Assembly (NCBI RefSeq): GCF_030413175.1
Contig: NZ_CP129212.1
Coordinates: forward strand, 5,804,450 to 5,868,449
Direction of reading: 5' to 3'
DNA: 64,000 bases
Source: Bradyrhizobium roseum
GTDB lineage: Bacteria > Pseudomonadota > Alphaproteobacteria > Rhizobiales > Xanthobacteraceae
A model generated the notes under the pieces. The model worked only from the letters and a program-made list of their open reading frames with translations, was not told the DNA's origin and searched no databases. Of the stretch, positions 1 to 64,000 are shown piece by piece (position 1 is the stretch's first letter; every line of letters starts with the position of its first letter). The position numbers were made by a program, and so were the translations under genes.

Positions 1-59
1 CCCGCCCGCATCCGGTAAGTCCGGACCAGCCGGTCAACGCTCAGCAACGGCGTGGTCAT
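1..59 (-). CDS. Peptide-type ABC transporter ATPase, second subunit (partial, N-terminus only)
   Basis: Only the first 19 or so codons lie in the window. They read [17 protein letters not shown], which fits the N-terminus of a DppF/OppF-type ATPase. The ATG overlaps the stop codon of the upstream ATPase gene as ATGA, so the two are probably translationally coupled. The gene continues beyond the left edge, and the permease genes, which are not seen here, may follow. Confidence 0.6.
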   Translation of the reverse strand, partial: MTTPLLSVDRLVRTYRMRA

Positions 60-1042
60 TCGGCGGCCTGACTGATGGTTTCAGTTGCTTCCGCGTGCCG
101 ATCGATGACGCAGGCCACACGTCGACCTTCGCCGACAGCGCGAAGCCGTGGCGGCGTCGTGACGCACGGCGCGGTCGCCCGGCCACAACGCGGCGCAAAG
201 GCGCAGCCGTTCGGCATGGCCTTCGGATCCGGCACGGTGCCGGCGATGGCGGTGAGCCGGCGGCGCGGGCCGTCGATGGGCGGCAACGATCCGATGAGCC
301 CGTGTGCGTAGGGATGACGCGGATCATCGAACAATTCCGCCGACGGCGCCTCCTCCACCACACGACCCGCATACATCACCGCGACGCGGTCGCAATTTTC
401 CGCGACCACGCCGAGATCATGGCTGATGAGCACGATCGCCATGCCGGTCTCCCGGCGTACGCGCCGGATGAGTTCGAGGATTTGCGCCTGGATTGTCGCA
501 TCGAGCGCCGTGGTCGGCTCGTCCGCAATCAACAGATCCGGATTCCCGGCCAACGCCATCGCGATCATGATGCGCTGGTTCTGTCCGCCGGAAAATTCGT
601 GCGGATAGGCGGATAGTCGGCGTTCCGCATCCGGGATACCGACGAGGTCCAGCAGGCGCCTGGCTTCGGCGTGGATCGCGGCTCCCGAAAGCCCCCGATG
701 CAGGGCCAGGCTTTCGCCGACCTGCCGGCGAATCGTCAGCACCGGATTCAATGCGCTCGCCGGGTCCTGAAATATCATGGCGATGCGGCCGCCGCGCACC
801 CTGTCCATGGCGGCCGGCGACGCGCCGAGAATCTCGCTGCCTTCAAGCTTCACGCTGCCGCCGACGGAAGCGGTCTTCGGAAGCAGACCGAGTGCCGCCA
901 GCCACGTCACCGACTTGCCCGAGCCGGATTCACCGACCAGCCCGACCGCCTCGCCGCGACCGACGCTGAGGCTGATGCCGTCGAGCACCTTTACGCCGTT
1001 AAAGGCGACGGTCAGGCCGTCGAGCGAGACCAGCGGCTCCAT
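56..1042 (-). CDS. Peptide/nickel-type ABC transporter ATP-binding protein (DppD/OppD family)
   Basis: This 328-residue cytoplasmic ATPase should power peptide or opine import through two inner-membrane permeases. Visible motifs are Walker A GESGSGKS (37-44), signature SGGQ (about 151-154), Walker B LLIADEP (about 170-176) and an ISHD switch histidine. The Cys-containing C-terminal segment GCAFAPRC is typical of the oligopeptide/dipeptide subfamily. Its start lies 3 nt after the stop of the binding-protein gene, and its stop overlaps the next ATPase. The order is binding protein, ATPase, ATPase, with no permease between them, which is unusual for this family. The substrate cannot be read from the sequence. 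Confidence 0.88.
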
Positions 1043-1045
1043 GGC

Positions 1046-2683
1046 TCAGACCTCGAAATTTCCGGCGCGGAAATCCATGGCAAAGGCCGGAGCAGCCTTC
1101 CACTTGATGGACTTCGGCTTTGCGGTGAAAGTCGCGTTCTGGTGCAGCACCGTATAGGCCGGGTCCTCGCGCTCGCAGATCTCAAGCATGCGGCGGAAGG
1201 CCGTACGGCGCGCCGCACGATCGGTCGACGTCTCGAGGAATTCGGCGAGCTTGTTGGCTTCCGCGTTGGTGAACTCGCCGATCTGTTGCTGCTGTCCGTT
1301 CGGTCCATGCTGGGCGACGAGCGAGGAGACCGGATCGTTGAACGGCGCGGAATTCGACCAGTCGCGGACCGCGCGCGTCGGCGTCCGTTCCATGATCTGG
1401 GTCCAGTTTTCCTTCGTCTCGATCTGGACGTTGAGGCCCACGGCCTTCCACATCTCCACCAGCACCTGCGCGGTTGCGACCTGATTGGTGTAATAGTTGT
1501 TGAGCAGCCGGTAGGGAATCGGATCGCCCTTGTAGTTGGCCTGTTTCAGCAGATCCTGCGCCGTTTTTGGGTTGTACTCCGGCACGGTCCAGTCGGACTG
1601 GTACATGTCGGCATAGAACTCCCATTGCAGCCCGCGCGGAACACGCGTGCGTCCGGCCCAGAGGCTGTCGACGATCGCCTGCCGGTCGATCGCATGGGTG
1701 AAGGCGCGTCGCATCAGTGGATTGGCAAGCTGCGGATGGTTCTTGTCGAACACCGTCAGCCGGTGGTTCATGATGGTGCCGCCCTGAACCTCGAAGGCCG
1801 CGTTCTTCTCGATGCCGGTGATCTGATCCGGCGGAATGTCGCAGGCGAACTGGTACTGGCCGGACACCAATCCATTCACGCGGCTGGATACTTCCGGAAC
1901 CTCGACGAAACGAATGCGCTTGATCGGCGGACGGCCGCCCCAATATTCATCATGCGCTTCGAGCGTAAGCGACACGTCCGGCCTGAATTCGACAACCTTG
2001 TAAGGGCCGGTGGTAATCGGCTTCCGCGCCCAGTCGAGATAGCTTGCGGCCTCCTCCCAGCCGCGACGGCTCATGATGTCGGAACCGTAACGCGACAGCC
2101 GGCCTTCCAACGTGACATCGGGCGTGGCGTTGACGAAGCGCACCGTATATTTGTCAACGGCCTCGACGCGAATGAGGTCGGGCCAGATGCGGCGCGCCGC
2201 AGCCGGCACTTCCGCCGGCAGTTCCTTGCCGGGGCGCGGCGCCGGGATCTGTTCAAACGCCTTGATGGTGCTCCGGTTCTTGGCTTCCGTACTGGCGAAC
2301 ATGCGCTCACGGCTGAAACTGAAGATGACGTCCTCGGCCGTCATCTCGTCGCCGTTGTGGAATTTCACGCCCTGGCGAAGCTTCAGTTCGACGGTCTGGT
2401 CGTCGACGCGGCGCCATTCAGTGGCTAGCCCCGGCCTCACGCTGAGGTCGCCGCGCCAGTTCTTGCTGATCAGGGCCTCCCACAGCGAGGAGAAGAACAC
2501 GCGTTCGCCGACGTTGGACTGCTCGCGCAGCACATCGAGCGTGTTGGAGTTTGTGACCTTCTGGACCGCAATATTGATGGACGGGCGATTGTCCGCCTGC
2601 CCGATCGATATGCGCGGCAACACGAACGCACCGGCGGCGCCAGCGCCAAGGCTCAGCAGGGAACGGCGGGTAGGACGGATCAT
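1046..2683 (-). CDS. ABC transporter substrate-binding protein, family 5 (peptide/nickel type), Tat-exported
   Basis: This 545-residue periplasmic solute receptor belongs to the SBP_bac_5 type. The N-terminus has a twin-arginine motif (TRRSLLSLG) before a hydrophobic stretch, so Tat export is likely. I chose the ATG at 2683 because AAGGA lies about 6 nt upstream and the signal peptide starts there; a longer in-frame extension has no such features. Typical family segments include LKLRQGVKFHNGDEMTAEDV and, later, ANPLMRRAFTHAIDRQAIVD. It is transcribed with the two ATPases downstream, so it supplies the substrate for that importer. The ligand is unknown; peptides, opines or other amides are possible. 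Confidence 0.88.
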   Translation of the reverse strand: MIRPTRRSLLSLGAGAAGAFVLPRISIGQADNRPSINIAVQKVTNSNTLDVLREQSNVGERVFFSSLWEALISKNWRGDLSVRPGLATEWRRVDDQTVELKLRQGVKFHNGDEMTAEDVIFSFSRERMFASTEAKNRSTIKAFEQIPAPRPGKELPAEVPAAARRIWPDLIRVEAVDKYTVRFVNATPDVTLEGRLSRYGSDIMSRRGWEEAASYLDWARKPITTGPYKVVEFRPDVSLTLEAHDEYWGGRPPIKRIRFVEVPEVSSRVNGLVSGQYQFACDIPPDQITGIEKNAAFEVQGGTIMNHRLTVFDKNHPQLANPLMRRAFTHAIDRQAIVDSLWAGRTRVPRGLQWEFYADMYQSDWTVPEYNPKTAQDLLKQANYKGDPIPYRLLNNYYTNQVATAQVLVEMWKAVGLNVQIETKENWTQIMERTPTRAVRDWSNSAPFNDPVSSLVAQHGPNGQQQQIGEFTNAEANKLAEFLETSTDRAARRTAFRRMLEICEREDPAYTVLHQNATFTAKPKSIKWKAAPAFAMDFRAGNFEV

Positions 2684-2798
2684 GAATCGTTCCTTTTCAT
2701 GGGACAAAACGATGTACGGAGATCGACGCCGCGGCTGTCGCGCGCATCGCCGACCTGTCATTCTCCCGAACAGGCACGAAGCAGCGCCTGTTCGACTT

Positions 2799-3626
2799 TC
2801 AAACGGCGAGCCCGAGCGCCTCGATATGTGCGGCGCCACGACGAATGTTGATCTGATCCTTGACCTCGATCAGCAGGCGGGGCTTGCTCGACAGGCGGCC
2901 GAGCGCCCGGAACACGGCAGCCCAGCGCACCGAGCCGTCCCCCGGAAGCCAATGGCGGTCCGAGTAGCCGTCGGTGTCCTGGATGTGGACATGGGCGAGG
3001 TCATCGCCCGCGGCATCGACGTAATAGTCGACCGGCGGCGCGCCGGTGGAAACGTGGGCGTAATGCGCGTGTCCGGTATCGATCGAAACACGGACCGCGG
3101 TGCTGTTGAAGCTCCTGGCGAGCAGGACGCGGGCGGCCGGGTCCTTGTCCTCTATATTTTCGATCACGAGTTCGCACCCGATGTTCTCGGCACGCTGCAC
3201 GACGTCCTTGAGCGTCAGATGCACCCGTTCGGAGAGGGCGTGCCGGGAACCCGGATTAATATCCAGATTGTTGTAGTCCCACGTCGTGAAGGGCGAGTGG
3301 ATGACCATCTGGGTCGCGCCGAGCATCTCGCACGCCTCCAGGCCCTGCAAGAGCCGCCTGGTAACGACGGCGCGGATCAGCGGATCCTGGCTGTCGATCT
3401 TGAATCCCCAGAACGGGCCGTGAATCCCGAGCCGACCGGTGTAGCCGTCGAGCAGCCGGCGGATCTCGGCGCCGACCGAACGCCAATCCCCATCGAGCGT
3501 CGCGCTGCTGAAAAAGTCCTGAATTTCCAGGTCGCGCTGCTTCTCGAGGATCCAGCCACGGTGAATGGCAAGTGTCTCTTTCGTCAGCGCAGCGCCAAGG
3601 ATCGGCACATCCGTACTTGCGGCCAT
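2799..3626 (-). CDS. Sugar phosphate isomerase/epimerase-like TIM-barrel protein
   Basis: The 275-residue product has the look of the xylose isomerase-like TIM-barrel family (AP_endonuc_2 fold). It shows GIHGPFWGFKID, MVIHSPFTTWDYNN, CELVIENIEDKDP and VRVSIDTGHAHYAH, with the spaced His/Glu/Asp residues that bind a divalent metal in this family. The ATG at 3626 has GGAG 5 nt upstream. It lies 115 bp upstream of the ABC binding-protein gene on the same strand, so it may process the imported compound. The substrate is unknown. Confidence 0.72.
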   Translation of the reverse strand: MAASTDVPILGAALTKETLAIHRGWILEKQRDLEIQDFFSSATLDGDWRSVGAEIRRLLDGYTGRLGIHGPFWGFKIDSQDPLIRAVVTRRLLQGLEACEMLGATQMVIHSPFTTWDYNNLDINPGSRHALSERVHLTLKDVVQRAENIGCELVIENIEDKDPAARVLLARSFNSTAVRVSIDTGHAHYAHVSTGAPPVDYYVDAAGDDLAHVHIQDTDGYSDRHWLPGDGSVRWAAVFRALGRLSSKPRLLIEVKDQINIRRGAAHIEALGLAV

Positions 3627-4419
3627 GGATACTCCGATAGCTCGATCATGCTTCATGCAGGCCGAGCTAATCGAGCGACGTGACGGGCTGATGAAATTTC
3701 GCCGGCCAGCATCACGATCACGGGCTTTTCCACGATACGATGCAAAATGTGGGCTGCGCGAAAATGGCGCTGGATGTCGGCTTCGGTGGAAGGCTGCCCA
3801 AACATATCCAGATCGGTGGAAATGAAAGCGACAGTGGCCTTGCTTTCCGATCAACGCGCGCTTGATTGCCTGCCCGCCGGTCTCGCCGTCTCCCGTTCAA
3901 TCGACGTCTGCCGGAAAGTCCGCCCGGATTGATTCGCCATTTTATGCATCCTCAAAGGGTGTGCCCTGACTTTCACGACACAATCATCGCGCTCGCCGCT
4001 TCGAGCCGGTAACGCAGCAGCGGCGACGGCAGGCATTCGACAACGCAACGCCGACCGCCGCGGCAGACGGGCGAGGACTGACGGCCTGCGCCCGCAGCGC
4101 GTCGATTCGAGGAAGACGCGCCGCCTGATCACGCAGGTGGCTCCGGAACCCCGCACTATGTGCGGAAGGTCACTACAGATGCTCGACCATTTGATTGAAA
4201 TCTTCCAAAAACTTTAGCGGTGCCGTTTACTCGAACTTTGCTCGTGGCGTTCTAGTCCACAGCAGAATGTTTCGTCATGGAACAAAAACACGCCGCCGCC
4301 ACAAGTCGGTCAAATCTTCCTGTCCAGTACCAACGGATCGCTTGAGTGTTCATTCGTATCGTCAAACTTTTCGTCACGGCAGGCTTAATTGAATCAAGCT
4401 TTATCTGGCCCAATTTGAA
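3627..4419. other. Intergenic region upstream of two divergent genes
   Basis: This 793-bp gap lies between the TIM-barrel gene (minus strand) and the MarR-type gene (plus strand). I find no convincing coding sequence on either strand. The last 230 bp are clearly richer in A/T than the flanks and should contain the promoters. Confidence 0.5.
4383..4399. promoter_or_regulatory. Candidate operator palindrome upstream of the first MarR-type gene
   Basis: The 17-bp sequence gcttaattgaatcaagc has arms gcttaatt and aatcaagc, which match at 7 of 8 positions around a central g. It ends 20 bp before the start codon at 4420. AT-rich palindromes of this size are usual MarR-family operators, so autoregulation is possible. 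No matching site was seen upstream of the paralogue at 41763. Confidence 0.3.
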
Positions 4420-4998
4420 ATGAATCTCGCACGCGAATCGATCGAATTATTAGGCCAGATAGCGCGGATAGTATGGTTTGAAGGAACCAAACACGGGCTG
4501 CGCGACCGCGAATGGATGGCGCTGCGATTTCTCTCCCGCGCCAACCGTTTCTCCAGGACCCCTTCGTCGTTGGCGAGTTACGTCGGCACGACCAGGGGCA
4601 CCGCGTCGGTGCTCATCGATGAGCTTGAAAGGCTCGGGTACCTGGAAAGGAAGCGTTCCGCCGAGGACAAGCGCTCAGTGATGCTGAGCGTCACGCAGAA
4701 GGGCAAGAAAGTCCTGGTGCGCGACCCTGCCAATATTCTCGTGGATGCGATTGCCGCGCTCGATGATGAAGGCAAGATCCGCCTGCGCGACGCGCTCCGG
4801 CATGTGCTGGACCAATCTGAAGTAGCCGAGCAGAAACAGCACGCCGACGTTTGCAAACGGTGCATCTTCCTCAGGGAAGACCGGATGCCGACCGAGGGCA
4901 AAACGTCGGCTGAATTCACCTGTCGCATGTTTCGCGCTGCGATCGCGGAGGACGAGATCGAATTGCTGTGCACCAGTTTCGAACATCGCCGGCAATAG
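4420..4998 (+). CDS. MarR-family regulator with four-cysteine C-terminal tail (paralogue 1)
   Basis: This 192-residue protein has a MarR-type winged helix at about 25-100, with a recognition region (TRGTASVLIDELERLGYL) and a wing (RKRSAEDKRSVMLSVT). The last 50 residues carry Cys145, Cys148, Cys168 and Cys184 in the arrangement C-x2-C-x19-C-x15-C. The same four cysteines occur in the paralogue at 41763-42398. Such a tail suggests a metal or Fe-S ligand set, or redox sensing; that is inference. The gene ends 7 bp from the convergent coiled-coil membrane protein gene and sits at the left border of the flagellar locus. The upstream Shine-Dalgarno is weak. Targets are unknown. Confidence 0.8.
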   Translation: MNLARESIELLGQIARIVWFEGTKHGLRDREWMALRFLSRANRFSRTPSSLASYVGTTRGTASVLIDELERLGYLERKRSAEDKRSVMLSVTQKGKKVLVRDPANILVDAIAALDDEGKIRLRDALRHVLDQSEVAEQKQHADVCKRCIFLREDRMPTEGKTSAEFTCRMFRAAIAEDEIELLCTSFEHRRQ

Positions 4999-5005
4999 CC
5001 GGTGG

Positions 5006-5938
5006 TTACGGGGTTCCCTTGCGAGAAGAGTAGATCGCTCCGCCGCTGGACAACACGACCAGGCGTCCATTCTCGTTCCCGATCTCTTCGATACGACCGA
5101 GCCCGGGCACCTGTTGTCCGAGAACGGCTTCGACTACGCCGTTCGGCCCCTGCAGGATGGCGACTCCTTCGTATGCCTGGCGAACCGTCCACCCCTTGAC
5201 CGCCCTTCTAGCTGCCGGCGCGCGCTCAGGAGGAGACGCCGAACCGGTGAACTCGGGGACGGAAGCTGCTGACGCCATCAACGGCATCGAGGGGGCTGGC
5301 GGCAGTGGTTGCGGGATAACCGGCGCCGGAACCTGGGCCTGCGACTGGGCAAGCCTGTCGAGCTTTGCCGTCGAGGACGAGCTGACCCGCTCGATGCGGT
5401 CAAGGTTCTCGGCGAACCGGCCGAAGCGATCGTTCGTCGCCTTGCTCGACTGGTCAACGGCAGCGCGCAATCCATCGAGATTTTCCGAGACCCCCGCCAC
5501 CTGCTTGCGCAGTTGGGCGACCGTATCGCGCAACATCCTGATTTCGGCGTTCGCCGCAACGCTGGTTTGACCCGGCAACGTGGCGAGGTAGACGATCACG
5601 CCGGTGCAAGCGCTGACGACCAGGCCTACGGCGATCGCCAATGTCGCGAGCGGGACGACCCAGGTCGGGCGCGGCGCCGGGGGCTTGGCCACTATAATGG
5701 CGGGCCGTACCACCGCCGGCGCAGGTTTCGGTATCGCCATCTTTTCCAGGCGGGCCTTCGCACGGATGCGCTTCAACCCCTCAAGCGCCTCCTTTGCGAG
5801 GGCTTCATCGGTCGCTGCGACCGCAGCGGCCGCCGGCGCGGCCGCTCGTGTGGCGTCATGCGTCGAATCCGGAGCCTGCTTCGCCGCTCCGGAAAGATCC
5901 GAAGTCCTGATGGGACGAGCCTTGCCGTCGGACAACAT
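5006..5938 (-). CDS. Membrane-anchored periplasmic coiled-coil protein of unknown function
   Basis: This 310-residue protein has an Ala/Pro-rich cytoplasmic N-terminus (1-90), one membrane segment at about 93-119 (WVVPLATLAIAVGLVVSACT), and a heptad-like periplasmic region at about 130-195 containing RMLRDTVAQLRKQVAGVSEN. A Pro-rich linker leads to a compact C-terminal domain (about 245-310) containing GWTVRQAYEGVAILQGPNG and VPGLGRIEEI. I recognise no named family. Similar C-terminal domains occur in rhizobial membrane proteins, from memory only. The gene starts an 820-bp gap before lafR, and its convergent partner is the Cys-tailed MarR gene. A role in envelope or flagellar function is only suggested by position. 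Confidence 0.65.
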   Translation of the reverse strand: MLSDGKARPIRTSDLSGAAKQAPDSTHDATRAAAPAAAAVAATDEALAKEALEGLKRIRAKARLEKMAIPKPAPAVVRPAIIVAKPPAPRPTWVVPLATLAIAVGLVVSACTGVIVYLATLPGQTSVAANAEIRMLRDTVAQLRKQVAGVSENLDGLRAAVDQSSKATNDRFGRFAENLDRIERVSSSSTAKLDRLAQSQAQVPAPVIPQPLPPAPSMPLMASAASVPEFTGSASPPERAPAARRAVKGWTVRQAYEGVAILQGPNGVVEAVLGQQVPGLGRIEEIGNENGRLVVLSSGGAIYSSRKGTP

Positions 5939-6759
5939 TTCAAATGCTCCGCTTCGAATCGACCATGCTGAGCAAAGCTAGTTGCCGAAGCTTATCCGAA
6001 ACCGACGTCCGGCACGTCGTCACCGCGGGCCCGCGACGTCGCGCGCCACGGTTCCGCCACGCGAAGCGTGCAAAGGTGCGACTCTAAAGCCACACTCCCG
6101 CCAAGATTGAATAGGTCAGCTGTCCCGCGCCGCCTGGTTCAGGTTGCCTTGCAGCGGTAATGCGCCCGTCGACGCCATTCCGGAATTGAAAAACAAATCA
6201 ACGGCCCGGCCGTTCAGTATTGTTGAAAACACCTTCAATTCCGTAGTTACGAACAAGCAACGAAGGCACGCACGCGAATATGCTTTGAAGTTCAAACCAA
6301 CTGGTGTGATTGCAATAACGAAGAAGCACCTATTGAGAAACAAACAGCAACAAGCTCGTTTACCAAGAGGTTCGGCGCGCGCGCTTGATAACGAATCGCC
6401 AATCGTTACGGTTTTACCTAAGTGATTCTCGCCCGATGGCGAGGAGATCGACACAGACCAGCGGTGTTGGACGCGATGAGCAACTTGGCGCAACTGTTCT
6501 AGATCGTTTCTCAAATGCTCCGCGTGGTGACTGCAAAGCGCCCGCCGAGCCTACTTCGTAGCGTTCAGTAATCAAAAATCAAAGTAACAGGCCTGCAAGC
6601 GCAGGCACTGAATGCGTAAGGCTGCCTGCGAATATCTCAAACAGAACAATCGTTCGCAGGAAGAATGTCGTCAAACAGCAAGGCTGCCGGTCCGGGCTAA
6701 GGCAACACAACAAGTTGCCGCCGGGATTGCAGCGAGTCCGAAACAGGGGCGAAAGACTG
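5939..6759. other. Long AT-rich intergenic region upstream of lafR
   Basis: This 821-bp region separates a minus-strand membrane protein gene from lafR and is visibly richer in A/T than the rest of the window, especially 6180-6420 and 6560-6700. A 132-codon minus-strand reading frame at 6116-6514 has no family features and no clear ribosome site, so I do not call it. The region probably holds the lafR promoter and its controlling sites. Confidence 0.5.
6593..6608. promoter_or_regulatory. Inverted repeat in the lafR upstream region
   Basis: A perfect 6-bp inverted repeat, gcctgc-aagc-gcaggc, lies about 150 bp before the lafR start. It could be a short RNA hairpin in the leader or a protein-binding site. 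There is no T-tract after it, so it is not a clear terminator. Confidence 0.25.
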
Positions 6760-7530
6760 ATGTATATCATCGTTGATGACCGCGAAAATGTCGCTAACAG
6801 CTACGTCGGAGGGCTGGTTCGGGAGGGTGTTTCATCGATCGCATTCTCCTCCGGCGAATTCTGGGACTGGCTGCAATCCGTGAGCGAGGCAGACCTGGCA
6901 GCGGTCGACGCTTTCCTCGTGGGAGAATTCGACGCGCGCGGAAGCCTTCCGCGGGCCGTGCGCAAACGATCGTCGGCCGCCATCATCGCGGTGAGCGGCC
7001 ACAAGATGCTCAAGAACACACTGGAGCTGTTCGAGGCCGGGGTCGACGACGTGGTGCATGCTCCGATCCATCTGCGCGAGATTCTCGCCAGAACCGCGGC
7101 AATCGCGCGCCGCAGGCTGAGCGATCTGCCGCGGCCATGTGAAACGCGTCTTCAGGTATTCTTCAACGGCCGCGATCCTGAAATCGCGGGCCGTGCCCTC
7201 ACATTGCCTCGCCGTGAGCTGCGCATTCTCGAATATATGGTCGGCAACCACGGCAAATGGATCACCAAGACGCAGATATTCAACGCGGTCTACGGCATAT
7301 TCGAGTCGACGTTCGACGAGAGCGTGATCGAGAGCCATGTCAGCAAGCTGCGCAAGAAGCTTCGCGACCGGCTCGGCTTCGACGTGATCGTGGCCCGGCG
7401 GTACGTCGGGTACCGGCTGGATATTCCGGCGCTCGACAGCATTGAGGTGCCGATGCAGGATCTCGGCGACGTCGGCATGCTCATCAACAGACCGCATGCC
7501 CTGCCGGCGGCGTACTCGGCCGGCAGCTAA
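6760..7530 (+). CDS. lafR: FtcR/LafR-type flagellar master regulator with degenerate receiver domain
   Basis: The 256-residue OmpR-like regulator has a receiver-like domain (1-115) and a winged-helix DNA-binding domain (about 130-240) that includes LPRRELRILEYMVGNHGKW and SHVSKLRKKLRDRL. It resembles Brucella FtcR and Bradyrhizobium LafR, the class I activator of the lateral flagellum. The receiver seems unable to take phosphate: strand 3 reads VDAFLVGEF, with Gly55 where the acceptor Asp belongs, and Ala101 replaces the conserved Lys (HAP instead of TKP). The ATG at 6760 is chosen because the domain starts there (MYIIVDD); AGGGG lies about 10 nt upstream. No sensor kinase gene is adjacent. 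Control is therefore probably by amount or by a partner. Confidence 0.82.
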   Translation: MYIIVDDRENVANSYVGGLVREGVSSIAFSSGEFWDWLQSVSEADLAAVDAFLVGEFDARGSLPRAVRKRSSAAIIAVSGHKMLKNTLELFEAGVDDVVHAPIHLREILARTAAIARRRLSDLPRPCETRLQVFFNGRDPEIAGRALTLPRRELRILEYMVGNHGKWITKTQIFNAVYGIFESTFDESVIESHVSKLRKKLRDRLGFDVIVARRYVGYRLDIPALDSIEVPMQDLGDVGMLINRPHALPAAYSAGS

Positions 7531-7597
7531 TTTAGAGCGCGACGACGACGCAAACGATTATCCCGGCGGCACGGACGAGACATCCGAAACAAGCCAA

Positions 7598-7633
7598 CAC
7601 CGGTTCTCCGCACAGGCAGGCTGAGAACCGGTG
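7598..7633. terminator. Candidate bidirectional terminator between lafR and the fliF operon end
   Basis: A perfect 11-bp inverted repeat (caccggttctc / gagaaccggtg) with a 14-nt loop lies between the convergent ends of lafR and the long minus-strand flagellar operon. No strong T-tract follows on either strand, so efficiency is uncertain. Confidence 0.55.
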
Positions 7634-7702
7634 CGATTTCAGCCGTAGACCGGACTGGAAGCTCGGGCAGGCAGCTCCGGAGCGGCGGGTGTCACACCTC
7701 CG

Positions 7703-8161
7703 CTACGGCTTCCGCTGGAATTCTTCCCTGGAGACGTAGTTGAAATCGTCAAGGAGGACGTCCTGCACGATTTCGGCCTGCATACGCTCATTGACGCGCT
7801 GCTTGATGGCTGTGGTGAGGATGGACAGGTCGTAGCGGGCAAGCTTCCTGAAATCCAGCCGCTCATCCGCATAGATCCTGCGAAAGGCTTCATCGACGAC
7901 ATAGGGCTCGGGCGGAACAGCGAGCTGGCGCATGGTGCTTCCTTCGACCGTATAGACGAACCGTGCAACGACATAGCCCTGCACCGCGCCGTTCTCGACC
8001 ATGGGCACGCTCAGCACCCGCGTCTTCTGGGATTGCAGGCCGGCGAGATATTCATCCTTCGCGGCGAGCGTGCCGCCGTTTTCCTTCCAGTAGGCGACGG
8101 CATAGCTCGTCCCTGCGGTGAGTATGCATACCCAGAGCCCGGCCAGCACCAGCCTGATCAT
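7703..8161 (-). CDS. Small membrane/secreted protein, possibly FliL-like, last gene of the flagellar operon
   Basis: This 152-residue product has one N-terminal hydrophobic segment (3-25) that can serve as signal anchor, then a soluble domain. The C-terminal half (ILTTAIKQRVNERMQAEIVQ, then DVLLDDFNYV) resembles the end of FliL proteins in pattern, but a clearer FliL is encoded at 27814-28257. The start overlaps the stop of the FlgN-like gene as ATGA, so it belongs to the flagellar unit. It may be a stator-associated or assembly factor. This assignment is tentative. Confidence 0.6.
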   Translation of the reverse strand: MIRLVLAGLWVCILTAGTSYAVAYWKENGGTLAAKDEYLAGLQSQKTRVLSVPMVENGAVQGYVVARFVYTVEGSTMRQLAVPPEPYVVDEAFRRIYADERLDFRKLARYDLSILTTAIKQRVNERMQAEIVQDVLLDDFNYVSREEFQRKP

Positions 8162-8643
8162 TTGCCGTCCCTCGCGGTCCGCGTATAGGTGCCGTCTGAC
8201 TCGGCCTCCTTGATCGCCCTTACGATGATGGTGGCCACTTCGCGCACGGCGTCGTAGTGCATCTCCAGGATCTGGCGGTTTCGCTCGAGCTTCTGACGTA
8301 GCCGCTGGACTTCCTCCGTGACCTCCGCCTCGCCGCCAAGATAGGTCCGAGCCCGCATCAGGCGAACGAATTCCAGCATGCTCCGGCTCTTGCGTGCGCT
8401 GAAATCGTCGAAGTCGATCTTCGTTCCGGTCTCCAGCGCGACCGTTTCTTCCTCCACCACATTCTCCAGCCGTCGGATCGCCGCCAGCAGGCCTTGCACT
8501 TCGTCCGGTCTTGCGCCGCCAGCGTCTATGGCCTTGCCGTCTACATCCGGCACGTGCACGGGCAATGTCGCCCCGTCCCGTCCTTCGATCTGTACGTCAA
8601 ATGGCTCGGCCAGCACGGCCAGCGCGCCGCTATCTATCTGCAT
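8158..8643 (-). CDS. FlgN-like flagellar export chaperone (tentative)
   Basis: This 161-residue helical protein has the FlgN-type layout. A helix with a conserved E (LLAAIRRLENVVEEETVAL) is followed by DFDDFSARKSRSMLEFVRLM, then a long coiled coil and a short C-terminal helix (NRQILEMHYDAVREVA). FlgN is the cytoplasmic chaperone of the hook-associated proteins FlgK and FlgL, both encoded upstream in the same unit. I use the ATG at 8643, which has GGGGGAT 6-8 nt upstream; a longer in-frame version would overlap flgJ. Alpha-proteobacterial FlgN is poorly conserved, so the family call is moderate. Confidence 0.6.
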   Translation of the reverse strand: MQIDSGALAVLAEPFDVQIEGRDGATLPVHVPDVDGKAIDAGGARPDEVQGLLAAIRRLENVVEEETVALETGTKIDFDDFSARKSRSMLEFVRLMRARTYLGGEAEVTEEVQRLRQKLERNRQILEMHYDAVREVATIIVRAIKEAESDGTYTRTARDGK

Positions 8644-8677
8644 TGGAACATCCCCCAGCTCTCGAATCCGAAGCTCA

Positions 8678-9163
8678 TCATCCCGCCTTTCCTGAATCGT
8701 CCCGCACCGCCGGATGCGCAGCAGCGAGTTGTTTGGCAATGCCGATGCCTTTGCCCTGCGCAAGTTGATTGCCGAGCTGTTCCGCCATCATCGACCGCCA
8801 GACGGTGCCGGCCGTTCCCTTTCCGAAAAGGTCCTCCGACTGCTTCGGGAGCATCGTCTCGACGAAGACCTGAAGAACGAAGGCTTCAAACTTGCGGTAT
8901 ACATCTGTCGGAGATGATGCCTTGATTACCTGCACTGGCGCGCCCGGCGACCCCGGCTCGGATGCCGCGGCCTTCGCCGTCGATTGATCCGCAGCGGCCC
9001 GCGCCGTTGCAGCGGCCTTGCTGACCTCTGCGTCCATCGTGGCAGCAAAACCGGCATCGGGGGACTTCAGGGCATCCAGTTTCGCGGTCGCCGCGCGTTG
9101 CGTCGCCGGATCCGCAGCTTCCAGGACGCCGAGAACAACATCAGGTGTGGGCGTCACGATCAT
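8678..9163 (-). CDS. flgJ: FlgJ-type rod-binding protein, N-terminal domain only (CheL-like)
   Basis: This 161-residue protein carries the rod-binding domain of FlgJ at about 85-150 (YRKFEAFVLQVFVETMLPK, WRSMMAEQLGNQLAQGKGIG). It lacks the muramidase domain that enterobacterial FlgJ has. In alphaproteobacteria the peptidoglycan-cutting part is a separate protein; here that would be the lytic transglycosylase at 17886-18464. It acts in the periplasm during rod assembly. Its start overlaps the FliJ-like stop as ATGA. Confidence 0.82.
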   Translation of the reverse strand: MIVTPTPDVVLGVLEAADPATQRAATAKLDALKSPDAGFAATMDAEVSKAAATARAAADQSTAKAAASEPGSPGAPVQVIKASSPTDVYRKFEAFVLQVFVETMLPKQSEDLFGKGTAGTVWRSMMAEQLGNQLAQGKGIGIAKQLAAAHPAVRDDSGKAG

Positions 9164-9582
9164 TCTTTTGAATCCAGCCAGCCGGTCGTCGCCGTCCGAT
9201 CACGCCGGCCGGCATGCAGATTTGTCATTTCCTCGAGCGCACGCGCTTCCGCATCGCGAAGCCTGGCGGCCGCGGCCGCCCTCGCGATCTGTTCCAGATG
9301 CTTCACACGGCGGTTTTCTGCCCGAACCTGGTCGAGCTGCCGGGATGCCTGGGCCTGAACCGCACGAACCCCCGCCCCGGTCGTCGTCAAGCGCCGCGCA
9401 ATCGATTCGCTGGACGACCCCATCGGCAGCCGCCTCTCATTGAGCGCCGTGACCAGATAGGTTTCCTCCTCCTGCAGGTTCTGCTCCTGCTGCCGCAATT
9501 GCGTGAGCTGCCATTCGGACAGCCGCAGTTGCAGCTTCATGAGTGAGACCATCCGACCAAGCTTTTCAGCGCGCGGCTTCAT
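9160..9582 (-). CDS. fliJ: FliJ-like coiled-coil protein of the flagellar export ATPase complex
   Basis: This 140-residue product is almost entirely a two-helix coiled coil rich in Gln, Arg and Leu (LRLSEWQLTQLRQQEQNLQE; LDQVRAENRRVKHLEQIARA), the FliJ pattern. FliJ is the stalk of the FliI ATPase in the cytoplasm and an escort for export chaperones. It sits 6 nt after fliR and overlaps flgJ by ATGA. FliJ diverges fast, so the call rests on structure, size and place. Confidence 0.68.
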   Translation of the reverse strand: MKPRAEKLGRMVSLMKLQLRLSEWQLTQLRQQEQNLQEEETYLVTALNERRLPMGSSSESIARRLTTTGAGVRAVQAQASRQLDQVRAENRRVKHLEQIARAAAAARLRDAEARALEEMTNLHAGRRDRTATTGWLDSKE

Positions 9583-9588
9583 GTCCGG

Positions 9589-10341
9589 TCAGCCCGCCAC
9601 CCAGGACGAGACGCCGATCATGAACTGGCTCAGCAGTTCATCGCTCGTGAGGTAAAGCAGCAAAAAACCGCCGAACATGACGAAGGGAACCGAGATGAAA
9701 TAGACCGGGATCGTCGGCGTCAGCTTGTTGATGAGACCGATCGCCAGATTGACGATGACCGAGTAGACGACGAACGGACTGGTGATCCGCAGCGTCAGCA
9801 CAAAGGCCTCCGAGAGACGATTGAGCGTTTGCGCCAGCGCCACGTCCCCGCCGAGCTTGTCTCCGGGATGCCAGACGTCATAGGAGTTCATGAGCCCGCG
9901 CAGCACCAGCCAATGCTGGTCCGTCAGGAAAAACAGCGTGGTGACGGCCGCCATGATCAACGGGACCAGGGCCGGCGCCGGGTCGACATCTCCCACCTGC
10001 GTTCCGGGGATGCTGCTCAGCCCGATCGCGTTCGTCACGGCCGTTACCATGGTCTGAAGCGCCAGAAAGAACACGCGTCCGCCAAGACCGATGACGCTGC
10101 CGATCAGAAGCTCGGTGCCGATCAGCGACGCCAGCCTGAGCGGCGAGGCATCGGCCAGCAGCGGCCGAAGGGTCGCAGCCAGCAACGGCGCGAGCGCGAA
10201 ACTGGTGACGATCGCGATGAACAGGCGGACCTGGGGCGGAATGTTGAGGCTGGAGAATCCCGGCACCAGCATCAGGCAGGCGCCGATCCGGCAGAACACG
10301 ACGAAGGTCGCCAGTACGCTGTCGGCGAGGCCGCTGATCAC
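9589..10341 (-). CDS. fliR: Flagellar export gate protein FliR
   Basis: This 250-residue polytopic inner-membrane protein has the FliR N-terminus ([20 protein letters not shown]), a conserved segment ([15 protein letters not shown] region near 50) and the terminal pattern [20 protein letters not shown]. It forms the core of the type III export gate with FliP and FliQ. The start codon is GTG and overlaps the flhA stop as GTGA. It is encoded next to flhA and fliQ in the same unit. Confidence 0.92.
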
Positions 10342-12419
10342 GAGACGGCCCCCAGCGACCTGATCTCGGCACTGCGCGCGACCTCGACATGCGACAGGAT
10401 CGGCAAGGTCGGGAATACCCGCTCCAGGATCATCCGGACATAGGGCCGCGCTTCCGGGGTCACCGCCAGCACGACACTGGTTCCCGCTTCGGTGAACTTC
10501 CGAACCGCGGCGCTGGCTTCGGTCGCGAATTGCTCGATCAACCGCGGGTCCGCGTCGAATTCGACGACGTCGCCCTTGGCGTCGCGCTTCAGGTTCTGGT
10601 GGAACGCCAGGTCCCAGCGATTGCCGAGGCGAACGACGTTCAGCACGCCATTGTCGGAAAGATCGCCGCAGATCTGCTGTGCGAGACGCATCCGGACATG
10701 CTCGGCGACCTGCTCCGAGCGCCGGACATGCGGCGCGATCTCGGCAATCGCCTCGAGAATCAGATGAAGATTCCTGATCGACACGCGCTCGGCCAGCAGA
10801 ATCTTCAGGATCGCGAGCAACCCCGAATACGAGATCTGCGACGGACAGAGATCGTCGACCAGACGCCTGTATTCGGGATCGAGCCGCTCCAGCAGCGCAC
10901 GCATATCCTTGTAGGACAAGAGCTGGGCGAGGTTTGCCCGGATCACCTCACTCAGATGCGTGAGCAACACCGACAGATTGTCGACCGGCTTGCAGCCCTG
11001 TCGCTTGACTTCTTCCGTGAAGGCCTCCGTCACCCACAGCGCCTTCATGCCGAACGCCGGCTCGATCACCTCGTCACCGGGCACATCAGGCTTTCCATCC
11101 TGGTCCACGAGCACGAGCACCTCGCCGAGCCGGAGCTGGCCATGGGCCACCCGCGTGTCATGAATCCGGATCTGGTATCCCTTGGGATCGATCGACAGAT
11201 TGTCGGTGAGCTTGATCTCCGGAATCACGAAGCCGTACTGCTTGGCGAATTTCTTGCGGATCTTGCTCACCCGATGGGCAAGCTCGTTGCGGGAGCCCAG
11301 TAGATGAACCGAAAGCTGGCTTCCGAGCGAGAGCTCGATCTCCGAGGTCTTGAGCGAATCCCGGACCGTTTCCTTGGCGTCGGCCTCGGCCCGCTCGTCT
11401 GCCCTGCTGGCCTCCTCCTTGCGCAGCTCGGCCGCCCGTCGTTTCGGCAGCGAGTAGCCTACGAATGCCATGACCCCGCCGAGCAGCGCGAACGGCAGGA
11501 ACGGCAGCCCGGGCATCAGCGCCAGGACGAACATCATCAGGGCCGCCGCCGACACCGCGCGGGGATAGCCGCCGAGTTGGCGCAGCACCGCCTGCTCCGC
11601 CGACCCCCTGGTTCCGCCTTTTGAAACCAGCAGACCGGCCGAAAGCGACACGATCAGCGCCGGCATCTGCGTCACAAGGCCGTCGCCCACTGACAATTTG
11701 GTATAGACGTCGGCGGCCCGGCCGAGCGTCAGGCCATGATGCGTCACACCGATGATGATGCCGCCAAAGATGTTGATCGCCGTGATGATCAGGCCGGCGA
11801 CGGCGTCGCCGCGCACAAATTTCGAGGCACCGTCCATCGCACCGAAGAACGCACTCTCTTCCTCGAGCTCGCGGCGCCTGCGCTGGGCTTCCTTGTCGTC
11901 GATCAGGCCCGCGGAGAGATCCGCATCGATCGCCATCTGCTTGCCGGGGATCGCGTCCAGCGTGAAGCGGGCGCCGACCTCGGCGATGCGGGTCGCGCCC
12001 TTGGTGATCACGACGAAATTCACCGTGACCAGGATCGCAAAGATGATCAGGCCGATGACGAAATCGCCACCCATGACGAACTTGGAAAAGCCCGCAACGA
12101 CATAGCCGGCAGCGTGTTCGCCCTCGCCGCCGCGCGACAGGATCAGGCGGGTGGTGGCGATGTTCAGGGCGAGCCGGAGGATCGTCGCAATCAGCAGCAC
12201 GGTCGGAAAAGCCGAGAAATCGAGCGGACGCTGGATCCACAGCGCGACCATCAGGATGAGGGCCGACAGCGCGATCGAAACCGCAAGGCCAAGGTCGACC
12301 AGGATTGACGGGATCGGCAGAAACAGGATCGTGAGCATGGTCACGATGCCGGCCGCAAAGAACACGTCCGCGCCGAGGCGTCGCTGGGGCGGAAGGGTAG
12401 CAGTGAGCATATCGGCCAT
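10338..12419 (-). CDS. flhA: Flagellar export gate protein FlhA
   Basis: This 693-residue protein matches the usual FlhA length. Its N-terminal half contains about eight membrane helices with the family segments [20 protein letters not shown] and [20 protein letters not shown]; the soluble C-terminal half (from about 360) forms the ring that receives substrates and chaperones. It uses the proton motive force for export. [11 protein letters not shown] at the start has a second possible Met at codon 4. It lies 77 bp after fliQ and overlaps fliR. Confidence 0.95.
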
Positions 12420-12496
12420 GGGTCACCGGCGGCAAATTCCGGAGTGCAATCTGCCGCGCAAAGCTTACGCGAGGGTGGCGATGACGGCCGGACGGA

Positions 12497-12763
12497 TCAG
12501 AATCCGCGCTCGATCCGCGAATAGACCATCTCGGTGAAGGTGGAGAGATGCGCGCCGATGAACGAGCCGGAGACAGCCACGACCAAGAGAATGACGATGA
12601 TCTTCGGTACGAAGGTCAACGTCACTTCCTGGATCTGGGTCAAGGCCTGGATGAGGGCGATGACGGTACCCACGAGCATTGCGGCGCCGACCGCAGGCCC
12701 GGAGGCGACGATGATGGTCCAGATCGCCGCCTGGACCATATCGAGGGCGTCCCTCTCGTTCAT
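12497..12763 (-). CDS. fliQ: Flagellar export gate protein FliQ
   Basis: This 88-residue protein has two membrane helices and typical FliQ segments (VIALIQALTQIQEVTLTFVP). It is part of the FliPQR core of the export gate. The ATG overlaps the flgD stop as ATGA. Confidence 0.93.
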   Translation of the reverse strand: MNERDALDMVQAAIWTIIVASGPAVGAAMLVGTVIALIQALTQIQEVTLTFVPKIIVILLVVAVSGSFIGAHLSTFTEMVYSRIERGF

Positions 12764-13176
12764 GACTGGCTGATCGTGAGGCCAGGCCCGACCGCGACCT
12801 TCGTGCCGTTTTCGAGCGTCGCAATGGAGCCGTCGCTATTGATCGAAATCGAAACGACCTTGCCGCTGAAGCTAGCCCCGGTCGAGTCGGTGAAGCTGAC
12901 AGTCTTTCCGATCAGCCCATCGGCTTGCGACAGCGACTGCGAAGACAGCAGCGCATCGAGCTTCGCATTGGTCTGCATCGCCTGCTCGACCGTCGACAAC
13001 TGCGCGAACTGGCTCATATATTGCGAAGTGTCCATCGGATTGGTGGGATCCTGGTTCTTCATTTCGGCCACCAGGAGCTGCAGGAACGTGTTGTAGTCGA
13101 CGGTGCTCGTCGACGTGGTGGCCGTGGACGAGGTCGCCGAAGATCTCGCCGTATCGGTTGCGCTGGTAACGTTCAT
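12760..13176 (-). CDS. flgD: Hook capping / hook assembly protein FlgD (short)
   Basis: This 138-residue product shows the FlgD N-terminal signature: DYNTFLQLLVAEMKNQDPTN followed by MDTSQYMSQFAQLSTVEQAM. It is much shorter than enterobacterial FlgD, with only a brief C-terminal part (GKTVSFTDSTGASFSGKVVS) in place of the full tudor/FnIII region, as in other rhizobia. It should cap the growing hook. The ATG at 13176 has GGAG 7 nt upstream; the longer in-frame extension runs antisense-like through flbT and is not used. Confidence 0.9.
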   Translation of the reverse strand: MNVTSATDTARSSATSSTATTSTSTVDYNTFLQLLVAEMKNQDPTNPMDTSQYMSQFAQLSTVEQAMQTNAKLDALLSSQSLSQADGLIGKTVSFTDSTGASFSGKVVSISINSDGSIATLENGTKVAVGPGLTISQS

Positions 13177-13190
13177 TTGTCTCTCCGCTG

Positions 13191-13601
13191 TCAGGCAGCC
13201 TCGAATGGAAGATTGGTCGCGGCGCCGGACAGGATCGCCTGCTCCACCGGAAACAATGCCCGGATCCGCTTCAGCGCCTCGTAGTAACGCTTCCCCCCGA
13301 CCAGGTCGTCGATCGCCGCGAGGCCCTCGAGCATTTCCTGGTTCTCGCACACCGCCTTCAGGGCGGTGTGATGCTGCCCGTAAAGCGCGTCTGCATCCTG
13401 ATGGTCCGTCGGGTTCATCAGCATGAGCTGAACGATGAAATAGAGCTGCCGCAGCGCCGTGGTGGCGTCGGCCGCCTGCATGACCTGGCCTTCCAGAAGA
13501 AACATCACGTCGTTGACGAGTTCGATCGCGACCTTTCGGTCGACACGCAGCACCGCCCCGTTGACGTAGATGAGCTCTCCCGCCCGCAACGATATCTTCA
13601 T
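13191..13601 (-). CDS. flbT: Flagellin synthesis regulator FlbT
   Basis: This 136-residue protein matches the FlbT family (MKISLRAGELIYVNGAVLRV, LLEGQVMQAADATTALRQLY). In Caulobacter, FlbT binds flagellin mRNA 5' leaders and affects their stability or translation; in rhizobia it can act positively. Its start overlaps the flaF stop as ATGA. Both flagellin genes in this window have a conserved, foldable leader, a plausible target. Confidence 0.93.
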   Translation of the reverse strand: MKISLRAGELIYVNGAVLRVDRKVAIELVNDVMFLLEGQVMQAADATTALRQLYFIVQLMLMNPTDHQDADALYGQHHTALKAVCENQEMLEGLAAIDDLVGGKRYYEALKRIRALFPVEQAILSGAATNLPFEAA

Positions 13602-13945
13602 TGAAGCGCATCCCGGATCAGCCTGTTGATTTCGATCAGGCCCGTCACGTCATTCGACCTCTGGTCCCGCAAGCGGTCGGCTTCCTTGACGACCCACAGG
13701 CCGATCGAAATGATGTCGGCGCGCAGCTTGTCGGGAAACCCGTTTTCCGGATGCACGAGGTCCTCGATGAGGATGGTCCATAGCCGCCGGATGTAGAGCA
13801 GGCTTTCGATCAAATCCTCGTTGCTGAAGGAGCCCTGGCGAAGCCGCTCCAGCCGATCGATACCGAGACTCAAGGCCTGCCGCTCGCGCGCCCGCGCTTC
13901 GTGACCACTGTCTTCAACGACGGTCTCGTAGGCATCCCAAGTCAT
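13598..13945 (-). CDS. flaF: Flagellar biosynthesis regulator FlaF
   Basis: This protein of about 115 residues matches FlaF (YETVVEDSGHEARARERQAL, LWVVKEADRLRDQRSNDVTG). FlaF is a flagellin-specific secretion/translation factor paired with FlbT in alphaproteobacteria. I start at the ATG at 13945; a GTG three codons earlier (13954) is also possible, and neither has a strong ribosome site. It is followed directly by flbT. Confidence 0.9.
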   Translation of the reverse strand: MTWDAYETVVEDSGHEARARERQALSLGIDRLERLRQGSFSNEDLIESLLYIRRLWTILIEDLVHPENGFPDKLRADIISIGLWVVKEADRLRDQRSNDVTGLIEINRLIRDALQ

Positions 13946-14002
13946 GTGGACCACTCTGCAGAGGAGGCTGAATAGGAGCGAGGCAGCCGCATCAACCCTG
14001 CC

Positions 14003-15049
14003 TCAGAGATAGTTGATGAGGCTGATCTTCTGCAGCCGCGCCGTGAGCGCGAGCGCCGTATCGATCTGGTTTTGCAGGGCATTGACGCGGACCGACGCCT
14101 CGGACGGATCGACCTCCTCCATGGCGACAACCTGCTGGTTGAGGATGTCGTGCTGGATCTTCAGTTTGTCCGTGGCGGCGGACACCCGCTGCTGGACAGC
14201 GCCGACGCTGCCGCCGAGCACGGCGAGGTCATAGATGGCGCCGCTGACGAGACTGATAGCCCTGTCCACGACGGTCTGGAAGGTGGCCTGGCTCAGACTC
14301 GAATTGCCGAGATCGGAGAGCATCGTGTAGGCCGCGGCGAGCTTGCGGAAACCCGGCTGGTTGGCGCTGACGGACGTGTCGACGACTTCGGTCGTGGAAA
14401 TGCGGCTGGTCAGCGTCTGGTCGGCGGCCGAGGACCAGTTGGCGTTCCAGGCCGGGCTGGCGAATTGGGCATCAAAGCTGGTGTTGAGGAAGTTCTGCAT
14501 CTGCGCAGGGGTGATGGTGCTTACGTTTGCCGACGACTGCGCGAAACCGAAGGTCGCCAGAAAGTCCGCGTCGACCGCATTCTTGCTGGTCGAGCCGGCG
14601 GTGTAGTTCGCGATCGGCGCGTTCTGCGTATCGAGGCCAGCGAACAGGAACGAGCCGTTGTAGGAGACGTTGAGCGCGCCGATGAGATCCTGCAGATTGG
14701 CAGAGGCGCTCGGCAAAAGTATTTGCTGACCGCCGTCGGCATCACGCGCGGCGATCAGGTTCTTGAGGAACTCCTGGGCGGTCGTACCGAGCTGGGTGAT
14801 CCGGTTCTGGGTCATATCCAGGCGTCCGGCGACGAGCTCATTGGTGTCCACGATCTGGTCCATGAAGCTCATCTCGGCGCGCAGCCCGACGTCTCGCCCC
14901 GTCGATGTGCCGAGCTGCAGACCGGGATCGGCGAACCGGCCGGTGGTCGCTTCCTTGCTCGCCTTGCTCAGCGCGCTCTGGTTGTTGGTGATGGAATACC
15001 GGAGTGACGAAGACAGCATCAGGGTCGAGATGTAGTTCGCGCTCATCAT
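14003..15049 (-). CDS. flgL: Hook-filament junction protein FlgL (HAP3)
   Basis: This 348-residue protein has flagellin-like ends: a helical N-terminus (ISTLMLSSSLRYSITNNQSA) and a C-terminus with VDPSEASVRVNALQNQIDTA, as in FlgL. It joins the hook to the filament outside the cell. Two Met codons lie in tandem at the start. It begins 2 nt after the flgK stop, so the two hook-associated proteins are coupled. Confidence 0.9.
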   Translation of the reverse strand: MMSANYISTLMLSSSLRYSITNNQSALSKASKEATTGRFADPGLQLGTSTGRDVGLRAEMSFMDQIVDTNELVAGRLDMTQNRITQLGTTAQEFLKNLIAARDADGGQQILLPSASANLQDLIGALNVSYNGSFLFAGLDTQNAPIANYTAGSTSKNAVDADFLATFGFAQSSANVSTITPAQMQNFLNTSFDAQFASPAWNANWSSAADQTLTSRISTTEVVDTSVSANQPGFRKLAAAYTMLSDLGNSSLSQATFQTVVDRAISLVSGAIYDLAVLGGSVGAVQQRVSAATDKLKIQHDILNQQVVAMEEVDPSEASVRVNALQNQIDTALALTARLQKISLINYL

Positions 15050-15051
15050 GG

Positions 15052-16524
15052 TTAACTCACCGCCGCCAGCAGAGTGTTCAGCATGTCGTCGACGGCCGAA
15101 ATGATCTTCGACGACGCCGAATAGGTACGCTCGACCTGCAGCATCAACGACATTTCGTCGTCCATGTTGACGCCGTTGACATTCGAGAGCGCGGTATTGC
15201 TGCGGTCGAGCAGCGTATTCTGGTACTGGGCGCTATCGTCAGCCGTCTTGCGCCGGCTTTCGATCCAGCTGACCGACGACGAGGCGAAATCGATCACGCT
15301 GCCGCTCGGCTTGCCCTGCGCGGCCGCATCGAACGGCTGCGGCGCGTCCATGTTGTCGATGAGCTGTTGCAGTCGCGCCGAGAAGCCGGCCACACCGGTG
15401 GTGTTGTAATTGTAGGCGACGTTGCCGCTGATCGCGCCATCTCGCAGCAGGTTCGGGTTTCCACCCGAGGCCGGGTCGACCGAGGCGGCGACCGTGATCG
15501 TGCCGGCGAGGCCGACCGAAATGGTTGCGGCCGCGGGCATCGCCGGCGCGCCGGGATAGGTGAAGAGGCCTGGCACATCCGGCAGCGCAGCGCCGGACTG
15601 GTCGATCTCCCGGAAGGCGTCGATCAGGCCGCGTGCGATCTCGTCGAGCTGGGACTGGTATGTGACGGTCGCCGTGTCGCGCAGTTCGGCCAGACCCGCG
15701 ATCTTGCCCGATTTGAGCGGCATGACGGACGACGCGCCGGTGACCGGCACGCCGTCGATATAGACCGCATTGCCCGTGATGCCGGCCGTATAGGCATTGG
15801 TCGGCGCAAAACTAACATTACGCGCCGACTTGTCATACAGGACGACGCCGCTGTCGGTGTAAAGCGCCGCATCGCCGTTGGGACGGATCGAGACCGAGAC
15901 GCCGATTTCCTGCGACAGCTTCGAAATGATGGCGTCGCGCTGGTCGAGGTAATCGGTGACGTCCTCGCCGGTGGTCGTCCCCTTTACGACCGCGGTATTG
16001 ACCGTGTCGAATTGGGCGAGGAGCCGATTGATGTTGGTGACCGCGGTCAGCATGTCGGCATCGGCGCCCTCGCGGACCGACTGCACGGTCGTCGTCGCCT
16101 GGTTGAGCGAGGCCGCCATGTCCTTTGCAGCTGCAACGGCTGACTGCGCCAGCGTCGCATTGTCGGGCGCTGTCGCATATTGATGCAGCGCCTGCTTCAG
16201 CACATTGAGCTGCGCGGTCGGCGACTGGTCGAGCTCCGGGTCGTCCACCGTCGCAGCCGCGATCTTCTGGAGACCGTCATAGATCACGCTCTGCTTGGTG
16301 GACGCAGATGTGGCGGTCAGCACGTTGGTATAAAGGCCCGCGCTCGCGGCACGCTGGATCGCCGCGACGTAGACGCCGTTGCCGGGGAAATTTTCCAATA
16401 CGGCGATCTTGCGCGAATAGCTCAGCTCGCTCGCGCCGGCGATATTGCGGGAGATGACCGACGACTGGATGCCCGCCGCCATCAGGGACGAGCGGGCAGA
16501 ACCGAGAGCGGCAGTAAGGGACAT
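15052..16524 (-). CDS. flgK: Hook-associated protein FlgK (HAP1)
   Basis: This 490-residue protein has the FlgK N-terminus (SLTAALGSARSSLMAAGIQS, then NIAGASELSYSRK) and C-terminal SNVNGVNMDDEMSLMLQVER followed by TYSASSKIISAVDDML. It is the first hook-filament junction protein. It lies between flgE and flgL in the same unit. Confidence 0.92.
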   Translation of the reverse strand: MSLTAALGSARSSLMAAGIQSSVISRNIAGASELSYSRKIAVLENFPGNGVYVAAIQRAASAGLYTNVLTATSASTKQSVIYDGLQKIAAATVDDPELDQSPTAQLNVLKQALHQYATAPDNATLAQSAVAAAKDMAASLNQATTTVQSVREGADADMLTAVTNINRLLAQFDTVNTAVVKGTTTGEDVTDYLDQRDAIISKLSQEIGVSVSIRPNGDAALYTDSGVVLYDKSARNVSFAPTNAYTAGITGNAVYIDGVPVTGASSVMPLKSGKIAGLAELRDTATVTYQSQLDEIARGLIDAFREIDQSGAALPDVPGLFTYPGAPAMPAAATISVGLAGTITVAASVDPASGGNPNLLRDGAISGNVAYNYNTTGVAGFSARLQQLIDNMDAPQPFDAAAQGKPSGSVIDFASSSVSWIESRRKTADDSAQYQNTLLDRSNTALSNVNGVNMDDEMSLMLQVERTYSASSKIISAVDDMLNTLLAAVS

Positions 16525-16549
16525 GGCGTACTCCAGGGCGCGGAACGGC

Positions 16550-17779
16550 TCAGCGCTTCAGGTTGACGACAACGTCCAGCAGGTCCGCGCCGGTCTGGAA
16601 GGATTTGGAATTGGCGGTGAAGCCGCGCTGCGACTCGATCATTGACGTCAGCTCGTCGGCAAGATCGACATTCGAACTCTCGAGCGCTCCGGACGCAATG
16701 GTTCCGAAGCCGCCGACGCCGGCGGATCCAATCTGCAGGTTTCCGGAGTCCAGGCTCACCGAATAGACGTTGCCGACTTCCGGCTTGAGGTTGTCGGGGC
16801 TCGGGACGTCGGCCAGCGCGATCGTGTAGATCGGCAGCATCGTCCCGTTCTCGAGAACCGCGGTCACGATACCCTTGTCATCGATATCCACCTTCTCGAC
16901 GGAAGATGGCGCATTGCCGTCGACGGTCGTCTTGAAGCTGAAGCTCGAGGCAACCTGCGTCACATCAGCCATGTCGACCGTGAACGCCGAGCCGCCGGGA
17001 ACGTTGACCGTGAGCGATGTGGGCGGCCCGACCATGGCGCCCCTGCCGGCTGCGGTCGTATCGAACGTGAAGGTGCCGAGACCTCCAGCCATCGGGGTTC
17101 CGGCTGCTGAATCATAAACCTGGACCTGCCAGGTATCCACGCCGGCTGCCGTCGCCGTCCTCGACATATAGACATCGAGCGTCACCGGCCTGCCGATATT
17201 GTTATAGGCCACGATCGAGCTTTTCGATGAGTAGGAAGCCGGCCCGGGAGGCCCCGCGATGATGGCCGCACTGGGATCGAGATTGCCGCTGACGGTCCCC
17301 AGCGTCGAAGGCTCGGCCTGAAGCTGCGCCTGATTGACGTTGACGATCTGCATCCCCGCCGTGCTGTTCGAGGAAATGCCGGTCACCGCGCCGGGGTAAC
17401 CCATCAGATAGAAGCCGGCCGCATTGACCAGATTGCCCTGGCTATCGGGCACAAACGACCCGGCCCGCGTGAGGAATTGCTGCGTGCCCGTGGCGTCCGA
17501 GACCACGAAAAAGCCGTTGCCCTGCACGGCTAGGTCCGTCGTCGACGTGGTGAACGATAGATGGCCCGGATCCGTGATGGCGTAGCGCACATGGGTTTCG
17601 ACCGCGCCGGAGTCGTAATTGCCTGAGCCGCTCTTCAGGATCAGCGAGGAGAATTCGGTCGAAGCCCGCTTGTAGCCGGTGGTGTTGACGTTCGCGATGT
17701 TGTCCGAAACCGTCGACAGCTTGTTGGACTGCGCGGCCATCCCCGAAACACCGGTGCGCATCACGCCGTAAAGGCTCAT
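16550..17779 (-). CDS. flgE: Flagellar hook protein FlgE
   Basis: This 409-residue protein has the rod/hook N-terminus (MRTGVSGMAAQSNKLSTVSD, NIANVNTTGYKRA) and the C-terminus ELTSMIESQRGFTANSKSFQ. It polymerises into the external hook. AAAGGAG stands 7 nt before the ATG. Length is close to other rhizobial FlgE. Confidence 0.94.
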   Translation of the reverse strand: MSLYGVMRTGVSGMAAQSNKLSTVSDNIANVNTTGYKRASTEFSSLILKSGSGNYDSGAVETHVRYAITDPGHLSFTTSTTDLAVQGNGFFVVSDATGTQQFLTRAGSFVPDSQGNLVNAAGFYLMGYPGAVTGISSNSTAGMQIVNVNQAQLQAEPSTLGTVSGNLDPSAAIIAGPPGPASYSSKSSIVAYNNIGRPVTLDVYMSRTATAAGVDTWQVQVYDSAAGTPMAGGLGTFTFDTTAAGRGAMVGPPTSLTVNVPGGSAFTVDMADVTQVASSFSFKTTVDGNAPSSVEKVDIDDKGIVTAVLENGTMLPIYTIALADVPSPDNLKPEVGNVYSVSLDSGNLQIGSAGVGGFGTIASGALESSNVDLADELTSMIESQRGFTANSKSFQTGADLLDVVVNLKR

Positions 17780-17885
17780 GGTTGGGCTCCTTTGGTAGAT
17801 TGCAGCCAGAATGACGGTTCTTGCTTGCGCGGGGCTGATGACGACCGGCGATGTAGAACTTCATGCCGCACGTCACGTCGGCGCG

Positions 17886-18464
17886 TCATGTCGTTCCCGG
17901 CTGGCACAACGCGCGCGCCTTGTCGGTCCAGGCGCCGAAGCCTGAGGATACGAGGTGACCGACGATGTGACAGATGTAGCGCTTCTGCGCCGGGCGATTG
18001 TGAGGACCCGCATTGTAGCGGGCGACCGCCATGGTCCAGCTGCCCTCGCGCTGCTTCAACTCTTTCAGAAAGCGCGCGGCGTAATCGACGTTCTTCGCGG
18101 GATCGAACATCGCCCGAACCGAGCTGAATTTTTCGCCGTGATAATGATGATTGATCTGCATGCAGCCGAGATCGATCAGCTTGATGCCCTTGTGTCTCAT
18201 GGACTCGAAGCTGGCCAGCGCGCCGTCGACATTCCCGGCAAATACCGTCTGGCCTTCGGCGCCAAGCGCATAGGGATGCAGCGCGCCCCGTCGCCCGGTC
18301 TCGGTCAGGCCGACCGCATACAGGATACCAAGCGGAATGCCATGAAGCTGCGCGGCGCGGGCCATCTCGCGCTCGCAAGGACGCGGATGGTCCGCCCTGC
18401 CCTCCGCGGCAGCGCTACAGATAAACAGCGCCGCGACGATGATGCGGCGCCACGTCCTGGTCAT
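17886..18464 (-). CDS. Flagellar-locus soluble lytic transglycosylase (SltF-like)
   Basis: This 192-residue protein has a signal peptide (about 1-24) and a lytic transglycosylase fold. The likely catalytic Glu55 sits in AVGLTETGRRG, followed by LGCMQINHHYHG and the conserved AVARYNAGPHN. It should cut peptidoglycan in the periplasm so that the rod can pass, replacing the muramidase domain missing from FlgJ. The ATG at 18464 has GGAG 7 nt upstream and lies 50 bp inside the 3' end of fliK. Confidence 0.83.
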   Translation of the reverse strand: MTRTWRRIIVAALFICSAAAEGRADHPRPCEREMARAAQLHGIPLGILYAVGLTETGRRGALHPYALGAEGQTVFAGNVDGALASFESMRHKGIKLIDLGCMQINHHYHGEKFSSVRAMFDPAKNVDYAARFLKELKQREGSWTMAVARYNAGPHNRPAQKRYICHIVGHLVSSGFGAWTDKARALCQPGTT

Positions 18465-19689
18465 GACGCGTCTCCTGGTTGGTCTGCTGCTCTTTCCGGG
18501 GCTGCTTCGCCCCGTCTTGCGGTTGGCCTGGCGATGCACTGGATCCGTCTTGTGTGCCTTGCTGCTGCTGGCCGGAGAGCGAAGGCTGCGACGGGGGCGA
18601 ACCGGGCTGAAATCCGTCCAGCGCGCCATGCTGGACCGGGGCGACGTCGGCGACGTAGCCCGCCGACTGCATGAGTTCGCGAATCGATTCCCGCTGCTGA
18701 TCCAGCATCTGACTGGTATCCTTGCGGTCCGCCGCCAGATGGACGGAGACGGCCGCGCCGACAAGGCGAAGCCTTACGGTGACGTTGCCGAGCGCCGGCG
18801 GCTCCAGGCTGATGGTCAGGATCTTCAGCGGCTGATCAGCGACATTGTCCTGGGCCGAAAGGAGATTGGACGCGGCCGACGGTTGCGAGGCCGAGGAGCC
18901 CTCCAGTTCCGCCACCATGGCATTCGCGACTTGCGCGGTCGCGGAGAATGGCTGGACAGGGGGAAGATGCGTCTCCTGCCGGACCACGGTGACCTTGGTC
19001 GCTTCGGGCAACGCTTCGCGACCTCCGCCTTTGGCGGCACGCTCGATATTGGCAGCGACGGCTTCGAAGCTGGTCGCGGCGGTCATCGTCCGTGGCGGCG
19101 CCGCATCGGCCTGTGACGCTACCGTCGCCTGCGGCACCACGGCCGGCGGGCGGCTTCCGGTCTCGGCAACATCTTTCATCGCGCTGGCCGCGTTCGTGCC
19201 CGGCAGTTCGCGCGCGGTCGGCAATCGCGCTTTCCCCGCGGGCGCTGCGTCGTCGTCATCGCGGACCGTTTGCGCCTGTGGTTTCAATACCGGTATGGCG
19301 GCAAAGGGCTGTCCAATGCCCGAAGGCAGTATCGATCGATCCTGGATATCTGCCGTCTCCGAATGATCTGATATCACGGATGGGCGTGGCGCGTCCGGCT
19401 CCTCGGCGGCCTTCGGAAGCTTGCGCGCCGTCTCGTCGCCGGGCCTGTTGAGTTCTGCCAGCAGCGCGACGCGAGCGCGAAGCATGCCCGGTTCGATCGA
19501 CCCATCTTGATCCCGATCGCTCGACGCGCGCTGCGCCGGGTTCGATACCGTGTGGAGCAGGTCGCGGAACGCCGAGTTTCCGCCCGGCTTTGCTCCAAAG
19601 CCCTTTCCGGAACGGGCTGTCCCGCGCATGTTGATCGTCTCGGCAATGACGGAGATGGGTTCTCCGCCGGTTCCGCTAAGCTTGTTCAT
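18415..19689 (-). CDS. fliK: Flagellar hook-length control protein FliK
   Basis: This 424-residue protein is low in complexity in the middle (Ala, Pro, Ser, Asp rich) and carries the conserved FliK C-terminal domain at about 288-350 (LKILTISLEPPALGNVTVRL, then VSVHLAADRKDTSQMLDQQR). FliK measures hook length and switches export specificity through FlhB. The Gln-rich tail (355-424) overlaps the transglycosylase gene by 50 bp. Its start overlaps the motC stop as ATGA. Confidence 0.87.
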   Translation of the reverse strand: MNKLSGTGGEPISVIAETINMRGTARSGKGFGAKPGGNSAFRDLLHTVSNPAQRASSDRDQDGSIEPGMLRARVALLAELNRPGDETARKLPKAAEEPDAPRPSVISDHSETADIQDRSILPSGIGQPFAAIPVLKPQAQTVRDDDDAAPAGKARLPTARELPGTNAASAMKDVAETGSRPPAVVPQATVASQADAAPPRTMTAATSFEAVAANIERAAKGGGREALPEATKVTVVRQETHLPPVQPFSATAQVANAMVAELEGSSASQPSAASNLLSAQDNVADQPLKILTISLEPPALGNVTVRLRLVGAAVSVHLAADRKDTSQMLDQQRESIRELMQSAGYVADVAPVQHGALDGFQPGSPPSQPSLSGQQQQGTQDGSSASPGQPQDGAKQPRKEQQTNQETRHDQDVAPHHRRGAVYL

Positions 19690-20867
19690 GGACGGCGATC
19701 CTTGGTGAGGAGATCCAGCTCCGCGAGTTGCTTCTGCGCGCGTGCGAGCAGCGCTGCCGACGGGGAAAGATCGAGACGCGCCGGTGTGGGCGGTGGATTT
19801 TCGGCTACCGATCCCGTGGTCGGCTTGCGGATGTCGAACATGATCTGAAGGGTCGCATTCAGGATCGGAACGTCCCGCTCCGGCAATTTCGATTTGTCGA
19901 CGGTCTTCAATTCGGCAAGGCCGCCTTCATAATCGTCGGTGAGCGCCCGCGCCGCAGCGCGGAAGAAGCGTGCGCGCTCGCCGTCCGTATTTCCGTCGCC
20001 ACTGAGCGGCAGCGCCTGCTCGCCCGCCAGCCGCGCCACGGCAAGACGACCGCGGATCAGGGCCGTTCGCGCGATCCCCAGATAGAGTTTGAGGCGGCTC
20101 GCGCGATCGAGCTGTTCCAGCATGGCCGAAAGCCGCGAGAAGCGGCGCTCGTCAAATGCAAGGCTCGAACGCGTCAAGGCGGACGAAAAGCGCTGCCAGA
20201 AATCGCCGGAATAGACCGAGTTGCCATAGTGCCGGACATAGACCAGCGTCAGAAATTCGAACTTGTCGAAGTCTTCAGCCTGCCCGACGAGCCCGATCTC
20301 GCGTCGCAGAGCAGCCTCTTCGACGAGCGTGCCCGGCAGCAACAGGCGGGCTTCATCCAGGCGCTCGATCGCGGCCGGCGCATCCGAATTGGCCAACAGC
20401 GCCCCCAGCACCAGCGCAATGTGACCGCTCATGCTCGACGGCACCGCGCGCGGCTTGACGTCCTTCAATATCTCCCGGGCTTCGTCCTGGCGGCCTTCAA
20501 CATAGGCCAGCGCGCCATTGAACAGCCGCTCGTCGACGCTCATCCGATCACGCGGAAGCTTGCGCACGATCTGCGGGGCTCCGCCGCTCAGCAAGTAGAT
20601 GACGACGGCCTGGCCATTCTGCGGGTTGCTCCACACGTTGGGATCAGCGGCAAGAAGTTTCTCGCCGATCTGCCGGATCAACGCCGGATGCCGGCGGTGC
20701 GCTGCGGCGTCGCCGCGCGCGATACCGTCCTGCACTGCCTGCAACGACCGAACCAGCTGATACGGCTCGCCCGAGGCCGGCTCCGGGGACGGCGTCGCGG
20801 CAAGTGCCGTCGCCGCCATGAAGGACAGCGATAACAACAGCCCGGCGGCCGGTCGCGCCCCGATCAC
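19686..20867 (-). CDS. motC: Periplasmic motor protein MotC
   Basis: This 393-residue protein has a signal peptide (about 1-23, ending ATALAA) and helical repeats through the mature part. It matches rhizobial MotC (EPYQLVRSLQAVQDGIARGD; VYVRHYGNSVYSGDFWQRF). In Sinorhizobium MotC binds the periplasmic part of MotB and is needed for stator function. The GTG start overlaps the motB stop as GTGA. Confidence 0.9.
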   Translation of the reverse strand: MIGARPAAGLLLSLSFMAATALAATPSPEPASGEPYQLVRSLQAVQDGIARGDAAAHRRHPALIRQIGEKLLAADPNVWSNPQNGQAVVIYLLSGGAPQIVRKLPRDRMSVDERLFNGALAYVEGRQDEAREILKDVKPRAVPSSMSGHIALVLGALLANSDAPAAIERLDEARLLLPGTLVEEAALRREIGLVGQAEDFDKFEFLTLVYVRHYGNSVYSGDFWQRFSSALTRSSLAFDERRFSRLSAMLEQLDRASRLKLYLGIARTALIRGRLAVARLAGEQALPLSGDGNTDGERARFFRAAARALTDDYEGGLAELKTVDKSKLPERDVPILNATLQIMFDIRKPTTGSVAENPPPTPARLDLSPSAALLARAQKQLAELDLLTKDRRP

Positions 20868-22189
20868 GGCCGTTTCTCCCTGACAAGGATCTCGATCCGG
20901 CGGTTTTGTGCCGCCGCTGGATCCTCCGGAAGTTTTGGACGCCGATCCGCATACCCTTCGACATGCTCGATCCGGCGCGGATCCACGCCGGATCGAACCA
21001 GCATGTAGTACGCCATTTGCGCACGCGCGGTCGAAAGCCGCCAGTTGTCGTAGGTGTCCGACCGGTACGGTCGATTGTCGGTATGGCCGCGGACAATGAT
21101 CAGACCCGGACGCTTCGTCAGCAGCGGCCCGATCTTGTCGATGACTCGAATGAGTTCGGGACGCGGTTCGGCAGAGCCGACTGCAAACATGCCGAAGTTG
21201 GCATCGTCGGTCAGACTGATCAGCAGGCCTTCCTCGACCTGGCGGACTTCCGCAACCGGCCCGGCGCCCGCTTTGATGTCCGACAACGCGTCGGCGATCA
21301 CTGCCTGGAGCTGCTTGGCGGTGGGCTGTGCGCGGGCGGCGTCACGCGGTTCGACGCCCTTCGCAGCTTCTGCCGGATGAGGTTGGGCCGCGGCATTGGC
21401 TTCAGCGCTGACCTGAGAACTGGCTTGGACATTGCCTTCGCGGCCGGGCAGCGAGGACGCCGAGCCTGGCGGCAGCAAAGGCGACATGTGCACAGACGTC
21501 GGCTGTCCGCTCGCCTGGGCGGCACCTCCGCCATCATCAGGCTTGCCGGGGCGAACGGGCGGCGGCTCGCCTTGACTTCCCTCATGCGCATTTTCGCGGA
21601 AGGGAGGCTTCGGACGAGGCTCGCTCTCGATCACCCGCTCGGCATTCTTCCCAGCCTGCGGCGCGAGCCTCCAGTAACCGGGATCGAACGGATCGCGATA
21701 GGCCTCGCCTCCCTTCAGACCGTCCTCTTGCGCTGAGGTCAAAGCGCCCGCGCGCCTCTGTCCCGACGCCTCATTCGCGCTGGCGGCGATCTCGGTCAGT
21801 GCCGCGTAGGGATCGCGAAACAGGACCTTCTCCTCGTAGAATGGCGGCTTCTCGGCGGTGGGCGAGTCGCCGCGGCGCTCCTCGTTGGGCCCCGCAGGCT
21901 TGCGCTTGCCGTCCTGACCTTCGGACGCGGGCGGATCCTCCTTCGAGAGATCCCTGAGGCCCTTCGGAGCCGGAGCGTTCTCCGACAGCTTGATCGGATT
22001 GAAGTAGCTCGCCACGACCTGACGCTGGTCCTGGTTCAGCGCGCTGAGCAACCACAACACCAGGAAGAACGCCATCATGGCGGTCATGAAGTCCGCATAG
22101 GCGATCTTCCAGACGCCGCCCTTGGCCGGCGAATCTTCGAAGGCGCTGCGCCGCCGGATGATGACGAGCTCTGGCTTGAGGTCGCTCAT
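20864..22189 (-). CDS. motB: Flagellar motor stator protein MotB, rhizobial long form
   Basis: This 441-residue protein has a short cytoplasmic start, one membrane helix (about 33-52) carrying the proton-channel Asp33 in KIAYADFMTAMMAFFLVLWL, and a C-terminal OmpA-like peptidoglycan-binding domain (about 310-435, with RGHTDNRPYRSDTYDNWRLS). Between them lie some 230 residues of low-complexity Pro/Gly/Glu-rich sequence, longer than enterobacterial MotB and typical of rhizobia that also have MotC. It is followed by motC with a GTGA overlap. MotA is encoded in another unit. Confidence 0.93.
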   Translation of the reverse strand: MSDLKPELVIIRRRSAFEDSPAKGGVWKIAYADFMTAMMAFFLVLWLLSALNQDQRQVVASYFNPIKLSENAPAPKGLRDLSKEDPPASEGQDGKRKPAGPNEERRGDSPTAEKPPFYEEKVLFRDPYAALTEIAASANEASGQRRAGALTSAQEDGLKGGEAYRDPFDPGYWRLAPQAGKNAERVIESEPRPKPPFRENAHEGSQGEPPPVRPGKPDDGGGAAQASGQPTSVHMSPLLPPGSASSLPGREGNVQASSQVSAEANAAAQPHPAEAAKGVEPRDAARAQPTAKQLQAVIADALSDIKAGAGPVAEVRQVEEGLLISLTDDANFGMFAVGSAEPRPELIRVIDKIGPLLTKRPGLIIVRGHTDNRPYRSDTYDNWRLSTARAQMAYYMLVRSGVDPRRIEHVEGYADRRPKLPEDPAAAQNRRIEILVREKRP

Positions 22190-22195
22190 TGCGAA

Positions 22196-22861
22196 TTACC
22201 GACGCGCTTCCTTCAGCCGTGCCGTCCACGCCTGCATCTGCGTCTCGATCACGGTCTGATCGGCCACGACGCGGATTTCGAGCGTGTCGGCCGCCTGATA
22301 TTCGATACCCGTCCGCCGCGCCGTGTCGAGCTGCGCCTTGACCCGCTGCAGCAAATCGGCCGGACCGCTGATCCGAAGCACCGGCACGGGTGAGCTGCAT
22401 GTCAGCACCGATATCTGCTCGATGAGCGCCTCGACAGCCTTGTCGCGGACTGCATCTGCGAGGAACGGCTGCAATATACGAGCCACGGAGCTGGCGATGT
22501 TCGATTCAAGTTCGCGGCAGGCGGCGCTGAAGCCATGGACGATCGCGACGGCCTGCTGGTCGGACCACTTGGCGCGCTCTTCGCCAAGCCTGACGGCGCT
22601 ACGAACGCGCTCCTCCGCCAGCCCGGCATTGCCTTCCGCAAGACCGGCGGCATAGCCGCGCCGATAGGCTTCATCCACAAGATTGACCTGCGGGGTTTCG
22701 GCTTTGGGTGCAGGCGCGGACTGGGGAATCGGCGCAGGCTGGGACTCGCGCCGGGCCTCCCGCGGCTTCGCCATGGGCTCCGGGACTTTCGGCTTCTCGG
22801 CGGGTTTGGCGCGACCATTCGCATCGAACTGCGGAAGGAGTTTTCCGATCGCCGCATTCAT
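22196..22861 (-). CDS. fliH: FliH-like regulator of the flagellar export ATPase
   Basis: This 221-residue protein has a Pro/Ala-rich N-terminal half, then the glycine-repeat helix typical of FliH (EAYRRGYAAGLAEGNAGLAE) and a C-terminal domain ending LEIRVVADQTVIETQMQAWT. FliH forms a dimer that holds FliI at the export gate. It starts with an ATGA overlap on the fliF stop. Confidence 0.82.
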   Translation of the reverse strand: MNAAIGKLLPQFDANGRAKPAEKPKVPEPMAKPREARRESQPAPIPQSAPAPKAETPQVNLVDEAYRRGYAAGLAEGNAGLAEERVRSAVRLGEERAKWSDQQAVAIVHGFSAACRELESNIASSVARILQPFLADAVRDKAVEALIEQISVLTCSSPVPVLRISGPADLLQRVKAQLDTARRTGIEYQAADTLEIRVVADQTVIETQMQAWTARLKEARR

Positions 22862-24477
22862 GCCGCCTCCTCCCGGCGCATCCAGTCTTTAAGGATCGCC
22901 GCCGCCTGCGCCTGGTCGAGACGCACGATCTGCTCAAGCCGCTTCTGCGGGGTCCGCTGCATCTTGCCCTCGAGGTCTTCCACCAGGTTCAGCTCTTCCT
23001 GTTCCGCCGCCGTCAAATTGGCGGCCTCGAGCTCGGCGACGGCGTCCGACGCCGCGACCTGCTCCTGCTGCGCACGGTGGGTCAGGATGCCGTTGACCGC
23101 GGGGCGAAGGCCGAACCAGACGAGCATGGCAGCGACGGCCAGGATCGTCGCCGCATTGATGATGCTGCCCATCTGCCTGTTCAGCATCTCGACGAACCCG
23201 ATGGGCGGCACCGGGGCCAGCTCGCGCGAGCCCTCGACGAAATCCACCGCCGTCACCTGGATCTGGTCGCCGCGCTGCCGGTCGATGCCGCCGGCGGTCG
23301 CTGCAAGCTGGCTGATCTCCGCGATCTTGCTGTCGACGATGGCCTGATTGGTCTTGTCGCCGAGATCGGCAACGAGCCGCGTGCGATTGATCAGGACCGC
23401 GATGAAGAGTTTCTTAACGGAATAGCCGTCGCTGACGGTCGTCGTCGTCTTGGACGATACTTCGAAATTGGTGACGTCCTCACGCCGCTGCTTTTCCTCG
23501 TTGGAGTTCTTGGTGCCGCCGGCATTGACCTGCTGGTCGGGAAGATTCTGTTGCACGGTCGTCGGCGTCTGGCGATCGGCGTTCTGCGAGGTTTCCTTCT
23601 CCCGCACGTTGCGGACCGAGCGCTCCGCGCGTGCCTCCGGATCGTAAACGGTCTCGTTGATCTGCCGCTTGTCGGTCGAGAGCTGCGGCGCGACGCTGAC
23701 TTCGAAATTGTCCAGACCGAGATAGGGCGTCAGCGCCTTGCGGATGTTCTCCTGCACCATCTGCCCGACCATCTTCTGCAGGCTCGCCATCTTGGTCGGC
23801 GCCGCGCTCGCCTCGTCCTCCTCGGCAAGCAGCATGGAGCCGTCGGCATCCAGCACCGTCACCTTGTCCCGCGTCATGCCGGGAATGGCGGCAGCGACGA
23901 GATGACGGATCGACTGCGCCGTACGGGCCTCGATCGCGCCGTCGGTGCGCAGCACGACCGAAGCGGATGGCGGTTGCTGGGTCGCGCGGAACGAACCGCG
24001 CACGGGCAGAACGATATGGACCCTGGCAGCCTTCACGCCCTTCATCAGCTGAACGGTTCGGGCAATTTCGCCTTCGAGCGCCCTGAGCTTCGTGACCTCC
24101 TGCATAAACGAGGTCAACCCGAGCGAGCCGATCTTGTCGAAAAGTTCGTAGCCGGCATTTGCGCTCGTCGGCAGCCCCTTCTCGGCAAGCAGCATCCGCG
24201 CCTGCATGGTCTGGCTCGGCCGGACCGAAACCGCGTCTCCGGCTGTATTCACGTCAAACGCGATGCTCTGCTCACGGAGCGCGGCGCCAATGCGCGTCAC
24301 GTCCTCGCGGGTGAGACCGGTGTAAAGAGGCTCGAACTCAGGTCGGCTTAGATAATAGGCGCCTCCGACCACAGTCACCAGAACGGCAAATCCAATCACC
24401 CCCAGCGCCATCAGGCGCCGCGGCCCGAGTTCCAGCAAATTGTTGAGCAGCTGCTGTACCTGCGCGCGACTGAGCAT
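22858..24477 (-). CDS. fliF: Flagellar MS-ring protein FliF
   Basis: This 539-residue protein has two membrane helices, about 23-45 and 430-452, on either side of the periplasmic ring-building domains (FEPLYTGLTREDVTRIGAAL; ARVHIVLPVRGSFRATQQPP). The cytoplasmic tail binds FliG. I start at the ATG at 24477, which has GAGG just upstream. It is the first gene of the unit that runs down to 7703. Assembly of the basal body begins with this ring. Confidence 0.94.
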   Translation of the reverse strand: MLSRAQVQQLLNNLLELGPRRLMALGVIGFAVLVTVVGGAYYLSRPEFEPLYTGLTREDVTRIGAALREQSIAFDVNTAGDAVSVRPSQTMQARMLLAEKGLPTSANAGYELFDKIGSLGLTSFMQEVTKLRALEGEIARTVQLMKGVKAARVHIVLPVRGSFRATQQPPSASVVLRTDGAIEARTAQSIRHLVAAAIPGMTRDKVTVLDADGSMLLAEEDEASAAPTKMASLQKMVGQMVQENIRKALTPYLGLDNFEVSVAPQLSTDKRQINETVYDPEARAERSVRNVREKETSQNADRQTPTTVQQNLPDQQVNAGGTKNSNEEKQRREDVTNFEVSSKTTTTVSDGYSVKKLFIAVLINRTRLVADLGDKTNQAIVDSKIAEISQLAATAGGIDRQRGDQIQVTAVDFVEGSRELAPVPPIGFVEMLNRQMGSIINAATILAVAAMLVWFGLRPAVNGILTHRAQQEQVAASDAVAELEAANLTAAEQEELNLVEDLEGKMQRTPQKRLEQIVRLDQAQAAAILKDWMRREEAA

Positions 24478-24727
24478 GAGACCTCGTACCAATGCGAATG
24501 CCAGCACACTCCGCCGCCAACCTTGTCTGGGGGTTGCGCGTGAAAGCAGTCACATCAGTCCGTCTTGCGGGCGTTGTCGATTGGTGGGCCGGAGGGCGAC
24601 ATCTGCCGGAGATTTTAGCGCAGACGCCAACGCCGTCGACGCACGACGCGTTGAACGAGGACCAGGGAAATGGCCTGGATTGGATCGGACGACAGGTCGA
24701 TCGCCGTCATGTCGACCTTGACGAAGG

Positions 24728-24753
24728 GACCGCGCTCCGCGAGGAGCACGGTC
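24728..24753 (-). terminator. Weak terminator candidate downstream of the second flagellin gene
   Basis: The sequence can form a stem of about 11 bp with one mismatch (gaccgcgctcc / ggagcacggtc) 17 bp after the flagellin stop. No T-run follows, so it may mainly protect the mRNA end or work with Rho. Confidence 0.35.
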
Positions 24754-24769
24754 TCTTCGATGGCGCTTC

Positions 24770-25684
24770 TTACTTGAAGAGCGACAGGATGCTCTGGCTG
24801 TTCTGGTTGGCGATCGACAGTGCCTGCACGCCGAGCTGCTGCTGGACCTGCAGCGCCTGCAGACGGGTGGACTCCGCGTTCATGTCGGCGTCGACGAGCT
24901 GGCCGATACCGCGGGTCACCGAATCCATCAGCGACTTCACGAAGTCGGTATTGTTCTGAATGCGGTTCTTGATGGCGCCGAGGTCCGCGGCCGACTGGCT
25001 GACGGTGTTGATCGCGGCCACGACCTGCGCGATCAGGCCGTCGAGTGTGGTCTGGTCGGCCACCGAGTCGGTCAGCGCGCCGATGTTCATGTTGTCGATG
25101 GACACGGTGGTGGTACCGCTGACCGTATCGAGGATGCCGGTCTGCGTGGTGGTATACAGCGAGTAGTTGGCGACCGTGACCTGGATCGTGTTGATGGTCG
25201 GCGTGGCGCCCACGCGCGAGAACGACGACACGAGGTTGACGGTGGCCGGAGTCGTGGCATTCGTGCTGAGCCAGTTCACGCCGTTGAACGTCGCCGAGTT
25301 GGCGGTGTTCTTCATGTCCTGCTGGATCTGGGTGATTTCCGACTGGATCTTGGTCCGGTCGATGCCGGCCGTCTTGGCCTCGACCAGCAGCGCCTGAAGC
25401 TTGTTGAGGCCGCTGGTGCCTTCGTTGCCCAGGACCGCGGTCAGCGCAGTGTATTCGGTGTCGACCGTCGCGGCCGACAGCCCGAGCGAGTCGGACACCG
25501 CGGACAGCGCGGAATTGTCGGCCCGCATCGAGGTCGCGATCGACCAATAGGCCGAGTTGTCCGAAGCGGTTGCGACGCGCTGGCCGGTCGAGATCCGGTT
25601 TTCGGTGGTCTGCATGTTCGCGCTGACCGACCGCAAGGTCTGCAACGCGGTCATCGCCGCCGAATTGGTAAGCAAGGAAGCCAT
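24770..25684 (-). CDS. fliC: Flagellin, second of a tandem pair (lateral type)
   Basis: This 304-residue flagellin has conserved D0/D1 ends (LLTNSAAMTALQTLRSVSA; ending QQQLGVQALSIANQNSQSIL) and a small variable centre at about 140-200, so it lacks large outer domains and should give a thin filament. It is very similar to the next gene upstream (25910-26818). AAAGGGACAT provides the ribosome site, 8 nt from the ATG. It has its own sigma28-like promoter and a leader shared with its partner, so it is probably monocistronic. It corresponds to a lafA-type gene. Confidence 0.95.
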   Translation of the reverse strand: MASLLTNSAAMTALQTLRSVSANMQTTENRISTGQRVATASDNSAYWSIATSMRADNSALSAVSDSLGLSAATVDTEYTALTAVLGNEGTSGLNKLQALLVEAKTAGIDRTKIQSEITQIQQDMKNTANSATFNGVNWLSTNATTPATVNLVSSFSRVGATPTINTIQVTVANYSLYTTTQTGILDTVSGTTTVSIDNMNIGALTDSVADQTTLDGLIAQVVAAINTVSQSAADLGAIKNRIQNNTDFVKSLMDSVTRGIGQLVDADMNAESTRLQALQVQQQLGVQALSIANQNSQSILSLFK

Positions 25685-25689
25685 TGTCG

Positions 25690-25745
25690 ATGTCCCTTTG
25701 AGTTTGGAATTGAGTCTTTGGGGACATACCGGGCTTTCACCGGTA
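25690..25745 (-). promoter_or_regulatory. Structured 5' leader of the second flagellin gene
   Basis: In the mRNA, the hairpin UACCGG-UGAAAGC-CCGGUA (6 bp, plus-strand 25727-25745) is followed at once by AUGUCCC (25721-25727), which is a perfect reverse complement of GGGACAU (25690-25696) in the Shine-Dalgarno region, with a 24-nt loop. Pairing would hide the ribosome site. A 51-nt block, 25720-25770, recurs with 3 differences at 26859-26909 before the other flagellin. FlbT is a possible binding partner (inference). Confidence 0.6.
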
Positions 25746-25813
25746 CGACAGGGCGGCGTCATGCCTTTGGGTCGCGGATATCCGTCGAGGGCCCAACCCG
25801 TCGTAGCAGCAAG

Positions 25814-25841
25814 GGTATCGGCCGAACCTTGTGCTAAGCTT
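25814..25841 (-). promoter_or_regulatory. Sigma28-like promoter of the second flagellin gene
   Basis: On the minus strand the sequence reads CAAGCTTA, 12 nt, GCCGATAC. The -10 box matches 7 of 8 positions of the enterobacterial sigma28 consensus GCCGATAA. The -10 box ends 130 nt before the ATG, exactly as in the other flagellin gene. Confidence 0.55.
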
Positions 25842-25855
25842 GTGACTCCCGGGAC

Positions 25856-25886
25856 GAAAAAAAGGCCGCGCTCTGGAGAGCGCGGC
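25856..25886 (-). terminator. Rho-independent terminator of the first flagellin gene
   Basis: A near-perfect GC-rich stem of 10-11 bp (25863-25873 with 25876-25886) is followed on the minus strand by seven T residues (25856-25862). It lies 24 bp after the flagellin stop and separates this transcript from the next promoter. Confidence 0.88.
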
Positions 25887-25909
25887 CTTTCCGCCCGAAT
25901 GGTCCGGGC

Positions 25910-26818
25910 TTAGCGGAACAGGGACAGGATGCTCTGGGTGTTCTGGTTGGCGATCGACAGCGCCTGCACGCCGAGCTGCTGCTGGACCTGGAACGCCTGC
26001 AGACGGGTGGACTCGGCGTTCATGTCGGCATCGACGAGCTGACCGATACCGCGGGTCACCGAGTCCATCAGCGACTTCACGAAATTGGTGTTGTTCTCGA
26101 TGCGGTTCTTGATGGCGCCGAGGTCGGCGGCCGACTGGCTGACCGTGTTGATCGCGGCCGTGACCTGCGCGATAAAGCCATCGAGCGTGGTCTGGTCGGC
26201 GGTCGAATCGGTCAGCGCGCTGATGTCGATGGTGTCGATCGAGGCGGTGCCGTTCACCGTATCCAGGATGCCGCCCTGGGCGTTGGTATAGAGCGTATAG
26301 TCGGCAACCGTCACCGTAATCGAGTTGATGGTCGGCGTGCCGCCGACGCGAGAGAACGACGACACGAGATTGACCGTCGCCGGCGTCGTGGCATTCGTGC
26401 TCAGCCAGTTCACGCTGTTGAAGGTCGCAGACGCAGCCGTGCTCTTCATGTCCTGCTGGATCTGGGTGATTTCCGACTGGATCTTCGTCCGGTCGATACC
26501 GGCGGTCTTGGCTTCGACCAGCAGCGACTGGAGCTTGTTGAGACCGCTCTTGCCGTCGCTGCCGAGTACCGTGGTCAGCGCGGTGTACTGGGTATCGACG
26601 GTCGCGGCCGACAGACCGAGCGAGTCTGACACGGCTGACAGCGCGGCGTTGTCGGCACGCATCGAGGTCGCAATCGACCAATAGGCCGCGTTGTCCGAAG
26701 CGGTGGCAACACGCTGGCCGGTGGAGATCCGGTTTTGCGTGGTGGCCATGCTCTGGCCGATCGACTGCAGGGTCTGCAGTGCGGTCATGGCGGACGAGTT
26801 CGTGAGGAGGCTTGACAT
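25910..26818 (-). CDS. fliC: Flagellin, first of a tandem pair (lateral type)
   Basis: This 302-residue flagellin has the same short build as its neighbour: conserved ends (SSLLTNSSAMTALQTLQSIG; QQLGVQALSIANQNTQSIL) and a small variable centre. The ribosome site AAAGGGACAT is 8 nt from the ATG. A strong terminator follows, so it forms its own transcript. The pair looks like a recent tandem duplication, lafA1/lafA2 in type. Confidence 0.95.
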   Translation of the reverse strand: MSSLLTNSSAMTALQTLQSIGQSMATTQNRISTGQRVATASDNAAYWSIATSMRADNAALSAVSDSLGLSAATVDTQYTALTTVLGSDGKSGLNKLQSLLVEAKTAGIDRTKIQSEITQIQQDMKSTAASATFNSVNWLSTNATTPATVNLVSSFSRVGGTPTINSITVTVADYTLYTNAQGGILDTVNGTASIDTIDISALTDSTADQTTLDGFIAQVTAAINTVSQSAADLGAIKNRIENNTNFVKSLMDSVTRGIGQLVDADMNAESTRLQAFQVQQQLGVQALSIANQNTQSILSLFR

Positions 26819-26823
26819 GAAGA

Positions 26824-26883
26824 ATGTCCCTTTATGTACGCGTTAACTTTTTCATTGGGGGGACATACCGGGCTTTCACCGGT
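26824..26883 (-). promoter_or_regulatory. Structured 5' leader of the first flagellin gene
   Basis: The hairpin ACCGG-UGAAAGC-CCGGU (5 bp, 26867-26883) is followed by AUGUCCC (26860-26866), which pairs perfectly with GGGACAU (26824-26830) at the ribosome site across a 29-nt loop. The arms and hairpin are kept in both flagellin leaders although the loop sequence is not, which argues for an RNA structure under selection. Confidence 0.6.
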
Positions 26884-26947
26884 TCGGCAGGGCGGCATCA
26901 TGCCTTTGGACCGATATGGGTGGGGTCCAACCTGACGTGGCCCCTGA

Positions 26948-26975
26948 CTACCAGCCGAACGTTAGCCTTAGCTTA
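26948..26975 (-). promoter_or_regulatory. Sigma28-like promoter of the first flagellin gene
   Basis: On the minus strand the sequence reads TAAGCTAA, 12 nt, GCTGGTAG. It aligns with the other flagellin promoter, sharing GTTCGGC at the end of the spacer and start of the -10. The -10 box ends 130 nt before the ATG. Confidence 0.5.
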
Positions 26976-27082
26976 AGGCGGGCCCGCATTTCGCCACAAT
27001 AACGCGGCCGCGGATTTGCCGTCCGGTAAGGATGAACGCCCGGCTGCGGGCCAGGACCGCCCCGCCGCCACGATGCACCGCG

Positions 27083-27817
27083 CTACGAGAATGACCGGAC
27101 CAGTCCGGAGACGAGCAAATTCCAGCCGTCGATGAGCACGAAGAACAGCATCTTGAACGGCAGCGCGATCACCGTCGGCGGCATCATCATCATGCCCATC
27201 GACATCGTCAGCGTCGCGACGATCATGTCGATCACGAGGAACGGCAGGATGATCAAGAATCCAATCTCGAACGACCGGCGAAGCTCGGAGATCATGAATG
27301 CCGGAATGATGACGCGCATGTCGATGCGCTTGTCGTCGAATTTCCTGCGGAAACTTTCGGCGGCCAGTGCTTCGAACGTCTGCAGGTCCTTCTGACGCAC
27401 GTGGGCCAGCATGAATTCGCGGAACGGATCTGATATCCGCAGGTATGCCTCCTCCTCCGAGATCTCGTTCTTCATCAAGGGCTGGACACCGGTTTCCCAG
27501 GCGCGATCGAACGTCGGAGCCATGACGTAGAACGTCATGAACAGCGCCAGGCTGATCAGGACCAGATTCGCCGGCGTCGTCTGCAGGCCGAGGCCGGCGC
27601 GAAGAAATGACAGCGCGACGGCAAATCGGGTGAAACTCGTCACCATGATGAGCAGCCCCGGTGCGACGGACAGCACAGTGAGCAGCGCCATCAGCTGGAC
27701 GATCCGGCCGCTGGTGCTGCCGTTCCCCGGTGGAAGCAGGGAGCCAAGGTCCGGAATTTGCGCCGCCGCCGTTTCGGGCAGCAGGACCAGCAACGCCACG
27801 ACCAGCAACATCCTCAT
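27083..27817 (-). CDS. fliP: Flagellar export gate protein FliP
   Basis: This 244-residue polytopic protein starts with a cleavable-type signal (MRMLLVVALLVLLPETAAAQ) and holds the FliP signatures VTSFTRFAVALSFLRAGLGL and FMISELRRSFEIGFLIILPF. It is the main subunit of the export-gate pore. Its ATG overlaps the fliL stop as ATGA. It ends this unit, far from fliQ/fliR. Confidence 0.94.
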   Translation of the reverse strand: MRMLLVVALLVLLPETAAAQIPDLGSLLPPGNGSTSGRIVQLMALLTVLSVAPGLLIMVTSFTRFAVALSFLRAGLGLQTTPANLVLISLALFMTFYVMAPTFDRAWETGVQPLMKNEISEEEAYLRISDPFREFMLAHVRQKDLQTFEALAAESFRRKFDDKRIDMRVIIPAFMISELRRSFEIGFLIILPFLVIDMIVATLTMSMGMMMMPPTVIALPFKMLFFVLIDGWNLLVSGLVRSFS

Positions 27818-28257
27818 TGGATCACCAACGTCTCGATAATCAATTCGCGAACCTTGCCCGAAGACCGGATATTGGCCCGCTCGGTCAGGTCGTCCCGCAG
27901 ATGCTGAAGCCCGCGCGCGCCCTCGAACTGGGCAGCCGAGGCCGACCTGAGATAGACGACGATGTCTTCGCTGATATGGGCGGCCAGGATGCCTGCTTCC
28001 TCGTCGTTCAAGCTGTCGGTCACCATCGACGCTTCGACGCGCGCCCAATTGTTCGCCGGCGCCGCGAGGTTGGTCACGATCGGAGAAAGCTTCCTCAGCC
28101 GCGCGCTGCCCGCGTATATCGAGGCGACGGGCGGCGGGGCGGCGTTCTTCCTGGCATCGACGGCGCGCTCCGCCGTCGCGACGAGATGCAGGCCGGCAAG
28201 AGCGCCGGCGCCGATCGCGATCAGCGTCAAGATGAATATCGCCGCCGTCAAGCGCAT
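27814..28257 (-). CDS. fliL: Flagellar basal body-associated protein FliL
   Basis: This 147-residue protein has one N-terminal membrane helix (about 4-25) and a periplasmic domain ending RANIRSSGKVRELIIETLVI, the FliL pattern. FliL surrounds and supports the stator units. It lies between flgH and fliP, the usual place in rhizobia. Confidence 0.85.
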   Translation of the reverse strand: MRLTAAIFILTLIAIGAGALAGLHLVATAERAVDARKNAAPPPVASIYAGSARLRKLSPIVTNLAAPANNWARVEASMVTDSLNDEEAGILAAHISEDIVVYLRSASAAQFEGARGLQHLRDDLTERANIRSSGKVRELIIETLVIQ

Positions 28258-28299
28258 GGCGTTCCTTGTGCCCGCCGCATGGCCCGGTTTTCCTCGGGA

Positions 28300-28995
28300 T
28301 CAGAAGGGCGCCACCGCATCATAGATCCTGTGTCCCCAACCCGGTTGCTGCACGTCCGTCAGACGCCCGCGGCCGCCATAGGACACGCGCGCCTCGGCGA
28401 TCTTTTCATAAGAGATCGTGTTGCCGCGCGAGATGTCTCGGGCCCGAACGATCCCTCCGACATTGAGCACGCGCATCTCCGCATTGACGCGGAATTCCTG
28501 CGAGCCGCTGATCATCATATTGCCGTTCGGCAACACGTCGGTGACGACGGCGGCAACCGACAGCTTGATATCCTCGGTACGGTCGATCTGGCCGGCGCCC
28601 TTGGTCGAGGAGCTCGCGCTCAAATTGGCGTTGCCCTGACCGGTATCCTGCCAGCCAGCGACGTTTGCCAGCCAGTCCAGACCGACCTTGATCTGCGAAT
28701 CGCGTGAGCGATCCGTCTTGTTGTCGAGCTTGGCCTTGTCCTGCATGGAGATGACCACCGTCACGACGTCGCCCACGCGCCGGGCGCGGGGATCGCGGTA
28801 AAGGTCGGTGCCGTCGTCCCAGGTCGAACGAAAGCTCAGAGGCGTATGTCCCCGCGGCGTTGTCGGGATCGGATAGGCTTGCGCTCTCAGCCCGGTACCT
28901 ACGGGGGAAAGCTGCGGCCCGCGCAACACCTCGGAGGGATCCTGGGCGCAACCGCCCAGGAGCAGGAGCGAGAGGATGAGCATCGGCTTCTTCAT
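28300..28995 (-). CDS. flgH: Flagellar L-ring lipoprotein FlgH
   Basis: This 231-residue protein has a lipoprotein signal with lipobox LLGGC (Cys16) and conserved FlgH sequence (RARRVGDVVTVVISMQDKAK; EFRVNAEMRVLNVGGIVRAR). It forms the outer-membrane ring around the rod. Its start overlaps the motE stop as ATGA. Confidence 0.94.
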   Translation of the reverse strand: MKKPMLILSLLLLGGCAQDPSEVLRGPQLSPVGTGLRAQAYPIPTTPRGHTPLSFRSTWDDGTDLYRDPRARRVGDVVTVVISMQDKAKLDNKTDRSRDSQIKVGLDWLANVAGWQDTGQGNANLSASSSTKGAGQIDRTEDIKLSVAAVVTDVLPNGNMMISGSQEFRVNAEMRVLNVGGIVRARDISRGNTISYEKIAEARVSYGGRGRLTDVQQPGWGHRIYDAVAPF

Positions 28996-29741
28996 TTGTT
29001 TCTCTTTCCGTCGTCCGCACGACGCATGCCGCCAAGCAGATCAGCGAGATGCGCGGCGCGCGCGGACTCCATCTCATTGAAGATGGCGCTCGAATTTTTA
29101 GGGCTCAGCTTTGCGAGCACCGCTGCCGCGGTCTCATCCGACATGCCCGCGATATGGGTTGCGGCGGCTTCGGGGCGCATTCGCGAATAGATCTCGACCA
29201 TCGACGCCTCGGCCTTCTTCAAAAATTCGTCCCGAAGCGCCATCCACTTTTCGTATTCGGCGCGCTTGGCTTCGACTTCCGCAATCCGCTCGCGGAGCCT
29301 GGTCTCGGCCTTCTCCAGCTCCTTCAACTGCCAGGCCAGCCGGGCATCCACGGCCGGGTCCGCAACGTTGCTGCAGAATTGGGCGACCTCGTTGTCGTTC
29401 GGCGCGGCCGCCGCAGGCGTCGGCTTTGGCGAGGTTGCGGCGCCTCCGCCCCTGCCCGGGCGGGCGACGGCCGGCGGATTGTCGGGTGCTGCGCCGGTGA
29501 TCAAGGGTCCGGTGTCTTCGGCAGCGCGCGCCACGGGTCTTGCCTGGGCGCTATCGCCGGGGAGCATCAAGACCGGGAGACCCGGCTTCTGCGCTCCCGC
29601 GGCGCGTGTTCGCACCAAAGGCCGCAGGTCCAAAGGCTTTGACGGCTTTCCGTCATCCAGCGCCGGCACCGGCGATGCGCCCGCCAGCACGCACGCCGCG
29701 ACCAGCAGCAGGACTTTCGACTTGTGATCCAGCTTTAGCAT
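28992..29741 (-). CDS. motE: MotE, periplasmic chaperone-like motility protein
   Basis: This 249-residue protein has a signal peptide, a Pro/Ala-rich linker, a coiled coil (about 135-185, KELEKAETRLRERIAEVEAK) and a C-terminal MgtE-N-like domain (IAGMSDETAAAVLAKLSPKN). In Sinorhizobium, MotE is a chaperone for folding and stability of MotC. I use the ATG at 29741, where the signal peptide starts; its ribosome site is weak. It sits between flgI and flgH. Confidence 0.85.
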   Translation of the reverse strand: MLKLDHKSKVLLLVAACVLAGASPVPALDDGKPSKPLDLRPLVRTRAAGAQKPGLPVLMLPGDSAQARPVARAAEDTGPLITGAAPDNPPAVARPGRGGGAATSPKPTPAAAAPNDNEVAQFCSNVADPAVDARLAWQLKELEKAETRLRERIAEVEAKRAEYEKWMALRDEFLKKAEASMVEIYSRMRPEAAATHIAGMSDETAAAVLAKLSPKNSSAIFNEMESARAAHLADLLGGMRRADDGKRNK

Positions 29742-29808
29742 CAGGTGGCGCGCGATCCCCGTTCGAGAACAAAGCATTGCGCGACCAAGCTTGCACGACG
29801 CTTGCGCG

Positions 29809-30936
29809 TCATTGCACGATGATGTCCGCCTGCAGCGCGCCGGCCGTCTTGATCGCCTGCAGGATCGCGATGATGCCGGAAGGCTTCAGGCCGATCTGGT
29901 TCAGGCCGCGGACCAGGCGCTGCAGGTCAACCCCGCTGAGAATGGCCACCTGGGCCCCCGGCTCGTTGACGTCGACATAGGTCTGCGGAACAACCTTGGT
30001 CTCGCCGCGCGAGAACGGGTTCGGCTGGGATACGACGGGCAGCTCGGTCACGCGGACAGTCAGATTGCCGTGGGTCACCGCCACCGTGGATATGCGGACG
30101 TCCCGCCCGATCACCACCGTGCCGGTTCGCTCGTTGATCACGACCCGCGCCCTGGTATCCGGCTCGACGGTCAATTCGCCGATTTCGGCGAGAAAGCGGA
30201 CCGGCCCGACGTGTCGCGGCTTTGACAGCACGACCGTCCGATAATCGCGCTCGAACGCGATCTGGGCGCGGTAGCGACCGCCCGCATAGCGATTGATGGC
30301 GTCGAGGATTCGGGTCGCCGTGACGAAATCCGGGTTCTTCAATTCGAGAACGAGGAACTCCATTTCATGGAGGCTTCCCTGCACGGCGCGCTCGACCAGC
30401 GCGCCGTTCGGAATGCGGCCGGCGGTCGGCGTGCCTTGGCTGACATTCTGCGCCTGGCCCCCCACGCTGAATCCGGCGACGGTGACGGACCCCTGCGCCA
30501 CCGCATAGACAGCGCCGTCAGCGGCACGCAGCGGGGTCATCACGAGCGTTCCTCCGAGCAGCGAGGTGGCATCGCCGAGCGACGATACGGTGATGTCCAT
30601 GCGTTCGCCCGGTTCGATCGAAGGCGGCAGGTCCGCGGTCACCATCACGGCGGCGACGTTGCGCGTGCGCAGCGTGGTCGGCCGCGCCGTGGAATTCGCA
30701 TTGTCGTTCCGCACATTGATGCCCATGTTGTCGAGCATCGACTGCAGGGACTGCTCCGTAAACGGCGCATTGCGCAGGGTGTCACCGGTCCCGTTGAGGC
30801 CGATGACGAGCCCGTAACCGACAATCTGGTTTTCGCGCAATCCCCTGAGGTCCGCGATGTCCTTGATACGGACGGCGGCCTCGGCGCCAGCCGCCGAAAG
30901 GACGAGGATCAACGCCAGCAGCAATCGGGTAATCAT
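29809..30936 (-). CDS. flgI: Flagellar P-ring protein FlgI
   Basis: This 375-residue protein has a signal peptide (1-21) and classic FlgI sequence (RIKDIADLRGLRENQIVGYG; TLRTRNVAAVMVTADLPP). It forms the ring in the peptidoglycan layer. The ATG overlaps the flgA stop as ATGA, which fits FlgA being its chaperone. Confidence 0.95.
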   Translation of the reverse strand: MITRLLLALILVLSAAGAEAAVRIKDIADLRGLRENQIVGYGLVIGLNGTGDTLRNAPFTEQSLQSMLDNMGINVRNDNANSTARPTTLRTRNVAAVMVTADLPPSIEPGERMDITVSSLGDATSLLGGTLVMTPLRAADGAVYAVAQGSVTVAGFSVGGQAQNVSQGTPTAGRIPNGALVERAVQGSLHEMEFLVLELKNPDFVTATRILDAINRYAGGRYRAQIAFERDYRTVVLSKPRHVGPVRFLAEIGELTVEPDTRARVVINERTGTVVIGRDVRISTVAVTHGNLTVRVTELPVVSQPNPFSRGETKVVPQTYVDVNEPGAQVAILSGVDLQRLVRGLNQIGLKPSGIIAILQAIKTAGALQADIIVQ

Positions 30937-31406
30937 CCGTCAACGACCTTTACGGTGCCGTCCGGCTGGACGATGCCCCTGATGATCACGCCGGTGTCGG
31001 TATTACGGACCGGAATGAGCGCGCCGGCGGCGCCCGATTGCATGGCGGCGCCGTATGTCGCGATCGAAAGGCCATTGTCCTCGACGATGACCTTGACGAT
31101 CGCCCCGCGGGCAACCGCCCAAGGTTCATCGACGGCATTTGTCGGTATGGGCTGGCCTGGCAGAAGCGAGCGGCGCGCCATGCGTCCGACCACGGCCTGA
31201 CGCCCCTCGATGAACAGCGCGACGCCGAGAAGGTTGGGCGCAAAGGCGCGCTCGGTGATCATCTCATCCCTGATCACCTCGCCGGGGCGGATCGTCACCG
31301 ACGGCACCGGCAAGCGCCGTTCCTCGCCGGTCGCCGCACCTGCAAAAGCGACAGCCAGCAGCGCGACGGCTGCCCCTCGTACGAACCGGCCAACCGAGTT
31401 CAACAT
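30933..31406 (-). CDS. flgA: P-ring assembly chaperone FlgA (short form)
   Basis: This 157-residue protein has a signal peptide (about 1-27) and SAF/FlgA-type sequence (VPSVTIRPGEVIRDEMITER; ARGAIVKVIVEDNGLSI). It is shorter than the enterobacterial form, as usual in alphaproteobacteria. I use the ATG at 31406, 13 bp after flgG; longer versions would overlap flgG. Confidence 0.9.
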   Translation of the reverse strand: MLNSVGRFVRGAAVALLAVAFAGAATGEERRLPVPSVTIRPGEVIRDEMITERAFAPNLLGVALFIEGRQAVVGRMARRSLLPGQPIPTNAVDEPWAVARGAIVKVIVEDNGLSIATYGAAMQSGAAGALIPVRNTDTGVIIRGIVQPDGTVKVVDG

Positions 31407-31419
31407 CGATACACCGGAA

Positions 31420-32208
31420 CTAGCGAAGCCCCTTGGAGACCGTCGAAGCCATTTCATCCGATGCCGTGATGACCTTGGCATTCATTTCGTAGGCGCGCTG
31501 CGCCGAAATCAACTCGGTGATTTCCTTGACTGGATCGACGTTCGACGCCTCAAGATAGTGCTGGTTGATCTTCCCGTAGCCGGCATCGCCGGGCAGCCCG
31601 ACAACCGGCGTGCCGGAAGCGGTTGTCTCCTTGTAGAGATTACCACCCAGCGGTTCGAGGCCCGCCTCGTTGACGAAGTTGGCAAGGTTGAGCTGTCCGA
31701 TCTGGCGCGGGTTCACCTCCGTGTCCAGCTTGGCGAACACCTGGCCGGTCTTGTTGACCGTGACTTCGACCGTTCCCTGCGGCACCGTGATCGAGGGATC
31801 GATCTGGTAGCCGTCCAGCGTCACGAGCTGACCGTTGGCATTCGTGTTGAACGAGCCGGCGCGGGTATAAAGGACGTCGTTGTTCGGGCCCAGGATCTGA
31901 AACCATCCGCGGCCGTTGATCGCCATGTCGTAGGTGTTGCCGGTTTGCGACAGCGCGCCTTGAATGTGCAGCTTGCGTACCGCGGCCGAACGCACACCGA
32001 GCCCCATATTGGCGCCCTCCGGAATCGGAGAAGACCCCGCGGTGTTGGGGACGCCCTGCATGCGATCCATCTGATAGAACAGGTCGGTGAACTCCGCCCG
32101 CGCCCGCTTGAACGAGGTGGTGTTGATATTGGCGATATTGTTCGCGATAACCTCGACATTGGTCTGCTGCGCGTTCATTCCGGTGGCCGCGATGGCGAGC
32201 GATTTCAC
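31420..32208 (-). CDS. flgG: Flagellar distal rod protein FlgG
   Basis: This 262-residue protein has the rod-protein N-terminus ([40 protein letters not shown]) and C-terminus ([20 protein letters not shown]). The start codon is GTG with GGAG 7 nt upstream. It builds the distal rod in the periplasm. Confidence 0.95.
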
Positions 32209-32225
32209 AACTTGACTCCTTCAGA

Positions 32226-32552
32226 TCAGATCGACATCCGCACGACTTCTTGGTAGGCCTGCACGACCTTGTCGCGGACCGCGACTGCGGTCTGCAACGC
32301 CTGCTCCGCCGACATCAGCGCTTCGACGACCCGCCGCGTCGATTCCTTGCCCTGGATCGCCGAGATCGACGCCGCCTCGCCGGCCTTCAGTGTTCCGATC
32401 GCATCGGACGCCACCTGCTTGAAAACGGATTCAAAGCCGAGTTCGCCGCTCGACTGCGCGGCTCCGACCGCGGGCGACGCCACTTTCGTCTCCGCCGAAC
32501 GGGCCACCGCCTGGCCCGCGGAAATCGCAGTCGAAGAGATCGCCTCCAGCAT
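32226..32552 (-). CDS. fliE: Flagellar hook-basal body complex protein FliE
   Basis: This 108-residue protein has the FliE C-terminal pattern ALMSAEQALQTAVAVRDKVV and YQEVVRMSI. FliE links the MS ring and rod. AGGAG in the end of flgC lies 6 nt before the ATG at 32552; a TTG two codons earlier is in frame but less likely. Confidence 0.93.
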   Translation of the reverse strand: MLEAISSTAISAGQAVARSAETKVASPAVGAAQSSGELGFESVFKQVASDAIGTLKAGEAASISAIQGKESTRRVVEALMSAEQALQTAVAVRDKVVQAYQEVVRMSI

Positions 32553-32554
32553 TG

Positions 32555-32971
32555 TCAACTCCTCAAGAGGTCAACGGTCATGCCGAGCATCGACCTCACC
32601 TGTTTCACGACCTGAAGATTGGCCTCGTAGGATCGATTGACCTCCCGCATGTCGGCCATTTCGATCAGCATGTTGACGTTGGGAAGCTTGACATAGCCGG
32701 CCTTGTCGGCCGCGGGATGCCCGGGCTCGTACTCCACCCTGAACGGCGTGCGGTCGACGCCAACCTCCTTGACCTTCACCAGCTGCGCGCCGGCGGCGCG
32801 GTCCATCGCCGCATCGAACGTCACGGTCTTGCGCTGATACGGATCGGCGCCGGCGACGCGCCCCGTGGAGGTCGCGTTCGCCAAATTCTCCGACACGATC
32901 CGCATCCGCGTCGACTGCGCCTCAAGCCCGGAGCTTGCAACCGACATCGACGCTTGAAGAGAATCCAGCAT
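32555..32971 (-). CDS. flgC: Flagellar proximal rod protein FlgC
   Basis: This 138-residue protein has FlgC sequence (SGLEAQSTRMRIVSENLANA; PNVNMLIEMADMREVNRSYE). It is a rod subunit located between flgB and fliE. Its stop codon is 2 nt before the fliE ATG. Confidence 0.95.
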   Translation of the reverse strand: MLDSLQASMSVASSGLEAQSTRMRIVSENLANATSTGRVAGADPYQRKTVTFDAAMDRAAGAQLVKVKEVGVDRTPFRVEYEPGHPAADKAGYVKLPNVNMLIEMADMREVNRSYEANLQVVKQVRSMLGMTVDLLRS

Positions 32972-32981
32972 TCAAACCACC

Positions 32982-33362
32982 CTAAGCCTTTGCGCCCGAC
33001 AGCAGCATGCGATGGAACGACCGCACGATCGCCGTGTTCATCGAATAGTCACGATTCACGTCGCCGCCCTTGACCATTTCCTGCTCGAGACTGACGGAAT
33101 TTCCGGAATGCACGACCTCCCAGCTGTCCTTCTTCGCAGTGGCCCGAGTGTCTGTTTCGACCGCGCTCAGCTGCAGGTGCGCCGGCGAGGTTATCGCAAG
33201 CCTGACGGGCATGCCGTCCAGCACCTTGTTGAACGGCTCGACGTCGCGCGCCTTGAAACCGGGCGTATTGGCATTGGCCACGTTGGCGGCGATCGTCGAC
33301 TGGCGGAGCTCGAGCCAGCGCGCCTGTGACGAAGCAAGCTCAAAGAGATAAAGCGGTCCCAC
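32982..33362 (-). CDS. flgB: Flagellar proximal rod protein FlgB
   Basis: This 126-residue protein has FlgB sequence (YLFELASSQARWLELRQSTI, AANVANANTPGFKARD). The start codon is GTG with only a weak ribosome site. It is the first gene of the unit that runs flgB-flgC-fliE-flgG-flgA-flgI-motE-flgH-fliL-fliP. Confidence 0.93.
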   Translation of the reverse strand: MGPLYLFELASSQARWLELRQSTIAANVANANTPGFKARDVEPFNKVLDGMPVRLAITSPAHLQLSAVETDTRATAKKDSWEVVHSGNSVSLEQEMVKGGDVNRDYSMNTAIVRSFHRMLLSGAKA

Positions 33363-33447
33363 GGCAGTTCAGATCCCATTTGTTCGAGAGAACCATAGCC
33401 CGGCAAGCTTTTCCCAGGCTGTTGCGCGGAGCACCACTCCTTGAATA

Positions 33448-34533
33448 TTAATTCACCTTCTCGGCACGGGACGATTGTTGCGACTGCAGGAAGTAAATGA
33501 TCTCGGCAACGGGCCGGAAAAACTCCCCCGGTATCACTTGGTCAACCTGAACCGCTTCATAGAGTGCGCGCGCCAGCGCCTTGTTCTCGATCACAGGAAT
33601 GTTGTTCTGCTCGGCGATCGCGCGAATCTTCAGCGCGATGGCGTCCGCACCCTTGGCCAGCACCAGCGGCGCCGGATTTTCGTCGCGCCGGTATCGCAGC
33701 GCCACGGCAAAATGCGTTGGATTCGCGATCACCAGCGACGCCTTCGACGCCGATGCGATCATCCTGCGACGCGACCGATCGCGCGCCAGCGACCGCAGCC
33801 GCGCCTTGACCAGTGGATCGCCCTCCGCCTGCTTGTGCTCGTCCTTCAACTCCTGCCGCGTCATGCGCAACTCGCGCCGCCAGTGGAAGCGCGACCAGGC
33901 GAGATCGAGCGCGACCAGGAGGATCGTCGTGATGCAGATCGCTGCCACGATCCGCATGGCGATCGTGAGGATCATCTCCGGCAGCGCCGCCGGATCGGTA
34001 TACATCGCCTCGAACGCCCTCGCTTCGGACGCTCGCAACATGAAGCCGACGACCAAGCTTACGGAAACCAGCTTGAAGACCGACTTTGCGAATTCCACGA
34101 GTCCTTGGGCACCGAAGATACGGCTCCAGCCCTGCGCCGGAGAAATCCGCGAGAAGTTCGGCTGGATGCGATCGAGCACCAGTCGCGGCGCGTTCTGAAG
34201 CAGCGAAGCGGCGAGCCCGAACGAGACCAGGACGATGACAAGCGGCAGCATGAAGCGCATCGCCTCGAACCCCACCACCGACAAGAGGTTTTGCGCGTCT
34301 GCCGCGGTGCTCAGGCGAATGCCGTCGGGATCGTCGAGAAAGCCCTTCAGGGTCGGTACGAGCTGCTGCACGCCCTGCCCGATCAGGAGCGACTGGATCA
34401 CCATCAGCGCCGCCATCGAGGCGAAGATGGAAGCCTCGCGGGAAACCGGAATCTTGCCCTGTTCGAGCGCGTCGCGGACCTTCTTCTCGGTCGGCTGTTC
34501 GGTTTTGCTCTCCTGATCGGTTGCTTCTGCCAT
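33448..34533 (-). CDS. flhB: Flagellar export switch protein FlhB
   Basis: This 361-residue protein has four membrane helices and a cytoplasmic domain with the self-cleaving NPTH motif at 271-274 (SLVIANPTHFAVALRY). Cleavage there, together with FliK, switches export from hook to filament subunits. It starts 13 bp after fliG and is the last gene of the motA unit. Confidence 0.95.
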   Translation of the reverse strand: MAEATDQESKTEQPTEKKVRDALEQGKIPVSREASIFASMAALMVIQSLLIGQGVQQLVPTLKGFLDDPDGIRLSTAADAQNLLSVVGFEAMRFMLPLVIVLVSFGLAASLLQNAPRLVLDRIQPNFSRISPAQGWSRIFGAQGLVEFAKSVFKLVSVSLVVGFMLRASEARAFEAMYTDPAALPEMILTIAMRIVAAICITTILLVALDLAWSRFHWRRELRMTRQELKDEHKQAEGDPLVKARLRSLARDRSRRRMIASASKASLVIANPTHFAVALRYRRDENPAPLVLAKGADAIALKIRAIAEQNNIPVIENKALARALYEAVQVDQVIPGEFFRPVAEIIYFLQSQQSSRAEKVN

Positions 34534-34546
34534 GCTTGTTCAGCGG

Positions 34547-35587
34547 TCAGCGAAAGACCAGCTCATCCTCCTGTTCGGGGTTGAGCTCGATTTCGCCCCG
34601 CTCGGCCAGGTCGAGCGCGAGGTCGGTGATCACGCGGCGCGCCTCCATCACGTCGCGCTGGTTCGACGGTTCGCCGATGGCCAACTCGTGTTCCACGACG
34701 CGCCTGACGCGCGAGGCCACGGATGACAGGATCAACTCGCGGAAATTCCTGTCCGTCCCCTTCAGCGCCACGACGATGCGATCGGTCGGCACCTGATCGA
34801 AGATCATGGTGCGCGCCTTCGTCGTCAGGTTGACGACGTCGTCGAACGTGAACAGCAGCTCCTTGAGCACTTCCGCCGACTTTGGACGCTTCTCCGACAA
34901 GCTTTTCAGCATTTCCTCGATATGGCCGCGCTCCATCTTGTTGATGATATCGGCGACGCGCGCATAGGTATCCGCCCCGAGGTTGCGGGCGAAATTCAAG
35001 GTCAGGTCTTCATGAAGCGTCTTCTCGATCATTCGCATCGCGTCATCGACGATCGGCTTGAGACTCAGCACGCGCCGCATGAGTTCGTTGCGCAGGCCTG
35101 CGGGAAGTTGGCTCATGACCTTTGCGGCACAGGCCGGCTTCACCTTGGAAAGGATCAAGGCGGCGGTTTGCGGGTGTTCCTTGGAAAGGTAACTGGCGAG
35201 CGAGTTCTCCGACACCGACGACACGCGGTCCCAGACCGACCGGCTCGAATTGCCGAGCAGGTCGGACATGATCTGGGAGACCTGCTCGGGGGGCAGGACG
35301 TCACCAAGCACGGCCTCGAGCCCGCCAAGCGTGCCAAGAATGTTGGCACCCATGGAGAATTGCCGGGCAAACTCCTCGACGATCGATTCCAGTTCCTGCG
35401 CCGTTATCGGCCGCAGCTCAGCCGCAGCCTTCGTGACGACCCGGATCTCCTGCGGCTCGAATTGCTGCAGGATGCTCGCCGCCGATTGCCGCCCCATCGC
35501 CAGCAGCAATGCTGCGACTTTTTCCGTTCCACCGAGCGTGGCGACGCCTCGCTGCTTGACGGGAGAGACGCCCACGGGTCCCGCCAC
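34547..35587 (-). CDS. fliG: Flagellar motor switch protein FliG
   Basis: This 346-residue protein has FliG sequence in the N-terminal (KVAALLLAMGRQSAASILQQ), middle (LSKEHPQTAALILSKVKPAC) and C-terminal (LTTKARTMIFDQVPTDRIVV) domains. It forms the C-ring part that touches MotA and makes torque. The start codon is GTG, 2 nt after the fliN stop. Confidence 0.95.
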   Translation of the reverse strand: MAGPVGVSPVKQRGVATLGGTEKVAALLLAMGRQSAASILQQFEPQEIRVVTKAAAELRPITAQELESIVEEFARQFSMGANILGTLGGLEAVLGDVLPPEQVSQIMSDLLGNSSRSVWDRVSSVSENSLASYLSKEHPQTAALILSKVKPACAAKVMSQLPAGLRNELMRRVLSLKPIVDDAMRMIEKTLHEDLTLNFARNLGADTYARVADIINKMERGHIEEMLKSLSEKRPKSAEVLKELLFTFDDVVNLTTKARTMIFDQVPTDRIVVALKGTDRNFRELILSSVASRVRRVVEHELAIGEPSNQRDVMEARRVITDLALDLAERGEIELNPEQEDELVFR

Positions 35588-35589
35588 GG

Positions 35590-35979
35590 TCAGACTTCAC
35601 CGCTACCGCCGAGCGGACCGACAATTTCGGTCAGGGATACACCAAACCGGGAATTATCCTCCTCGACGACGACCACCTCGCCGCGCGCGACGATCCGGCC
35701 GTTGACCACGACATCGACCGGTTCGCCGACCCGATGGTCGAGAGGGACCACAGCGCCGCGCCCCAGCTTCATGAGGTTGGCGACCGGGATGGTCGCGGAG
35801 CCCAGCACCACCTGCATCGTGACGGGAATGCGCAGGATCGCCTCGACGTTGGCGAACTTCGTTGCGTCCTCGGCCGTCCGGGCGGCGATCTCCGCCAACC
35901 TCTCCAGGGGAGACGTGGCCGAGTGCGCGTCTCCGGACGCCCGGTCGGCAGGAGATTCTTGGTCGAAAGGGTGCGCCAT
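35590..35979 (-). CDS. fliN: Flagellar motor switch protein FliN
   Basis: This 129-residue protein has the SpoA domain at about 45-125 (ILRIPVTMQVVLGSATIPVA, LMKLGRGAVVPLDHRVGEP). It forms the lower C-ring and helps dock the export complex. It lies between a small coiled-coil membrane protein gene and fliG. Confidence 0.94.
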   Translation of the reverse strand: MAHPFDQESPADRASGDAHSATSPLERLAEIAARTAEDATKFANVEAILRIPVTMQVVLGSATIPVANLMKLGRGAVVPLDHRVGEPVDVVVNGRIVARGEVVVVEEDNSRFGVSLTEIVGPLGGSGEV

Positions 35980-36027
35980 CTTGTTATCGCCTTTTGGTAA
36001 TTCACTTGCCGGGGCACGGCCCCGGAA

Positions 36028-36399
36028 TTATCTGCTCGCGTGCGCAGCACCGTCAGGTGACGATTCGCGTTCGGTATCCGTGAGTCCCGGCTTGTGCGCA
36101 TGGCCGCCGTCGCTGACCGCCGAAGGAGGTTGCATGCCGCGCGCATCCAGCGCCGCGATGGCATCGTGAGCCTGATCGATCTTTGTGCCCAGAACCGCGG
36201 CAAGCTGTGCGAGGTTGGCGGTGGAATCGTGCGCCGCCGTGATGACGCTATCGAACGCGCTCGCCGTCTCGTGAACGATGGTCGAGAACTCGCCCTGATA
36301 GGTGCGCAGCCGCGCCAGCTCACGGTGCATCTGCGCCACCCGTATGCTGGTGAAGGCGAGCGCCATCAGCAACACGGCATCAACGAGATAGGATGTCAT
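36028..36399 (-). CDS. Small membrane-anchored coiled-coil protein between fliM and fliN
   Basis: This 123-residue protein has one N-terminal membrane helix (about 3-20, LVDAVLLMALAFTSIRV), then a helical stretch (MHRELARLRTYQGEFSTIVH; LAQLAAVLGTKIDQAHDAIA) and a polar tail. I use the ATG at 36399; its gene overlaps the 3' end of fliM by 20 bp. From memory, small proteins of this build occur at this place in other alphaproteobacterial flagellar loci, but no function is established. A link between C-ring and membrane is a guess. Confidence 0.7.
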   Translation of the reverse strand: MTSYLVDAVLLMALAFTSIRVAQMHRELARLRTYQGEFSTIVHETASAFDSVITAAHDSTANLAQLAAVLGTKIDQAHDAIAALDARGMQPPSAVSDGGHAHKPGLTDTERESSPDGAAHASR

Positions 36400-37321
36400 C
36401 GACAAACTCCCGCTTCTGATCGACGGGATCCGCTACCTGCATGGCGTAATAACCGTCAAGCTGGCCGATCTGACACCAGAACAGCACCTGGTTGTTGCTC
36501 TCCAGCCTGGCCAGCGTGCGCGGCGTCGCATCAAGCTCGAGGACCTGCCCTACATGAAATTTCGCGACGTCGCCGAGCGGGAGTGTGCGCTGTTCGAGGA
36601 CCGCGCTCAACGTCACCTCGGTTCGGTGGACCTCGCTCTCCATTTGCTCTCGCCAGTTCGGATCGGCCGCCCTGCCGTCGCTGACGACGACATGGGCGAG
36701 CTTTTGCCGCAGCGGGTTGAGCGCGGAATGAGGTATGATGAGGAACATCTGCCCACCGCGGAAAAGCGCCTGCAGCATGATGTTCGCACAGATCGACATG
36801 TTGCCGCTTCGACCGATCGCCAGCGATGCCATGGCGGTTTCGACCCGCTCCAGCGTGAAGGTGACCTCCGATATCGCCGCGAATGCCGATTGCAGCGCCT
36901 TCGCAAAGCGTTCGAACAGCACCTGTACCAGTCGGAGCTCGATATTGGAGAACGACCGCTCGACGTCGATCGGCGGCTCGGCGCCGTCGGAGCCGAACAG
37001 CGCCTCGACCATCGTGAATACGAAATCACCATCGAGCATGATGAGAATCCGGGTGTCCCACTGCTCGGCATAGTAAACCGCGGCGACGGCGTTGGCCTCA
37101 TATTCCTTGATGATGTCTCCGACCCGTCCATTGCTGATGCCGCTGACGGAAAAAAAGCACGGCGTCCCGGCCATTGGTTGCAGGCTATCCGTGCATGTCG
37201 CGGCCATGCGATCGAAGATCACATTGAGCATCGGCATGCGATCGATCGATATGCCTGCTGCATCGAGCAGGTAGTTCGGCAGGCGCTTCTGCTGCTCGAC
37301 GCCGATCTCGTCCGTCATCAT
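36380..37321 (-). CDS. fliM: Flagellar motor switch protein FliM
   Basis: This 313-residue protein has FliM middle and C-terminal SpoA-like parts (VERSFSNIELRLVQVLFERF; GDVAKFHVGQVLELDATP). It forms most of the C-ring wall. The usual N-terminal CheY-binding motif (LSQxEIDxLL) is not evident in MTDEIGVEQQKRLPNYLLD. The ATG overlaps the motA stop as ATGA. Confidence 0.9.
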   Translation of the reverse strand: MMTDEIGVEQQKRLPNYLLDAAGISIDRMPMLNVIFDRMAATCTDSLQPMAGTPCFFSVSGISNGRVGDIIKEYEANAVAAVYYAEQWDTRILIMLDGDFVFTMVEALFGSDGAEPPIDVERSFSNIELRLVQVLFERFAKALQSAFAAISEVTFTLERVETAMASLAIGRSGNMSICANIMLQALFRGGQMFLIIPHSALNPLRQKLAHVVVSDGRAADPNWREQMESEVHRTEVTLSAVLEQRTLPLGDVAKFHVGQVLELDATPRTLARLESNNQVLFWCQIGQLDGYYAMQVADPVDQKREFVDDILSR

Positions 37322-38217
37322 GCCCGTGCAGCCTTCGGTTCGGGTTCGACTGCGGCGGATTTGGCCGGCCCAGCGATCGTCTCATTCTCCACGACGTCGA
37401 TGGACGGCCGCTCGGCCCCTGCAATCATCTTGCGGCCGTGCTCCACCGCGATTTGCGGCATGGCGCCGTTCATGAAGGCGAGCAGGGTCTGCTTGACGAT
37501 GATGTAAGGCCGGCAGCGTTTCTCGCGCGTCATTTTGACCTTCAGCGCGAACGGCGCAATAATGCCATAAGACAAGAAAATGCCGGCGAACGTACCGACC
37601 AGGGCAGCGCCGATGTAGCCGCCCAGAAGCTTCGGAGATTGATCGAGCGCCCCCATGGCCTTGATGACGCCGAGCACCGCGGCGACGATTCCCAACGCCG
37701 GCAACGCCTCCGCCACCACGACCAGGGCGTTATAGGGAGCGAGCTTGCTCTTCACAATGGTATGGATCTCCTCGTCCATCAACGCCTCGATCTCGTGCGT
37801 GCGGGCGTTCCCCATGATGATCAGGCGGACGTAGTCGCAGACGAAGTGCAGGAGCGCATGGTCCGCAAGCACACTGGGAAATGCCTTGAAGATTTCGGAG
37901 GAGGATGGGTCGTCGATGTGCGCCTCGACCTCATTGCGACCCTTGCCGCGCAGCTCGCGCATCAAGGCGTGAAGCGCTCCGAGCAGATCGAGATAATAGC
38001 GCTCGCTGGGCACCGCCCCGGTCAGGGCCTGGACCATCGCAAGCCCCGTGTCCACGATGACCTTCCAGGGATTGGCAACGATGAAGGTCCCAACCGCCGT
38101 ACCGACGATAATCACGAATTCCCACGGCTGCATCAGTACGGCCAGATGCCCGCCCATGGCGGCGAATCCGCCGAGCAATGCGGCAATCGTGATGAGGATC
38201 CCCACGAGACTGACCAA
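37318..38217 (-). CDS. motA: Flagellar motor stator protein MotA
   Basis: This 299-residue protein has four membrane helices and MotA sequence (GGFAAMGGHLAVLMQPWEFV; PALGIVAAVLGVIKAMGALD). With MotB it forms the ion channel. The start is TTG, supported by GGAG 7 nt upstream. It heads the unit motA-fliM-(small protein)-fliN-fliG-flhB, divergent from the DUF1217 gene. Confidence 0.93.
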   Translation of the reverse strand: MVSLVGILITIAALLGGFAAMGGHLAVLMQPWEFVIIVGTAVGTFIVANPWKVIVDTGLAMVQALTGAVPSERYYLDLLGALHALMRELRGKGRNEVEAHIDDPSSSEIFKAFPSVLADHALLHFVCDYVRLIIMGNARTHEIEALMDEEIHTIVKSKLAPYNALVVVAEALPALGIVAAVLGVIKAMGALDQSPKLLGGYIGAALVGTFAGIFLSYGIIAPFALKVKMTREKRCRPYIIVKQTLLAFMNGAMPQIAVEHGRKMIAGAERPSIDVVENETIAGPAKSAAVEPEPKAARA

Positions 38218-38356
38218 CGCGTCGCTCCATTGCAGATTCTATTGTGGATATCTATTCGGCGACGCTTGCGCGAAGCTGGCTTCCCGCCCGCCAGCCCCGC
38301 GCAAGCTATTCCCGGCAGTCTGGCGCGACGTCGCAACGGCCGAAGGGGCGCGGGTC
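38218..38356. promoter_or_regulatory. Divergent promoter region between motA and the DUF1217 gene
   Basis: This 139-bp gap separates two divergent flagellar units (motA leftwards, DUF1217-flgF-fliI rightwards) and must hold both promoters. I could not assign exact -10/-35 boxes by eye; a shared activator site such as one for LafR would fit. Confidence 0.45.
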
Positions 38357-39142
38357 ATGCTGTCCACGATCGCGGACTACCGGAGAATATCGAAAGATAT
38401 GACCCGGTCGCTGTCGCTCACCGCCAGAAAGCCGGATGTCAGCCGCGAAACCGCATACTACCTGGCGAATATCGGCAAGATCACCAGCATCGACGATTTC
38501 CTGAAGGACTATCGGCTCTTCTCTTATGCGATGAAGGCCCACGGGCTGAACGACATGACCTACGCCAAGGCGTTCATGCGCAAAGTGCTGACCGAGGGCG
38601 TTTCCAACAGCAACAGCTTCGCCAACAAGCTGTCGGACTCCCGCTACCGGGACTTCGCGAAGACGTTCAATTTCGAATTGCTCGGCAGCAGGGCCACCCA
38701 GACCAGCGCGGCGCAGACCGGTACGGCGACCCTGTTTGTTCAGCAGACGATGGAGGAGAACGCCGGGGACCAGAACGAGGGCGTGCGCCTCGCGCTCTAT
38801 TTCACGCGCAAGGCGGCCTCGATCAAGGGTCCCTTTCAGATTCTCGCGGACAAGGCACTGACGCAGGTCGTGCAAACGGCCCTTGGCCTGTCCCCGAACA
38901 TCAGCGCAGCCGATATCGACAAGCAGGCCTCGCTGCTGTCGAAGCTCGTCGACTTTTCCGACTTTCAGGATCCGGCAAAGGTCAGCCGCTTCGCGCAGCG
39001 CTTTGCGGCCATGTGGGATGCCAGCCAGGCCAGCAACAACGCCTCGAGCAACCCCTCACTGATTCTGCTCGGCGCGGCGACGCCGGCCGGGCTGGATTCC
39101 GACATGCTAACAAAACTGCAGACGCTTCGGCTCGGAAGGTAG
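38357..39142 (+). CDS. DUF1217 flagellar-locus protein
   Basis: This 261-residue protein fits the DUF1217 family found in rhizobial flagellar loci (DFLKDYRLFSYAMKAHGLND; KLSDSRYRDFAKTFNFELL; ALYFTRKAASIKGPFQILAD). No signal peptide is evident. I use the ATG at 38357, where conserved sequence begins. It is 4 nt upstream of flgF. Its job is unknown; export as a hook or filament related protein has been considered for relatives. Confidence 0.78.
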   Translation: MLSTIADYRRISKDMTRSLSLTARKPDVSRETAYYLANIGKITSIDDFLKDYRLFSYAMKAHGLNDMTYAKAFMRKVLTEGVSNSNSFANKLSDSRYRDFAKTFNFELLGSRATQTSAAQTGTATLFVQQTMEENAGDQNEGVRLALYFTRKAASIKGPFQILADKALTQVVQTALGLSPNISAADIDKQASLLSKLVDFSDFQDPAKVSRFAQRFAAMWDASQASNNASSNPSLILLGAATPAGLDSDMLTKLQTLRLGR

Positions 39143-39146
39143 CAAC

Positions 39147-39875
39147 ATGCAATCGGCCCTCTACGTCGGACTATCAGCACAGGTCGCGCTTGAAAAGCGG
39201 CTGCAGACGATCGCCAACAACGTCGCCAACGTCAACACGTCCGGCTTCCGCACCGACGTGGTGAAGTTCGAGACGGTGCTGTCGCGTGCCGGTGCCAGCC
39301 CCGTTGCATTCTCCTCGCCTGGCAACAACATCATCTCGCGCGAGGCCGGCAACGTGACCGAGACCGGCAATCCTCTCGATGTCGCGGTGGTAGGACAAGG
39401 TTTTGTGGCCTTCGCCGGCCCGAACGGCACCGTCTATACGCGCGATGGCCGCCTGCAGATCGCTCCCAATGGTGACCTGCAGACGGTGACCGGCTTTCCG
39501 GTGGTCGATTCGGGCGGTGCGCAAATCACGGTCGATCCCAACGGCGGACCGCTATCGATCGCCCGCAATGGAGCGATTACGCAGGATGGCAACGAGGTCG
39601 GTACGCTGGGCCTTTTCAACATACCTGCTGACGCCAATCTCGACCGTTACGGCAATTCCGGCGTCATTCCTGATCGCCCCGCCACCGCCATTGTCGACTA
39701 CACCCGGGACGGCTTCCGGCAGAGCTATGTGGAGGGATCGGGCGCCAACCCGATGCTTGAACTGACCAGGCTGATCTCGGCGTCGCGCGCCTTCGAGGGC
39801 ACGAACTCGCTGATGGAGGGCACCGAAAGCTCCCTGCAAAACGCAATCCGGACACTGGGCGAACCGGGCAAGTAA
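39147..39875 (+). CDS. flgF: Flagellar proximal rod protein FlgF
   Basis: This 242-residue protein has rod-protein ends (LQTIANNVANVNTSGFRTDV; MLELTRLISASRAFEGTNSL) and FlgF-type middle (GQGFVAFAGPNGTVYTRDGR). It lies between the DUF1217 gene and fliI, away from the other rod genes, a common rhizobial order. Confidence 0.94.
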   Translation: MQSALYVGLSAQVALEKRLQTIANNVANVNTSGFRTDVVKFETVLSRAGASPVAFSSPGNNIISREAGNVTETGNPLDVAVVGQGFVAFAGPNGTVYTRDGRLQIAPNGDLQTVTGFPVVDSGGAQITVDPNGGPLSIARNGAITQDGNEVGTLGLFNIPADANLDRYGNSGVIPDRPATAIVDYTRDGFRQSYVEGSGANPMLELTRLISASRAFEGTNSLMEGTESSLQNAIRTLGEPGK

Positions 39876-39921
39876 CCTGCAAGAGAGCTCGCCGGTTACG
39901 CTGTGACATTGGGAAATTTCC

Positions 39922-41247
39922 TTGAACGCTCTCCGGCAACTTGAATGGGCGCTGCTGGAGCTGCAGCAGAACATTCCCCTCGCAAGCGTCAGCGGCGCGA
40001 TTTCCGAAATTGCGCCGACGCATTTTCGCGTGTCGGGCCTGTCGCGCTTTGTCAGGCTCGGTGAACTCATCGGAGTCAATTCGGCAGGGCGCCCGCAGAT
40101 CGGCGAAGTGGTCCGGATCGACAGCGACGGCATCGTCGCAAAGCCATTCGATCGGCAGTTCGGGGGCGGACTTGGCTCGGCGGCATACCGGATGCCGCCA
40201 CTGTCATTCGCGCCCGATCCCAGCTGGAAAGGCCGCGTCATCAACGCCCTTGGCGCCCCGCTGGACGGAGGCGCTCCCCTGGTGCCGGGATCACGCGCCG
40301 TTTCGGCAGAGGCAGAACCGCCGCCGGCCATGAAAAGAGCGCGCGTCCACAAACCGTTGCGCACCGGCGTCCGCGTCATCGATCTGTTTGCGCCGATCTG
40401 CGCAGGCCAGCGGGTCGGCATCTTCGCCGGCTCGGGCGTCGGAAAATCAACACTGCTTGCGATGCTCGCCCGCAGCGAGGGGTTCGACACCGTGGTCCTG
40501 GCGCTGGTCGGCGAGCGCGGCCGGGAAGTCCGCGAATTCATCGAGGACGTACTCGGTCACAACCGCGCCCGCACCATCACCATCGTATCGACGGGCGATG
40601 AAAGCCCGATGATGCGGAGGTTGGCGCCGAAGACCGCCATGACGGTCGCCGAGTATTTCCGCGATCGCGGCGAATCAGTCCTGCTGGTCGTCGACTCGAT
40701 CACCCGGTATGCCCACGCCGCCCGTGAAGTCGCCCTGGCCGCGGGAGAGCCTGCGGTCGCACGGGGCTACGCCCCGACCGTGTTCACCGATCTGCCGCGC
40801 CTGCTCGAGCGAGCCGGACCCGGCGAGGAAGGGTCCGGCGCGATTACCGGCATTTTTTCGGTGCTGGTCGACGGCGACGACCACAATGAGCCGATTGCCG
40901 ACACGATTCGAAGCACGCTCGATGGGCACATCGTGCTCAGCCGGCACATTGCCGATCAGGCGCGCTATCCCGCGGTGGACGTTCTCGCCTCGATCTCACG
41001 CCTGGCGCATTGCGTCTGGGATCCCGAAGAACGCGAGCTGGTCAGCAAGCTGCGCGCCATGATCGCCAGATACGAAGACACGCGCGACCTTCGCTTGATG
41101 GGCGGATATCAGCCGGGACGCGACACCAGCCTCGACCAATCGGTCGAGATCGTGCCGAAGATCTACGCTGCGATGAGACAGGATGCTTCCGCTGCGCCAA
41201 GCGCCGACCCGTTTCGCGAATTGCGGGACATGATGAAGGGTAGCTGA
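39922..41247 (+). CDS. fliI: Flagellar export ATPase FliI
   Basis: This 441-residue cytoplasmic ATPase has Walker A GSGVGKST (170-177), a Walker B strand LLVVDSITRYAHA (about 254-266) and the F1-beta-like segment DQARYPAVDVLASISRL. It drives unfolding and delivery of export substrates with FliH and FliJ. The start appears to be TTG at 39922 with GGGAAA upstream. It is the last gene on the right side of the flagellar locus. Confidence 0.94.
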   Translation: MNALRQLEWALLELQQNIPLASVSGAISEIAPTHFRVSGLSRFVRLGELIGVNSAGRPQIGEVVRIDSDGIVAKPFDRQFGGGLGSAAYRMPPLSFAPDPSWKGRVINALGAPLDGGAPLVPGSRAVSAEAEPPPAMKRARVHKPLRTGVRVIDLFAPICAGQRVGIFAGSGVGKSTLLAMLARSEGFDTVVLALVGERGREVREFIEDVLGHNRARTITIVSTGDESPMMRRLAPKTAMTVAEYFRDRGESVLLVVDSITRYAHAAREVALAAGEPAVARGYAPTVFTDLPRLLERAGPGEEGSGAITGIFSVLVDGDDHNEPIADTIRSTLDGHIVLSRHIADQARYPAVDVLASISRLAHCVWDPEERELVSKLRAMIARYEDTRDLRLMGGYQPGRDTSLDQSVEIVPKIYAAMRQDASAAPSADPFRELRDMMKGS

Positions 41248-41762
41248 CCAGCGATACGAAAGCTTCCCTCGCCGACGCCGCAAGCCGCAATACAACCTTC
41301 GCACGCAATATTGAAAAGTTCTCCGACCCGGAAAGGTCGACGGCGCAGTCATAGATGATTGACGCGTTTGCGTGCATCACATCGAACAGCCGGACAGCCG
41401 TGAGAACGATCACACTTCAGCATGCCGCTATATCCGTGCGGGATTAGCGCACACGCAACATCTGTTAAAAATGCAGTTCGGCTTGAACGCTGTGAACGAC
41501 TCTCACGACAGGTAGTGTCCTGAAGAGTCTCTACTTGCTTTTCAGAGGAAGCTGCTTCATCGTTCACCGAACAGAAGTGTCGCTCGCCTGAAATTCGCCA
41601 GAGGCTTCGGTTGAAGATTTCCGATCCATCGTTCGGCAGTGGTGACGACTGTGGCTCCCGCTCAACGAGGCTGCAATCAGCATGTTGCGATCAGCGCACG
41701 GGAGGTAGCCGATCTCGGCGTCGGGACGCGGTGTGCCGGACATGAAGCGAGATAGATAGGTC
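41248..41762. other. Intergenic region upstream of the second MarR-type gene
   Basis: This 515-bp gap holds no convincing coding sequence. It should contain the end of the fliI transcript and the promoter of the Cys-tailed MarR gene. I see no terminator hairpin with a T-tract after fliI. Confidence 0.45.
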
Positions 41763-42398
41763 ATGCCGTTGAATCGCGAAGCCGTTGAGCTGCTGATTCA
41801 GGCGGCGAGAGCTTGGTACTTCGAAGGCGATCAACACGGCTTGCGCGATCGGGAATGGATGGCGCTGCGATTTCTGGGGCGTGCCAACAGGTTTTCGCGG
41901 ACTCCGACCGCGCTGGCCGGTTTCATCGGCGCCACCAAGACCACGGCATCGCAGATCGTGAAGACCCTCGAAAGCAAGTCCTATCTGGTGAGAAAACCCT
42001 CGCGCGAAGACAAGCGCTCGGTCGTGCTCTGCGTCACCGCCCAAGGCGAAAAGTGTCTGAGCCAGCACGATCCGATCAACCATGTGTTGAACGCGGTCAA
42101 CGCACTCGGGGCCGAGGAATGCGCCAGGCTGCGCAGCTCCCTTACGAGGATCATGAATCACCTCGACTCGACACATCAGCGTCTCAATGCCAGCACCTGC
42201 CGGGATTGCATGTTTCTTGCCGAACGTGGCCCGGGCCCCGCAAAGGGACGCACGAGCGCTGAATTCATGTGCCGGCTTTATCGGGCTCCTATCTCGCTCG
42301 AAGAGACCGAGCTGCTCTGCACGAACTTTGAACACACCCGAGACCGTCCGAGAATCGACGAACACCTCGACGGCGAGCGCGTCGCGGACGGGGGATAA
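41763..42398 (+). CDS. MarR-family regulator with four-cysteine C-terminal tail (paralogue 2)
   Basis: This 211-residue paralogue of the gene at 4420 shares nearly all of residues 25-48 (HGLRDREWMALRFL, RANRFSRTP) and the wing (EDKRSVVLCVT). The tail repeats the four cysteines as Cys146, Cys149, Cys170 and Cys186 (C-x2-C-x20-C-x15-C) within TCRDCMF, TSAEFMCR and ETELLCTNFEH; extra cysteines lie at 90, 98 and 120. A longer C-terminus (192-211) is unique to this copy. It marks the right border of the flagellar locus. Metal or redox sensing is inferred from the tail only. Confidence 0.8.
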   Translation: MPLNREAVELLIQAARAWYFEGDQHGLRDREWMALRFLGRANRFSRTPTALAGFIGATKTTASQIVKTLESKSYLVRKPSREDKRSVVLCVTAQGEKCLSQHDPINHVLNAVNALGAEECARLRSSLTRIMNHLDSTHQRLNASTCRDCMFLAERGPGPAKGRTSAEFMCRLYRAPISLEETELLCTNFEHTRDRPRIDEHLDGERVADGG

Positions 42399-42599
42399 TT
42401 CCTGCCGTTTCGAACGCGGCCGCCGTCGCGACCGCCACCATCTCAAAACTTCGAAAACAACCCCATGCAAAGTAGCGGACGACCGCCGACTTGCGGGACG
42501 GCGGCTTGACACGTCGGGCAAATCAGCGGCATTGGTCCATCATCCAGCGATCTCGTAGAACGACGCTGCCTCTCGGAACAAGCGAGCGATCAACAGCTT

Positions 42600-42709
42600 C
42601 ATGATCCCGTTAGCCGAACGGAGACTCTTGACGAAAGCCGGAAGGGTGGAAATGTCCTGACGTCGAGCTGGAGCGCGCCAGCCTTGCGGCCCAGACCTTC
42701 GATCTCGGC
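42600..42709 (-). pseudogene. Fragment of a short-chain dehydrogenase gene, frameshifted
   Basis: From 42709 the minus strand reads AEIEGLGRKAGALQLDV and then, in another frame from about 42660, DISTLPAFVKSLR. Joined by a frameshift, these match the beta3-alpha region of SDR oxidoreductases. The Rossmann glycine motif and the catalytic YxxxK are missing, so it is a remnant, cut off next to the antiporter gene end. Confidence 0.42.
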
Positions 42710-42721
42710 AAGGATGGAGGT

Positions 42722-43999
42722 TCATTGAGGGCTCGTCAGTTTCCTCGCTTCTGCTGATGCGACGCCAGTTTTGTTACGCCGATCAATCATCCGCATGACC
42801 GGTGTCACGGTGGCGCCATGCAGGAAGATTGAAATAAGCACCGTAAGGCACGCCGCGCTCCATACGAGCTCGGTTTCCTCAAAAGGGCCTTTCGGAAGTG
42901 CGTAGGCCAAGTAGTATATTGTTCCCAATCCACGAATGCCGAAAAAGCTAATAACGGCGCGCTCGGTTGTCGGACAATTTGTCCGCCATAGTGATATCCA
43001 ACCTGCAATGGGTCTCACAACGAATATTGCGAGGAGGGCATATCCCGCCGCGGTCCAGGTCAGTGCATCGAATATGCCGCCGCTCCAAAGCAAGCCACCA
43101 AATATGACGAGAGCAACCATCATCAGAATGCGCTCAAGCTGTTCGGCAAAATCATGAAGTGTTTGGTGGTAGTCGTGATTGCGTTCTGAAGCCCTCAGAG
43201 CCAATCCCGCGACAAATACCGATACGAAGCCGTAACCGTGCAACGCTTCGGTGACGCCGTAGACGGAAACGGTAATTCCAAGAGCAACAAACCCATCCCC
43301 AGTCCGCGACAGTTTCGCCCTGTTCGGCAGGCGGAACACGAGCCAGCCCAAGAGGTATCCCAGGCAAACGCCGACGCCCACCCCCACTGATAGACGCCAT
43401 ATAACTTCCACACCGAACCAGCGTAGCAACCAAGGCTCACCCGTTTGTCCTGCTTGAGCCAAGGCGATTGCGCACATGATGAAGGGGAAGGCCAATCCAT
43501 CGTTCAGTCCCGCTTCAGATGTCAACGCAAAGCGAGCTTCATCCTCCTTCCCTGTTTTTGGCGGGCCTACCTGAATGTCGCTCGCGAGAACCGGATCGGT
43601 GGGAGCAAGAGACGCGGCGAGAAGCAGAGCCGTTGCAATTCCCAAGCCCAACATCGCTTGCCCAAGTACTGCGAGCACGAAGATGGTGACCGGCATGGCG
43701 AGGCCCAATAAACGCCATGTCATCATCCACGAACGCCAACCGATTTTGCGATCGATCTTCAGCGCGGCTCCCATCAAAGAAATGATGACTACAAGTTCCG
43801 TGAAGCGTTCGGCAACCGGGAGGTTCGTCGCGAGATTGGGGACGGAGATGTCAAAGGGAGATGCGAAGATCGCCGCTCCGATGATCACGCAAAGGATAGG
43901 AAGCGATAGAGGCGCTTCTTTAAGGACCATTGGTAGCCACGCGGTCAAAAGCACGAGAGCGCCAAAACCAATTAATAAAACGATGTACGGTTCGACCAT
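42722..43999 (-). CDS. Cation/proton antiporter (CPA family, NhaP-like)
   Basis: This 425-residue protein has about 12 hydrophobic segments and antiporter motifs: LAASLAPTDPVLASDI in one helix and LTSEAGLNDGLAFPF in the next, matching the ion-binding ND region of NhaP-type exchangers. It should swap sodium or potassium for protons at the inner membrane. I use the ATG at 43999. Base use differs from its neighbours: 28 of 60 bases are G/C at 42901-42960, against 39 of 60 at 46201-46260. Together with the decayed integrase and tRNA-Lys to the right, this suggests it arrived by transfer. Confidence 0.85.
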   Translation of the reverse strand: MVEPYIVLLIGFGALVLLTAWLPMVLKEAPLSLPILCVIIGAAIFASPFDISVPNLATNLPVAERFTELVVIISLMGAALKIDRKIGWRSWMMTWRLLGLAMPVTIFVLAVLGQAMLGLGIATALLLAASLAPTDPVLASDIQVGPPKTGKEDEARFALTSEAGLNDGLAFPFIMCAIALAQAGQTGEPWLLRWFGVEVIWRLSVGVGVGVCLGYLLGWLVFRLPNRAKLSRTGDGFVALGITVSVYGVTEALHGYGFVSVFVAGLALRASERNHDYHQTLHDFAEQLERILMMVALVIFGGLLWSGGIFDALTWTAAGYALLAIFVVRPIAGWISLWRTNCPTTERAVISFFGIRGLGTIYYLAYALPKGPFEETELVWSAACLTVLISIFLHGATVTPVMRMIDRRNKTGVASAEARKLTSPQ

Positions 44000-44340
44000 C
44001 AGATAACTACCTGCGTGGGAGCGCCGTCCGCGCGTGCGACGTCGATGCAATTCGCCATGTGACCGGCTCGACCAGAACGCGCCGATAAAGGAATGGTTCG
44101 CTGAGTTTCGCGCAAGAGCGGCCCACCGGAACAGCTGTTCTCACAGCTGGGTCGGTCAGGAGAGGGTGCTGAGTCAATTGGAAACAGAGTAACGGCCCAA
44201 AGCAGAACTTTTCCTCGTGGTCAGTACTCGAAGTGACTATTTAGCACGAAACGGACCTGGCTGTCGTGCGGGGCGATGGATGCCGACGGAAACGTCGGGC
44301 AGCGGGAGCGTCGCCGCTATGCGAACGCTGCGATGACGGC
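44000..44340. other. Intergenic region left of the integrase remnant
   Basis: This stretch of about 340 bp upstream of the antiporter gene holds no clear gene. It should contain the antiporter promoter and, possibly, unrecognisable parts of the decayed integrase. Confidence 0.4.
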
Positions 44341-45089
44341 ATGCCGCCGTGCCTGGTTCGTCGGACAACGTGCAGAGGAAAGAGAGTGCCTGCGGTCAAC
44401 CCATTCTCAAAAATGGGACTGAGGGCGCGGGCGCCAGGACAGCCGATAAAGAGAAACGTCAACCGCGACCTGGGATGAACTGAGGGCTTTTCGCGCGAAA
44501 GCGAATGAACTTGGCTATCGATCCCTAGCAACGGCGGCGTTCGTTGCATGGGAGTGGCTCCAGAGAGAAGAACACGTATTTGGTGCTTTCCAGATTAGCC
44601 ACTATCGAACCCAGGGAGGGGCCAAACAGTGTCCGCATCGTTCATCCGAATAATGGTGAAGAAGCTGGGTGGCCGCTTGTCGATGAGACTGGCGAGAATG
44701 TTGTTTCCCGAATTGATGGCCGAATTGGACGAGATTAGGCGAACTGCCATGTCCGGCCTGGTCTTTCGGCACGACCACATGCACCGGAGATTGCCCATCC
44801 CGCTGCGATGATTACGGCGAAGCAAGATCTTCGCTATCTGCGGGAGGTCGTGGAAAAAATCGTTCGCGCAGCCGCCCTTCGGAAAGAGCTTTCGTTCGCC
44901 TCGTTCCGACATGGCGGCTTCACCGAGGGTGCCGACAGCGATCTCACGGACGCTGAACTTAGAGCCGCAGGCCGCCACCGGTCGCCGCGGCAGTTGCCGA
45001 CCTATGCAAGGCGCACACGAAAACAGCTCATTGCAGGCGTGAAGAAGCGGCGAGAGGAAAGAACGACGGCAGCCGGTTTGTCGGAATAG
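44340..45089 (+). pseudogene. Decayed tyrosine recombinase (phage/island integrase) with several frameshifts
   Basis: Pieces of one integrase lie in order in different frames: VNPFSKMGLRARAPGQ (from about 44395), WDELRAFRAKANELGYRSLA and VAWEWLQREEHVFGAFQIS (from 44469), PNSVRIVHPNNGEEAGWPLV (about 44620), LFPELMAELDEIRRT (about 44703) and a C-terminal part from 44808 with the catalytic patches FRHGG, AAGRH and LPTYA. At least three frameshifts separate them, so no working protein can be made. The gene points at the 3' end of tRNA-Lys 58 bp away, the usual place for an island integrase. Confidence 0.75.
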
Positions 45090-45146
45090 CGGCTCACCGC
45101 TTGTCGAAATGGCGGTCTCGCAGGGTCACCAAGTCCTTGAAAGGAT

Positions 45147-45222
45147 TGGTGGGCGCACCAGGGCTCGAACCTGGGACCCGATGATTAAGAGTCATCTGCT
45201 CTACCAACTGAGCTATGCGCCC
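45147..45222 (-). tRNA. tRNA-Lys (CTT anticodon)
   Basis: This 76-nt tRNA starts GGGCGCATAGCTCAG and has a 7-bp acceptor stem (GGGCGCA/TGCGCCC), anticodon loop CTCTTAA with CTT, the T-loop GGTTCGAGCC, discriminator A and an encoded CCA. Its 3' end faces the integrase remnant, so it is the likely attachment site. Confidence 0.97.
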
Positions 45223-45335
45223 GGATCTTGATCCGGAAGGTCCTTTGCAAGAGGGCGTCGTTTAGCAAAGCGATCCGGGGATGTCCAGCAAGTCCGGACC
45301 AGTTTTCCCGGGCTTCGGCGGATCGCCGGAACGAC

Positions 45336-45360
45336 AAAAAGCCGCTGGATTTCAGCGGCT
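45336..45360 (-). terminator. Rho-independent terminator of the Spy/CpxP-like gene
   Basis: The minus strand has an 8-bp stem (AGCCGCTG / CAGCGGCT) with a 5-nt loop followed by TTTTT, 39 bp after the stop of the gene at 45399-45989. Confidence 0.82.
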
Positions 45361-45398
45361 TCTGCCGATGTTCGGAGCCGCCCCCGTTCGCGGGCGCG

Positions 45399-45989
45399 TC
45401 AGAGCCGTTCGGGGCCGCCCCGGTCCGGGCCGCCGTCGCGGTCATAGCGATCGCGGCCGTAGCCATGGTGCCGGTCAAAGTCGCGGTCCATGCCCATTTC
45501 GCGCTCCGGCCGGTGATGGCGCCAGCCTTCCCCGCCCCCGAACCCGCCCATACGGGTCAGGACGGCGAGCCGGCGCTTTTGGCCGTCATCGAGCGTCTTG
45601 TAGAGCGGATCGGCGGCTTCCACGATCTTCTTCATGGCCGCCGCACTGGCGGCCATGTGATCGGCCCGGTCGCGCAATCGCGCCAACGGATCCTCCGGCT
45701 TCTGCTGGCTGGAATCGTCCCGCGGCGGGTTCATCCGCGCGTTGGCGCGGTCGATTCTGAGCTTGGCGAACTCCTTGACCGCGGCCTCGACCGGCGGCCA
45801 CAGCTTTTCCTGGTCCGCCGTCAATTTCAGGCCGGCATGGACGGCCGCGATCCGCGCATCGGCATAGGCCGAGCGGTCCTCCGGGTTCATCCGCGAGAAG
45901 CCGTGGCCCCAATGGCGATGCTGGGCATAGACGGCGGTCGACCCGGCGATGGCGAGTACCGCTACCGCGGCGATGGCGAATTTCCTCAT
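45399..45989 (-). CDS. Spy/CpxP-like LTXXQ-motif periplasmic protein
   Basis: This 196-residue protein has a signal peptide (about 1-22, ending VYAQ) and the LTXXQ motif LTADQEKLW at about 55-63, typical of Spy/CpxP-like periplasmic chaperones and stress proteins. The C-terminus is rich in Arg, Asp, Gly and His (GMDRDFDRHHGYGRDRYD), possibly metal binding. AGGAGG lies 6 nt before the ATG and a strong terminator follows, so it is a single-gene unit. Confidence 0.82.
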   Translation of the reverse strand: MRKFAIAAVAVLAIAGSTAVYAQHRHWGHGFSRMNPEDRSAYADARIAAVHAGLKLTADQEKLWPPVEAAVKEFAKLRIDRANARMNPPRDDSSQQKPEDPLARLRDRADHMAASAAAMKKIVEAADPLYKTLDDGQKRRLAVLTRMGGFGGGEGWRHHRPEREMGMDRDFDRHHGYGRDRYDRDGGPDRGGPERL

Positions 45990-46123
45990 GCGAACCTCCT
46001 GTGAAAAGGTCGCCTGAAGATGGGCTCGCCTCGCCGGTCGTTCAACTTAACTCTTGGCAAGGGACGCCTGCCTTACCAAGATGTAATGCGGCTTCGGTTT
46101 GATCCTGCGCAATGCGCGGACGG

Positions 46124-47449
46124 CTACAACATGCCGAGCACGCGCGGCAGCCACAGCGATATCTCCGGCACATAGGTGACGACGCCGAGGAAGATCAGCA
46201 TGGTCAGCAGCCACGGCCACACCGCGATCGTGAGCTCGGTGATGCCCATCTTGGCGATGCCGGACGCGACATAGAGGTTCAATCCCACCGGCGGATGGCA
46301 CATGCCGACTTCCATGTTGACGACCATCAGGATGCCGAGATGCACCGGGTGGATGCCGAGCTTGACCGCCACCGGAAACAGGATCGGCGCCATGATCAGC
46401 ACGATCGACGACGCCTCCATCACGTTGCCCGCGATCAGCAGCAATACGTTGACGATCAGCAGGAAGATGATCCAGTCGACACCGATCGAGGTGATCCAGG
46501 CGGCGATCTGCTGCGGAATGTTCTCATTCGCCATCAGGAACGAGAACAGCACCGCGTTGGTGATGATGTAGAGGATCATCGCGCTCATGTTGGCGGAGCC
46601 GAGCAGCACCCGCGGCACGTCCTTCAGCGACATGTCGCGATAGACGAACACCGCGATGACGAAGGCGTAAACCGCGCTGATGGCAGCGGCTTCCGTCGGC
46701 GTGAACAGGCCCGCATAGATGCCGCCGAGCACGATGAGGATCAGCAGCAAGCCCCACATGCACTTGCGGAACGCGATGAAGCGCTCGGCCCAGCTCGCCT
46801 TCGGCAACCGCGGATAATCGAACTTCCAGGCGCGATAGAACGTCGTCAGGCCCAGCAGCGTCGCCAGCATCAGGCCCGGAATGACGCCGGCCATGAACAT
46901 CTGGCCGACGGAGGCCGATGAGACGCGCTGGCCGGACGGATCGAGCGCAATGCTGCCGCCGGTCGCCACGCAATAGATCACCATCACGATCGAGGGCGGG
47001 ATCAGGATGCCGAGCGCGCCCGACGTGGTGATGACGCCGGCACCGAAACGCTTCGGAAAGCCCTGCTTGACCATCGCCGGCATCATGATTGAACCGATCG
47101 CGATCACGGTCGCCGGCGATGAGCCGGACACCGCCGCGAAGAGCGCGCAGGCCATCACGCCCGCGAGCCCGAGCCCGCCATGCCAGTGACCGACCATCGA
47201 GGTCGCAAAGTTGATCATGCGGCGCGCGACGCCGCCATGGGTCAGGAAATTGCCGGCGAGGATGAAGAACGGGATCGCCATGATTTCGAAATTGTCGATG
47301 CCGGTGAAGAGCTTCAGCGCCACCGACTCGGTCGGCACGTTGGTCATGGTGTAGATGAAGGTCAACACCGTCATGCCGAGCGCGATCGAGATCGGCATGC
47401 CGGTCAGCATCAGCGCGATCAGCAGCGAGAAGATGATCAGGCTGCTCAT
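46124..47449 (-). CDS. dctM: TRAP transporter large permease DctM
   Basis: This 441-residue polytopic protein matches DctM (GMPISIALGMTVLTFIYTM; PFFILAGNFLTHGGVARRMI; NMEVGMCHPPVGLNLYVASG). It is the channel subunit of a sodium- or proton-driven TRAP importer for C4-dicarboxylates or related organic acids. The ATG at 47449 overlaps the dctQ stop as ATGA. It is the last gene of the unit. Confidence 0.93.
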   Translation of the reverse strand: MSSLIIFSLLIALMLTGMPISIALGMTVLTFIYTMTNVPTESVALKLFTGIDNFEIMAIPFFILAGNFLTHGGVARRMINFATSMVGHWHGGLGLAGVMACALFAAVSGSSPATVIAIGSIMMPAMVKQGFPKRFGAGVITTSGALGILIPPSIVMVIYCVATGGSIALDPSGQRVSSASVGQMFMAGVIPGLMLATLLGLTTFYRAWKFDYPRLPKASWAERFIAFRKCMWGLLLILIVLGGIYAGLFTPTEAAAISAVYAFVIAVFVYRDMSLKDVPRVLLGSANMSAMILYIITNAVLFSFLMANENIPQQIAAWITSIGVDWIIFLLIVNVLLLIAGNVMEASSIVLIMAPILFPVAVKLGIHPVHLGILMVVNMEVGMCHPPVGLNLYVASGIAKMGITELTIAVWPWLLTMLIFLGVVTYVPEISLWLPRVLGML

Positions 47450-48021
47450 CGGGTGACCTCCGCAGCGCCGACACCCGGCTCTTCGATCTCGACGCCCTCG
47501 ACATAGGCGTGATCGTGATGGGGCAGTTCTCCGGTGCGCAGGTAGCCGTACGCGACCTGCAGGAAGCGGAAGCACATCAGATAGGAGCCGAGCGGGATGC
47601 AGAGATAGACGAACCAGCTCGGGATCTCGAGGTCGGGCGAGACCTGGTCGGTATGATAGAGCCCATAGACGAACTTCGCGCCCATGGTGCCGATCACGGC
47701 GGTGAAGAACGCGCCGCACAGCAGGCCGAACAGCACCACCGCATTGCGCCAGGGCGATTTGAGCTGGTTCACCACCACGTCGACGCCGACATGGATGCCG
47801 GTACGCACGCCATAGGCGGCGCCGAACTTGGCGACCCAGACGAACATGTAGATGCACAGTTCCTGGGCCCAGGACAGGTTGATGGGAAACAGGATCGGAT
47901 ACAGCAGGGGAATGCCGATGAGATAGCGGTGCATCACCGCGATGAAGATGATGAAGGTCGCGAGCCCCATCAGCGTCGCGATCAATATCTCCTCAAGCCG
48001 GTCGAGGATTCTCAAAAACAT
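47446..48021 (-). CDS. dctQ: TRAP transporter small permease DctQ
   Basis: This 191-residue protein has four membrane helices and DctQ sequence (LSWAQELCIYMFVWVAKFGA, YGVRTGIHVGVDVVV). I use the ATG at 48021 with GGGGGA 5 nt upstream; a GTG four codons earlier (48033) is possible. It pairs with DctM. A palindromic repeat element lies between it and dctP. Confidence 0.9.
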   Translation of the reverse strand: MFLRILDRLEEILIATLMGLATFIIFIAVMHRYLIGIPLLYPILFPINLSWAQELCIYMFVWVAKFGAAYGVRTGIHVGVDVVVNQLKSPWRNAVVLFGLLCGAFFTAVIGTMGAKFVYGLYHTDQVSPDLEIPSWFVYLCIPLGSYLMCFRFLQVAYGYLRTGELPHHDHAYVEGVEIEEPGVGAAEVTR

Positions 48022-48044
48022 CCATTCCCCCACTCACAAACATT

Positions 48045-48170
48045 CGTCATGCCCGGGCATAGCTGTCCGAAGGACGGCGTCGCTTCCGCTCGCCTATGAC
48101 CCGGGCATCCGCGTTTTGCTTTCTACCGAAGACAAAGACGTGGATGGCCGGGTCAAGCCCGGCCATGACG
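48045..48170. repeat. Palindromic intergenic repeat element between dctP and dctQ
   Basis: The ends are cgtcatgcccgggc and gcccggccatgacg, and the inner arms atgacccgggcatcc and ggatggccgggtcaa also pair. The whole can fold into a long imperfect hairpin. This sequence type (GGCCGGGTCAAGCCCGGCC with CATGACG) is common between genes in Bradyrhizobium, from memory. It lies inside the dctPQM unit and could lower expression of dctQM relative to dctP. Confidence 0.6.
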
Positions 48171-48228
48171 AAGAGTGCCCCATTTTCGCAGCAGTGCTAC
48201 AAGGAGCTCGCCCCTTGAGTCATGCATT

Positions 48229-49230
48229 CTAGTTGGTCGCGCCCCTCGTCTCCTTGAGGAATTCGTCGATCAGCGGCTGGCCGACGCGCTTGGCCACGTC
48301 CTGGTAGACCGGTTCGAGCGCCTTGCGCATTGCCGCATCCTGCTCAGGCGTCAGCGTGACGATCTCGCTCTTGCCGGTCTTCTTGATGTCCGCCAGCGCG
48401 TCGTCGTTTTCCTTCTGCGACTGGCCGTTACCGTAGGCGGTGGCTTCCTGCATGGCCTTCTCGAGCTGAGGCTTGATATCGGCGGGAATGCCGTCCCAGA
48501 ATTTCTTGTTCACCACCACGATGTAACCGATATAGCCGTGGTTGGTGACCGTGATGTACTTCTGCACCTCGTGCATCTTCTGGGTGTAGATGTTGGACCA
48601 GGTGTTTTCCTGGCCATCGACGACGCCGGTCTGCAAGGCCTGATAGACTTCGGAGAACGCCATCACCTGCGGAATGGCGCCGAGCGTACGGAACTGGGCC
48701 TCAAGCACCTTAGAGGACTGGATGCGGAATTTCAGACCCTTGTAGTCGGCCGGCGCAACCAGCTTCTTGTTGGCGCTCATCATCTTGAAGCCGTTGTCCC
48801 AATAGGCGAGTCCGGTCATGCCCTTGGAATCGAGCAGACCCAGCAGGCGCTTGCCGAGCGGACCGTCGGTGACTTTGCGAAGCGTCTTCAGGTCCGGCAG
48901 GATGTAAGGCAGATCGAACACCTCCATCTCCTTGACGCCGATCGGGCCGAACTTGGCGTTCGAAGGGGCCAGCATCTGCACCGCGCCGAGCTGCAGCGCT
49001 TCCAGCTCTTCCTTGTCCTTGTAGAGCTGCGAGTTCGGATAGACTTCGACCTTGACCTTGCCGGCGGTGTATTTCTCGGCCAGTTCCTTGAATTTTTCCG
49101 CCGCCAGACCCTTCGGCGTGTTGGGCGCCACCACATGGCTGAACTTGATGATGATCGGCGATTGCGCCGCCGCGGGTCCAACCAGGCTCAGTGCCGCGAT
49201 CGATGCCGCGGCCAAAATCAGCTTGCGCAT
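48229..49230 (-). CDS. dctP: TRAP transporter solute-binding protein DctP
   Basis: This 333-residue periplasmic receptor has a signal peptide (about 1-23, ending PAAAQ) and DctP sequence (IIIKFSHVVAPNTPKGLAAE; RIQSSKVLEAQFRTLGAIPQ; VVDGQENTWSNIY). The Arg in KFRIQSS is the usual carboxylate-binding residue. GGGAGGATAC precedes the ATG. It is first in the unit, as expected for the most abundant subunit. Confidence 0.93.
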   Translation of the reverse strand: MRKLILAAASIAALSLVGPAAAQSPIIIKFSHVVAPNTPKGLAAEKFKELAEKYTAGKVKVEVYPNSQLYKDKEELEALQLGAVQMLAPSNAKFGPIGVKEMEVFDLPYILPDLKTLRKVTDGPLGKRLLGLLDSKGMTGLAYWDNGFKMMSANKKLVAPADYKGLKFRIQSSKVLEAQFRTLGAIPQVMAFSEVYQALQTGVVDGQENTWSNIYTQKMHEVQKYITVTNHGYIGYIVVVNKKFWDGIPADIKPQLEKAMQEATAYGNGQSQKENDDALADIKKTGKSEIVTLTPEQDAAMRKALEPVYQDVAKRVGQPLIDEFLKETRGATN

Positions 49231-49894
49231 GTATCCTCCCGTTATTCTCTGGAGCCCGTAAGCCAGGTTCCGAAGCTTGCATGCCAGATGCACCATTACA
49301 GAGAAGCGGGGCCAATTGCCATTGCCCGTTAGCAGGGTCCCGCGCAAGCCTTGCTGCAGCGCAAAATCCACTCGCCAGCCGTAGGACCTCCGTCTCGGGA
49401 ATGCTCGATGGGTGGCGGTGTATCGCACCGCGGCAATCAACGATCTGGCAATATCGGTTTCATGTAGGCGGGCGCGATGAAGCATTTCACCCGCATGACG
49501 AAGCCATATCTATGTTTGCGCGAAAACGTCCTGAAATCGACGTCAGCCAACGTCAGAAGCTAATTAATTCCCTGCGTCCCGCCAGATCAGCGGCGGGACC
49601 ATCGCAGAACTGGAATTGCCATGCTCGCCGAAAAATACATGCTGCTTCTGGAAACAATCCGAAGCCTGGCCGAGCGCAGCCCGGCCTATTCCGACGGCGC
49701 CCCGAGGGTGATCAGCACGTCGCCGCACGTACCCGTTCAATTGCCCGGCACAACCCGGCGGAAGTAGCCCGGCGCGGCCTCAACCCGCGCCGTCATTCCC
49801 GCGCGATACGACACACCAAAACACGATGTGCAATTACACATCGTGGAAATCTCGAGATCGCGGGTTCGCTTCGCGCCCGGAATACCGGCAAGCC
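49231..49894. other. Intergenic region upstream of dctP and downstream of leuA
   Basis: This 664-bp gap contains the dctP promoter and, near its right end, the leuA terminator. No convincing gene is visible on either strand. Confidence 0.5.
49818..49845 (-). terminator. Rho-independent terminator of leuA
   Basis: A perfect 9-bp stem (CACGATGTG / CACATCGTG) with a 6-nt loop is followed on the minus strand by TTTTGG. It lies about 50 bp after the leuA stop codon. Confidence 0.72.
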
Positions 49895-51454
49895 TCAGCC
49901 CGCGGCCTGCGCCGGCCTGTCGCGCTGGTGCTTCATGACGATCTTGTTGAGCGCGCCGAGATAGGCCTTTGCCGACGCCACCAGCGTATCCGGATCGGAT
50001 GCCTTCGACGTCATCGAGCGGCCTTCATGGGCGAGCCGCACCGACACTTCGGCTTGCGCGTCGGTGCCTTCGGTGACGGCGTGGACCTGGTACAGCTCCA
50101 GCTTGGCCTCGTGCGGCACCAGCGCCTTGATGCAGTTGAACACCGCATCGACCGGGCCGTTGCCTTCGGCTTCCTCGATCTTCATCGTGCCTTCGACGTC
50201 CAGCTTCATGGTGGCGCGCTGCGGGCCATGGGTGCCGGCGATCACCGTCAGCGAGGCCAGCTTGATGCGATCATGCGAGGCTGCGATCTCCTGATCGACC
50301 AGCGCCTCGATGTCCTCGTCGTAGATGTCCTTCTTGCGATCAGCCAAGGCCTTCATCCGCACGAAAGCGTCTTCCAGCTGGTTGGCGCCGAGCTTGTAGC
50401 CCATCTCCTCCAACTTGTGCACGAACGCATGGCGGCCGGAATGCTTGCCGAGCACCAGCGACGATTTCTTCAGCCCGATCATCTCGGGACGCATGATCTC
50501 GTAGGTGGACGCGTCCTTCAGCACGCCGTCCTGATGGATGCCGCTCTCATGCGCGAACGCGTTGCGGCCGACGATGGCCTTGTTGTACTGCACCGGGAAC
50601 GAGGTGGCGGCCGAAACCAGCTTCGAGGCGCGCGTCAGCATGGTGGTGTCGATCTTGTTCCACCACGGAAATACGTCGTTGCGGACGTTGATCGCCATCA
50701 CAACTTCTTCCAGCGCGGCATTGCCTGCCCGCTCGCCGATGCCGTTGACGGTGCATTCGATCTGCCGCGCGCCGCCGGCGATGCCGGCCAGCGAATTCGC
50801 CACCGCCATGCCGAGGTCGTTATGGCAGTGCACGGAGAAGACCGCCTTGTCGGAATTCGGCACCCGCTCGATCAGCGTGCGCATGAAGTGGGTGTACTCT
50901 TCCGGCACGGTGTAGCCGACGGTGTCGGGGATGTTGACCGTGGTGGCGCCGGCCTTGATGACGGCTTCCACGATGCGGCAGAGATAATCCATCTCGCTGC
51001 GGGTGCCGTCCTCGGCCGACCATTCGACGTCATCAATCTGGTTGCGGGCGCGGGCGACCATGGCGATCGAGGTTTCGATCACCTCCTCCGGCGTCTTGTT
51101 CAGCTTGACCCGCATATGCAGCGGCGAGGTCGCGATCACGGTGTGAACGCGGCCGCGGCGGGCGAACTTGACGGCTTCGGCGCAGCGGTCGATGTCGGCG
51201 GGATGGGCGCGGGACAGGCCGGCGATGATCGCATTCTTGGAGCGGCGGGCGATCTCGCTGACGGCCTCGAAGTCGCCCTGCGAGGTGATCGGAAAACCGG
51301 CCTCGATGACGTCGACGCCCATGTCGTCCAGCATCTCGGCGATCTCGAGCTTTTCCTCGAACGTCATGGTCGCGCCCGGGCACTGCTCGCCGTCGCGCAG
51401 GGTGGTGTCGAATACGATGACGCGGTCCTTGTCGGACTTGTTGGCGGTGGTCAT
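49895..51454 (-). CDS. leuA: 2-isopropylmalate synthase LeuA
   Basis: This 519-residue enzyme joins acetyl-CoA and 2-oxoisovalerate, the first step of leucine synthesis. The catalytic TIM barrel shows FDTTLRDGEQCPGATM, the metal-binding FSVHCHNDLGMAVANS and NGIGERAGNAALEEV; the C-terminal domain (from about 390) is the leucine-binding regulatory part. AAAAGGAATT precedes the ATG. A leucine-rich leader peptide and a terminator hairpin lie upstream, so transcription attenuation by leucine supply is likely in addition to feedback inhibition. Confidence 0.95.
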   Translation of the reverse strand: MTTANKSDKDRVIVFDTTLRDGEQCPGATMTFEEKLEIAEMLDDMGVDVIEAGFPITSQGDFEAVSEIARRSKNAIIAGLSRAHPADIDRCAEAVKFARRGRVHTVIATSPLHMRVKLNKTPEEVIETSIAMVARARNQIDDVEWSAEDGTRSEMDYLCRIVEAVIKAGATTVNIPDTVGYTVPEEYTHFMRTLIERVPNSDKAVFSVHCHNDLGMAVANSLAGIAGGARQIECTVNGIGERAGNAALEEVVMAINVRNDVFPWWNKIDTTMLTRASKLVSAATSFPVQYNKAIVGRNAFAHESGIHQDGVLKDASTYEIMRPEMIGLKKSSLVLGKHSGRHAFVHKLEEMGYKLGANQLEDAFVRMKALADRKKDIYDEDIEALVDQEIAASHDRIKLASLTVIAGTHGPQRATMKLDVEGTMKIEEAEGNGPVDAVFNCIKALVPHEAKLELYQVHAVTEGTDAQAEVSVRLAHEGRSMTSKASDPDTLVASAKAYLGALNKIVMKHQRDRPAQAAG

Positions 51455-51519
51455 TGGCTGAATTCCTTTTGGGTCGTGCGCCGCTTCACGGGGCGCTGAA
51501 GGGTCTGGTGATCTCGCTC

Positions 51520-51566
51520 AAAACCCCTGAGTGCCCAGGCGCAATCGCCCAGACGGCCCTCAGGGG
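51520..51566 (-). terminator. Attenuator terminator hairpin upstream of leuA
   Basis: On the minus strand CCCCTGAG (51559-51566) pairs with CTCAGGGG (51524-51531), with an inner GGCG/CGCC stem, and TTTT follows (51520-51523). The upstream arm contains the stop codon of the leader peptide. The same arm can also form the local hairpin GGCCC-CUGA-GGGCC, so two exclusive folds exist. Confidence 0.72.
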
Positions 51567-51694
51567 CCGATAAGAAGCAGAAGCCCGCCAAGAAGCAGGG
51601 TGGGCGCGGACGCAGCCGGAATCGCGAGAGCAGACATGGAGGCAGCCTTGGCCGCTCCACCCCGAACCCCGTTGATTTTGCTGCGAATCAGCAT
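51560..51694 (-). CDS. LeuA leader peptide (leucine-rich, 44 aa)
   Basis: This 44-codon reading frame starts MLIRSKINGVRGG and ends APTLLLGGLLLLIGP before TGA. Seven Leu codons lie in the last 13 codons, just before a terminator hairpin in front of leuA. That is the layout of a ribosome-mediated leucine attenuator: scarce leucyl-tRNA would stall the ribosome on the Leu run and change the RNA fold. AAAGGG lies about 9 nt upstream of the ATG. An internal ATG at codon 20 could also serve as start. Confidence 0.72.
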   Translation of the reverse strand: MLIRSKINGVRGGAAKAASMSALAIPAASAPTLLLGGLLLLIGP

Positions 51695-52167
51695 TGCCAG
51701 ACCCTTTGGACGGCCAAATCCTCAGCCAAAACCATTGACGGTTCGTTGCCGGGACGGCGTTCCGGACCTGTTCTAGACGAAATTTGCGGCGGGCCGCAAT
51801 GGGCAAAGAGGGTCAGGATGGGTGACCTAATGGGGTCACCCAGCTAATGCGCGTCGCCACCCGCGCAATGCCGTGCGGGACGAAGCTGGTCGTCACGCCG
51901 TTCGCTACGCCGAAGCATGGCGGGGCAAAAATATCGCAGTGACGACCAATAATATCCAACTGGAATCGAAATCTGGATTTCATCGACCACTGTGGCCGGC
52001 CGATTCGCTATGATTCTCGTGTCGCGGGGATCGGGAAGCACGGTTCTCGTCAGTGTCATTTCTCGCGATCGCGGCTCGGTCCACGATCGCGAACGCGATG
52101 AGGGGGCGCCGAGATGCGCGCTGCAGGTGATGCCCGCAGCAGGCCGCTCGGGCCTGGTGGGACAAGC
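51695..52167. other. Region upstream of the leuA leader
   Basis: This 473-bp stretch holds no convincing gene. It should contain the leuA promoter, upstream of the leader peptide start at 51694. Confidence 0.4.
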
Positions 52168-52359
52168 ATGGCATCGATTGGATTCACGACCATCAACATC
52201 CGCAAACTGGGATTGAAGCGACGATCGGCCAAGCCGACCACCTGGCATCTCAGGCGAGTCATCATGCCGAGACGCAGCATCACCGGCCGGTTGGTGCGCG
52301 GACAGGTTTGGCGGCGCCATGACGGCCGTCGCTGGTTGTACAAGAAATATGTCGGATAG
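52168..52359 (+). CDS. Small basic protein of unknown function
   Basis: A 63-codon frame reads MASIGFTTINIRKLGLKRRS onward and ends RRWLYKKYVG. It is very rich in Arg and Lys, with GGTGGGA 5 nt before the ATG. I recognise no family. It may be a genuine small gene or chance; its reading frame is not opposite a known gene, which favours a real gene slightly. Confidence 0.4.
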   Translation: MASIGFTTINIRKLGLKRRSAKPTTWHLRRVIMPRRSITGRLVRGQVWRRHDGRRWLYKKYVG

Positions 52360-52403
52360 CCGGCGTTGTCGCCGATGACGGCATCAACGGGGGACGACAC
52401 GTC

Positions 52404-52485
52404 GCCCGGATGAGCGGAGCGATATCCGGGGCCGCCGCCAGACGAACCTGACGCACCCGCATTTCGCTGCGCTCATGCAGGCTAC
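52404..52485. repeat. Palindromic intergenic repeat element next to ppk2
   Basis: Left arm gcccggatgagcggagcg (52404-52421, continuing atatccggg) and right arm ending gctcatgcaggctac (52471-52485) form an imperfect inverted repeat built around ATGAGCGNAGCG. This type is frequent between genes in Bradyrhizobium, from memory. It ends 8 bp from the ppk2 stop codon. Confidence 0.6.
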
Positions 52486-52492
52486 GAGCGCG

Positions 52493-53416
52493 TCACGACT
52501 TCTTCGTAGCCTTCTCCTCCGCCAGCAGCGCCTCGCGGACCTGCTTGAATTCGCTGCGGTCGGCCTTGTCGACTTTGGGGAAATGCAGATCGAGCTTGTC
52601 GAGCGCCGAGACGATCGCCGAGCCTATCACCACGCGGGCGAACCATTTGTGGTCGGCGGGGACGACGTGCCATGGCGCGTGCTTGGTGGAGGTGTGGCGG
52701 ATCATGTCCTGGTAGGCGGCCTGGTATTTGTCCCACAGCTTGCGCTCGCCGATATCGGCCAGCGAGAACTTCCAGTTCTTGGCCGGATCCTCCAGCCGCT
52801 CGAGAAAGCGTTCGCGCTGTTCCTCCCTGGAGACATTGAGGAAGAATTTCAGGATCACGGTGCCGTTGCGCGCGACGTAGCGTTCCATCGCGGAGATGTC
52901 CTCGAAGCGGTCGCGCCAGATGTCCTTGGTGACGAGCTTCGGCGGCATCTTCTGTTTCGCGAGAATCTCGGGATGGACCCGCACCACCAGGCATTCCTCG
53001 TAATGGGAACGGTTGAAGATGCCGATGCGGCCGCGCTCGGGCAGCGCGATCATGCTGCGCCACAGGAAATCGTGGTCGAGTTCCTTGGTCGACGGCTGCT
53101 TGAACGACGTGACCTCGCAACCCTGCGGGTTGACGCCCTCGAACACGCTCTTGATCGCGGAATCCTTGCCGGCGGCGTCCATGCCCTGGAAGATCAGCAG
53201 CATCGACCAGCGGTCCTGCGCGTAGAGCTTCTCCTGGAAATCGTTGAGCCGCTTGCGGTTGGCCTCGATGATCCCGGTCGCTTTTTCCTTGTCGAGGCCA
53301 CCCTTCTCGTTGGTCTTGTGCGACTTGAGGTGAAATTCGCCCGAGCCGTCGTAGCGGAACGGGGCGACATAGGGCTTCAATTCATTGGCGAGCGGCTGCG
53401 AGGATTTCTTGTTCAT
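52493..53416 (-). CDS. ppk2: Polyphosphate kinase 2 (PPK2) family protein
   Basis: This 307-residue enzyme has the PPK2 Walker A GMDAAGKDS (78-86), the Walker B region GIFNRSHYEECLVVRVHP, and the lid segment VSREEQRERFLERLEDPAKN. The family moves phosphate between polyphosphate and nucleotides, usually making NTP or NDP from polyphosphate; the subclass cannot be fixed by eye. Its ATG overlaps the livM stop as ATGA, so it is tied to a branched-chain amino acid transporter operon. Confidence 0.88.
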   Translation of the reverse strand: MNKKSSQPLANELKPYVAPFRYDGSGEFHLKSHKTNEKGGLDKEKATGIIEANRKRLNDFQEKLYAQDRWSMLLIFQGMDAAGKDSAIKSVFEGVNPQGCEVTSFKQPSTKELDHDFLWRSMIALPERGRIGIFNRSHYEECLVVRVHPEILAKQKMPPKLVTKDIWRDRFEDISAMERYVARNGTVILKFFLNVSREEQRERFLERLEDPAKNWKFSLADIGERKLWDKYQAAYQDMIRHTSTKHAPWHVVPADHKWFARVVIGSAIVSALDKLDLHFPKVDKADRSEFKQVREALLAEEKATKKS

Positions 53417-54393
53417 TTAGTCCCGGAGGGCTTGGGTTGCGTCTTCCATCTGTCGAGAACGCTACCAAGAATGCCCTTGGGAAGGAATATGATGAAAACG
53501 ACCAGCAGGACGCCATAAACCAGGTTATCCCAGCCGACCGCCTTGGTTCCGAAGCCGATGCGGAGCATTTCGGCGAGCATGATCGTGATGATGGCGCCGA
53601 CCGTCGGCCCGAACGAGACATAGAGACCGCCGACGATGACGGCGAACACCATCTGCAGCGACACAGCGATGCCGCTCACGGTGTCGGGCGAGATGAACAT
53701 CTGGTACTGGCAATACAGCGCGCCGGCGAGCGCGGTCATCAGCGCCGAGATCAGCGTGATCTTGAGCTTTTCGGCGGTCACGTTGACGCCGGCCGCCGCG
53801 GCCGCGTCCTCGTCTTCCGAGATCGCCTCCATGGCGTAGCGGCTCATGCTGCGGTCGACCCAGCGCCAGACCAGCAGGCCCAGCACCCAGACGCCGAGCG
53901 CGATCAGGTACCACGTGATCTTGTCGTCGAACTGGAGCGCCATCAGGCCCTTGCCGCTCGGCGCGCGGTTCGGTGTGTAGCCGAGCGAACCGCCGGTATA
54001 GTCGCGTGTCGCCGTGATGACCTGCAGCACGATGCCCGAAAGGGCCAGCGTCACCAGCACGAAATAATGCCCGGTGATACGGAAGCGAAAGCAGGGATAT
54101 GCGACGATCAGGGCCAGCACGCCCGCTGCCACCATGCTGATGGGAATGCCGATCCACGGCGACACGCCGAGATGATTCCACAACAACGCGGTGACATAGG
54201 CGCCGACGCCCATGAAGCCGCCGTGGCCGAGCGACACCAGGCCAAAACGGCCCATGATCGACCACGCGGTATAGGCGAACGACCAGATCAGGATCAGCAC
54301 GAGGATGTGCAGGTGATAGGGCTCGCGATAGACGAACGGCAGCGCGATCAGTGCGGCCAGCCCGACGGCCGAGGCGATGGTGCGGGGATTCAC
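53413..54393 (-). CDS. livM: Branched-chain amino acid ABC transporter permease LivM
   Basis: This 326-residue polytopic permease matches LivM (MGRFGLVSLGHGGFMGVGAY; RWVDRSMSRYAMEAISEDED; FIIFLPKGILGSVLDRW). The GTG start at 54393 overlaps the livH stop as GTGA. I reject a much longer in-frame version that would run through livH. It is followed by ppk2. Confidence 0.9.
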   Translation of the reverse strand: MNPRTIASAVGLAALIALPFVYREPYHLHILVLILIWSFAYTAWSIMGRFGLVSLGHGGFMGVGAYVTALLWNHLGVSPWIGIPISMVAAGVLALIVAYPCFRFRITGHYFVLVTLALSGIVLQVITATRDYTGGSLGYTPNRAPSGKGLMALQFDDKITWYLIALGVWVLGLLVWRWVDRSMSRYAMEAISEDEDAAAAAGVNVTAEKLKITLISALMTALAGALYCQYQMFISPDTVSGIAVSLQMVFAVIVGGLYVSFGPTVGAIITIMLAEMLRIGFGTKAVGWDNLVYGVLLVVFIIFLPKGILGSVLDRWKTQPKPSGTK

Positions 54394-55271
54394 GAGCGCC
54401 TCGCAAAAAGGCCCGCGGGCCGGATGAACATCATGACGATGAAGAAGGCGAACGCCAGCACGTAACCCCATTCGAGGTCGGAGAACAGGCCGCCCAGCGA
54501 GATGATCTCGGCGAACACGAACGCCGCGATGAAGCCGCCTACGAAATTGCCGAGGCCGCCGAGCACACAGATCAGGAAGGTGATCGGCCCGAACGACAGC
54601 CCGACAAAGGGATGCACGTCGTATTGCAGCACCAGCAGGCAGGCGGCGAGGCCGGCGAGCGCGCCGCCGAGCGCCGAGGTGATGAGATAGATGCGCTTGG
54701 TGTCGACGCCCATCAGCGACATGATCTGGCGATCCTGGGAGATGGCGCGGATCGCGGTGCCGGTATAGGTGCGGGTCATGAAGAAGTAGACCGCCAGCAT
54801 GCCGAGCAGCGCGGCGATGAAGGCGAGCAGCCGCGAATAGCTGAAATGCATCTCGCCGATCGCCAGCACCGGCAGGCGAATGCCGAGATTGCGGAAGTCG
54901 ATGCCGAACGCGACGGTGGCAAAGCTCTGCAGGATAAACAGCACGCCGCCAGTGGCGAGCAACTGGTTGATCGGCGGCGCGGTCAATAGCGGTTCGATGA
55001 CGATGTAATGCAGGGCAGCCCCCAGCGCCGCCACCAGCAGGATCGCGAACGGGGCGGCAGCCCAGTACGGCATGCCGAACACCTGGACCATATAGTACAT
55101 GCCGTACATGCCGATCATGACCAGTTCGGCGTAGCAGATCCAGGTCACGTCGATGACGCCGAAGATCAGATTGAGCCCGAGCGCGAGCAGCGCCAGCACG
55201 CCGCCGAGCAGGATGCCGTTGACCACGGCTTCCAGCAGGTAGATGTCGAAGATGTCGAGGAAACCCTGCAT
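54390..55271 (-). CDS. livH: Branched-chain amino acid ABC transporter permease LivH
   Basis: This 293-residue permease matches LivH (VNGILLGGVLALLALGLNLI, FGVIDVTWICYAELVMIG; GGLGNFVGGFIAAFVFAEII). I use the ATG at 55271; a GTG one codon earlier is in frame. A palindromic repeat lies in the 66-bp gap to livF. It forms the membrane channel with LivM. Confidence 0.9.
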   Translation of the reverse strand: MQGFLDIFDIYLLEAVVNGILLGGVLALLALGLNLIFGVIDVTWICYAELVMIGMYGMYYMVQVFGMPYWAAAPFAILLVAALGAALHYIVIEPLLTAPPINQLLATGGVLFILQSFATVAFGIDFRNLGIRLPVLAIGEMHFSYSRLLAFIAALLGMLAVYFFMTRTYTGTAIRAISQDRQIMSLMGVDTKRIYLITSALGGALAGLAACLLVLQYDVHPFVGLSFGPITFLICVLGGLGNFVGGFIAAFVFAEIISLGGLFSDLEWGYVLAFAFFIVMMFIRPAGLFARRS

Positions 55272-55288
55272 CACTAGACCCTATTTTT

Positions 55289-55336
55289 GCGCATGATCTT
55301 TTCGAAAAACCGGCCCCCACTTTTTCGGATCATGCG

Positions 55337-55337
<1 letters not shown>
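55289..55337. repeat. Palindromic repeat (GCGCATGATC type) between livF and livH
   Basis: The element has ends gcgcatgatc and gatcatgcgc and inner arms cgaaaaac / tttttcg, with a ccggccccc centre. It can fold into a long hairpin. This is a frequent Bradyrhizobium intergenic repeat, from memory. Its right end is the first base of the livF stop codon. Confidence 0.7.
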
Positions 55338-56041
<704 letters not shown>

Positions 56042-56044
56042 GCG

Positions 56045-56812
56045 TCAGACCCCCGCCTTGCGGCGCGCTTCACCGGCCGCGGCCTGGCTCGAATCCGCAT
56101 CCGTGCCGAGATAGACCTCGATCACCCTGGGGTCACCGGCCACCGCGCTGGGCAAACCTTCCGAGATCTTCTCGCCGTGATCGAGCACCATGACGCGGTC
56201 GACGACACGCATCAGCACGCCCATGATGTGCTCGACCCAGATGATGGTGATGCCGAGTTCATCGCGGATCTTGCGCAGCATGTCGGCGGCCTGATCCATC
56301 TCGTGCTCGTCGAGCCCGCCGAGGCTTTCGTCGGCGAGCAGCAGCTTTGGGCCGGTGGCGAGCGCTTTGGCAAGTTCGAGTTTCTTCAACCCGGCCGCGC
56401 CGAGTCCGTCGACGCTGGCGTGGCGATCGGTCGGCAGGCCGACCATGGCGAGCGCGCGCTCGGCCGCCTCGTCCGCCTTGACGCGGCTGTGGCTGCCCTG
56501 CCCGTAATAACCGGCCAACGCGACGTTCTCAAAGATGCTGAGCCGGTGAAACGGCCGCGGGATCTGGAAGGTGCGGCCGACGCCGCTGTTGATGATCCGA
56601 TGCGGCGCCTTGCCCGCGATCTGCGTTCCGTCGAACAGGATGGAGCCTGCGGTCGGGATCAGCGTGCCCGACAGCATGTTGAAGATGGTGCTCTTGCCGG
56701 AGCCGTTCGGGCCGATCAGGCCGAGAATTTCGCCCTTTTCGACCTGGAACGACACGTTGTTTACTGCAGTGAAGCCGCCGAAGCGCTTCACCAGACCGTC
56801 TACCGTCAGCAC
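56045..56812 (-). CDS. livG: Branched-chain amino acid ABC transporter ATPase LivG
   Basis: This 255-residue ATPase begins at GTG 56812 with GGAGG 7 nt upstream. It has Walker A GPNGSGKST, the LivG-type GVGRTFQIPRPFHRLSIFEN, Walker B LLLADESLGGLD and IIWVEHIMGVLM. The signature loop reads LGAAGLKKLELAKAL rather than LSGGQ, a divergence from the usual LivG LSxGQQ that may matter for activity. It is next to livF. Confidence 0.88.
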   Translation of the reverse strand: MLTVDGLVKRFGGFTAVNNVSFQVEKGEILGLIGPNGSGKSTIFNMLSGTLIPTAGSILFDGTQIAGKAPHRIINSGVGRTFQIPRPFHRLSIFENVALAGYYGQGSHSRVKADEAAERALAMVGLPTDRHASVDGLGAAGLKKLELAKALATGPKLLLADESLGGLDEHEMDQAADMLRKIRDELGITIIWVEHIMGVLMRVVDRVMVLDHGEKISEGLPSAVAGDPRVIEVYLGTDADSSQAAAGEARRKAGV

Positions 56813-56843
56813 GCCAGAACCTCCGCTTACCTGTTTGCTGGCT

Positions 56844-58154
56844 TTACTGGTTGCTGAACGTGGTTCCCTTGGGCAGCGGCAGCACGGCCTCACGCTGCGC
56901 CTGGCTCTTCGGCCACACCACATAGGACTTGTCGTCGATGTACTGGATGACCACCGGGAACGAGCGCTCGTTCTGACCGGCCATCTGATGCCCTTCGCCG
57001 TGGAATTTGACGCCGAAGCCGAGCATGGTGCCGCCCTCGGGAATGTCGACTTCGAGCGCCGCCTTGCGCAACGCATCGGGATCGACGCCGCCATACTTCT
57101 TAATCGCGCGCGGCAACACGTCGGTAAGGAACAGGTAGGTGTTCGACGCGGCCATGCCGACATGAGCGGACCGGATCGCAACCCCCGGCTTCGCCTTGTC
57201 GAACTCTTCGCCGACCATCTTGATGACCGGCGGCAGTTTCGGGTCCATCGATTTCTGGTTGGCGAGCCAGATCGAGATCGGATCGGTGTTGAAGACGTAG
57301 TTGACGTCACCGCCGAGGCCTTCCTTCAGCTTCTCATAGACGCCATAACCCGCGCCGTGACCGACCAGGGCAGCGAATTTCAGGCCCTGCTCGCGCGCCT
57401 GCCGGCCGAACAGGGTGATGTCGGGGTTATAGCCGGTGTGGAAGATGACGTCGGGCCGCGCGCGCTTCAGCTTGGTGACCAGCGCGGAGAGATCCGGCGC
57501 GGTGGCGGAATAGCCTTCCTTCATCACGACGTTGAAGCCGGCCTTCTTGGCGCCGGCATCGTTGCCCTTGGAGACGTCGACGCCGTAGGCGCCGTCCTCA
57601 TGGATGATGGCGACGCGCAGGTCTTTCGGCTCCTTGCCGAACTTCTCCTTGGCGTTCTGCGCGATGAAATCCATCGTCATCATGCCGAACTGGTCGCCGG
57701 ACGCCTGCGGCCGGAACACGTATTTGAAGTTCTTGTCCGCCAGCACCGCCGACGAGATGCAGGTGGTGATCCACATGAAATTCTTGAGCTGCTCGACGCG
57801 CGCGGCCACCGGCACGCATTGCGCCGAGGAGAAGAAGCCGAGCAGCATGTTGACCTTTTCCTGCTCGATCAGCCGCACCGCCTCGTTGATCGCGACGTCC
57901 GGCTTGCTCTGGGCGTCGGCATAGACCGCCTCGACCTTGTAGCCCTCGACGCCGGTCTTGGCGTACTGGTCGAGCATGATCTTGGCGCCGATATATTGCA
58001 GCTCCGAGCCGCCGCCGGCGAGCGGGCCGGTCAGGTCGTAGATCACGCCGATCTTGATTTTCTTTTCCTGAGCCTCGGCGACGACCGCCATCCCCAGCAC
58101 CGCGATCGCGGCGGACAGCCCAACGAGAAGGCGTGCAGCTTTGTGCCCCGGCAT
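56844..58154 (-). CDS. Branched-chain amino acid/amide ABC substrate-binding protein (LivK type)
   Basis: This 436-residue periplasmic receptor has a signal peptide (about 1-29, ending VVAEAQ) and family sequence (IKIGVIYDLTGPLAGGGSEL; GKEPKDLRVAIIHEDGAYGV). GGGAGG stands about 6 nt before the ATG. It heads the livK-G-F-H-M-ppk2 unit. The ligand may be a branched-chain amino acid, an amide or an aromatic acid; sequence alone does not decide. Confidence 0.9.
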   Translation of the reverse strand: MPGHKAARLLVGLSAAIAVLGMAVVAEAQEKKIKIGVIYDLTGPLAGGGSELQYIGAKIMLDQYAKTGVEGYKVEAVYADAQSKPDVAINEAVRLIEQEKVNMLLGFFSSAQCVPVAARVEQLKNFMWITTCISSAVLADKNFKYVFRPQASGDQFGMMTMDFIAQNAKEKFGKEPKDLRVAIIHEDGAYGVDVSKGNDAGAKKAGFNVVMKEGYSATAPDLSALVTKLKRARPDVIFHTGYNPDITLFGRQAREQGLKFAALVGHGAGYGVYEKLKEGLGGDVNYVFNTDPISIWLANQKSMDPKLPPVIKMVGEEFDKAKPGVAIRSAHVGMAASNTYLFLTDVLPRAIKKYGGVDPDALRKAALEVDIPEGGTMLGFGVKFHGEGHQMAGQNERSFPVVIQYIDDKSYVVWPKSQAQREAVLPLPKGTTFSNQ

Positions 58155-58430
58155 CGAATCCTCCCTAGACCTATTTTTGTGCAGCGCGTTTTGTGCAGCG
58201 CGTTTTTTTATTCTTGTTGGCACCCATCACATTGGTAGCGCGACCGGATGTCAAGCGTGTTGCTTGCGGCCACGCCGCGCAGGCGCCCGCTCGCTTGCGG
58301 TCGGAGCGCGCAACTCAGGGTTACGCGCTGCGGCGTGGCCTGACGTCTGCGAGATGGTCGCGCCGGGCTGGTCGTGATCGGCTTCAAAAACGGCGGACCA
58401 GAGCATCTGCCCGGCAAGATCGTCGGACAG

Positions 58431-59129
58431 TTATGAGAACTGCCGTTCCAGGAACGCCGTGACGAAGCGCGGCATCGCCGCGGTCAGATCGCCCCTGCCG
58501 CGCACGATGTGAATCGCCGACAATTCGGGCTCGCGCTGGCTGGCGAGATTGGCGACGATCCGCGCGCGCAGGGCTTCCCCCGGCATATCGACCCGCAAAA
58601 TCCGGATCATCGCCACCGCCGGCCCGGTAGAGATGCAGTGCCAATCGGGGTCGCTCTCGTATTCGCCCGGCGTCAGGCCCGTCTCTTCCTCGAGCTCGCG
58701 TACAACGCTGCCCGGAATATCGAGCATGCCGTCCCTGACGTCGCTGAGATCGGGCGTGCCGGACGGAAAATAGATACGCCCGGGATTCGCCGTGTGCTGG
58801 CCCATCTCGCCGAGCACGAAGGCGCCGTCGGCGCAGCGGAGCGCGCCCATGCCGAAGCCGTTGAACACGGGCACGTCGGGAAAGCCCCAGTCGCGCCAGG
58901 CCAGAAAGCTCGCGAAGTCGGTTTCGAAATAGCTGGCGCTGAAACGGTCGTCCGAAAACAACGGGTTTCGTCCGATCAGGACGCGACCGTTCCACAGCGC
59001 GGGCTTCTCGCGCTGCTGCCCGGCGAAATAAGCCGCGATCTCGTCGCGCCGCGTGTCGGCAAACGGCCATGCCCACGGTTCGACGGCGAGGTCGAGCGTG
59101 CTGACACGATGCATGACCGGAGCATTCAT
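58431..59129 (-). CDS. Nudix hydrolase-like protein
   Basis: This 232-residue protein contains the core REL(E)EE-TG part of a Nudix box (SVVRELEEETGL, about 142-153), which binds metal and diphosphate. The first half of the box diverges: the usual Glu eight residues before the Arg is Leu here. An N-terminal region of about 95 residues (ALWNGRVLIGRNPLFSDDRF) is not part of the core fold. Substrate unknown. ATG 59129 or 59114 may be the start. Confidence 0.72.
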   Translation of the reverse strand: MNAPVMHRVSTLDLAVEPWAWPFADTRRDEIAAYFAGQQREKPALWNGRVLIGRNPLFSDDRFSASYFETDFASFLAWRDWGFPDVPVFNGFGMGALRCADGAFVLGEMGQHTANPGRIYFPSGTPDLSDVRDGMLDIPGSVVRELEEETGLTPGEYESDPDWHCISTGPAVAMIRILRVDMPGEALRARIVANLASQREPELSAIHIVRGRGDLTAAMPRFVTAFLERQFS

Positions 59130-59177
59130 GTCACGCGTCGTCCGATGCCGCCTGATATCGCGATGATGTCACCAGAC

Positions 59178-60206
59178 CTATTTTGCGCTCGTGCCGGTCG
59201 TCTTCTTGACCTGCTCGACATATTTGTTGGTGTAAGTCTTGGTGACGTCGATATTGGCCTTGGCGACGTCAGGCGAGCCCTCGCTGAACACCGCGAGCAC
59301 TGCATCCGCGCCCTTGGGATCCATCAGCCCGGTCAGCGAATACATCGGAATCGTGTTCTTCAGCGCCGCCAGGTACTGCTCCTTGTTCTTGCCGACGATC
59401 TCATCCGGCATCTTCGCCATGATCTCTTCCGGCGAATGCGAGTGGATCCAGGCGAGCGTATTGACGATCGCGGTGGCCAGCGCCTGCGTTTCCTTTTCGT
59501 GCGACTTGATCCAGGCGGTGGTGGTGTAGAGCGCGCCGCCGGGATATTCGCCGCCGAACACGGCGAGCGTATCCTTGGCGGTGCGGGTGTCGGCCAAGAT
59601 CTTCAGGTCGGGGTGAGCGGCCTGCAGCACGGTGACGGCGGGATCGAGCATTACCGCAGCATCGATCTGCCCCTGCTGCATTGCCGCCACCGCGGTGGCG
59701 CCGAGGCCGACGCCGATTACCGATGCGCTAGTCGGGTCGAGGCCGTTCTTCTTCAATAGATATTTCAGGAAGAAATCGGTGGAGGAGCCCGGCGCGCTGA
59801 CGCCGACCTTCTTGCCGGCCAGATCCTTGACCGACTTGATCTCGGAGGTTTTCGAGGGTGAAACCACCAGTACCAGGCCGGGATAGCGATCATAGACCAC
59901 GAAGGACTGCAGTTCCTGCTTCTTGGCGGCGAGATTGACGCAATGATCGAAATAGCCCGACACCACGTCGGCGCTGCCGCCGAGCACGGCCTTCAGTGCG
60001 TCCGACCCGCCCTTGAGATCAACCAGTTCAACCGAGAGGCCCGCCTTTTCATATTCGCCAAGCTGTTTGGCCAGCACGGTGGGCAGATAGCACAGGCAAG
60101 AGCCGCCGCCGATCGCGACCGTGACCTTGCTTTGCGCCGCGGCAAATCCGGTGGCGAGGGTCAGCGCCAGCAGCGAAGCGGCCAGCCGGGCGAACAGTTT
60201 TGTCAT
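59178..60206 (-). CDS. ABC transporter substrate-binding protein, SsuA/TauA/NMT1-like
   Basis: This 342-residue receptor has a signal peptide (about 1-24, ending GFAAAQ) and the NMT1/TauA-type fold (GGGSCLCYLPTVLAKQLGEY; GKKVGVSAPGSSTDFFLKYL). TTGGAGGG lies upstream of the ATG. It belongs with the permease and ATPase genes on its right; the three form a nitrate/sulfonate/taurine-type importer, ligand unknown. Confidence 0.88.
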   Translation of the reverse strand: MTKLFARLAASLLALTLATGFAAAQSKVTVAIGGGSCLCYLPTVLAKQLGEYEKAGLSVELVDLKGGSDALKAVLGGSADVVSGYFDHCVNLAAKKQELQSFVVYDRYPGLVLVVSPSKTSEIKSVKDLAGKKVGVSAPGSSTDFFLKYLLKKNGLDPTSASVIGVGLGATAVAAMQQGQIDAAVMLDPAVTVLQAAHPDLKILADTRTAKDTLAVFGGEYPGGALYTTTAWIKSHEKETQALATAIVNTLAWIHSHSPEEIMAKMPDEIVGKNKEQYLAALKNTIPMYSLTGLMDPKGADAVLAVFSEGSPDVAKANIDVTKTYTNKYVEQVKKTTGTSAK

Positions 60207-60270
60207 GGGTTCCCTCCAATTCGTTGGCCGGCAAGATAGAGCAGCACGGGGGTGTTGAGAAGCTCTCCGG

Positions 60271-60379
60271 CCGTCATTCCAGGGCGTGCGTAGCACGAAC
60301 CCGGAATCCAACTCACCGCCGAGTTCGCTGCCCGATGGATTCCGGGTTCGCGCCAAGGGGCGCGCCCCGGAATGACGGA
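60271..60379. repeat. Palindromic intergenic repeat element
   Basis: Left arm ccgtcattccagggcg, then gaacccggaatcca (60297-60310), mirrors tggattccgggttc (60337-60350) and cgccccggaatgacgg (60364-60379). The whole can form a long imperfect hairpin between the binding-protein and permease genes of an ABC system. It may act as an mRNA processing or stability element. Confidence 0.65.
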
Positions 60380-60384
60380 GAGAC

Positions 60385-61170
60385 CTACCCCCTGCCGTCC
60401 ACCGTCGGCCGCCACACCAAGAGCCGCCGCTCGACCAGCGTCACGCCGAAATCGATCAGGATCACGAAGGCCGACAGCACGAACATGCCGGCGAACACGG
60501 CGGCGACGTCGAACACACCTTCGGCCTGCTGGATCAGATAGCCGAGACCGGCCGCCGAGCCCAGATATTCGCCGACCACCGCGCCGACCACGGCGAAGCC
60601 GACCGCCGTGTGCAGCGAGGAGAACATCCACGACAACGCCGACGGCCAATAGACGTGCCGCGTCAGCTGTCGCTCGTTCATGCCGAGCATGCGGCCGTTA
60701 TCGAGCACCGTGGTCGAGACTTCCTTGACGCCCTGATAAACGTTGAAGAACACGATGAAGAACACCAGCGTGACGCCGAGCGCGACTTTTGACCAGATGC
60801 CGAGCCCGAGCCATAGCGCGAAGATCGGCGCCAGCACCACGCGCGGCAGCGCGTTGATCATCTTGACGTAGGGATCGAACACCGCCGCGACCAGCGGCCT
60901 GCGCGCAAACCAGAACCCGACCAGCACGCCGCCGACCGAGCCGATCACGAACGCCAGGATCGATTCCCACAGCGTGATGAAAAGGTGCTTCCAGATCACC
61001 CCTGTCGTGAACCATTTCACCACCTGGGCGGCGACTTCGACCGGCGTGGAGAAGAAGAACGGCGGCAGCAGGACGCGGCCGAACAGCGGCACCGTGGCGA
61101 GGAACTGCCACAGCGAGAGCGCCACCACGGCCACCATCAATTGCCAGAACAGGAGCGTGAATCGGGACAT
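60385..61170 (-). CDS. ABC transporter permease, SsuC/TauC-like
   Basis: This 261-residue permease has about six membrane helices and the cytoplasmic loop MLGMNERQLTRHVYWPSALS, the EAA-type contact to the ATPase. It fits the SsuC/TauC/NrtB group. I use the ATG at 61170; no strong ribosome site is visible. Repeat elements lie on both sides. Confidence 0.88.
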   Translation of the reverse strand: MSRFTLLFWQLMVAVVALSLWQFLATVPLFGRVLLPPFFFSTPVEVAAQVVKWFTTGVIWKHLFITLWESILAFVIGSVGGVLVGFWFARRPLVAAVFDPYVKMINALPRVVLAPIFALWLGLGIWSKVALGVTLVFFIVFFNVYQGVKEVSTTVLDNGRMLGMNERQLTRHVYWPSALSWMFSSLHTAVGFAVVGAVVGEYLGSAAGLGYLIQQAEGVFDVAAVFAGMFVLSAFVILIDFGVTLVERRLLVWRPTVDGRG

Positions 61171-61190
61171 GTGCGACAAACTATTTCCGG

Positions 61191-61308
61191 GTCGTCCCGG
61201 CGAAGGCCGGGACCCATAACCCTTGGTGTGAATTATTGCCGAAGATCTCGACCCGGCTGCCAAAACGACAGGGCACGGCGTATGGGTCCCGGCCTTCGCC
61301 GGGACGAC
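61191..61308. repeat. Palindromic repeat element with 28-bp perfect arms
   Basis: The first 28 bases (61191-61218, starting gtcgtcccggcgaaggccgg) are an exact reverse complement of 61281-61308. The 62-bp centre is unique. Such GTCCCGGCGAAGGCCGGGAC elements are common in Bradyrhizobium, from memory. It separates the permease and ATPase genes of the same transporter. Confidence 0.75.
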
Positions 61309-61323
61309 GTGCGCGAGACGACA

Positions 61324-62151
61324 TCAGACCGCCTCCGCCGCTTGGGTGGACTGCGCATAGCCCTTCATCACTTCGTCCTTCAACACGCTCCAGATTTCAC
61401 GGTGCAGCTCGTGAAACTGCTTTTCCATCCGAACTTCCGAGATGTCGCGCGGGCGCGGCAGCGTCACCTTCCAGTCGCCGATGATGCGCGCCGAGGGGCC
61501 CGCCGACATGATGACGACGCGATCGGCCAGCGCGATCGCCTCTTCCAGATCATGCGTGACGAACAGCACCGCCTTGCGGTCGGCGTTCCACAGATCGAGC
61601 AGCAGGTTGCCCATGATCTGCCGGGTCTGCGCGTCGAGCGGGCCGAACGGTTCGTCCATAAGTAATATCTTGGGATCGCGGATCAGGACCTGTGCGAGGC
61701 CGACGCGCTTGCGCTGTCCGCCGGACAGCATGTGCGGGTAACGGTTGGCGAAGGCGCCGAGCCCCACGGAAGTGAGCCAGCCCTGCGCGCGCTGCAGCGC
61801 CTGCGCGCGGGGCGCGCCCTTGATGTCGAGGCCGATGGCGACGTTGTCGATCGCGGTCTTCCAGGGAAACAGCGCATCGGCCTGGAACAGATAGCCGGCG
61901 TCCCGGTTCAGCCCCGTTAGCGGCTCACCGAAAATCTTCACTGAACCCGCAGCGGGCTTCAGCAGACCGGCCGCGACGTTGAGCAGCGTCGATTTCCCGC
62001 AGCCGGTCGGCCCGACGATGGCGACGAACTCGCCATGGGCGACGGAAAGGCTGGCCCGCTCCACCGCCGTATAGACGCGATCGCCGGCCACGCGAAACGC
62101 CACCGTCGCATCGTCCAGCGTAACCGCCGCTGGCTGGGCCGTATCCGTCAT
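61324..62151 (-). CDS. ABC transporter ATPase, SsuB/TauB-like
   Basis: This 275-residue ATPase has Walker A GPTGCGKST (about 52-60), signature LSGGQRKRVGLAQVL, Walker B ILLMDEPFGPLD and VTHDLEEAIALADRVVIMS. It fits the nitrate/sulfonate/taurine group. It is the first gene of its unit; the permease and binding protein follow. Confidence 0.92.
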   Translation of the reverse strand: MTDTAQPAAVTLDDATVAFRVAGDRVYTAVERASLSVAHGEFVAIVGPTGCGKSTLLNVAAGLLKPAAGSVKIFGEPLTGLNRDAGYLFQADALFPWKTAIDNVAIGLDIKGAPRAQALQRAQGWLTSVGLGAFANRYPHMLSGGQRKRVGLAQVLIRDPKILLMDEPFGPLDAQTRQIMGNLLLDLWNADRKAVLFVTHDLEEAIALADRVVIMSAGPSARIIGDWKVTLPRPRDISEVRMEKQFHELHREIWSVLKDEVMKGYAQSTQAAEAV

Positions 62152-62447
62152 GCTTCCTCCGGGAGTTGGACGGATGCCTTAGCGGTAAAGCAAGAGACTT
62201 TCAACGCGGCCATCGGGCGCCGAAAAAGCGGCATGTTCGGAGGCACGCAACCTGTGACTGAGCCACCTGCAAAGCACGGCGCGCAACTGCGACAATTTTG
62301 CAGGACTCAATCCCGGCCTGATTTCAAATGCAACGCCAGCGCGGGCAGTTAAGTGCTGGCAATGCGCCGAAAATATAGTAGCGTCCCGGCAAGAAAAAAT
62401 GCGGCGGCCGCCAGGCCGGCGCACGTCGAAGAAAAGGGAGGACTTTA

Positions 62448-63749
62448 ATGAATTGTTTCAAGGCTGCGTTTGCAGCCGGTATTGCATTGGCGACATTGAC
62501 TGGCGCAGCGCTTGCGCAAGGCAAGCCCCAGGAAATCAAGATCGGTATCACGACATTCCTTTCGGGGCCGGCTTCCGTCTTCGGCGTGCCGGCAAAGGCC
62601 GCGGCCGAAATGATCGCCGAAGATCTCAACAAGAAGGGCGGCATCGGCGGCGTACCCGTGAAGCTTTCCTTTGTCGATGAAGGCGCCGGCGGCGAAGCGC
62701 TGGTCTCGAATTACCGGCGCATGGTGCAGGATGAAAAGGTCGACGCGACCTTCGCCTCGATCTCCTCGGGCAGCTGCAACCAGCTCGTTCCCGTCGCCGA
62801 AGACCTCAAGGTCATGAACTTCATGTGGGATTGCGGCGCGGCCTCTATCCTCGAGACCAAGAAGTATCGCTACAATTTCCGCACGCAGGCGAACGGTACA
62901 CCCGAGATGCTGGCCGTGCTGGTGTATCTGCTCAAGACCAAGCCCGACTTCAAGACCATCGCGGTCGTCAATCAGGACTATGCGTGGGGCCGCGAAAGCT
63001 GGGAGATTTTCTCCACCGCGTTGAAGGCGATGAAGCCCGACGTGCAGGTGGTGGCGGAACTGTTCCCGAAGTTCGGCGCGCCCGACTATTCCACCGAGGT
63101 CTCGCGCCTGCTGGCGTTGCGGCCGGATGTCGTTCTCACCACCTCCTGGGGCGGCGACCTCGACACGCTGGTTCGACAGGCCGGCCAGCGCGGATTGCTG
63201 CAGCAATCGACCTTCGTTCTGGCCATCGGGGAATCCTCGATCCAGCGGCTCGGCAAGGATCTGCCGGAAGGGCTGATCGTCGGCGCGCGCGGCGACCACT
63301 GGTTCCTGCATCCCGAAAAGAAGAACGACCCGGCGTTCAAGGCGTTCGCCGAAGCCTTCAAGGCCAAGACCGGCGCCTGGCCGATCTATCCGGTCTATCA
63401 CATGGCGCAGGCGTTCACGGCGCTGCAGACCGTCTATGAAAAGGCGATCAAGGCCAATGGCGGCAACTGGCCGACCCGCGAGCAGGTGGTGGATGCGACA
63501 TCAGGCACCGAATTCGCGACCGGCTTCGGCCGGCCGATCACGCTGCGGCCCGAGGACAACCAGGGCCTGGAAGCCCAGCTCGTCGGCGTCACCAAGGCGG
63601 TTCCGGGCTACGACTTCAAGCTGCTCGACAACATGATGATCTTCGATCCGAAGGTGATCACCAATCCGGCAGGCCAGCGCTCGGTCGACTGGCTGAAGAC
63701 GCTCAAGCCGGACTTCGTCAAGATGGACGTGCCGACCTTCAAGCAGTAG
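62448..63749 (+). CDS. Branched-chain amino acid-type ABC substrate-binding protein
   Basis: This 433-residue receptor has a signal peptide (about 1-23, ending AALAQ) and LivK-type sequence (IKIGITTFLSGPASVFGVPA; TIAVVNQDYAWGRESWEIFS). AAAGGGAGG lies upstream of the ATG. It is distinct from the receptor at 56844-58154 and precedes its own LivH gene. The ligand is unknown. Confidence 0.9.
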   Translation: MNCFKAAFAAGIALATLTGAALAQGKPQEIKIGITTFLSGPASVFGVPAKAAAEMIAEDLNKKGGIGGVPVKLSFVDEGAGGEALVSNYRRMVQDEKVDATFASISSGSCNQLVPVAEDLKVMNFMWDCGAASILETKKYRYNFRTQANGTPEMLAVLVYLLKTKPDFKTIAVVNQDYAWGRESWEIFSTALKAMKPDVQVVAELFPKFGAPDYSTEVSRLLALRPDVVLTTSWGGDLDTLVRQAGQRGLLQQSTFVLAIGESSIQRLGKDLPEGLIVGARGDHWFLHPEKKNDPAFKAFAEAFKAKTGAWPIYPVYHMAQAFTALQTVYEKAIKANGGNWPTREQVVDATSGTEFATGFGRPITLRPEDNQGLEAQLVGVTKAVPGYDFKLLDNMMIFDPKVITNPAGQRSVDWLKTLKPDFVKMDVPTFKQ

Positions 63750-63759
63750 CCCCGATCAC

Positions 63760-63784
63760 GGTCCTCCGGTCTTGCCGGAGGACC
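63760..63784 (+). other. Stem-loop between binding-protein and permease genes
   Basis: A perfect 10-bp stem (GGTCCTCCGG / CCGGAGGACC) with loop TCTTG lies 10 bp after the stop codon. There is only a short TTT later, so it probably acts as a partial terminator or protects the receptor mRNA, giving more receptor than permease. Confidence 0.6.
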
Positions 63785-63803
63785 GGCTTTCCTGAAGGTC
63801 TCC

Positions 63804-64000
63804 ATGAATTCGACACTCGCTATCCTGGCCGTCCTCGACGGGATCAGTTACGCCGCCTTGGTGTTCCTGGTTTCCGTCGGGCTCAGCCTGATCTTCGGCG
63901 TGCTGCGCGTGGTGAACGTCGCGCACGGGTCGCTCTACGCCTTCGGCGCCTATCTCGCCGCAACCTTCAGCCTCGCGATTGCGCCCATTTCGCCGTGGCT
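63804..64000 (+). CDS. Branched-chain amino acid ABC permease LivH-like (partial, N-terminus)
   Basis: About 65 codons lie in the window: after MNSTLAILAVLDGISYAALV comes FGVLRVVNVAHGSLYAFGAY, the LivH signature. It continues past the right edge and belongs with the receptor gene before it. Confidence 0.88.
   Translation, partial: MNSTLAILAVLDGISYAALVFLVSVGLSLIFGVLRVVNVAHGSLYAFGAYLAATFSLAIAPISPW

Follow-up and report, generated by a model that had tools for sequence, protein, structure and literature searches.

Two flagellin genes of Bradyrhizobium roseum carry a shared leader

The window, by which we mean the whole 64,000-nucleotide stretch of Bradyrhizobium roseum DNA analyzed here, contains two flagellin genes that are both read on the minus strand: flagellin A (302 amino acids; 25910..26818) and flagellin B (304 amino acids; 24770..25684), each recognized by PF00669 and PF00700. 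The flagellar cluster around them includes genes for FlhA, FlaF, FlbT, an FlgL-like protein, FlgK, and FliF. The gene at 13191..13601 (minus strand) had been read as flbT, and its product indeed matches PF07378 at 2.3e-39 (134.7 bits against a cut-off of 27). Its overlapping upstream neighbor is flaF (13598..13954, minus strand; PF07309).

Each flagellin gene is preceded by an RNA leader element with five helices, P1 to P5, on the minus strand: leader A (26824..26941) upstream of flagellin A, and leader B (25690..25807) upstream of flagellin B. Both are supported by minimum free energy (MFE) folds and by matches to R1, a covariance model built from leaders of the genus, and to R2, a broader model. 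R1 gives leader A 91.8 bits (E 1.9e-20) and leader B 110.3 bits (E 4.9e-25), both leaders being among the sequences behind that model; a whole-genome scan with R2, which had both in its training set, gives 84 and 91.5 bits, respectively. Between the two genes lies a terminator-like hairpin followed by a U run (25858..25890, minus strand), read from the sequence and absent from the listing of the pattern scan. This suggests that leader B is probably on its own transcript.

The first-pass annotation had singled out a 51-nt block upstream of both genes, and its description holds. The block is a direct repeat (25720-25770 and 26859-26909) with 3 differences (94% identity), and it contains a hairpin with the loop UGAAAGC. 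In leader A, AUGUCCC (26866-26860) is separated by 29 nt from its complement GGGACAU (26830-26824); in leader B, the same two motifs (25727-25721 and 25696-25690) are 24 nt apart. The 7-bp pairing between them is present in the MFE folds of both leaders.

A block that occurs twice, next to duplicated genes, says little by itself. Single-sequence folding, considered as proof of structure, was rejected: the gain over shuffled sequences is modest (z of just -1.9 and -1.1), with 10/200 and 31/200 shuffles folding at least as well. We therefore relied on covariation. It is the comparative evidence, namely a core found in every recognized leader of the genus and covariation across the order, that goes beyond chance.

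Architecture of the leader RNA

The leader folds into an outer helix, P1, that encloses the hairpins P2 and P3, followed by the hairpin P4 and then by P5. The block noted at first thus captured P4 and the P5 pairing correctly and was incomplete, missing P1, P2, and P3. In leader A, P1 spans 26883..26939 (26939-26931 with 26891-26883) and is imperfect: read from the letters, CACGUCAGG faces CCUGCCGAA with 6 of 9 pairs formed, while all nine pairs show double changes among the aligned sequences. In leader B, P1 spans 25744..25805 (25805-25797 with 25752-25744) in the MFE fold. The helix is about 8 bp long in the genus alignment, where letters like UACGACAGG pair with letters like CCUGUCGUA. P2 is formed by UUGGGC and GCCCAA and closes a loop whose length varies widely.

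P3 is the best conserved stretch of the element. It reads GGC-AUGAU-GCC in leader A (26894..26904) and, from the sequence, GGC-AUGAC-GCC in leader B (25755..25765). Nine of its 11 positions are invariant in 49/49 genus leaders, one is changed once, and the last loop base is variable. P4, the hairpin of the original block, consists of CCGG, a 7-nt loop, and CCGG, commonly with one extra pair; CCGG-UGAAAGC-CCGG is found at 26868..26882 in leader A, supported by sequence and covariation, and at 25729..25743 in leader B, read from the sequence. P5 places AUGUCCC on the GGGACAU of the Shine-Dalgarno region (26824..26866 in leader A, 25690..25727 in leader B) and is supported in both by the fold and by covariation. 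In each of the two window copies, 5 nt separate its end from the start codon.

Of 141 genus leaders, the 49 with less than 90% identity were aligned. From this set, RNAalifold returns P2, P3, P4, and the inner five pairs of P5, with two double-change pairs; P1 was not recovered by RNAalifold from these closely related sequences. P1 was found by reading the alignment, and it was upheld in two sets of greater diversity and little overlap, each aligned with a model that already includes it. Its outermost pair was rejected. That pair forms in only 32/78 and 41/95 rows, and its 3' base fits the base after P4 better (53/78 and 59/94 rows, with 38.8 and 39.4 expected). The rows of L249, L250, L101, and the antisense matches of L223, L233, and L246 were omitted from this count; the two covariation counts below kept all rows.

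Covariation supports the fold across the order

We show that the leader is conserved as a structure. The first diverse set (79 rows) contains 304 double-change cells, compared with 91 +/- 16 in shuffled controls, and they fall in 21 of 29 pairs. The second, largely separate set (106 matches, 100 distinct) contains 440, compared with 121 +/- 18, spread over 26 of 29 pairs. By helix, the second set gives 9/9 pairs for P1, 6/6 for P2, 2/3 for P3, 4/4 for P4, and 5/7 for P5. When the partner column is slid by 1-3 columns, the signal collapses in both sets. P1 and P2 thus covary strongly; P5 covaries weakly but measurably, with few double-change cells (15 in the second set) and an outermost pair that is unpaired in 30/79 and 49/100 rows. 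Covariation, proposed at the outset as the check on these pairings, is found overall. Within the genus, all P5 changes are from U-A to U-G (15 cells, none broken). Since these are wobble changes only, the genus alone could not prove P5.

Because the alignments were fitted to models, P5 was also tested free of alignment, by pairing the 9 nt after P4 with the 28 nt before the start. Under a strict start rule, 161 of 172 matches had a start, none with too short a stretch, and merging 11 duplicates left 150 distinct flagellin leaders. At least 6 contiguous pairs form in 132/150 of these, compared with 9.7% when letters are shuffled, and at least 7 form in 88/150, compared with 2.8%. Swapping the 3' regions among all 150 leaders raises the mean energy from -9.80 to -9.23 +/- 0.08 kcal/mol. 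The same exchange takes the 41 leaders with deviant arms from -6.44 to -5.55 +/- 0.27 kcal/mol, and a set of one leader per distinct arm (n=33) from -7.08 to -6.04 +/- 0.30 kcal/mol. In each of the three comparisons, 0/1000 trials were as low as the true pairing, the leaders being related by descent and the trials hence not independent. A looser start rule (158 of 172 matches with a start, 19 of the 158 omitted for having too little sequence before the start) points in the same direction, with at least 6 pairs in 106/128 leaders and with 2 and 0 of 1000 swaps. At least four of the 11 matches that lack a start under the strict rule resemble flagellin leaders with P5 (L204, L209, L276, and L298); the rest are L101, a globin-coupled chemoreceptor, plus six more that include three antisense artefacts.

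Several leaders have replaced both arms of P5 clearly: AUGUUCC/GGAACA (L292, L301), GUCUUUC/GAAAGAC (L313), ACUCA/UGAGU (L260), and UCUCG/CGAGG (L261). Set against the canonical arm on their own 3' regions, 10 of the 41 deviant 5' arms pair better, 4 equally well, and 27 less well. In 14/150 leaders, P5 is weak (above -4.5 kcal/mol) while P1-P4 are kept; these include five from one genus (L299, L302, and L304-L306). P5 is therefore not the whole function of the element. Most leaders do have this helix, its changes are for the most part wobble or one-sided, and certain lineages manage without it. The original proposal of a structured leader able to sequester the ribosome site is borne out: a helix over the Shine-Dalgarno is conserved with compensatory change, the mark of a sequestering leader, and true arm pairs beat swapped ones.

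The element is widespread in the order and precedes motility genes

Lateral-type flagellin matches occur in 67 of 146 genomes of the genus, B. roseum included. Leaders were taken from 67 stretches of the other 66 genomes and from the window, and each of these 68 has at least one recognized start. The core is present in 141/141 recognized leaders, the window's two among them (140 fit the strict pattern and one has one change), a count that covers neither genes cut off at a contig end nor those that the start pattern failed to catch.

When 47 loci of other genera were picked by flagellin similarity alone and scanned with R1, 39 matched at E 0.01 or better, mostly with the match ending just before the flagellin start. 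The other eight loci have weak matches (L106, L111, L118, and L119) or no R1 match (L103, L105, L108, and L076, which is cut short upstream). Carriers include Pannonibacter, Roseibium, Hyphomicrobium, Mesorhizobium, Aminobacter, Agrobacterium, Ensifer, Shinella, and Rhizobium. R1 finds the element in 31 of 198 family genomes (9 of 47 genera), and R2 finds it in 75 of 297 order genomes (33 of 122 genera) at E up to 0.001 per genome, where about 0.3 chance matches are expected, or more if the rough E-values are off. A 289-genome sample of the class, searched with strict filters, had it in the B. roseum genome only. No credible match was found in 29 flagellin loci outside the order (best E 2.2 and 4.5), a set in which no locus was identified by name as that of Caulobacter. 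Within the B. roseum genome, only the two window copies are convincing, although FlbT is encoded there three times and one or more flagellin-like genes exist besides the window's pair. Two further matches there (L249 and L250; E 0.11 and 0.63) apparently lie inside long open frames and were judged to be chance.

We find that the element is not confined to flagellin genes. Twenty order-level matches were fetched, chosen mainly for lying away from large flagellin arrays, and all of them precede motility or c-di-GMP genes. Seven stand before flagellins, identified from N-terminal letters (L260-L264, L268, and L273), and 11 before chemotaxis genes, comprising ten chemoreceptors (L255-L259, L265, L266, L269, L270, and L271) and a cheA-like gene (L267). 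The remaining two (L272 and L274), which are weaker matches (E 7e-5 and 2e-4), precede GGDEF-EAL genes. Globin-coupled chemoreceptors recur (L256-L259 and L271, plus L101). Some chemotaxis copies lie at least 100 nt upstream of their gene, without an obvious P5.

One FlbT subfamily co-occurs with the element

The window's FlbT belongs to a subfamily whose distribution follows that of the element. Searching the 297 order genomes with this protein gave 77 matches at E 5.5e-22 or better, the next being at 9e-9. The element and this subfamily are found together in 73 genomes, the element alone in 2, the subfamily alone in 4, and neither in 218 (phi 0.947); these counts are not independent, since they come from related genomes in which a cluster is passed on as a whole. 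In contrast to the subfamily, FlbT in the wide sense occurs in 210/297 genomes and does not by itself predict the element. The link to FlbT proposed by the first-pass annotation thus stands for the window's subfamily and falls for FlbT in general.

Of the two genomes with the element alone, G446 is 86% complete, and in G584, where a search for FlbT of any kind found none, the element precedes a GGDEF-EAL gene; one of three other genomes of the G584 genus has the element, there before a flagellin. Among the four genomes with the subfamily and no element match (G453, G491, G514, and G573), no recognizable flagellin was seen in the guessed stretches of G491, G573, and G453, and the G514 contig was too short. 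Genus g105 accounts for three of the four, and its remaining members have the weakest element scores.

In a tree of FlbT proteins, 20 chosen element-linked sequences and the window's fall on one side of a 100/100 branch, and 20 others fall on the opposite side, in a tree that carries a long-branch warning and leaves 18 of 38 inner branches open. Nineteen of the linked proteins are encoded on the same contig as an element match, and that of G557 is on another. Identity to the window FlbT is 43-83% for the linked proteins and 18-28% for 17 unlinked ones; the other three unlinked proteins had no BLAST match to it and were chosen by pattern. The other two FlbT proteins of the B. roseum genome are on the unlinked side of the branch. 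The window's FlbT is thus the predicted partner of the element.

Relation to known systems

FlbT is known to act on flagellin with either sign. A review has FlbT translationally inducing LafA1 and LafA2 in B. diazoefficiens (PMC8429497), and FlbT raises flagellin production in Brucella (PMC9812332, PMC8781033, PMC4347634) and represses flagellin in Caulobacter (PMC3930126, PMC7591256). A review passage calls its action on flagellin mRNA unresolved (PMC4347634). Control of fljK in Caulobacter crescentus shares with the present case an FlbT-family protein, a flagellin 5' leader, and post-transcriptional action (PMC3930126, PMC4347634, PMC7591256), the difference being that the Caulobacter FlbT represses and works with FljJ. 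The FlbT_L/lafA1/lafA2 system of B. diazoefficiens and the FlbT/fliC system of Brucella have the same kind of flagellin and FlbT and are activating (PMC8429497, PMC9812332, PMC8781033), although the passages available name no RNA structure. PF07378 is also matched in Caulobacter vibrioides, and the window's FlbT, across the 100/100 branch from the 20 unlinked proteins, is not of the classical subfamily. The Caulobacter FlbT presumably is of that other subfamily. Two FlbT subfamilies could explain why the protein represses in Caulobacter and activates in Brucella and Bradyrhizobium.

Treatment of the element as a known Rfam family was rejected, with no match at any scanned locus. No family of Rfam 15, the c-di-GMP riboswitch classes included, matches the element at the window leaders or at 23 further loci. 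One candidate by name is RF01736, flg-Rhizobiales, a possible structured RNA from Rhizobiales whose name points to flagella (PMC2864571). It has no match in the window (at gathering, and at E up to 5 at the leaders) and none in the 23 further loci (20 at gathering, 11 at E up to 1, 8 in both). CsrA-FliW-flagellin circuits, as far as the excerpts describe them, also control flagellin mRNA translation at the leader, with a different protein and a different RNA.

The absence from Rfam 15 does not mean that the element has never been described. Over the titles and abstract openings covered, with most subscription papers and a 2017 list of 224 candidate RNAs outside that coverage, no flagellin leader structure is announced for this group. 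Neither a leader that masks the ribosome site nor FlbT action on a flagellin leader is new in kind. What appears to be new is the fold, its occurrence before chemotaxis genes, and the tie to one FlbT subfamily.

A candidate FlbT-activated translation leader

The simplest reading of the covariation, the co-occurrence, and the literature on FlbT is a leader that P5 keeps shut and that FlbT of the element-linked subfamily opens. We consider such an FlbT-activated translation leader the best explanation, and a fairly probable one. Each flagellin mRNA would start with a structured RNA in which P5 follows P4 almost without a gap and has the Shine-Dalgarno in its 3' strand. On its own, the RNA would rest in the P5-closed state and be poorly translated. 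An FlbT of the element-linked subfamily might recognize the P1-P4 core, most likely through P3 and the P4 loop, and its binding would either open P5 or recruit ribosomes, so that flagellin would be made when FlbT is present. Chemotaxis mRNAs that carry the core may be controlled likewise. The predicted role of FlbT draws on co-occurrence and on published work. Whereas the original suggestion was that FlbT opens or stabilizes the switch, the accessible literature points to activation, which favors opening and speaks against stabilizing (PMC8429497, PMC9812332, PMC4347634). The further suggestion that the switch couples flagellin synthesis to hook completion finds no support, and for Brucella a review speaks against it, with flgE and fliF mutants still making flagellin (PMC8781033).

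Alternatively, FlbT and the element might form a pair that acts mainly on mRNA stability or transcription and not by opening the Shine-Dalgarno. The lafA1 transcript of B. diazoefficiens reportedly needs FlbT_L, which counts toward such an account, as do the weak or lost P5 of some lineages and the mostly one-sided changes in that helix. FlbT binding in Caulobacter is also described, in the passage available, as promoting decay of the target mRNA (PMC4347634). We nevertheless regard this account as unlikely, given that most leaders have P5 over the ribosome site, that it outperforms swapped pairs, and that the review excerpts on B. diazoefficiens speak of translational induction. Rather unlikely, in our estimation, is a P1-P4 core that works as a riboswitch for a motility-linked small molecule, with c-di-GMP as the obvious candidate, P5 as the expression platform, and FlbT only co-occurring. 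c-di-GMP riboswitches usually accompany flagellin, chemoreceptor, and GGDEF-EAL genes, and the element likewise provides structured leaders before flagellins, chemoreceptors, a cheA-like gene, and two GGDEF-EAL genes. The core is modular and persists in leaders with a weak or lost P5; its P4 loop looks like a T-loop (UGNRA); and G584 has the element with no FlbT found. Yet strictly conserved bases are few and mostly in the small hairpin P3, the two GGDEF-EAL matches are among the weaker ones, no Rfam riboswitch matches, and the FlbT subfamily is present in 73/75 genomes with the element.

One inherited type of flagellar cluster may alone explain the co-occurrence of the element with the FlbT subfamily, and the partner could then be another protein of that cluster type. 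Genes of the type co-occur by descent, and a scan that covered FlbT only cannot separate them. We think this improbable, since the accessible literature describes FlbT as binding flagellin leaders in Caulobacter and as a translational inducer of these very flagellins. That the block is a DNA element (a promoter or operator) or a leftover of gene duplication would be in keeping with its position upstream of two similar genes and with a promoter-like block upstream of P1. This is by far the hardest idea to maintain, and we give it almost no weight: P1 changes are compensatory across P2 inserts of very different length, some P5 arms follow changes in the Shine-Dalgarno, and the element occurs in 33 genera.

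Under the reading of an FlbT-activated translation leader, FlbT gains a defined RNA target and a predicted off state with a compensable helix, so that a long-known and unexplained step of FlbT control becomes testable. The gene contexts suggest that chemotaxis mRNAs are part of the same RNA regulon. A bolder proposal, to which we would give slightly less than an even chance, is that P1-P4 is an uncatalogued RNA domain that defines a dispersed post-transcriptional motility regulon in Hyphomicrobiales. It would comprise flagellin, chemoreceptor (repeatedly globin-coupled), che, and GGDEF-EAL mRNAs that share one fold. A dedicated FlbT subfamily, converted from repressor to activator, would recognize that fold, or else a signal such as c-di-GMP would do so, and P5 would be just one output module among several.

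Upstream of the element

A sigma-70 promoter scan listed nothing at either leader, and the word "flagell" is absent from the main text of a Bradyrhizobium start-site map. The available part of a Sinorhizobium start-site map places CtrA motifs at flaA, flaC, and flaD. About 22 nt upstream of P1 lies a conserved CAAG-N-TTCG block with a promoter-like look.

In five leaders from a single genus (L299, L302 and L304-L306), P5 has been lost and P1-P4 are retained; these carry a AUGUCAAAA-like arm, and their Shine-Dalgarno region is unpaired. At the extra pair that lengthens P4 (alignment columns 69 and 85), C-A is frequent (7/78 and 17/94), as would be expected if the P1/P4 junction accommodated a protonated wobble.

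The element is also followed by genes other than flagellins. Globin-coupled (protoglobin) chemoreceptors recur 3' of it (L101, L256-L259 and L271). GGDEF-EAL genes follow it at L272 and at L274/L314/L356, with weak element scores. Genome G584 has the element before a GGDEF-EAL gene, yet FlbT was undetected there.

The B. roseum genome (G000) encodes three FlbTs (454560-454925, 5302654-5303022 and 5817679-5818050). Two of these are placed on the classical side of the FlbT tree and one in the element-linked subfamily. The presence of three FlbT genes from two subfamilies suggests that this genome has up to three flagellar gene sets.

A conserved CAAG/TAAC-N-TTCG block lies ~22 nt 5' of P1 (window positions 26950-26965 and 25816-25830) and is possibly the promoter. 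It is present before P1 in the majority of genus leaders, with TTCG at -22 or -21 in 127 counts among 140 leaders. Between the flagellin genes, the sequence itself shows a strong hairpin that, together with a U run, resembles a terminator (25858-25890, minus strand); it was absent from the pattern scan output. The window also contains an Rfam-annotated tRNA gene (45150-45222, minus strand).
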